DNA from: a virus
Length of the DNA stretch: 24,976 bases
Virus record (IMG/VR): IMGVR_UViG_3300021085_000201
Coordinates: 1 to 24,976 of that record
Direction: 5' to 3' (one strand)
The notes below the pieces were generated by a model. The model saw only the letters and a list, made by a program, of their open reading frames with translations, ran no database searches and had not been told where the DNA came from. The position numbers and the translations under genes were made by a program. Positions 1 through 24,976 of the stretch are shown here, in pieces; the stretch's first letter is position 1, and every line of letters begins with the position of its first letter.

Positions 1-10
1 GCATCACATT

Positions 11-301
11 ATGAAGAACAATGCTAAAAAAGTATTCTTTGAAGTTATGAGAGACCAGTTAGAGGGCATTACGATAGACACACCTGTTAATATAACTTAT
101 CAGTTATTTAGCCCAGACAGAAGAAGAAGAGATAAGATGAATGCAATAGCTGTTGTATCTAAATTTCTTTTGGATGCTATAACACACTATGGTTGCTGGG
201 AAGATGACAATGATGACTTTGTTAAGACAGAGACAATACTACCTACAGAATACGACAAAGGTAATGGTAGAATAGAAGTTGTAATTGTTAATAACTTTTA
301 G
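11..301 (+). CDS. RusA-like Holliday junction resolvase (possibly 5'-truncated)
   Basis: Probable RusA-type endodeoxyribonuclease, which cuts four-way DNA junctions; in phages it clears branched DNA before packaging. Visible evidence is the family core: DRRRRDKMN (residues 36-44), then an amphipathic stretch with LLDAI and GCWEDDNDD (61-69), then a closing strand GRIEVVIV. In E. coli RusA the acidic residues lie in RRD-x-D-N and a later DD; here the first Asp (D41) and the DD (65-66) are present but the second Asp position is Met. The ATG at 11 sits in the context cacattATG, much like other starts in this window, but the frame is open to the window edge and RusA proteins are usually about 120 aa, so the true start may lie upstream. 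Followed 33 bases later by the sigma-like gene. Confidence 0.6.
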   Translation: MKNNAKKVFFEVMRDQLEGITIDTPVNITYQLFSPDRRRRDKMNAIAVVSKFLLDAITHYGCWEDDNDDFVKTETILPTEYDKGNGRIEVVIVNNF

Positions 302-334
302 TTATTATATTTTTATTTTGTCATATATTTATGT

Positions 335-925
335 ATGACTAAGAATGAGTTATTAGCAGAGCTTTACAAGAGCCACAAAAAGTGGGTTGGATTGGCTGTT
401 AAGTTTGTAGGCTCTAATATGTTTGCTGAGGATTTAGTACAAGAAGCATATTTAAAAATACACAGGTCTTTAAAAGACGTTAATAAGATTTTAAACGAAG
501 ATAACGGAATACGATTCGGTTACTTCTACAGTACTTTGTTTAGTGTTTGTATTGATTATAAGAGGGTAAAAAGTAAGCAGCCTCTCGTTGAGTATGATGA
601 GGTTGTTTACTCTTACCAAGTTTTAGAAGCTTTTGACATTAAAGAAAACTATGCCTTCCAGAACTTAATGGATAGTATCGATAAAGAGATAAAGCAATGG
701 CATAGGTACGATATAATGTTTACGGACATTTACTACAAGACAGATATATCTCTAAGAGGTTTAGAGAAGGAAAGCAAGTTTATAGATGAGGATGGTAATC
801 AGTACAAAGGCATAAGCCTAACCTCACTATACAACACATCTAAGAACTGCAAGAGAAGACTAAGAGAAAAGTTTGATGAAGATGCTCAAGATTACTTTAA
901 CGGAGACTACGACAAATTATTATAA
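335..925 (+). CDS. Sigma-70-like (ECF-type) RNA polymerase sigma factor
   Basis: A 196-aa protein with the look of a small sigma factor, which would direct host RNA polymerase to phage promoters. Residues 18-45 resemble region 2.1-2.2, including AEDLVQEAYLKIHR, the typical core-binding helix. Residues 61-80 (FGYFYSTLFSVCIDYKRVKS) fit region 2.3-2.4, which recognises the -10 element. The C-terminal part (about 128-182) looks like a degenerate region 4 helix-turn-helix, interrupted by an insert around DEDGNQYKG and ending in a basic helix KRRLREKF. The gene lies among DNA-metabolism genes upstream of the terminase unit. Inference: it may recognise the ACAAAA-N11-CGTTATA elements before the packaging and virion genes. 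Alternatively it is a sigma-like regulator with another role; region 4 is weak. Confidence 0.7.
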   Translation: MTKNELLAELYKSHKKWVGLAVKFVGSNMFAEDLVQEAYLKIHRSLKDVNKILNEDNGIRFGYFYSTLFSVCIDYKRVKSKQPLVEYDEVVYSYQVLEAFDIKENYAFQNLMDSIDKEIKQWHRYDIMFTDIYYKTDISLRGLEKESKFIDEDGNQYKGISLTSLYNTSKNCKRRLREKFDEDAQDYFNGDYDKLL

Positions 926-938
926 CCAGCACAACATT

Positions 939-1331
939 ATGAAGAATTGGAAAGAGAAAGATTTGTTTGAATGGTTATCTAAAAACTATTACAAACAACT
1001 TGTAAATAGCAAGAATCCAATATCTAGATGGGATTGTTATGATTTAGATAAGTGTCATAGAGTAGAGCTTAAATGTAGACGAAAGCATTACAACACATTA
1101 ATACTAGAAAAGTCCAAGTACGATGCTATTATTTCTGAGTCATTAAAACATCTTGACATACCAATCTATATTAACAGTACTCCAGAGGGAGTGTACTTAT
1201 TTAACTTAAACAAAATAAAACCTAATTGGTTTGAGAAGTCATTACCTGCAACAACAGAATTTGAGAACAGGGTTTGGGTTAAAAAAATTATAACTGAATT
1301 AGATATAAGTCAATCAGTAAAAATAAAATAA
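939..1331 (+). CDS. PD-(D/E)XK-like phage nuclease, small
   Basis: A 130-aa protein. The ATG at 939 is chosen because it sits in the context acaacattATG, shared with the 1841 gene, and avoids overlapping the sigma-like gene; an in-frame ATG at 873 would add 22 unlikely residues. The segment RWDCYDLDKCHRVELKCR (30-47) has the spacing of a PD-(D/E)XK active site: Asp32 or Asp36, then Glu43-x-Lys45. It is followed by YNTLILEKSKYDAII, a strand-helix pair typical of this fold. Family knowledge: such small nucleases take part in phage DNA processing or host DNA degradation. Substrate unknown. No membrane segment or signal peptide is seen. Confidence 0.5.
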   Translation: MKNWKEKDLFEWLSKNYYKQLVNSKNPISRWDCYDLDKCHRVELKCRRKHYNTLILEKSKYDAIISESLKHLDIPIYINSTPEGVYLFNLNKIKPNWFEKSLPATTEFENRVWVKKIITELDISQSVKIK

Positions 1332-1352
1332 CATTTATTGTAACTACATATT

Positions 1353-1775
1353 ATGGAAGAATTTAAAGGAGATAAAAGAACTAAAGCTTACAAGGAATGG
1401 AAAGCTAAGTTTGATAAAGACAATGAGAATAAGTCTAAAGGACTTGGAGATACTGTAGCCAAGATAACAAAAGCTACAGGTATCAAGAAGGTTGTTAAGT
1501 TTATTGCTGGAGAAGACTGTGGTTGTGATGAGAGACAAGATAAGCTGAATAAAGTATTTAAGTACAGGAATGTTAAATGTTTAACTGAAGATGAGTTTAA
1601 TACTTTAGCTAAGTACTTTGACACTAACCAAACGATATACAATAAACACGCACAGAAAGAGTTACTACCTATAGCACAAAGAATATTTAGTATAAGGATA
1701 ACAGGATGTACCTCTTGTGCATTTAAAGGAAAGGTTCTTAATCCATTGAAATCAGTTTACTCTACATACAAATAG
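1353..1775 (+). CDS. Conserved phage protein with Cys pairs, unknown function
   Basis: A 140-aa protein of unknown function. The N-terminus (1-35) is highly charged and Lys-rich. It is followed by a short helical stretch GIKKVVKFIAGEDCGCDER (43-61), which I recall as common in flavobacterial phage hypothetical proteins. Cysteines occur as CGC (56-58), one at about 76, and CTSC near residues 119-122, so a zinc or disulfide site is possible but not shown. The gene follows the PD-(D/E)XK gene after 21 bases and precedes a promoter-like sequence at 1788. No enzymatic motif was recognised. A structural or DNA-binding role would fit the basic N-terminus, but that is a guess. Confidence 0.6.
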   Translation: MEEFKGDKRTKAYKEWKAKFDKDNENKSKGLGDTVAKITKATGIKKVVKFIAGEDCGCDERQDKLNKVFKYRNVKCLTEDEFNTLAKYFDTNQTIYNKHAQKELLPIAQRIFSIRITGCTSCAFKGKVLNPLKSVYSTYK

Positions 1776-1787
1776 ATATTAAATTTA

Positions 1788-1818
1788 TTTGTTATATGAA
1801 ATAATAATACTATATTGC
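1788..1818 (+). promoter_or_regulatory. Bacteroidota-type promoter candidate
   Basis: TTTG at 1788-1791, 19 bases, then TATATTGC at 1811-1818. The Bacteroidota housekeeping consensus is TTTG-N19/20-TAnnTTTG; the first box and spacing fit and the second box is imperfect. It lies in the 65-base gap before the RecE-like gene at 1841, which would give a short leader. Confidence 0.4.
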
Positions 1819-1840
1819 AGTTCATTTAAAATACAACATT

Positions 1841-2611
1841 ATGAAAAATATAAAACTGCTAAACGGAGATGAGTTCAAAGTCTCTGATATTATACCTAAG
1901 ATGTATGATGATGTTTTTTACTATGGCTACTTAGGTCAACACGCATTATCATCTTCTTCCTGCAAGAAATTAATAGAGTCCCCTAAGGCATACGCAACAT
2001 CACTTACTGAAGGTTCGCCAGATAGTCAAGCACTTAGAGATGGTAGACTAACACACTTATGTGTACTAGAACCACATAGACTTGATGAGTTTACATTTGT
2101 AGACGGAACTAAAGCCAGTAAGAGTTTTAAGTTAACAGCAGAAGAGTTAGGTAAGGATTTGGTTTATACTAACCTAGAACTTAACAAGGCACAGAAGATA
2201 GCTGAAGCTGTATTGGCTAATGAAGAAGCTGCTGCTTTACTAAGTGGATGTGAGTTTGAGATACCTGCAATAGGAGAGTTTATGGGATTACCATTTAGAG
2301 GTAAGGCAGATGCAAAGAAAGGAACAACTATCATAGACTTAAAGACTACAGCCAACATACAAGACTTTGAGTACTCAGCTAAGAAATATAGTTATGACTT
2401 ACAGGCAGCTTTATACCTAGACTTGTTTGATGCAGATGACTTTATATTCCTAGTAGTAGACAAGAGAACGTTAGATGTTGGAGTCTATACTATTACAGCA
2501 GGATTTGTAGATAGTGGACTACAGAAGCTACAGGTAGCTACAGACGCTTATAAGAATTATATTATGAGTGACTACGATTTAGAACAGTATACATTTTACG
2601 GAGAATTGTAG
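1841..2611 (+). CDS. RecE-like PD-(D/E)XK exonuclease
   Basis: A 256-aa protein matching the RecE/exonuclease VIII-type PD-(D/E)XK nuclease domain, which resects double-stranded DNA to expose a single strand for annealing. Sequence evidence: an N-terminal SSSSCKKLIESPKAY helix (37-51) and RDGRLTHLCVLEP (66-78, His72) typical of this family. The catalytic core is GKADA (Asp157) followed by IIDLKTT (Asp166, Lys168), then YSYDLQAALY (183-192), the Gln/Tyr motif. Length agrees with stand-alone phage versions. The usual partner, a RecT-like annealase, is not seen in this window. Two bases separate it from the next gene, so the genes to 3586 form one rightward run, perhaps served by the promoter candidate at 1788. 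Confidence 0.75.
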   Translation: MKNIKLLNGDEFKVSDIIPKMYDDVFYYGYLGQHALSSSSCKKLIESPKAYATSLTEGSPDSQALRDGRLTHLCVLEPHRLDEFTFVDGTKASKSFKLTAEELGKDLVYTNLELNKAQKIAEAVLANEEAAALLSGCEFEIPAIGEFMGLPFRGKADAKKGTTIIDLKTTANIQDFEYSAKKYSYDLQAALYLDLFDADDFIFLVVDKRTLDVGVYTITAGFVDSGLQKLQVATDAYKNYIMSDYDLEQYTFYGEL

Positions 2612-2612
2612 T

Positions 2613-2831
2613 ATGCCATTTAACAAGGATGTGTCCGACCACTTCTATGAACTAGGACTTGACTTACTATTTATAGGTTACACTAGAGCAGACCTAAGGC
2701 TTTGGATTAAGAAGGCAGAAGAAGATGAGTGTTATGAAGAGTGTGACGGATTACTTAGAGCGTTAAACTTTAAGGGTAGTATGGAGGAAATGGGATATAA
2801 CTATGGCGAAGAAGAAGAAGACTTCATTTAA
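2613..2831 (+). CDS. Small acidic protein, unknown function
   Basis: A 72-aa acidic protein with no recognised family. It begins MPFNKDVSDHFYELGLDLLFIGYTRADLRLW and ends in a Glu-rich tail (GEEEEDFI). The middle part is predicted helical by eye. The start lies one base after the stop of the RecE-like gene and the last 29 bases overlap the next gene in another frame, so it is embedded in a tightly packed operon. The overlap creates the Glu run here and the Lys run of the following protein from the same bases. It is real by context; the function is unknown. Confidence 0.55.
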   Translation: MPFNKDVSDHFYELGLDLLFIGYTRADLRLWIKKAEEDECYEECDGLLRALNFKGSMEEMGYNYGEEEEDFI

Positions 2832-3045
2832 CTATTACAAGACAAACAACGAGGCTCAGAGTCATTGCTTTAAAAAAGGATACGTAATATACCCAGAGGC
2901 ATTTGAAGGTAGCTGGAGAGTATCAATAGAGCTAGGACATAGGAAGCATACATATCCAGAGGTATTGTCGCTTACAGAGGCTTATATTAAAATATGGAAA
3001 GAATACGAAAAAATACAAAACAGAGATAACAATGGCAAAACTTAG
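2803..3045 (+). CDS. Small basic protein, unknown function
   Basis: An 80-aa protein starting MAKKKKTSFNYYKTNNEAQ, with a central segment GYVIYPEAFEGSWRVSIELGHRKHTYPEVLSLTEAYIKIW that looks like a small alpha/beta domain. The final helix is amphipathic. The start overlaps the preceding gene by 29 bases and the end overlaps the DnaA-like gene by 14 bases, so translation may be coupled. No family recognised. A small DNA- or protein-binding accessory factor would fit the basic N-terminus and the DNA-metabolism neighbours, but this is inference only. Confidence 0.55.
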   Translation: MAKKKKTSFNYYKTNNEAQSHCFKKGYVIYPEAFEGSWRVSIELGHRKHTYPEVLSLTEAYIKIWKEYEKIQNRDNNGKT

Positions 3046-3586
3046 AACATACAACGTAGAAGCAGCTAAACAATTAGCTGATAAATTTGTAGAAATAACA
3101 GGATTAGATTTAACAAGCACATCAAGATATCAAGAACAAGCATACTTTAGAGCTTTGTTCTATAAGGTAATGTGTGATATAAACGGAATGAATGATAGAA
3201 TGATATCTGAATGGTTTGGAGATATGGGAGTAAAAAGAAACAGGTCATCTATATTCCACGCATTAAGAAAGATAAATGTTTACTATGAAAGCTTTGTTAA
3301 GTTTAGAAATGTTTATGACTTATTCTTTGACGATAAGAAGAAGCAAAGAGAAAGAATAGAAAGCAGGAAGTCTGAAAGGGTTAGGATAATAAACGAAAGA
3401 ATAGATAGAAAGCTTGATGCATCGGATAGAAATAAGATACACGAGTTAGCAGATGTTATTCCAGAAGATAGGATAGATGAGATGTATGAGATGATGACGT
3501 TAAGGATGAAGTCTTGGGCTTGGAAATCAAAAGATAGATGTGAGGTAATACAGAGCAGTACATCAATGGATGGAATGTGCTGGTAA
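3032..3586 (+). CDS. DnaA domain IV-like DNA-binding protein
   Basis: A 184-aa protein whose residues about 31-88 resemble the C-terminal DNA-binding domain of the initiator DnaA: SRYQEQAYFRALFYKVMCDI, then MISEWFGDMGVKRNRSSIFHALRKI. The second part parallels the DnaA signature in which the recognition helix reads RDHSTVLHA; here it is KRNRSSIFHALRK (68-80). No AAA+ ATPase domain precedes it, so it cannot be a full initiator. The rest (90-160) is charged and probably coiled. Family knowledge: stand-alone proteins of this type occur in phages and may bind replication origins or repress host initiation. It is the last gene before the terminase unit; its stop (3584-3586) directly abuts the late-promoter-like motif. 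Confidence 0.55.
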   Translation: MAKLRTYNVEAAKQLADKFVEITGLDLTSTSRYQEQAYFRALFYKVMCDINGMNDRMISEWFGDMGVKRNRSSIFHALRKINVYYESFVKFRNVYDLFFDDKKKQRERIESRKSERVRIINERIDRKLDASDRNKIHELADVIPEDRIDEMYEMMTLRMKSWAWKSKDRCEVIQSSTSMDGMCW

Positions 3587-3616
3587 ACAAAACCTAAACA
3601 TATCGTTATAGTATTA
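3587..3616 (+). promoter_or_regulatory. Putative phage late promoter, copy A (terminase unit)
   Basis: ACAAAA at 3587-3592, an 11-base spacer, CGTTATA at 3604-3610, then GTATTA ending at 3616. The same arrangement with identical spacing occurs at 11116-11145 and 22942-22971. It begins right after the stop codon of the preceding gene and ends 11 bases before the ATG of the terminase unit. It does not match the host TAnnTTTG box. Promoter function is inferred. Confidence 0.55.
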
Positions 3617-3627
3617 AGATTAAACTT

Positions 3628-3999
3628 ATGGCTAAATCAAATGAGATTAAACCTACTGATGGTAGGAAGTATAACAAAAGGAAGAAAGGTCAGTTAGATG
3701 TTGTTAAACCTACTACAGCAGCTATAAACAAAGCTAAGAGAGAAAGGATGAAGGAGTTCGGAGTCAAAGCCATTAAAAAGGTATTTGGTTCTGAACAAGA
3801 CTTCTGGATGAGTCTAGCAGAAGAGGCTAAGAAAAACCATAACGATAGAAAACTATTACTAGAGTATGTCTATGGGAAACCTAAAGATGGGTTTGGTAAT
3901 GCTACACAGAAATCAGCAACACCTGTTATAAATTTCTATGGACACCAACCTCCTACACAAGAAGATATTATAGATGTAACACCAGAAGATGAAGAATAG
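3628..3999 (+). CDS. Putative terminase small subunit
   Basis: A 123-aa protein directly upstream of, and overlapping by 11 bases, the large terminase gene. In that position it is probably the small subunit that recognises phage DNA and loads the large subunit. The N-terminus is rich in Lys and Arg (to about residue 45). A helical middle contains AKRERMKEFGVKAIKKVFGSEQDFWMSLAEEAKK and LLLEYVYGKPKD (77-88), the last being a pattern I associate with small-terminase-like phage proteins. The C-terminus is acidic and probably disordered. I see no clear N-terminal helix-turn-helix, so the call depends mainly on position and the LLEYVYGKP motif. It is the first gene after the late-promoter-like motif. 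Confidence 0.5.
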   Translation: MAKSNEIKPTDGRKYNKRKKGQLDVVKPTTAAINKAKRERMKEFGVKAIKKVFGSEQDFWMSLAEEAKKNHNDRKLLLEYVYGKPKDGFGNATQKSATPVINFYGHQPPTQEDIIDVTPEDEE

Positions 4000-5203
4000 C
4001 ATAAACTTACACGATAAGTACATACCTTTATTCCAAAGCAAGACAAGATACAATGTTATTACAGGAGGTAGGGGTAGTGGTAAGTCTTTTGGTATAAACG
4101 TATTCCTACTAAACCTTACATACGAAAGTGGACACAAGATATTGTTTACTCGTTATACAATGGCATCAGCCAATACATCTATTATACCAGAATTTGTAGA
4201 GAAGATTGATATGATGGGAGTAAATGCTCACTTTAGGATAACTAAGGATGAGATAACTAACCTACAGACAGGTTCTTCCATTATATTTAAGGGTATAAGG
4301 ACATCTAGTGGTAATCAGACAGCAGCACTCAAGTCTTTGAACGGAATTACAACGTTTGTAGTCGATGAAGCAGAGGAACTTGATGATGAAGGTACATTTG
4401 ATAAGATAGATTTCTCTATAAGGTCTCAAAACAAGCAAAACAGGGTTATTTTGATACTAAACCCAACTACAAAGGAGCATTGGATATATCAGAGGTTCTT
4501 TTTAGGTAATATTGTTGATGCAGGTCATAACGGAACTAAAGGAGACACAACTTACATCCATACAACGTATAAAGACAACAAAGATAATCTATCAGACTCA
4601 TTTCTTAGCAGAGTATTAGAGATGAAGGCTAGAAGACCAGATAAATACCAACATCAGATACTAGGAGGATGGTTAGCTAAGGCAGAAGGAACAATTATAA
4701 GAAATTGGAAGGTTGGAGACTACATACAGACAGAAAAGACCATTTATGGGCAGGATTTTGGGTTCTCTGAAGACCCTACAACACTTGTAAAGATTTCTAT
4801 AGATGATTTTAACAATAGAGTCTATGTAAAGGAGATTTATGGTAAAACAGGGCTTTCTACGTCTGATATAGCAAATATGAATAGGGCTGAATGTGGCTTA
4901 GACTTGATAGTTTGTGACTCATCAGAACCTAGACTTATAAAAGAACTAAAGAAGAAAGGATTGAACATACAACCTGCTGTAAAGAAGAGTGGTAGTATAC
5001 TATCTGGTATAGCACTTATGCAGGACTATGAAATAATAGTAGACCCTAGAAGTAAAGGTGTTGTAAGAGAGTTTAATAACTATGTATGGCACGAGAAAGG
5101 TGTAAGACCAATCGATAAGTTTAATCACTTCTGTGATGCTATAAGATATGCCTTGATGAGATTAGCTACAAGTAAGAACAAAGGTATCTACACAATAAGA
5201 TAG
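3989..5203 (+). CDS. terL: Terminase large subunit (ATPase and nuclease)
   Basis: The 404-aa packaging motor that cuts concatemeric DNA and pumps it into the prohead through the portal. The N-terminal ATPase domain has a Walker A motif GGRGSGKS (26-33) and a Walker B motif TFVVDEAEE (123-131) with catalytic Glu. ILILNP (155-160) fits coupling motif III. The C-terminal RNase H-like nuclease domain has three acidic positions: Asp257 in QDFGFSEDP, Asp311 in CDSSEPR, and Asp384 in HFCDAIRYAL. Length is normal for the Terminase_3/3C (PBSX-like) group. It overlaps the putative small subunit by 11 bases and is followed by a strong terminator at 5238-5275, so the two genes form a closed transcription unit. 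Confidence 0.95.
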   Translation: MKNSINLHDKYIPLFQSKTRYNVITGGRGSGKSFGINVFLLNLTYESGHKILFTRYTMASANTSIIPEFVEKIDMMGVNAHFRITKDEITNLQTGSSIIFKGIRTSSGNQTAALKSLNGITTFVVDEAEELDDEGTFDKIDFSIRSQNKQNRVILILNPTTKEHWIYQRFFLGNIVDAGHNGTKGDTTYIHTTYKDNKDNLSDSFLSRVLEMKARRPDKYQHQILGGWLAKAEGTIIRNWKVGDYIQTEKTIYGQDFGFSEDPTTLVKISIDDFNNRVYVKEIYGKTGLSTSDIANMNRAECGLDLIVCDSSEPRLIKELKKKGLNIQPAVKKSGSILSGIALMQDYEIIVDPRSKGVVREFNNYVWHEKGVRPIDKFNHFCDAIRYALMRLATSKNKGIYTIR

Positions 5204-5204
5204 A

Positions 5205-5373
5205 GCGTTTAATATAAAGGGGTGCGTTTATTATGGAGGGGTAACAATTAATTTTGTTGCTCCTTTCTTATTTTTATTCCGTCTTTGTTATGAAGGGGTA
5301 ACTCACTATGTTTAATATGATGGGGTATGTTTAATACGGAGGGGGTACTATGTTTAATATAATGGGGGTGGGG
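5205..5373 (+). repeat. G-rich short repeats downstream of terminase
   Basis: Six degenerate copies of a unit of about 19 bases, roughly gTTTAatAtgrwGGGGtA, occur only on the plus strand. G runs start near 5219, 5238, 5295, 5322, 5341 and 5364. Copies 1-2 and 4-5 are spaced exactly 19 bases apart; the unit starts of copies 5 and 6 are 23 bases apart. Copy 2 also forms the left arm of the terminator at 5238. The stretch is strongly G over C skewed. Position after terL allows a packaging site, an origin with iterons, or protein-binding sites; none is proven. Confidence 0.6.
5238..5275 (+). terminator. Rho-independent terminator of the terminase unit
   Basis: Left arm GGGGTAACAA (5238-5247), loop TTAATT, right arm TTGTTGCTCC (5254-5263). 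All ten pairs form, counting two G-U pairs, and a T-rich tail TTTCTTATTTTT follows. It lies 35 bases after the terL stop and would end transcription of the terminase unit. Confidence 0.75.
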
Positions 5374-5553
5374 TTGCAAATCTGTTGGCTTTTGGCTAAA
5401 AAATAATTTAACAGTTTTTCTTTGGTAGTTTAAAATAGTTTTTGTAGTTGCGTGCCTGTACATTTGTTATGTTTTATGTTACAAAGCTATATTTTGTAAA
5501 AGCATCTAAAAAGCATTAAAAAAAAGTTTTTGTAAAGTTTTTTACTTTTTTTG

Positions 5554-5583
5554 TTGTTTATTAAAAAAACTTTTGTAGATTTG
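5554..5583 (+). promoter_or_regulatory. Bacteroidota-type promoter for the small-gene cassette
   Basis: TTG (5554-5556, preceded by another TTG), 19 bases, then TAGATTTG (5576-5583), an exact TAnnTTTG box. This is the host housekeeping sigma pattern, so the downstream small genes could be transcribed without phage factors. The start of transcription is expected near 5588-5591, about 95 bases before the first gene. Confidence 0.7.
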
Positions 5584-5588
5584 CTTCA

Positions 5589-5600
5589 GTTCTTTGACAT
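5589..5600 (+). promoter_or_regulatory. boxA-like antitermination sequence in the leader
   Basis: GTTCTTTGACAT lies at the very start of the predicted transcript. TCTTTGACA differs by one base from the TCTTTAACA core of the rRNA boxA, which NusB/NusE bind to make RNA polymerase resistant to termination. From memory, leaders of Bacteroidota rRNA operons carry a very similar sequence. Function here is inferred. Confidence 0.45.
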
Positions 5601-5617
5601 ATTGAAAATACACTTTT

Positions 5618-5646
5618 AACCTCGTTCGCTTTGCGTTCGGGGTTTT
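5618..5646 (+). promoter_or_regulatory. Leader hairpin, possible attenuator
   Basis: AACCTCG (5618-5624) pairs with CGGGGTT (5638-5644), with one T-G pair. A TT/TT internal loop separates this from an inner stem CGC/GCG (5627-5629 with 5633-5635) closed by a TTT loop. Four Ts end the element, too few for a confident terminator. It sits between the boxA-like sequence and the first gene, where a conditional terminator would be expected. Confidence 0.4.
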
Positions 5647-5683
5647 GGTGGTAAAAAATAACATTAACTAAAAACTAAATAAG

Positions 5684-5902
5684 ATGAAAACAATTTGGCA
5701 GACTGAATGGGAGACAATAAAAAAAGGTCAAGAATATACCTGTGAATATTTTGATGATAATGGAAACATAAAAGAAATTACTGGTTTTGTGGACTATGTT
5801 TTACAAAATTCTTGGTATACATTAATTACATTAACTAATGGTTTTGAATATGTTTCATATACAAAAAAATACTTAAAAGCAAATAATATAAAAAGATACT
5901 AA
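5684..5902 (+). CDS. Small cassette gene 1, unknown function
   Basis: A 72-aa protein with no recognised family. It begins MKTIWQTEWETIKKGQEYTCEYFDDNG; alternating hydrophobic residues (ITGFVDYVLQ, WYTLITLTNGFEYVSYT) suggest a small beta-sheet domain, perhaps SH3-like, with a basic C-terminal end KKYLKANNIKRY. It is the first gene of a nine-gene rightward cassette of tiny proteins that starts at a host-type promoter and ends at a terminator at 7665. The start is the only ATG that keeps the whole beta-rich part. The cassette is markedly richer in A and poorer in G than the flanking phage genes, which hints at a separate origin. Confidence 0.6.
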   Translation: MKTIWQTEWETIKKGQEYTCEYFDDNGNIKEITGFVDYVLQNSWYTLITLTNGFEYVSYTKKYLKANNIKRY

Positions 5903-5928
5903 AATTAATAATAATTTAAAACAATAAT

Positions 5929-6084
5929 ATGAATACAGAAAAATCAGCTAAACAAATAGTAAAAGATTTGAGAATTAAAACAAAAAAATTGTCTGAAAGT
6001 ACTAACCAAACATTAGAGCAATTTAATAGGCTTGAATATCTAAAAAAATTAATTATACAAATAGAATCGGAATTTAATTTATAG
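5929..6084 (+). CDS. Small cassette gene 2, helical peptide
   Basis: A 51-aa peptide, MNTEKSAKQIVKDLRIKTKK at its start, ending in a helix with LEYLKKLIIQIESEFNL. Leu and Ile spacing suggests one long amphipathic helix or a coiled coil, so it may act as a dimer or bind a partner protein. It starts 26 bases after gene 1 in an A-rich context (acaataatATG) like its neighbours. No family recognised; reality is supported by the continuous operon pattern, not by homology. Confidence 0.45.
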   Translation: MNTEKSAKQIVKDLRIKTKKLSESTNQTLEQFNRLEYLKKLIIQIESEFNL

Positions 6085-6113
6085 AAAAAAACATTAATTT
6101 AATTTTATACAAT

Positions 6114-6200
6114 ATGAAAACAATTAAACAAGTATTAAAAAAAGCAAATCAAATATTAACAGAATGCGCAAAGGGTGCTTCCTATGCAATTAACAACTAA
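6114..6200 (+). CDS. Very short cassette ORF (28 aa)
   Basis: A possible 28-aa peptide, MKTIKQVLKKANQILTECAK at its start, with the pattern of a single amphipathic basic helix. It fills most of the gap between genes 2 and 4, begins in the context acaatATG typical of this cassette, and ends 13 bases before the next ATG. At this length chance occurrence is possible, so the call is tentative. Confidence 0.3.
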   Translation: MKTIKQVLKKANQILTECAKGASYAINN

Positions 6201-6213
6201 AAAACTTTATACA

Positions 6214-6327
6214 ATGGACGAAACAATACAAATAATAAAAAGCCTAGCAAATTTGACAGACAATCTTTACCTGTTAGATAAAATAACTTTATTAGAGCAA
6301 CAAATCAAAAACGAACTTAATAAATAA
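6214..6327 (+). CDS. Very short cassette ORF (37 aa)
   Basis: A possible 37-aa peptide, MDETIQIIKSLANLTDNLYL at its start, helical by eye with repeated Leu and Ile and ending QQIKNELNK. It starts in the context acaATG, shared by cassette genes, and stops four bases before the 111-aa gene. No family recognised. The acidic-amphipathic pattern could suit a small protein-binding inhibitor, but nothing in the sequence proves it. Confidence 0.35.
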   Translation: MDETIQIIKSLANLTDNLYLLDKITLLEQQIKNELNK

Positions 6328-6331
6328 TATT

Positions 6332-6667
6332 ATGAGCATTTCAACAAAACTACAACAAATAGCTGAGGATAATAATTTTGATATTGACCTAGCAAACGCA
6401 TATCATAATGAAGATACTTTTAACGACTTTTGCGATAAAGTTAACGATGCAATAATGCAGGAACAAATCATATATTATTATGAAGCTATGAAGTATTTAA
6501 TGCGAGAAGATGCTTCTCTGTCTGATAGCTTAGATATAGCAAGCGAATACGGATTAAGAACCGAAGACTTAAACAGCGAACTTTTAGCGACGTTATTATA
6601 TCAACAAAAATTAACTGAGCAATGGTACGGAATTGAAGAACAAGTAAAACAACTTTTTAACAACTAA
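6332..6667 (+). CDS. Cassette gene 5, helical 111-aa protein, unknown function
   Basis: A 111-aa acidic, mostly helical protein, the largest in the cassette. It begins MSISTKLQQIAEDNNFDIDL and contains YYYEAMKYLMREDASLSDSLDIASEYGLRTEDLNSELL, ending EQWYGIEEQVKQLFNN. The Asp/Glu richness would fit a DNA-mimic or protein-binding role, but no motif specific to a known family is visible. It begins four bases after the preceding ORF and is followed 12 bases later by the next gene, consistent with one polycistronic transcript from the promoter at 5554. I do not recognise a function. Confidence 0.6.
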   Translation: MSISTKLQQIAEDNNFDIDLANAYHNEDTFNDFCDKVNDAIMQEQIIYYYEAMKYLMREDASLSDSLDIASEYGLRTEDLNSELLATLLYQQKLTEQWYGIEEQVKQLFNN

Positions 6668-6679
6668 AAATAAATAACA

Positions 6680-6886
6680 ATGATTAACACATACAAAATT
6701 AACTTAGTATTATTATTAAAACTTAGCAACACAAAAAAGGATTTTCTTTGTTTTAATGTTGAAAATAATACAATAACGGAATACACATTAACAAATGATT
6801 TAACAAGGCACAGGTTAAAATATCAAACATTTAAATTAGTGCAAATAATAAAACCACAGATAAATAAATTAACAATAGAAATATAA
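6680..6886 (+). CDS. Cassette gene 6, 68-aa unknown protein
   Basis: A 68-aa protein beginning MINTYKINLVLLLKLSNTKK. The N-terminal LVLLLKL could look like a membrane segment but is too short, and alternates as a beta strand. The rest (DFLCFNVENNTITEYTLTN) is beta-rich and the end is Ile-rich (FKLVQIIKPQINKLTIEI). A small all-beta domain is likely. It is spaced 12 bases from the preceding gene and 4 bases from the next. No family recognised. Confidence 0.5.
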   Translation: MINTYKINLVLLLKLSNTKKDFLCFNVENNTITEYTLTNDLTRHRLKYQTFKLVQIIKPQINKLTIEI

Positions 6887-6890
6887 AACA

Positions 6891-7217
6891 ATGAGAAACT
6901 TATCCGACCACTATTTAAAAGAATTAAAGAAACTATCTAAACAGGAATTAATACAACGTATTGACTGGAAAGAGGGAACTATCAACAGACAAAACAACGT
7001 TAACGAGATAAGCGGAGTTTATAAAATAAACGTCTATAAAAACAAATCTTTAGTACATTCCATTTCAATGGGTTGGAAAGATAACCCACACGGTGCAAGG
7101 TTTAACCAGGTTAAGGACTTAGCCAGTAGTCTAATGACAGCTTACCAAGATTACGAAAGTTTAATTGAAACCGAAATAATTATAAAAGATGACTGGGACG
7201 AATTACCAAACAATTAA
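6891..7217 (+). CDS. Cassette gene 7, 108-aa unknown protein
   Basis: A 108-aa protein with two parts. The N-terminal half is helical and basic (MRNLSDHYLKELKKLSKQEL). The middle is a beta region GVYKINVYKNKSLVHSIS followed by MGWKDNPHGARFNQ, then a helix with LASSLMTAYQDYESL. The C-terminus is acidic (KDDWDELPNN). No family recognised. The GWKDNPHGARF segment is rich in residues often found in binding sites, but I cannot name one. It is in the middle of the operon-like cassette, with 4- and 14-base gaps on either side. Confidence 0.6.
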   Translation: MRNLSDHYLKELKKLSKQELIQRIDWKEGTINRQNNVNEISGVYKINVYKNKSLVHSISMGWKDNPHGARFNQVKDLASSLMTAYQDYESLIETEIIIKDDWDELPNN

Positions 7218-7231
7218 AACACTATAACAAA

Positions 7232-7453
7232 ATGAAAGACTTAATTAATTTACTAGAAAATAACTTTGAAAAGTTAGATGCAAATACTTATGCTGAATGG
7301 CTAAACGATAACCAAACAGAACCAACCACAGCAAAAGGAATGATTAAAAAAATGCATTGGCTGGATGATAAATGTAAAACACTATTAACAGATAAAAGAG
7401 TTAAACTCGTTATAGATGATAGGGCTTTAATTGTAAACATTTTAACAAACTAA
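7232..7453 (+). CDS. Cassette gene 8, 73-aa unknown protein
   Basis: A 73-aa protein starting MKDLINLLENNFEKLDANTY with helical character throughout. It contains AEWLNDNQTEP, then KGMIKKMHWLDDKCKTLL and a final segment RVKLVIDDRALIVNILTN that may form two strands. No family recognised. It starts 14 bases after gene 7 in the context acaaaATG and is followed 11 bases later by the last cassette gene. Confidence 0.5.
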   Translation: MKDLINLLENNFEKLDANTYAEWLNDNQTEPTTAKGMIKKMHWLDDKCKTLLTDKRVKLVIDDRALIVNILTN

Positions 7454-7464
7454 ATAACTAAGAT

Positions 7465-7641
7465 ATGAACAGAAAAGAATTACTACAGGAATTAATAGAA
7501 CTACAAAGCGATGAGTTTGACTTTAAAAAGGCTATGTATCTAACAAAAAAACAAATAATAAGAAAGATAATACAATGCGCTCACTATTATAAAGAGGAAC
7601 ACTATTGTTCACAGTTTGTTATAGAAACATTAACGGAATAA
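7465..7641 (+). CDS. Cassette gene 9, 58-aa unknown protein
   Basis: A 58-aa protein beginning MNRKELLQELIELQSDEFDF, with a basic helix KKQIIRKIIQ and a Cys/His/Tyr-rich end (CAHYYKEEHYCSQF). The Cys39, His41, His47 and Cys48 spacing could bind a metal, but this is speculative. It is the last gene of the cassette, 23 bases before the terminator hairpin at 7665. No family recognised. Confidence 0.5.
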   Translation: MNRKELLQELIELQSDEFDFKKAMYLTKKQIIRKIIQCAHYYKEEHYCSQFVIETLTE

Positions 7642-7664
7642 ATAACAATATTTTACAATAAATT

Positions 7665-7691
7665 AAGCCACTTTTACGAGTGGTTTTTTTT
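7665..7691 (+). terminator. Rho-independent terminator of the small-gene cassette
   Basis: Left arm AAGCCACT (7665-7672), loop TTTACG, right arm AGTGGTTT (7679-7686) with one G-T pair, running into an eight-T tract (7684-7691). It ends the rightward transcript and faces the leftward terminator at 7995-8035. Confidence 0.85.
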
Positions 7692-7994
7692 ATGCAATAA
7701 TTTTATAAGGTATTGGAGCTCAAATATAGTAGGGTTATGTAGGGTAAACACCATAAAAATCGTACATCTAAGCGACTTTTATACTAAAATAATACCAATA
7801 TACTAGTTATTTATTAGAGTAGCTTAAAAGAAGCGTAAATCCTCTTTTATGGGAAGTAAGTTACCCAATGTTTAGATTTCAACAAAATATCTTTTCAATA
7901 AAAACTGGATATTCGAATCTGAAAAAATAGAAAAAAGTAGTTTACTATAGGGCTGATTTTCCATTTTGTAAAGTACTGATTTACAACACTTGTC
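7692..7994. other. Non-coding gap between converging transcription units
   Basis: About 300 bases without a credible gene on either strand. I see a short direct repeat (TAGGGT twice, near 7728-7743) and many stop codons in all frames. No tRNA, attachment site or known element was recognised. It separates the rightward cassette terminator from the leftward block terminator and could be decayed coding sequence or an insertion boundary. Confidence 0.5.
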
Positions 7995-8035
7995 AAAAAA
8001 AAGTTGTCGCTACTTTTACAAAACATACGACACTT
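7995..8035 (-). terminator. Leftward terminator after the accessory block
   Basis: Read on the minus strand: arm AAGTGTCGTA (8035-8026), a loop of about 13 bases, arm TAGCGACAACTT (8012-8001) pairing with two bulges, overlapping a run of eight Ts (8002-7995). It starts one base after the stop codon of the HTH gene. Bulges and the large loop lower confidence slightly. Confidence 0.6.
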
Positions 8036-8036
8036 T

Positions 8037-8444
8037 TCATTTTCTATGTCTTTCTACTGTTCTTATAGTTACTCCTAATATGTCCGATATATCTTTATTG
8101 TTTATATCTGGCTTTAGGTTTAGTATTTCTTGTATCTTTTGTTTAGTCTTTATATTAGCTACTCTACTTATCTCTTTTATCTTAACATCTATCTCTAGAC
8201 TTCTTCTCATATCTTCTAGGTACTGTGAATATCTGTTCTTATATTCTTTGTTCCATTTATAGATACTGACGTGTATCCAAGACATAGGTTTATTATAGTT
8301 GGTAAAGTTTCTTACATAGTGTCTATTCCAGTTACCATCTAATTTAGACATCCATACAAACTCATAACCATCGTATACTACTTTATGGTTAGTTATGTCT
8401 TTTAGTTGTTTAAGGTGGTTATCTGACCAACTTGTCTTATACAT
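8037..8444 (-). CDS. HTH-ending DNA-binding protein, possible partner of GIY-YIG nuclease
   Basis: A 135-aa protein, last gene of the leftward block. Residues about 109-135 (NLKPDINNKDISDILGV, then TIRTVERHRK) read as a helix-turn-helix of the resolvase/sigma region 4 type, with the recognition helix at the extreme C-terminus. The N-terminal part has many Trp and Tyr residues (SWSDNHLKQL, GYEFVWMSKLDGNWNRHYVRN) and no recognised family. Its start overlaps the stop of the GIY-YIG gene by 8 bases in another frame. Free-standing GIY-YIG homing enzymes normally carry a C-terminal DNA-binding region, so this may be the targeting subunit of a split enzyme. Alternatively it is an independent regulator. 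Confidence 0.55.
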   Translation of the reverse strand: MYKTSWSDNHLKQLKDITNHKVVYDGYEFVWMSKLDGNWNRHYVRNFTNYNKPMSWIHVSIYKWNKEYKNRYSQYLEDMRRSLEIDVKIKEISRVANIKTKQKIQEILNLKPDINNKDISDILGVTIRTVERHRK

Positions 8445-8787
8445 CTAAGAAATAATTAAGGTATTCTGAGTATTCATAATTTTTATCTATTTTATTATAT
8501 TTAGGATTAAATATATTAATATAAACATATTCGCCTAATAATAAATTTTCACATACAAATCCATTAGGTATCTCAATAAAGTAAACACTATCAAATCTCT
8601 TTGTTTTCCTATGTTCTAATATTCTACTAAAAACAGAATAACTAGACATACCAACATAAACTACAACATTGTCTTTGTATAAAAAATATATTCCTTTGTA
8701 GTTTACCTGTTTACACCTGCTCTTTAAATTTACTCTTTTCTTATAAAGCTCTAAATAGTCACTAATACCACTATAAGTATAAGTCAT
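8437..8787 (-). CDS. GIY-YIG nuclease
   Basis: A 116-aa protein made of a single GIY-YIG endonuclease domain, which nicks or cuts DNA. Motifs in order: KGIYFLY (GIY at 32-34), VVYVG (YVG at 44-46 in place of YIG), SRILEHR (Arg55, His59), and GEYVYINIFNPKYN. By alignment to the PKYN anchor, Glu86 occupies the catalytic Glu position known from UvrC. Residues after about 100 form only a short tail, so no DNA-binding domain is fused. Upstream it overlaps the 48-aa gene by ATGA and downstream overlaps the HTH gene by 8 bases. In phages such stand-alone enzymes are usually homing endonucleases; a repair or host-DNA degradation role is also possible. Confidence 0.8.
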   Translation of the reverse strand: MTYTYSGISDYLELYKKRVNLKSRCKQVNYKGIYFLYKDNVVVYVGMSSYSVFSRILEHRKTKRFDSVYFIEIPNGFVCENLLLGEYVYINIFNPKYNKIDKNYEYSEYLNYFLDV

Positions 8788-8930
8788 ACATCTATAGTTA
8801 TTGTTTCTGTATCATTCTCCGAGTCTCTTATGAGTTTAAGAATGGAATTGTATCCTTCTATCTCGGAGATATAATTGTTCTTTATGCATCCTATGATGTG
8901 CATTAATCTAAGCTTATACTTATCAGACAT
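8784..8930 (-). CDS. 48-aa unknown protein in leftward block
   Basis: A 48-aa peptide, MSDKYKLRLMHIIGCIKNNY at its start and a second half with EGYNSILKLIRDSENDTETITIDV. It is helical and charged, with no recognised family. Its start codon shares a base with the stop of the upstream 48-aa gene (TAATG) and its stop overlaps the GIY-YIG start (ATGA), so translation is probably coupled on both sides. This precise packing is the main support that it is a real gene. Confidence 0.55.
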   Translation of the reverse strand: MSDKYKLRLMHIIGCIKNNYISEIEGYNSILKLIRDSENDTETITIDV

Positions 8931-9076
8931 TATAGTCCTGTAGTAATACCATTATCTATCACACCTATTATGTGTCTAAAGGTACTTCTTTCTTGTTCTC
9001 CTGTTACATCTACTCCATTGATGAAGAATCTGTAGTGGTCTTTCTTGTCTGTTGGTCTTAGTTCAAAGTTATTCAT
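8930..9076 (-). CDS. 48-aa unknown protein in leftward block
   Basis: A 48-aa peptide beginning MNNFELRPTDKKDHYRFFIN and continuing GVDVTGEQERSTFRHIIGV. The first half looks like two beta strands with a turn, reminiscent of small phage proteins that dimerise, but no family is recognised. Its start overlaps the end of the 50-aa gene by 8 bases and its stop shares a base with the next start (TAATG). Tight coupling supports a real gene. Confidence 0.55.
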   Translation of the reverse strand: MNNFELRPTDKKDHYRFFINGVDVTGEQERSTFRHIIGVIDNGITTGL

Positions 9077-9221
9077 CTTTTGTTGGTATTAAGGTTTCTA
9101 ATTGTTTTTCTATCTCTTCTACTTTTCGGTTAAGTTTGTTAGTGGCAACGTATATTGACGTTATAGCACTTTCTATAATCTTAAACCTCTCTTTAGTTGT
9201 ATGTTTCTTCTTTAGACTCAT
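9069..9221 (-). CDS. 50-aa coiled-coil peptide in leftward block
   Basis: A 50-aa basic peptide. MSLKKKHTTKERFKIIESAI leads into a probable coiled coil, NKLNRKVEEIEKQLETLI. It starts two bases after the ParB-like stop and ends inside the next gene. It probably forms a dimer or binds a partner; no specific function recognised. Confidence 0.5.
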   Translation of the reverse strand: MSLKKKHTTKERFKIIESAITSIYVATNKLNRKVEEIEKQLETLIPTKDE

Positions 9222-9223
9222 AA

Positions 9224-10063
9224 TTAGTATACTAGTTGTTTTGGTTGTTCTAACTTATCTATAGACACCCTAATAGACTTTACTGGTATATCTCCATCTA
9301 AATAAATATTCCAAGACTTAACAACAGCATTATAAAGCCATTTCTTCTGAAGTTGATTTCCTTTATTCTTGTTCCTTACAACTGTATTTCTAACCCAGCA
9401 CACAGCAGAACCTTCGCTAACTACAATACCACACAACATCTTGAAGAAGTTCTCTGCAGTATCTATACTGATATGTTTTGTGTTCTTCTCCATTAGTTTG
9501 TTGAACATAAAGCACAAGAAGCTAGAGGAAAATACTTTATCATTCTGCTTAGAGTATAAAGGATTTATAGTAGATATGATATTTTCTAGCTTATCATTGT
9601 TTGATGAAACATAATCAAGTACAGATTGATTGCAAATATTTGTTTGTTTAGAACTATCTGCAGAATATCTATTCACAAGTATTAGTTTAGCTGTAGCTGC
9701 CTTTAATGCACCATAAGTATATCCGTTTAATGTTAAGACATCTGAAGCACTTCTATTCTTTCCAGTATCTATAGAACTCATAACATTAGAGTCTACACCT
9801 GTAACAAGAATAGCTTTCCAAGAGTGATTTGCTTTTATAGTAGCTTCTAGCCTATGTTGAGCATCCTTTAAAGCACCATCAGAACCTATTATGATAGACT
9901 CTCCGTTTTCGTGCCACTTACCTGTCCTCATCTTGTAAACCATAGATGATAAATTTGTTTCAGATAACTTTCTGTTTTTAACGTTTAATGATAAAATCTG
10001 TTTTGCTAATGTAGGATTCATATCTACTACACTTACACTCATTTTGTTTGTAATTAATTTCAT
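9224..10063 (-). CDS. ParB/Srx-like domain protein
   Basis: A 279-aa protein with an N-terminal ParB-like fold. Residues 29-74 follow the pattern KNRKLSETNL, MRTGKWHENGESIIIG, and GALKDAQHRLEA. The last is a variant of the DGQHR motif (here Asp67-Ala-Gln-His-Arg71) that contacts nucleotide in ParB-type domains. It is followed by SSIDTGKNRSASDVL (96-110), a recurring signature of this phage and integrative-element family. The rest is helical with several Cys (about residues 143-223). The role in phages is not established: suggested activities include DNA binding or nuclease action. A host-type promoter lies upstream (10101-10132), so this may begin its own leftward transcript with the four small downstream genes and the HTH gene. 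Confidence 0.7.
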   Translation of the reverse strand: MKLITNKMSVSVVDMNPTLAKQILSLNVKNRKLSETNLSSMVYKMRTGKWHENGESIIIGSDGALKDAQHRLEATIKANHSWKAILVTGVDSNVMSSIDTGKNRSASDVLTLNGYTYGALKAATAKLILVNRYSADSSKQTNICNQSVLDYVSSNNDKLENIISTINPLYSKQNDKVFSSSFLCFMFNKLMEKNTKHISIDTAENFFKMLCGIVVSEGSAVCWVRNTVVRNKNKGNQLQKKWLYNAVVKSWNIYLDGDIPVKSIRVSIDKLEQPKQLVY

Positions 10064-10100
10064 TTTGTTTATTGTTTATATTAATAATTTATTTACTTTT

Positions 10101-10132
10101 CAAATCTATTGATTATTTTTGATACTACCAAA
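10101..10132 (-). promoter_or_regulatory. Bacteroidota-type leftward promoter
   Basis: On the minus strand: TTTG (10132-10129), 20 bases, TAGATTTG (10108-10101), a full match to the housekeeping consensus and the same -7 box as the promoter at 5576. It is 38 bases before the ParB-like start and touches the end of the preceding 34-aa gene. Confidence 0.75.
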
Positions 10133-10133
10133 A

Positions 10134-10238
10134 TTATTCTACTAATTTTAATACGATGCCATAAATTAGCATCCCTATTGTTAGTGAAAATGCTAGAAAT
10201 AGTATTATTCCTTCTAACACATTTGATTTCTTTTTCAT
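10134..10238 (-). CDS. 34-aa single-pass membrane peptide
   Basis: MKKKSNVLEG is followed by about 20 hydrophobic residues (IILFLAFSLTIGMLIYGIVL) and KLVE. One membrane helix with a basic N-terminus suggests an inner-membrane peptide with the N-terminus inside. Its start overlaps the stop of the 52-aa gene (ATGA). Small phage membrane peptides can act in superinfection exclusion or lysis timing; which applies here cannot be seen. Confidence 0.55.
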   Translation of the reverse strand: MKKKSNVLEGIILFLAFSLTIGMLIYGIVLKLVE

Positions 10239-10393
10239 AGTTCTTTGTATTTGTCTTTTAATGATACATAGTGATAATCAGACTTACTTAGCTTTAGGTC
10301 TATTAAGTCATCCATTGCTTCCTGTCTTTTTATACAAGCAGGTAATTTGTCTATTAGTTGTTGTAGTTTCTGTATTAATTTCTTTTTGTACAT
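10235..10393 (-). CDS. 52-aa basic helical protein, unknown function
   Basis: A 52-aa peptide starting MYKKKLIQKLQQLIDKLPAC and continuing IKRQEAMDDLIDLKLSKSDYHYVSLKDKYKEL. It reads as two or three amphipathic helices. No family recognised. Its stop overlaps the next start by ATGA, and it is preceded by 10 bases of spacing from the 32-aa gene. It lies between two membrane peptides, so it may be their cytoplasmic partner, but this is inference. Confidence 0.5.
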   Translation of the reverse strand: MYKKKLIQKLQQLIDKLPACIKRQEAMDDLIDLKLSKSDYHYVSLKDKYKEL

Positions 10394-10403
10394 ATTTTAT
10401 TAT

Positions 10404-10502
10404 TTAAATTATTAACCAACCTATTAAAAGTCCTACAAAAAAACATACTATTGCTGTTTTAAATAATAGTATTATTGCTATAAAACATTCTTTGTCTGTC
10501 AT
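10404..10502 (-). CDS. 32-aa single-pass membrane peptide
   Basis: MTDKECFIAI is followed by ILLFKTAIVCFFVGLLIGWL and II, almost wholly hydrophobic apart from one Lys. It would span the membrane once. It starts 6 bases after the stop of the dNTP-hydrolase-like gene in the same leftward run. Function unknown. Confidence 0.5.
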   Translation of the reverse strand: MTDKECFIAIILLFKTAIVCFFVGLLIGWLII

Positions 10503-10508
10503 AGCATC

Positions 10509-10868
10509 TTATAGTTTATTAGTTAGGTATCTTTCTAGTCCTGCTAATGCTCTCCAAGCTACCTTTGTTAGGTGTAAAATACCATCTTCATCTACAGGAT
10601 TAACTGTATGGTCTATTAAGTGCCTAGTTAGAGCATCATATTCGTCTTTTGACTTATTCATATCCCAATGTAGTGGTTTATCTGGATGATGTTGGTCATT
10701 ACCAGCCTTACTACACTTAGACACCTCTTTCAAGGCATTTGGGAAGTACTTTAGCACTCCACTAAACACAGGTATGTTCTTTCTAGCTTCAGCATTGCTT
10801 AAAACCTTCTCTACATACTGGTATTGCCCATCTTCTTGCATTTCTGCCCATTTTTCTCTTGTATTCAT
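10509..10868 (-). CDS. dATP/dGTP diphosphohydrolase-like protein
   Basis: A 119-aa protein resembling the family I know as dATP/dGTP diphosphohydrolase N-terminal domain (DUF5664-type, MazG-like helical fold). Members hydrolyse purine deoxynucleotides and in some phages adjust the pool for modified DNA. Motifs: ARKNIPVFSGVLKYFPNALKE (28-48), KAGNDQHHPDKPLHW (54-68), KSKDEYDALTRHLID (72-86) with the acidic and His residues expected to bind metal, and WRALAGLERYL (105-115). Length fits a stand-alone version. It lies one base after the 53-aa gene. No PurZ- or DpoZ-like gene is visible in the window, so a role in base substitution is not shown; simple dNTP control is the alternative. Confidence 0.65.
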   Translation of the reverse strand: MNTREKWAEMQEDGQYQYVEKVLSNAEARKNIPVFSGVLKYFPNALKEVSKCSKAGNDQHHPDKPLHWDMNKSKDEYDALTRHLIDHTVNPVDEDGILHLTKVAWRALAGLERYLTNKL

Positions 10869-10869
10869 A

Positions 10870-11031
10870 CTAATTCTTTTGATATATTCTGGTTATTACT
10901 AATTGAATGATTCCAAAGTAGAAAACAATGTCTTCTTCGTAAACTTCTTCGCTTTCAAAGGGATAATGCCTTAATCCTAGCAATAAACCCTTAAAAAACC
11001 CAATTCTTACCTCATATCTTACTAAATCCAT
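10870..11031 (-). CDS. 53-aa conserved-looking small phage protein
   Basis: A 53-aa protein beginning MDLVRYEVRIGFFKGLLLGL and continuing RHYPFESEEVYEEDIVFYFGIIQLVITRIYQKN. The pattern FFKGxLxGxRxY followed by an acidic stretch and a hydrophobic end is one I associate with small proteins in many Bacteroidota phages. The two hydrophobic stretches are amphipathic and not clearly membrane-spanning. It is the first gene of the leftward block, behind the promoter-like sequence at 11077-11107, and its stop is one base before the next ATG. Function unknown. Confidence 0.55.
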   Translation of the reverse strand: MDLVRYEVRIGFFKGLLLGLRHYPFESEEVYEEDIVFYFGIIQLVITRIYQKN

Positions 11032-11076
11032 TGATTAAATTGTTAATAATTAATATTAATTTGACTTTGATATTAG

Positions 11077-11107
11077 CAAATATAGTTTTATTTTATTTAT
11101 TTACCTA
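11077..11107 (-). promoter_or_regulatory. Bacteroidota-type leftward promoter candidate
   Basis: On the minus strand TATATTTG (11084-11077) is an exact TAnnTTTG box. Upstream, about 20 bases away, only a weak TTAG (near 11108-11105) takes the place of TTTG. It would drive the 53-aa gene and those beyond. It lies back to back with the rightward late-type motif at 11116. Confidence 0.55.
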
Positions 11108-11115
11108 ATAAAAAG

Positions 11116-11145
11116 ACAAAAAACATAAAAAGCGTTATAAGATTA
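11116..11145 (+). promoter_or_regulatory. Putative phage late promoter, copy B (tail unit)
   Basis: ACAAAA at 11116-11121, 11 bases, CGTTATA at 11133-11139, then AGATTA ending at 11145. The final A is the A of the ATG of the tail chaperone gene. If transcription starts there, as the spacing from a -10-like element suggests, the mRNA has no leader. Spacing is identical to copies at 3587 and 22942. Confidence 0.55.
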
Positions 11146-11864
11146 TGAGTAAAATAGAACTTGATATTAGTATTCCTAACGATTTAAGTGGTATAACTGT
11201 ACAGCAGTACCAAGAATACGCTAAACTATGGGAAGATAACAAGGAAGTGGAAGATTATGAGTTTATCAACAAGAAAACACTAGAGATATTCTGTGGATTG
11301 GACTTAAAAGACTCTTTTAAGATACCAATTAACACTTTTGATACCATATTAAGTCACATAAACGACTGTTTTAATGAGGACAAGCCATTTATAAACAGAT
11401 TTAATATGACTGATGCAGAAGGTATTACTGTAGAGTTTGGTTTTGAGCCATCTCTAGATAAAATATCATACGGAGCATTTAAAGATGCTGAAAATTATAT
11501 GAAAGACGTAAAAGACTTACATAGATTAATGTCAGTTCTTTACAGACCTATAATAAAAGACATAAGCAACAAGTATCACTACAGAATAGCTGAGTATGAG
11601 GGTAGTGATATGTTCTCAGAAGTGATGAAAGATGCACCAGTTAACGTAGCATTGGGAATGCAGGTTTTTTTTTATCGTTTAGGGACAAAATTGTCGAAAT
11701 ATACAATGGACTCTTTAATGGAACAGGCGAAATTAACGACCAACAAGGAAGGAAGGCAGCTTTTGGAAGAAAATGGGGAGATTATCAGTCGTTTTTATGC
11801 CTCGCACAAGACGATGTACGAAGACTTGACGAAGTCTCAAAGCTTCCATTACACCAATGTATGA
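11145..11864 (+). CDS. Tail assembly chaperone, short form
   Basis: A 239-aa protein, the zero-frame product of a probable tail assembly chaperone (equivalent to lambda gpG), which coats the tape measure protein before tail tube polymerisation. The N-terminal part (MSKIELDISIPNDLSGITVQ) resembles Bacteroidota phage chaperone-type proteins. After VFFYRLG at about 174 the zero frame continues to YTNV. A run of nine Ts at 11665-11673 allows a -1 shift into a second frame that is open to 11941. The gene is first in the tail unit and lies well upstream of the tape measure gene, separated from it by tail-completion and tail genes, unlike lambda. Function is inferred from frame structure and context. 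Confidence 0.55.
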   Translation: MSKIELDISIPNDLSGITVQQYQEYAKLWEDNKEVEDYEFINKKTLEIFCGLDLKDSFKIPINTFDTILSHINDCFNEDKPFINRFNMTDAEGITVEFGFEPSLDKISYGAFKDAENYMKDVKDLHRLMSVLYRPIIKDISNKYHYRIAEYEGSDMFSEVMKDAPVNVALGMQVFFYRLGTKLSKYTMDSLMEQAKLTTNKEGRQLLEENGEIISRFYASHKTMYEDLTKSQSFHYTNV

Positions 11865-11941
11865 TGTACTTGGAATATGTACAAGACAGAGCCAAATTAG
11901 AGGCTAGATTAGTAAAAGATATACAAAATAAGAATAGATAA
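11145..11941 (+). CDS. Tail assembly chaperone, -1 frameshift long form
   Basis: Predicted fusion of 176 zero-frame residues with 89 residues from the -1 frame (11672-11938), 265 aa in all. The -1 extension begins LSFRDKIVEIYNGLFNGTGE and includes FGRKWGDYQSFLCLAQDDVR and LPLHQCMMYLEYVQDRAKLE. These resemble C-terminal chaperone segments recalled from other Bacteroidota phages. Its stop TAA (11939-11941) shares a base with the next ATG, the coupling seen elsewhere here, which supports translation of this frame. From 11674 to 11864 both frames are open and protein-like. The longer form would correspond to lambda gpGT, which links the tape measure to tail tube protein. Slippage frequency cannot be read from sequence. 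Confidence 0.6.
11666..11672 (+). other. Programmed -1 ribosomal frameshift site
   Basis: Slippery heptamer T TTT TTT inside a nine-T run (11665-11673), in frame for the zero-frame codons at 11667 and 11670. Both tRNAs can re-pair after slipping one base back. A small GACA/TGTC hairpin about ten bases downstream is a weak candidate stimulator. Confidence 0.6.
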
Positions 11942-12402
11942 TGGCACAAAACCAAGTTTACAACGTACTAGACAGCTTAAAGGCACAATTATTACAGCAT
12001 CCACAATGTAATACTGTTACTACAGGTAACTTATCTGATGTTGACCTAGCAAAAACAACTATATTTCCCTTAACACACTTAATTGTTGATACAACAACCC
12101 TAAGTTCTAGGACAATTACAGTAACACTAAACGTTATTTGTATGGATATAGTCGATATAAGCAAAGATAAAGCTACAGATAACTTCTATGGTAACGATAA
12201 CTCTCAAGATGTCTTAAACACGCAGCTAAACGTCTTAAACTACCTGTTTATGCAATTAAAGAGAGGAGATTTATGGGATGTTAGGCTAATTACCGATAAT
12301 GATATGGATGCAACTCCTTTTATGGAGAAATATGAGAATATGTTAGCAGGATGGGAAGGTTCTATACAAATACAATTACCTAACGAGATAAATATCTGTT
12401 AA
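11941..12402 (+). CDS. Tail or neck completion protein, putative
   Basis: A 153-aa protein, MAQNQVYNVLDSLKAQLLQH at its start, with alternating strands (FPLTHLIVDTTTLSSRTITVTLN, VICMDIVDIS) and a helix before VLNTQLNVLNYLFMQLK. This pattern and length resemble phage tail-terminator or neck proteins that cap the tail tube, and its position before an HK97 gp10-like gene supports this. The start shares a base with the frameshift stop (TAATG), and its own stop shares a base with the next start. Exact role within the head-tail joint is uncertain. Confidence 0.5.
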   Translation: MAQNQVYNVLDSLKAQLLQHPQCNTVTTGNLSDVDLAKTTIFPLTHLIVDTTTLSSRTITVTLNVICMDIVDISKDKATDNFYGNDNSQDVLNTQLNVLNYLFMQLKRGDLWDVRLITDNDMDATPFMEKYENMLAGWEGSIQIQLPNEINIC

Positions 12403-12935
12403 TGGAAAAGAAAAATCTTGTAGCAGAGCTAAATAAGATAGCTGAAGAGTTTAAGGTTAGGCTTCAAAGAGGAGCTAGACTAGATAAGACTGTTGCTACA
12501 GGTAAATTTGCAAATTCATTTAAGGTTAAGGTAGAGGATGACTCTATAGAGATAACATCTGATGCAGAATATGCAAAGTATGTTGTTGATGGTACTTTAC
12601 CGTCAAATAGTAATGCAGGTTGGGAGAAGAAGAAGAGAAATATAGAATCTTGGATAAAAGCTAAAGGTATTAGACCTTACAGAAAGCTAAAGAGTGGATA
12701 TAAGTTTGCGAAAACATCAACACTAAAAGATAGTGCTTATAAAAGTGCTGTTTTTGCTATAATGAATAGTATATCTGAAAGAGGTACAATAAAAAGGTTT
12801 GGCTACAAAGGTAGTAACCTATTTGAAAGAGTGTATAAGGAGATTGAAGGTAAGATAGGTGCTGATATAACGGAAGCATACTCTGAAGATTTAAGAATTG
12901 AATTAAGAAAAATAATAAATATAAGCAATGAGTAA
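12402..12935 (+). CDS. HK97 gp10-like head-tail joining/tail completion protein
   Basis: A 177-aa protein resembling the HK97 gp10 family, which joins heads to tails. Seen: N-terminal helix VAELNKIAEEFKVRLQRG, then TGKFANSFKVKVEDDSIEIT and SDAEYAKYVVDGT (57-69), the typical strand-turn-strand with AEYAxYVxxGT of this family. It has a basic middle (WEKKKRNIESWIKAKGIRPY) and C-terminal helix. It overlaps the preceding gene by one base and the following by eight bases, placing it in the tail-completion cluster. Somewhat longer than typical gp10 proteins. Confidence 0.65.
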   Translation: MEKKNLVAELNKIAEEFKVRLQRGARLDKTVATGKFANSFKVKVEDDSIEITSDAEYAKYVVDGTLPSNSNAGWEKKKRNIESWIKAKGIRPYRKLKSGYKFAKTSTLKDSAYKSAVFAIMNSISERGTIKRFGYKGSNLFERVYKEIEGKIGADITEAYSEDLRIELRKIINISNE

Positions 12936-14082
12936 GATACTAGCAAGAAGTCCTTATTGGATTAATGCAACAGCTACGGATTTAATAAACGCTTCTATAG
13001 AGCTATGGGTTTATAGTGGAGTAACAGTACTTAATAGACCTAATACACCTAGTTACACCATAACCTCTACTGTCACAGATACTCCTAATACTGTGTATTG
13101 GGATATATCTGATTTAGTAAAAGACTTCATCGATACTAAGTATTATATTACTGAAGACAAAGCTGCTGTGTGGGTTGACTATAGAATTACCACAATCACA
13201 GAAACAGGAACAACTGTAGGAGATATACAAACTGGAGACTATGCTGTTTATGGGTATTCTTACTATGGAGAAGGTTATAATTTTACATCTTTAAATGGTT
13301 GCCTTATAGACAATGATATAATATACAAATTAGAAGATAATGACGTCTCTATTCCTTTAGCTAAAAAACTGTTTAAGGATATATCTTTTTTTAACGGAGA
13401 TGAGATAGTTCATTCTGTAGTAAATGATACACCTTCTGATTGGACTGGTTCTGAAGAGCAGATAGAGTACTTTGGTATTAGTGGAGCAACTCCAAACTTA
13501 TACAGTAATTTTGAGCAAAGAATATATTATAAAGGTGGCACTTTTGAGACTAATAAATGTATAGAGGCATTCTTAGATGAAGAGGAAATATATCCTGTTA
13601 CAAAGGTAGTTATTTCTTCTTACGACTCTTCTGTTCCATTGAGAACAATAATTGTAGAAAACATAAGTGAATGTAAATACACTCCTTACAAGATAATATT
13701 TAGAAATAAATATGGTGCTAAGCAAGAATTATGGTTCTTTAAAGCATCTAGACTGTCTATGGAAGTCGAGAGAGAGCAGTATCAAGGAAACACAATAAAA
13801 GACTATAGGGCTGGAAACATATCATCTCACAGGAATGTTGATTTCTATACCACATCTAAAGAGACATTAACTATCAATAGTGGTTTTGTTCCAGAGGAGT
13901 TTAACGAGGTGTTTAAGCAACTTATGCTTAGTGAGCAGGTGTGGATAGATTACAAGCAACAAATATTGCCAATAAATGTATCTAACAAAACAATAGACTA
14001 CAAGACCAAACTAAATAATAAATTAATAAATTACACAATAGACGTAGAATTTTCTTTTAACACAACAAACAACGTTAGGTAG
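12928..14082 (+). CDS. Virion tail protein, unknown subtype
   Basis: A 384-aa protein with mostly beta-strand pattern and no signal peptide or membrane segment. The N-terminus (SKILARSPYWINATATDL, ASIELWVYSG, TVYWDISDLVKDFID) looks like a beta-sandwich domain. It sits between tail-completion genes and the large FN3-containing tail gene, upstream of the tape measure. Many Bacteroidota phages carry a protein of this size in this position, probably part of the distal tail or baseplate, but I cannot name a family. It overlaps the gp10-like gene by eight bases and its stop TAG directly precedes the next ATG. Confidence 0.55.
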   Translation: MSKILARSPYWINATATDLINASIELWVYSGVTVLNRPNTPSYTITSTVTDTPNTVYWDISDLVKDFIDTKYYITEDKAAVWVDYRITTITETGTTVGDIQTGDYAVYGYSYYGEGYNFTSLNGCLIDNDIIYKLEDNDVSIPLAKKLFKDISFFNGDEIVHSVVNDTPSDWTGSEEQIEYFGISGATPNLYSNFEQRIYYKGGTFETNKCIEAFLDEEEIYPVTKVVISSYDSSVPLRTIIVENISECKYTPYKIIFRNKYGAKQELWFFKASRLSMEVEREQYQGNTIKDYRAGNISSHRNVDFYTTSKETLTINSGFVPEEFNEVFKQLMLSEQVWIDYKQQILPINVSNKTIDYKTKLNNKLINYTIDVEFSFNTTNNVR

Positions 14083-17000
14083 ATGAAAAACTTAGAGCTT
14101 TACATAGAAGATGGGAATGGAAACAAAGATAGGATTGACTTGTTTGATTATGAGGCAGTAAACTTAAATCAAAAGATAAAAGATGTAAGAGACATTTCTA
14201 AGATATTTACTGACTATTCGCAATCTTTTAAAGTACCTGCTTCTTCAAATAATAACAGAATATTTAAGCACTATTATAACTACAATATACAAGATGGGTT
14301 TGATGCTAGGTTTAAAAAAGATGGTCTTATACAAATAGGTGGAGCTGACTTTAGGTTTGGAAAGATAAGGCTTGAGGATGTAGATATGAGAAACAATAAA
14401 CCTTATGCTTATAAAATAGTTTTCTTTGGTTCTTCTGTTGCTCTTGCTGAAATACTTGGGGATGCTGAATTATCTAATTTAAATTATTTAGATAAATTTA
14501 ATCATAAATATGACGAAGATAATGTAAGACGAGGACTTGATACAGGGTTAGCTCATTTCTTAGATAACAATGGTGACGACATTATGCTTGAAAGTGCTAT
14601 TGGGGATATTGTTTACCCTTTTATATCTTGTAATTCTTATTACTACTATAGCTCAGATAGTAATGACCACGGAGACCCAAACAGAGAGCCTACTATAGGT
14701 AGAAATTTACGTAAACAAGGAACTTCTTCTCATAATGGTATTGAATACTCAGATTTAAGACCGTCAATAAAATTAAAGCACATAATAAGTGCAATAGAGG
14801 CTCAATACTCAGCACTATTCTTTGATAAGACTTGGATAGACTCTGCTCCTTTTAATGAATTGTACCTACACTTAAATAAAGATAAAGGTACTATGTTAAG
14901 TGTTAACGATAATCAAATTGTTTTTAATGAGTCTGATTTTGGTATTAACACCGAGTTTGGTCAGATAACAACCAATCAATGGGTTAGTTATACACTAACT
15001 TTCAGTATAAGCCCTAATACTGGTACTGGTCCTTATGACTTGAGAGTTGTAGATACTACGTCTGGAGAGATACTAGGAGTTGCTGATGGCTTAGAAGGTG
15101 CTGGTAGTGTTGTAATAGACTATAGTGTTTTGTCATCTCAAGAACCTAGAAATTGGAACTTAAACTTTTTTATAACTACAAAAGAAGGAGGCGACTTAAC
15201 AGACTTTGACGCATCATTAACTATGATTAAGAAGTTCCCAGAATCTTTTATTGGTTTTGCTGTAGCTGTGTATGGCTTTACCGACCCTCCTTACACAAAT
15301 ACTATAAGTTCAGTAGCTTCAGAATTTATAGTTGACATTAAAAGTCAAGCTCCTAAAATGAAGATTATAGATTTCTTGCAGTCTATATTTAAGATGTTTA
15401 ATTTAACAGCTTATTTTCAAAGAGATGAATCTTTACCATCTAAAGCTAGGATAATGCTTCAGCCTTTAAGCTCATACTATTCAGAAGGAGAAGTTATAGA
15501 CGTTTCTGATTATATTGACATATCAGAATCAACAATATCTAGAGCGCCTACATACTCTGAAATAAACTTCAAGTACGCTACACCTAAAACTTTTGGTATT
15601 AAGAGTCAAAACGAGATTCTAATCGATGATTTTGGAGATTTAAGTAGAGATAACAGAGATATAAATAACTTTGTTTCTGATGGTGGAAAGTATGAGGTAA
15701 AGCTAAAGTTTGAGCATTTGTTGTTTGAAAGACTGTCAGATGAAAATGATTTACAAGCACCTAGAACACCAATACAAACAGGTTGGTTAGTTGACAGTAA
15801 TCAAAATACTGTAAAAACTGGACCGATAGTACACTTTGCTGTATCTACACCTGTAAACACAACTAATTACCCTATTGCTTTTACAGGAGCAACTAGTACT
15901 GCAAACCCTTTACTAGATAAGTATTTAAGACCTAGCAATGTTAGTGCTGATGGTTCTCAAACCATAAACTTTAATTACGAGAAAGATGAATATACTGGCA
16001 TAGAGAATGGAAATAGCTTGTATAAAAACTATTATAAAACATACATAGACAAGGCGTTTAATCCATCAACTAGATTGATAAGTGTAAGTGCAAACTTACC
16101 ATTAAGTGTTTTATTGAGGTATAGTTTAAGAGATGTGTTTAGAATAAATGAATTAGACTACAATATAAATAGTCTGCAAACGAACCTACTAACAGGTAAG
16201 TCAAAAATAGAACTTATTAATGGTAGTTTTGCTGAATCACTAATACCAGACACTCCTCATAGTATTTCGGTTACTTCGACAACCAATACCACTATAAATA
16301 TAACTTGGACTGTACCTACAACTGGAATAAGGGCTACTAATTACGCCACTTATGTAGATGGCGTTCAACACGGATATGGGTCTTTAACATACCCATACAA
16401 TAACTCAAACGCTCCAAACGCCTTAATAAAAAACCTCACAATAGGTCAAACGTACTCTATTCAAGTATCTTCATTTAGTTCTGATGGATTAGAGTCTTAT
16501 AGGTCAGATGAGTTAATGGCTTCTACAACGACAACATCTACAACTCCAACAGCTCCATCTAATTTATCTGTTGTTAGTACCCTAGATAATTCTGTACTAC
16601 TTACTTGGACTGCATCAACTTTTGATTCTAATGCAGGAAGCACAGGTTATAATGTTTATGTAAATCACGTTAGTTCTGGACTAGGATTTTTTTTACATTC
16701 AACTGTTTCTAGTGCAGACTTTACTAGTAATAGTTCTCAGTTTAATGTAACAAGTTTATCTGCTGGAACGGAGTATGAATTCAAGGTAAATGCTTTTGAT
16801 TCTTACGCACCTACACCTAACTCTGGATTTAGTAATACTGTTACACAAACAACTACTGACTCTACGGATTTAATTCCTCCGAGTGTTCCTACTAATTTTA
16901 CAGCAAGTAATATAACTACCACTAGCGTAGACCTTTCTTGGTTTCCTTCATTTAATCCAGATGGTACTGCTGCTACTGGGTATAAGGTTTATCAATCAAC

Positions 17001-17145
17001 TACATTAATAGCAAATATTACAAATACTAGTCATACCGTTAACCTTTTAATAAGTGGAAATACTTATAAGTTTTTTGTATCATCTTATGATGCTAACGGA
17101 AATGAAAGTGCTAATGCTGGACCTGTAACTATAACAACACTATAA
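14083..17145 (+). CDS. Large tail/host-contact protein with three FN3 domains
   Basis: A 1020-aa tail protein. The N-terminal region (about 1-140) contains KIFTDYSQSFKVPASSNNN, GFDARFKKDGLIQIGG and YKIVFFGSSVALAEILGD, which I associate with distal-tail-like proteins in Bacteroidota phages. A middle beta-rich region includes a helical linker KIIDFLQSIFKMFNLTAYF near 427. The C-terminus carries three fibronectin type III domains at about 722-815, 823-925 and 930-1018, each with the V/I-x-L/I-x-W signature (INITW, VLLTW, VDLSW) and a later GxxY/E-F-x-V strand. FN3 domains on phage tails often bind cell-surface polysaccharide. It probably forms the tail tip and contacts the host. It lies upstream of the tape measure, with one tiny gene between them. 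Confidence 0.75.
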   Translation: MKNLELYIEDGNGNKDRIDLFDYEAVNLNQKIKDVRDISKIFTDYSQSFKVPASSNNNRIFKHYYNYNIQDGFDARFKKDGLIQIGGADFRFGKIRLEDVDMRNNKPYAYKIVFFGSSVALAEILGDAELSNLNYLDKFNHKYDEDNVRRGLDTGLAHFLDNNGDDIMLESAIGDIVYPFISCNSYYYYSSDSNDHGDPNREPTIGRNLRKQGTSSHNGIEYSDLRPSIKLKHIISAIEAQYSALFFDKTWIDSAPFNELYLHLNKDKGTMLSVNDNQIVFNESDFGINTEFGQITTNQWVSYTLTFSISPNTGTGPYDLRVVDTTSGEILGVADGLEGAGSVVIDYSVLSSQEPRNWNLNFFITTKEGGDLTDFDASLTMIKKFPESFIGFAVAVYGFTDPPYTNTISSVASEFIVDIKSQAPKMKIIDFLQSIFKMFNLTAYFQRDESLPSKARIMLQPLSSYYSEGEVIDVSDYIDISESTISRAPTYSEINFKYATPKTFGIKSQNEILIDDFGDLSRDNRDINNFVSDGGKYEVKLKFEHLLFERLSDENDLQAPRTPIQTGWLVDSNQNTVKTGPIVHFAVSTPVNTTNYPIAFTGATSTANPLLDKYLRPSNVSADGSQTINFNYEKDEYTGIENGNSLYKNYYKTYIDKAFNPSTRLISVSANLPLSVLLRYSLRDVFRINELDYNINSLQTNLLTGKSKIELINGSFAESLIPDTPHSISVTSTTNTTINITWTVPTTGIRATNYATYVDGVQHGYGSLTYPYNNSNAPNALIKNLTIGQTYSIQVSSFSSDGLESYRSDELMASTTTTSTTPTAPSNLSVVSTLDNSVLLTWTASTFDSNAGSTGYNVYVNHVSSGLGFFLHSTVSSADFTSNSSQFNVTSLSAGTEYEFKVNAFDSYAPTPNSGFSNTVTQTTTDSTDLIPPSVPTNFTASNITTTSVDLSWFPSFNPDGTAATGYKVYQSTTLIANITNTSHTVNLLISGNTYKFFVSSYDANGNESANAGPVTITTL

Positions 17146-17146
17146 T

Positions 17147-17287
17147 ATGTTAAAAGATATAATAGATTTATTAAACGAAGATGATTGGCTAATATCTGAT
17201 GAAGATATATTAATAGCTAAAGGAAAATATCAATCCATTACAAACTGGAAAGAATTTAAGTACAACATAAAACAAAGAAGATTATAA
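17147..17287 (+). CDS. 46-aa peptide before tape measure, unknown function
   Basis: A 46-aa peptide, MLKDIIDLLNEDDWLISDED at its start, ILIAKGKYQSITNWKEFKYN in the middle and IKQRRL at the end. It begins one base after the large tail gene stop and ends one base before the tape measure start, filling the gap exactly, which supports translation. Helical and acidic at the start and basic at the end. No family recognised. Confidence 0.5.
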   Translation: MLKDIIDLLNEDDWLISDEDILIAKGKYQSITNWKEFKYNIKQRRL

Positions 17288-17288
17288 G

Positions 17289-19616
17289 ATGGCAGATAAT
17301 AAAAATGATATACTTTTAAAGTTAAAGATACAGACTGACAAAGCTAATGCTGCGTTAAAGAAAACTGAAGTACAAATAAAAAAGACTATACAGTCTTTTA
17401 AAGGATTAACAAAAGGAAGCTTACAATATCAAGAGGCTCAAGCTAGGCTAGCTAGTCAACAAGCTACTTATGCTCAACAGTCTGAAAAATACAACAATTC
17501 TTTAAGAATTCAAACAGCTGCTCAAGCTAGTGCTACTAAACAAACTAATCAGCTAGCTAGTGCTTCTGGTGGCGCTACTACATCTGTATTAGAACTTGGT
17601 AGAATAGTATCTGATGCACCATACGGTATTAGAGGTATGGCGAATAACATATCTCAATTAGCTTCTAATATGTTGTTTACTTCTCAGCAGGTAGATAAGA
17701 CTAGTGGAAAGATTATAGGTTTTAGTGGTGTTTTAAAGCAGATGGGTAAAACTTTTATGGGACCTTTAGGTTTACTATTCTTAATTCAAGGAGCTATTGC
17801 GTTACTGGACGGTTTTGCAGGTGGAGCTACTAAAGCTAAAGAAAGTACTCAAGATTTAACTAAAGAGGTTTACGCTAATGCAATAGTAATGAGTGGTTAT
17901 GTGGATGAACTAGAGGATGTGAATATTTCAGAAGAGAGAAGAAAGGTAGTGGTTCAAGAACTCACAAAAACAATACCAACACTTACTGCTGCTGACTTGG
18001 AGTATGGAAAAAACCTAGATAATGTAAGATTAAAGATTAAGCAATATACTTTGGCTCAAGCTAGTAGAATTGAAATGGATAAATTAGTTCAAGAAAATTC
18101 AGAACTATTATCTAAACAAATGAAGGTGGATTTAATAAACTCTACAGAAGACCAAGAAGAGAAGATAAAATTAATAAAAGGTTTGTTTGTAGATGCAGGA
18201 ATTGAGACTCAAAAACTGGTTCAGCAATCTTATTCTATGGGTCAAAAAAGTATGACATTGAGAGATAAGACAAACAAAGAACTGATAAGAGACTTTAAGG
18301 AGTTAGCTAAGGGGATAAAAGAAGAGTCAGACCCTATAATAGATAGAATAGAAAGGTTGAGTCAAGGGTTAGTTTTAGAACCTAGCAAGTCAAGTAAAGG
18401 TAAAGGAAAGGTTAAGAAACTATCTCCATTCGCAACACCTAAAGAATTAGAGATAGATGTAAAGAACGCAGAGAACGCTATTATACAATACGAAAAACAG
18501 ATAAAGGAGGCTAGGCTAAAAGAAGAACTTAACGATAAATTATCTGAAGCAACTACAGAAGAAGAAAAGAAAAAGATAAGAGAACAATATCAGTTAGATA
18601 GATTGAAAAATCAATTAAATGCTGAGAAGAAGATGCTAGACTTGAAGTTGGCTACAGAAAAAAAAGTAGTCAATACTAAAAGAGATAATCATATAGCAGA
18701 CTTAAAAAGAGCCACAGACCTTTACATACATAAAGTAAAGCTAAATGATAAGTTATCTGCTAAAGAGAAAGAGCAAATGATAGGAATAGCTAAGTCTCAA
18801 TTACAAATAGCTACCAATCAAGCAAATACAGAAGCAGATGATGCTATAACTCAAATTAAAGACAAGTATAAAACTTTATTTGGTTTCTTTGAGCAATTAG
18901 GAATAGCAAGAAAAGACGCTTTAATTTCTGGATTTGGAGCAGTCGAAGATGATGATTTAACTGGTATGGAAAAGTTTGCAGAAAAGTTTAACGCAATATC
19001 TTCATCTGTAACTGACTTTATGAATGGAGAATTTGATAGACAAATGACTATAGAGCAGAACAAGACTAATGCTTTAAATAATGAATTAAGAGAAAGATTG
19101 AATAATGAAAGTCTATCTGCTGAAGAAAGAAAGAATATTCAACTACAGATAGCTAGAAACGATGAAGAGTTAAGAAAGAAGCAAGAAAAGATAGAAAAGA
19201 AAAGGTTTAGAATGAATAAGGCTGCACAAATAGCAGGTGCTTTAGTTAATACTGCAGCAGCTGCAGCAGGAGTTATGGCTGATGCTAAAGGTGGTTTCTT
19301 CACGAGACTAGCACAGGCTCTACCTACTATTGCATTTGGTTTAGGTCAAGTAGCTATTATAGCTAGACAAAAGTTTCAATCTAGTGCTGGAGCAACAACA
19401 CCTGCTGGTGCGTTAGGTGGTGGTGGCTCTGGTAGTGGAGATAATACTCGAGAGTTTAACTTTAACTTAGCAGGTAGCACACAATCAAATCAGCTAACAC
19501 AATCAATAGCTGGTCAATTAAGCCAACCAATACAAACGTATGTGGTTTCATCAGAAATAACAAGTCAACAACAATTAGATTTAAATATAGCTAACACAGC
19601 AACAATAGGAGGTTAA
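17289..19616 (+). CDS. Tail tape measure protein
   Basis: A 775-aa protein that sets tail length and later helps DNA entry. Evidence: long coiled-coil regions rich in Lys, Glu and Gln (15-90 and about 385-660), two hydrophobic segments (MGPLGLLFLIQGAIALLDGF near 157-176, and an Ala/Gly-rich stretch at about 642-692), and a flexible Gly/Ser/Gln-rich end. The segment LELGRIVSDAPYGIRGMANN (101-120) is a signature I associate with tape measure proteins of Bacteroidota phages. At about 0.15 nm per residue the length predicts a tail of roughly 115 nm. It is preceded by a 46-aa peptide and followed 11 bases later by the prohead protease gene. The length and hydrophobic segments make a siphovirus likely. 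Confidence 0.85.
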   Translation: MADNKNDILLKLKIQTDKANAALKKTEVQIKKTIQSFKGLTKGSLQYQEAQARLASQQATYAQQSEKYNNSLRIQTAAQASATKQTNQLASASGGATTSVLELGRIVSDAPYGIRGMANNISQLASNMLFTSQQVDKTSGKIIGFSGVLKQMGKTFMGPLGLLFLIQGAIALLDGFAGGATKAKESTQDLTKEVYANAIVMSGYVDELEDVNISEERRKVVVQELTKTIPTLTAADLEYGKNLDNVRLKIKQYTLAQASRIEMDKLVQENSELLSKQMKVDLINSTEDQEEKIKLIKGLFVDAGIETQKLVQQSYSMGQKSMTLRDKTNKELIRDFKELAKGIKEESDPIIDRIERLSQGLVLEPSKSSKGKGKVKKLSPFATPKELEIDVKNAENAIIQYEKQIKEARLKEELNDKLSEATTEEEKKKIREQYQLDRLKNQLNAEKKMLDLKLATEKKVVNTKRDNHIADLKRATDLYIHKVKLNDKLSAKEKEQMIGIAKSQLQIATNQANTEADDAITQIKDKYKTLFGFFEQLGIARKDALISGFGAVEDDDLTGMEKFAEKFNAISSSVTDFMNGEFDRQMTIEQNKTNALNNELRERLNNESLSAEERKNIQLQIARNDEELRKKQEKIEKKRFRMNKAAQIAGALVNTAAAAAGVMADAKGGFFTRLAQALPTIAFGLGQVAIIARQKFQSSAGATTPAGALGGGGSGSGDNTREFNFNLAGSTQSNQLTQSIAGQLSQPIQTYVVSSEITSQQQLDLNIANTATIGG

Positions 19617-19627
19617 AAACAATAATT

Positions 19628-20665
19628 ATGGAAGATTTAGACATCATAGAATTAATAATAGACGAAAACAATCTAGAGGATGGGATAGAAGCTATCTCAC
19701 TAGTAGAAAGTCCTGCAATAGAAGAAAACTTTGTAGCTTTAAGTAGACACAAAGTAGAATTCAAATCTGTAGATGACGAGAAGAGAATTGTAGTAGGACT
19801 AGCTTTAGTTCCAGACAAGGAAATATTTAGAAAAAGTGGAGACTACGCTTACAAGATAATGTTCTCTAAAGAGACTGTTAAGAAAGCATCTGAACTTTAC
19901 CTTAAAAGACTAAAGAATAATAATGCTACGATAGAACACGAATTAGCAGTAAAAGGAGTATCTCTCATAGAGTCTTGGATAGTAGAAGACCCTAATATGG
20001 ATAAAACTAACTTATACAAGTTAGATGCTCCAGAAGGTGCTTGGGCAGTAGTTATGAAGATTGATAACGATGAAATATGGGAAGATGTAAAGCAAGGTAA
20101 ATATCTTGGTTTCAGTATAGAAGGTTTCTTTAGTCAAAAAGAACAAGAGTTAGCTAAACAAGACTTAGTAGAATACCCTCATATTATGTACAACCCTAAG
20201 ACTGGAGATGAAGTAAAAATAATGGATAAAGAAGAACACGACAAGTATACAGCAAAAGGTTGGGTGCATAGCAAACCAGAAGGATACAAAGAAGAAGAAT
20301 TAAAGTCTTATAGTGATTACCCACAGTCTGCAACTAACAATGCTAAAAGAGCGTTAGCTTGGGTTGAAAAGAATGGTTGGGGAAGTTGTGGTACTCCTGT
20401 TGGAAAACAAAGAGCAAATCAACTAGCTAATAGAGAGCCACTAACTAGAGATACAATATCTAGAATGGCATCATTTAAAAGACATCAGCAACATAAAGAT
20501 GTGCCTTATTCGGAAGGATGTGGTGGTCTTATGTGGGATTGCTGGGGAGGAACTAGTGGTGTTGAATGGGCAATAAACAAGTTAGAGAAGTTATCTTTAT
20601 CTGAAGAAGATACTGAAGCTTTAGCAGTATTAAATAAAATCCTAAACAAGTTAAAAGATGAGTAG
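19628..20665 (+). CDS. Prohead protease (XkdF-like) with C-terminal extra domain
   Basis: A 345-aa protein. Residues about 40-170 resemble XkdF-like phage serine proteases that trim scaffold and capsid in the prohead: RIVVGLALVPDKEIFR (53-68), TIEHE with His104 as candidate catalytic residue, SLIESWIVEDP (112-122), and LGFSIEGFF with candidate nucleophile Ser163. A middle segment EYPHIMYNPKTGD (182-194) to GWVHSKPEGY follows. The C-terminus (228-318) is a Trp/Gly-rich domain with NNAKRALAWVEKNGWGSCGT and GGLMWDCWGGTSGVEWA that I recall in other phage head-maturation proteins; its function is not known to me. It precedes the scaffold and capsid genes, as expected for a maturation protease. Confidence 0.75.
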   Translation: MEDLDIIELIIDENNLEDGIEAISLVESPAIEENFVALSRHKVEFKSVDDEKRIVVGLALVPDKEIFRKSGDYAYKIMFSKETVKKASELYLKRLKNNNATIEHELAVKGVSLIESWIVEDPNMDKTNLYKLDAPEGAWAVVMKIDNDEIWEDVKQGKYLGFSIEGFFSQKEQELAKQDLVEYPHIMYNPKTGDEVKIMDKEEHDKYTAKGWVHSKPEGYKEEELKSYSDYPQSATNNAKRALAWVEKNGWGSCGTPVGKQRANQLANREPLTRDTISRMASFKRHQQHKDVPYSEGCGGLMWDCWGGTSGVEWAINKLEKLSLSEEDTEALAVLNKILNKLKDE

Positions 20666-20798
20666 AAGAAGAGAACAAGAATGGAGTAGAACATCTCCAA
20701 AGAACAAGAGAAGAGCTTGTTTATGTAAAGATGGTAGTAGGTATAGTAGAGACTGTTGTAAAGGCAGAATGATTAATCAAGGTATTGGTAATGTATAA
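20658..20798 (+). CDS. 46-aa SEC-C-like cysteine mini-protein
   Basis: A 46-aa, strongly basic peptide starting MSRRREQEWSRTSPKNKRRA. Then comes CLCKDGSRYSRDCCKG (21-36), with four Cys spaced as C-x-C-x9-C-C. This closely matches the SEC-C zinc-binding motif (C-x-C-x8-C-C/H) known from the SecA tail, where it mediates protein binding. The start overlaps the protease stop by 8 bases. I recall similar tiny proteins beside head genes in other Bacteroidota phages. The role is unknown; a zinc-stabilised adaptor in head assembly is possible. Confidence 0.65.
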   Translation: MSRRREQEWSRTSPKNKRRACLCKDGSRYSRDCCKGRMINQGIGNV

Positions 20799-20836
20799 TT
20801 GGAAAATACAACAATATTTATATTACTAGTTATTAG

Positions 20837-20849
20837 TGTTATAGAGTTA
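20837..20849 (+). promoter_or_regulatory. Degenerate late-promoter core, copy D (scaffold-capsid)
   Basis: TGTTATAGAGTTA matches ten shared positions of the CGTTATA-N3-TTA core of the three full copies, but ACAAAA is absent at the expected distance. It lies 20 bases before the scaffold start in a gap of 71 bases. It could be a weaker or differently regulated member. Confidence 0.35.
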
Positions 20850-20869
20850 TTAATAATAAATTTTAATTT

Positions 20870-21340
20870 ATGAAAAGTCCAAAAGAAATTGTAGATGCTT
20901 TCAAAAGTATTTTACTTTCTTCTGAAGAAGTAGTTGAAACACCTGTAGAAGAGGTTGTTGAACTAGCTGAAGAAAAAGTAGAACAAGCTGAGGAAGTTAT
21001 CGAAGAAGCTCCTATCGCAGAAGAAGAAGTTATTTCTGAAGATTCAGATATTGAATCACTAAAGAAGAAATACGATTCTTTATACGAAGAGTTAGATTCA
21101 TTAAAGGCTTCTGTTAAGCAGATGATGGAAATCGTTTCTCCTTCAGAAGAGAAAGATGTTCCTGCTGAGTTATCAGAGGAAGTAGAAATTAAGGAAGAAG
21201 TTACTGAATTATCTGTAGAAGCAGAAGAAATAGTACATTCTCCAGAAGCTCAAGTAGAGCAAAAACAACAACATTTATATTCACAAAGCAGAAGTAGAAC
21301 TGTGAAAGATTCAATCTACAACAAACTATTTAATAAATAA
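20870..21340 (+). CDS. Capsid scaffold protein, putative
   Basis: A 156-aa, very acidic protein with long Glu/Val-rich stretches (ETPVEEVVELAEEKVEQAEE), a probable coiled coil SLKKKYDSLYEELDSLKASV (64-83), and a basic C-terminal end SRSRTVKDSIYNKLFNK. This combination (acidic, helical, basic C-terminus) immediately upstream of the major capsid gene is typical of internal scaffolds, where the basic tail binds the capsid protein. No sequence family was recognised. It would be cleaved by the upstream protease or expelled during maturation. Codon use leans towards the highly expressed type seen in the capsid gene. Confidence 0.7.
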   Translation: MKSPKEIVDAFKSILLSSEEVVETPVEEVVELAEEKVEQAEEVIEEAPIAEEEVISEDSDIESLKKKYDSLYEELDSLKASVKQMMEIVSPSEEKDVPAELSEEVEIKEEVTELSVEAEEIVHSPEAQVEQKQQHLYSQSRSRTVKDSIYNKLFNK

Positions 21341-21346
21341 AAAAAG

Positions 21347-22276
21347 ATGGCAACAACAACTTCAATTACAACAACTTACGCAGGAGAAAAAGCAGCAGGG
21401 TACATCTCAGCAGCTTTATTATCTGCAAATACTATCGAAAACGGTGGTATTACTGTTAAACCAAATGTAAAGTTCAAGCAAGTAATCAAGAGACTTTCTA
21501 CCACAGACTTAATCGCTGATGGAAGCTGTGATTTCGCTGCTACTGACACTGTTACTTTAGACGAGAAAATCTTACAACCAGAGGAATTCCAAGTAAACTT
21601 AAACTTGTGTAAATCTGATTTTAGAGATGACTGGGATGCAATATCTATGGGATATTCTGCATTTGACAACTTACCTCCTTCTTTCCAAGAGTTTTTAATC
21701 GCTGAGATTATTGCTAAGATTGCTGACAAGAATGAGAAAAATATCTGGATGGGTGCTACTGCAACTGCTGGAGAATTTGACGGATTAGTAGCTTTAGCTA
21801 CTGCTGACGGAACTGTAAACGATGTAGTAGGAACTACTGTTACTTCTGCTAACGTAATCGCTGAAATGGGTAAAGTAGTAGACGCTATGCCTTCTGCATT
21901 ATACGGAAAGTCAGATGTAAAATTATACGTTGCTCAAAACGTTTATAAAGCTTATGTAAGAGCTTTAGGAGGATTTGGTGCTGACGGAGTAGGAGCTGCT
22001 GGTTACGAAGCAAAAGGAAATAACCAAGCTATCAACTCATTATTATTTGATGGAGTAGAGGTATTCTTAGCAAACGGATTAGACTCTAACTATATGTACT
22101 TAGCTGAATCTTCTAACATCTTCTTTGGAACAGGATTATTATCTGACCACAACGAAGTAAAAGTATTAGATATGGCTGACATTGATGGTTCACAAAATGT
22201 ACGTTTCGTAATGAGATTTACTGCAGGTGTACAACACGGATTTGGTTCAGACATCGTTCTTTACACTCCAGCTTAA
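21347..22276 (+). CDS. Major capsid protein
   Basis: A 309-aa protein in the position after scaffold, with alpha/beta composition and many Ala and Gly residues, as in HK97-fold capsid proteins. Supporting segments include FQEFLIAEIIAKIADKNEKN (114-133), an analogue of the spine helix region, VKLYVAQNVYKAYVRALGGF (around 200-215) and VRFVMRFTAGVQHGFGSDIV near the end. The codon use is visibly different from neighbours: many aac, atc, gta and gct codons, as in very highly expressed genes. It begins six bases after the scaffold gene and is followed by a GC-rich hairpin at 22298. The fold is inferred from pattern and context. Confidence 0.8.
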   Translation: MATTTSITTTYAGEKAAGYISAALLSANTIENGGITVKPNVKFKQVIKRLSTTDLIADGSCDFAATDTVTLDEKILQPEEFQVNLNLCKSDFRDDWDAISMGYSAFDNLPPSFQEFLIAEIIAKIADKNEKNIWMGATATAGEFDGLVALATADGTVNDVVGTTVTSANVIAEMGKVVDAMPSALYGKSDVKLYVAQNVYKAYVRALGGFGADGVGAAGYEAKGNNQAINSLLFDGVEVFLANGLDSNYMYLAESSNIFFGTGLLSDHNEVKVLDMADIDGSQNVRFVMRFTAGVQHGFGSDIVLYTPA

Positions 22277-22297
22277 TTAACTGATTATTAACAATAA

Positions 22298-22318
22298 CCC
22301 TCCTCTTTGTGGGGAGGG
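22298..22318 (+). terminator. GC-rich hairpin after capsid gene
   Basis: CCCTCCTC (22298-22305), loop TTTGT, GGGGAGGG (22311-22318), eight pairs including one T-G. There is no T tract after it, so it is a partial terminator or an mRNA 3'-end stabiliser, allowing unequal expression of the capsid and downstream tail tube genes. Confidence 0.6.
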
Positions 22319-22340
22319 ATATTAAAACCCAATACAACAA

Positions 22341-22874
22341 ATGGCTTGTGATTTAACATTAGGAAGAAAAGAAGTATGTAAAGATTCGGTTGGAGGTATA
22401 AAAGCTATCTACTTCTCGAATTTTGAAGATACTACTACTGCTAGTTACACATTTGATTCTTCTGATACAGACGTTATTGACGCTGTGTCTGGAACACCAA
22501 ATGTATACAAGTATGAAGTAAGAGATGCTTCTTCTTTCACGCAAAATATTCAGTCTAGTGCTGAAACAGGAACTACTGCCTTCGAACAAGTAGTTGAATT
22601 GACCTTGAAAAAATTAACTGTTGATGACCATAAAGAATTAAAATTACTTTCTTATGGTAGACCAAGAGTTATCGTTCAAGACCAAAATGACAATTACTTT
22701 TTAGCTGGACTTGAGAATGGCTGTCAAGTAACTGCTGGTACTATCGTAACAGGACAAGCAATGAATGACCTAAGTGGTTATACATTAACTTTAACTGGTA
22801 TGGAAAAGAGACCTGCTAACTTCTTGGATTCTGACCCTGCAACTGTAGGATTTACTGTTGTAGTTCAATCATAG
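22341..22874 (+). CDS. Probable major tail (tube) protein
   Basis: A 177-aa beta-rich protein beginning MACDLTLGRKEVCKDSVGGI. That opening, with KDSVGGIKAIYFSNF, is one I recall from abundant tail proteins of Bacteroidota phages. Size and the run of strands (VYKYEVRD, FEQVVELTLKKL, PRVIVQDQNDNYFLAG, GYTLTLTGME) fit a tail tube subunit. The codon use resembles the capsid gene, consistent with many copies per virion. It is 64 bases after the capsid gene, between a leaky hairpin and a strong terminator. Alternative: a capsid decoration protein, which is also abundant and adjacent to the capsid gene. Confidence 0.6.
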   Translation: MACDLTLGRKEVCKDSVGGIKAIYFSNFEDTTTASYTFDSSDTDVIDAVSGTPNVYKYEVRDASSFTQNIQSSAETGTTAFEQVVELTLKKLTVDDHKELKLLSYGRPRVIVQDQNDNYFLAGLENGCQVTAGTIVTGQAMNDLSGYTLTLTGMEKRPANFLDSDPATVGFTVVVQS

Positions 22875-22904
22875 TTTTTAAGTTTACTTTATGTTTTTTA
22901 GTTT

Positions 22905-22932
22905 AGGTCTACTTCGGTAGACCTTTTCTTTT
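22905..22932 (+). terminator. UUCG-loop Rho-independent terminator
   Basis: AGGTCTAC (22905-22912), TTCG tetraloop, GTAGACCT (22917-22924), perfect eight-pair stem, then TTTTCTTTT. It closes the scaffold-capsid-tube unit and is followed ten bases later by the late-promoter-like copy C. Confidence 0.9.
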
Positions 22933-22941
22933 GCAATAAAA

Positions 22942-22971
22942 ACAAAAAAGTAAATATACGTTATAAGTTTA
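22942..22971 (+). promoter_or_regulatory. Putative phage late promoter, copy C (portal unit)
   Basis: ACAAAA at 22942-22947, 11 bases, CGTTATA at 22959-22965, AGTTTA ending at 22971, whose last A is the A of the ATG. It follows a strong terminator, so a promoter is needed here. As with copy B, a leaderless transcript is predicted. Confidence 0.6.
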
Positions 22972-23321
22972 TGATTAGATTATTGCCAACATCAAGCTCA
23001 CAAACTTTTTCTATCTTACCTAGAACATTAGATACAACAGGTATCGATGCTACAATAAGAGAAGACGGAACAGGCAACGTAGTAACAATTTCAAATGTTA
23101 CAGCATCAGTCAACAATGACTACATAGATATAACTCTATCTTCAGATAAGTTTATAGCTGAAAGAGCCTATGTCTTAGAGATGACTAGAGGTGCGAATTT
23201 ATGGTATAGAGATAAGATATACGTTACAAGTCAAACAGACACGGATATTTACCATACTATAAATACTGGTTACTATGAAGAGAACGATACAGATGGCGAT
23301 GATAAATACATAACAATATAA
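22971..23321 (+). CDS. Small virion-associated protein, unknown function
   Basis: A 116-aa protein with beta-strand pattern: MIRLLPTSSSQTFSILPRTL, GNVVTISNVTASVNNDYIDI, RAYVLEMTRGANLWYRDKIY. Length, composition and position before the portal gene suggest a structural protein, perhaps a small beta-sandwich. The ATG coincides with the end of the promoter-like motif; no other start would keep the conserved-looking N-terminus. The stop shares a base with the portal start (TAATG), so production may be coupled. I recall similar short proteins in Bacteroidota phages but no named family. Confidence 0.6.
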   Translation: MIRLLPTSSSQTFSILPRTLDTTGIDATIREDGTGNVVTISNVTASVNNDYIDITLSSDKFIAERAYVLEMTRGANLWYRDKIYVTSQTDTDIYHTINTGYYEENDTDGDDKYITI

Positions 23322-24976
23322 TGGGTAAAATAAATATTAAAAAGAATTATTCAGTAAGTAAGCCAAAGACGTATACTAAGAACTTTAGTGTCGTTGAACT
23401 ATCTACCTATGAGATGCCAAAGGCTATAGAAAGAAAAGGAGATAATTGGGTTAGCTGGGGAGAAGACAACAATCACTTTGGTAGACTAATAGACTTAAAT
23501 CTAGGTAGTCCTACTAACTCAAGATGTATAAAAGGTATATCTGATATGATTTATGGTAGAGGATTAGAATGTACTGATAGTAAAGAGAAGCCTGTAGATT
23601 GGGCAGAGACTCAATTAATATTTAAGCCTAAAGACATTAAAAGAATAGTAAACGATAGGAAAGAGTTAGGAATGGCTGCTATTCAAGTTGTTTACAATAA
23701 AACTAAAAAAAGAGTACTAAAAGCATTACACTTTCCAATAGAAACTCTTAGAGCTGAGAAAGCTGTAGATGGAATTATCAAGGCTTGGTACTATCATCCT
23801 AATTGGGCTGAGTACAAGAGAGGCGATAAGCCTAAAAGAATACCTGCTTTTGGTCAAGGTGGTAAGAAGGAAACTTCTGAGATATTTGTATCTAAACCTT
23901 ATCAAAGTGGATTTTGGTATTATACTCCTAGTGACTATCACGGATGTTTACAGTACTGTGATTTAGAGGTAGAGGTATCTAACTACCATATCAACAATAT
24001 AAAAAATGGTTTACAGCCTAGCTTGTTTATTAATTTCAACAATGGTATTCCTCCAGAGGAGACTCAAGAAATAATAGAAAGCAAAATAAACGATAAGTTT
24101 GGAGGAACAAATAATGCAGGTAGAACAATTATAGCTTTTAACGAAGACAAAGATAGTTCTGCAACTATAGACCCTATACACTTACCAGATGCTCACGCAC
24201 AATATCAGTTCTTAGCTGATGAGAGTAGAGAGAAGATAATGTTAGGACACGGAATTGTATCTCCTATTTTATTAGGTATTAAGGATAACACAGGTTTTGG
24301 TAACAATGCAGAGGAATTAAGAACTGCATCTATACTTATGGATAACTTTGTTATTAGACCTTTCCAAAAGGATTTATTAGATGATTTCTGTGAGATATTA
24401 TCTGTAAATGGAATATACCTAAACTTATACTTTGTTACTTTACAACCTATTGAGTTTACAGAATTAGACAACATCTCTACTAAGATTAAGAGAGAAGAAG
24501 AAACAGGAGAGAAGCTAAGTTCTCAAGAAGAGCCAACAGACTTTTCTGATGAAGAAGGAGATGATATGTTACAGCAGTTAGAAGGCTTAGGAGAGATTAT
24601 AAGCGATGATTGGGAGGTTATACATACTGAGAAGTATGCTGAGGAGTTAAGTGAGGTTAAAATGGCTGAAATTAAGTCTAGTAATAAATCATCTAAGGAA
24701 GATAGTGAAATCTATAAAGTTAGATACGCTTATATGCCTGTAAGAAAATCTCCAGACAGTAGAACTTTCTGCAAGAAGATGGAAACGTTTACAGAAAGAA
24801 AGATAGTATTTAGGAAGGAAGATATTAATATGATGTCTTTTAGAGGTGTAAATAATGAGTTAGGTCATAACAGACAAAACTATAGTTTACTAAAATTTAA
24901 AGGAGGTAAAAACTGTCATCATTTCTGGGAATTAAGAGTATACAAGTTGAAAGGAGATAAGAGAGTAGACCCTAAT
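23321..24976 (+). CDS. Portal protein, 3'-truncated by window end, with C-terminal extra domain
   Basis: An open frame of 552 codons running to the window end. The portal is the dodecameric ring through which DNA enters and leaves the head. Portal-like features: WGEDNNHFGRL near 46-56, repeated Trp/Tyr strands in 140-215, and GHGIVSPILLGIKDNTGFGN (about 308-327) followed by AEELRTASILMDNFVIRPFQ, the helix region typical of SPP1/PBSX-type portals. An acidic linker (about 385-440) leads to a second domain with YKVRYAYMPVRKSPDSRTFC (about 464-483), FRKEDINMMSFRGVNNELGH and KGGKNCHHFWELRVYK (about 528-543). That domain carries Cys and His suitable for metal binding, is a pattern I recall from phage head proteins, and is unlike a simple portal. 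The stop is beyond the window. Confidence 0.8.
   Translation, partial: MGKINIKKNYSVSKPKTYTKNFSVVELSTYEMPKAIERKGDNWVSWGEDNNHFGRLIDLNLGSPTNSRCIKGISDMIYGRGLECTDSKEKPVDWAETQLIFKPKDIKRIVNDRKELGMAAIQVVYNKTKKRVLKALHFPIETLRAEKAVDGIIKAWYYHPNWAEYKRGDKPKRIPAFGQGGKKETSEIFVSKPYQSGFWYYTPSDYHGCLQYCDLEVEVSNYHINNIKNGLQPSLFINFNNGIPPEETQEIIESKINDKFGGTNNAGRTIIAFNEDKDSSATIDPIHLPDAHAQYQFLADESREKIMLGHGIVSPILLGIKDNTGFGNNAEELRTASILMDNFVIRPFQKDLLDDFCEILSVNGIYLNLYFVTLQPIEFTELDNISTKIKREEETGEKLSSQEEPTDFSDEEGDDMLQQLEGLGEIISDDWEVIHTEKYAEELSEVKMAEIKSSNKSSKEDSEIYKVRYAYMPVRKSPDSRTFCKKMETFTERKIVFRKEDINMMSFRGVNNELGHNRQNYSLLKFKGGKNCHHFWELRVYKLKGDKRVDPN

Follow-up and report, generated by a model that had tools for sequence, protein, structure and literature searches.

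The tail genes of IMG/VR virus record IMGVR_UViG_3300021085_000201 are preceded by a 30-nt bipartite element, ACAAAA-N11-CGTTATA-N3-TTA, that recurs before other virion or packaging genes, which raises the question of whether these units share a phage-specific late promoter and what might read it. The window analysed here is the entire virus record (24,976 bases). Sequence comparison was used to assess the motif, its conservation and position, its spacing to open reading frames, the family of a candidate sigma factor, the co-occurrence of the two and the coherence of the motif within genomes.

Occurrence of the motif in the window

An exact pattern search of the record gives three zero-mismatch copies, all on the + strand (3587-3616, 11116-11145 and 22942-22971; Table 1), and these alone, in accordance with the initial annotation, which had placed identically spaced copies before the terminase, tail and portal units. 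The reverse strand and a reversed-pattern control each give no match over the whole record. With up to three mismatches the window contains five matches against 1.12 expected, a number reached in none of 100 shuffles, and the two weaker matches (4134 and 17020) are intragenic. Bare GTTATA is found 32 times against 31 expected, which is chance level, so that the core is uninformative by itself and the signal lies in the flanks and the position. A loose PWM applied to whole genomes scores intragenic matches as high as real sites and was too noisy to use; position and conservation were therefore relied upon instead. The motif is specific only in combination with position. The same bipartite element stands at several late units and the exact element nowhere else in the window.

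A further copy before the scaffold-capsid genes had been annotated as core-only. The copy is real, but its register had been misassigned, the core being GTTATT at 20829 and not GTTATA at 20838; the relative L090 keeps the former and has lost the latter. In the corrected register AAC lies 19 nt before the G, as in the other copies, and the scaffold genes of distant relatives carry AACA...GTTAT(C/A) at the corresponding place. The leader from the predicted start to the ATG at 20870 is 30 nt long, and that of the terminase copy, from the end of the motif to the ATG at 3628, is 12 nt. The pattern search finds no host sigma-A site (TTG...TAnnTTTG) at any of the three exact copies. Outside genes, TTG-N-TAnnTTTG occurs only at 5554-5583 (+) and 10131-10101 (-), both before non-virion genes, which agrees with the annotated restriction of host-type promoters to such genes, although the total in the window (four against 3.1 by chance) is not enriched.

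The large terminase is assigned by Pfam (Terminase_3, 5.8e-33) and by PHROG terminase matches, and the tail unit runs into an XkdF-like head protease from 19628. Two further features of the window lie outside the late units. A repetitive GGGGT-rich stretch without a clear gene (gtttaatatgatggggt and variants) occupies 5210-5480, 3' of the terminase gene, and the reverse-strand frame at 10509-10868 matches a dATP/dGTP diphosphohydrolase N-terminal domain (Pfam, 8.9e-10), which hints at nucleotide-pool or modified-base metabolism.

Table 1. Features of the window, with the sister-clade RNA loci in the last row
Feature	Position	Strand	Description and basis
ECF-like phage sigma factor (putative)	335-925	+	196 aa, stop included; Pfam, profile, AlphaFold2, Foldseek
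Terminase-unit late promoter (predicted)	ACAAAA 3587-3592, CGTTATA 3604-3610, predicted start A 3616	+	Exact match
Terminase unit	3628-5203	+	Small terminase candidate 3628-3999, by position only; large terminase 3989-5203
Tail-unit late promoter (predicted)	11116-11145	+	Exact match; predicted start A 11145 = A of ATG
Tail unit	11145-20665	+	HK97-gp10-like, fn3 protein, tape-measure candidate; Pfam, PHROGs
Scaffold-capsid late promoter, degenerate (predicted)	AACAAT 20810-20815, GTTATT 20829-20834, predicted start ~20840	+	Register; conserved in near relatives
Scaffold candidate, capsid protein, 177-aa protein	20870-22874	+	PHROGs 11320/1623 and 19091
Intrinsic terminator	22905-22932	+	AGGTCTAC-TTCG-GTAGACCT then T-run; terminator scan; directly 5' of portal-unit promoter
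Portal-unit late promoter (predicted)	22942-22971	+	Exact match; predicted start A 22971 = A of ATG
116-aa protein	22971-23321	+	First gene of portal unit
Portal protein	23321 to record end (24976)	+	Phage_portal 1.3e-07, under curated cut-off
Structured RNA (sister clade)	L199:1592-1811 (-), L191:16382-16588 (+), L194:276-486 (-), L203:14719-14924 (+)		And 8 further loci

Conservation in related phages

Searches with TerL and portal yielded about 160 related IMG/VR loci, grouped as near relatives (94-100% TerL identity) and distant relatives (63-76% TerL or portal). Among isolates, only the Nonlabens phages P12024L and P12024S (NC_018272 and NC_018271) have a portal homolog, at 34% identity. 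Late-unit starts orthologous to those of the window carry the element in all three groups, with the general wording AAAACAAA-N~12-(C/A)GTTA(T/A)(A/C/T). This distribution supports the phage-specific late promoter class put forward in the initial annotation and bears out its expectation that, in the full record and in relatives, the element would mark the starts of late units. A side observation concerns the host: a contig with a 42% portal homolog (CAJQMT010000024.1) is binned to an uncultured Flavobacteriaceae genome, which supports a flavobacterial host.

In near relatives both boxes are fixed and the spacer and flanks vary, except that two loci have a single T-to-C change in their terminase copy. 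The tail copy is conserved in five distinct near-relative sequences, and the portal copy keeps both boxes with a variable spacer in eight. Conservation sets in at the ACAAAA box, also in those relatives whose upstream gene or terminator has been replaced. Among the near relatives L008, L016, L022 and L033 the segment just 5' of the terminase promoter (3500-3590) is swapped and promoter and terminase are constant, as if the terminase promoter served as a recombination boundary.

At the corresponding unit starts of distant relatives the element reads AAAACAAA-N~12-(A/C)GTTATC(A/T)TANTAT, and each of the longer genomes contains three to five copies between genes, which stand at the terminase, tail, protease or scaffold-capsid, and portal units. 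The seven copies of P12024L head terminase and virion-type modules; the wording in the two Nonlabens phages is AAAACAAA-N~12-CGTTA(A/T)TA, before gp01, the portal unit, gp08, the terminase unit, gp42, gp45 and gp46. No copy lies at the replication-gene starts of P12024L among those displayed, and the motif is absent at gene starts in RAP44 and Harreka_1, two non-relatives. On this evidence the motif is very likely to be a promoter.

A phage-encoded sigma factor as candidate reader

The gene at 335-925, in the block upstream of the terminase and not remarked on in the initial annotation, encodes a protein with the traits of an ECF sigma factor: region 2 (residues ~3-81), a flexible linker (~82-100) and a region 4 helix-turn-helix (~102-188), with no regions 1.1 and 3. 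Its Pfam Sigma70_r2 match scores 28.6 bits, above the cutoff, and the same family is matched by 13 of 14 homologs. A profile of these 14 homologs matches Mycobacterium SigL (17-168) and Bacillus SigW (29-185) across both domains. The best NCBIfam match, TIGR02937, reaches 25.8 bits in the window protein, under the 42.9 cut-off, and 34-37 bits in relatives. The AlphaFold2 model (pLDDT of 78) consists of two helical domains joined by a linker, and the top 25 Foldseek hits in the PDB are essentially all ECF sigma factors, at E ~1e-3 and with a low global TM that we ascribe to the lack of a fixed orientation between the two domains. An 11-residue insert within the region 4 helix-turn-helix is present only in the near clade of the window among the 14 homologs aligned.

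Motif and phage-encoded sigma co-occur. Of 17 relatives, 16 have a homolog, as does P12024L (E of 2e-5); the one relative in which none was found (G008, locus L113) is a 30-kb fragment that carries the motif. Neither of the two non-relatives, RAP44 and Harreka_1, has one. A tblastn search of isolated phages with the window protein gave no match, and the P12024 protein was reached through its annotation as a Sigma-70 region 2 protein (gp35 in P12024L, gp33 in P12024S). A profile scan of IMG/VR with just the sigma factor gave at least 492 related stretches, and the matches listed include a large family of related phage ECF-like sigmas at 29-39% identity (L205-L283). Among these listed matches, GTTA shows a modest excess at a distance of 11 nt from the following ORF start, with 20 occurrences where other distances typically have ~8 (uncorrected for relatedness), and some of the loci carry a variant wording, TACAAAAACACGAAA-N-GTTATTA. 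The pairing of sigma factor and motif may thus extend further.

The product of 335-925 is likely to be the reader of the motif. In the mechanism that we propose, the motif would serve as core promoter for a late transcription programme specific to the phage, and both of its boxes would be read by host RNA polymerase core carrying the phage sigma, region 4 recognizing AAAACAAA and region 2 recognizing (C/A)GTTA(T/A)N. Since the terminase, tail, scaffold-capsid and portal modules each have their own copy, synthesis of the sigma factor would turn them all on together. Early genes would apparently depend on host-type promoters (5554 and 10131), with the reservation that the four matches in all are at chance level. 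Binding of the motif and late expression are what we infer from the comparisons above, and taken together the element and its putative reader probably represent a phage-specific, ECF-type late promoter class.

Within-genome agreement of the motif letters

In seven genomes, with sites taken from P12024L and from the copies of the longer relatives, the letters at positions -1 and +5 are identical in 100% and 95% of comparisons within a genome, versus 45% and 41% between genomes (permutation p of 0.0002). Because the copies within a genome are non-homologous and their letters nevertheless agree, one trans-acting reader per phage is indicated. Such agreement would also be expected from a trans-acting factor other than the phage sigma, for example an activator or a host ECF sigma.

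Reading by an alternative ECF sigma of the host instead of a phage protein is improbable, although flavobacteria have several such factors and a promoter class with a CGT box at -10 has been assigned to an ECF sigma in Flavobacterium psychrophilum SM6 (PMC9723704). Those promoters belong to the same host class and are alike in the -10 CGT, but they constitute a host regulon, and the comparison made here covers the -10 element (PMC9723704). The motif, by contrast, co-occurs with the phage sigma, and its letters vary between phages while being uniform within each, which a phage-encoded reader fits better.

Slightly less probable still is a site at which a phage activator binds and brings in the host sigma-A holoenzyme, with the phage sigma serving other genes. 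The within-genome coherence needs just one trans-acting factor and would be satisfied by an activator; the motif, however, has no dyad or repeat, the distant copies lack the host TAnnTTTG box, and the geometry (AAAAC, 15-16 nt, CGTT, 11 nt to the start) matches an ECF core promoter. The SigW promoter reads TGAAAC-N16-CGTA, with the same geometry as AAAAC-N15/16-CGTT, and the flavobacterial CGT box at -10 likewise accords with an ECF-type phage sigma as reader.

Distance to the start codon and predicted leaderless mRNAs

A relaxed search gave 307 distinct matches, and in 85 of them an ORF begins within the 45 nt that follow the G of GTTA. The distance from this G to the ATG is exactly 11 nt in 34 of the 85, the next commonest distance accounting for 7 of them, and the null distribution is flat. 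We infer that transcripts begin on the final A of the motif, about 11 nt past the G of GTTA. This position agrees with the 11-nt spacing, and its distance of 12 nt from the C of CGTT is the usual one for a -10 element. At the tail and portal units the predicted start coincides with the first base of the start codon, and initiation at this position would leave many late mRNAs leaderless, an outcome that we regard as moderately likely. In F. psychrophilum, leaderless transcripts account for only about 5.5% of the host's mRNAs (PMC9723704).

The same overlap could mean that the element is a translation-initiation signal of strongly expressed virion genes, with an A-rich leader and a TTATG context, since in many copies it ends at the start codon and since Bacteroidia ribosomes do not recognize Shine-Dalgarno sequences (PMC9976891). 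This reading was rejected on the distant copies and is very improbable: copies 23-30 nt from an ATG and copies without an ORF have unchanged boxes and mostly retain the TANTAT stretch, and one copy follows directly after a terminator. Variant host sigma-A promoters are the least credible explanation, and were likewise rejected on the distant copies, for although the portal copy includes TAAGTTTA, which departs from the host -7 box TAnnTTTG at a single position, and host-type sites precede non-virion genes in the window, the distant and P12024 copies lack TAnnTTTG and have an invariant GTTA.

Comparison with known systems

The nearest experimentally proven parallels to the proposed ECF-type system are the sigma factors of phages 7-11 and phiEco32, from both of which it differs in wording, phage family and predicted leaderless architecture. 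The late sigma of phage 7-11 (SaPh711_gp47) likewise works with host core RNA polymerase at bipartite promoters before late units (GTAAtg-(16)-aCTA, with the start 6-9 bp from the element), but 7-11 is a Salmonella phage, its promoter wording is unrelated and the available part of its description does not mention overlap with start codons (PMC8948821). The phage sigma gp36 of phiEco32 likewise works with host core, taking control of middle and late genes, but at a single-element promoter (tAATGTAtA) and with no region 4 homology, unlike the two elements and region 4 of the window system (PMC8948821). In P12024L and P12024S the late modules are likewise headed by the motif, and a Sigma-70 region 2 protein is annotated; the difference lies in the -10, which is mostly CGTTAAT. 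T4 gp55 is also a phage sigma for late genes, acting at TATAAATA; it has no -35 recognition and needs the sliding clamp and gp33, and its motif is unrelated.

In the literature searched, which did not include the P12024 genome paper itself, there was no prior description of a late sigma or late promoter in Bacteroidota phages and no promoter analysis of P12024L/S. Regulator and promoter together would constitute a late-gene switch for marine Bacteroidota phages, with Nonlabens P12024L as a cultured test system. The overlap of many of these promoters with the start codon makes it testable whether ribosomes that are independent of Shine-Dalgarno sequences translate leaderless phage late mRNAs. 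The motif could also serve to flag late genes in marine phages that have not been cultured.

A structured RNA in a sister clade

The motif also leads to a conserved RNA that would be expected to be co-produced with late genes. In a sister clade a divergently pointing promoter copy lies beside the tail promoter, with no conserved ORF behind it. The sequence behind this copy (~205-220 nt) is conserved in 12 loci and has stops in all frames. In its main structure 96.6% of cells are paired, against 35-43% when the alignment is slid by one to three columns, and 15 of 27 pairs show changes on both sides. The fold contains a long covarying stem and a pseudoknot-like helix (GCACCC/GGGTGC). A gathering search with four source sequences gave no Rfam match, and the covariance model, run with and without filters, does not place the RNA in the window (best score 15.6 bits, E of 0.19). 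Its position behind a divergent late-promoter copy predicts late synthesis. We consider the chances about even that a widespread group of marine flavobacterial siphophages place their whole late programme under an ECF-type sigma, with start-codon-fused promoters and leaderless virion mRNAs being common, and that the ~210-nt structured noncoding RNA of the sister clade, a family not in Rfam, is made by the same sigma. The covariance model detects the RNA in related phages, and an exact 24-mer from it occurs in 18 viral stretches.
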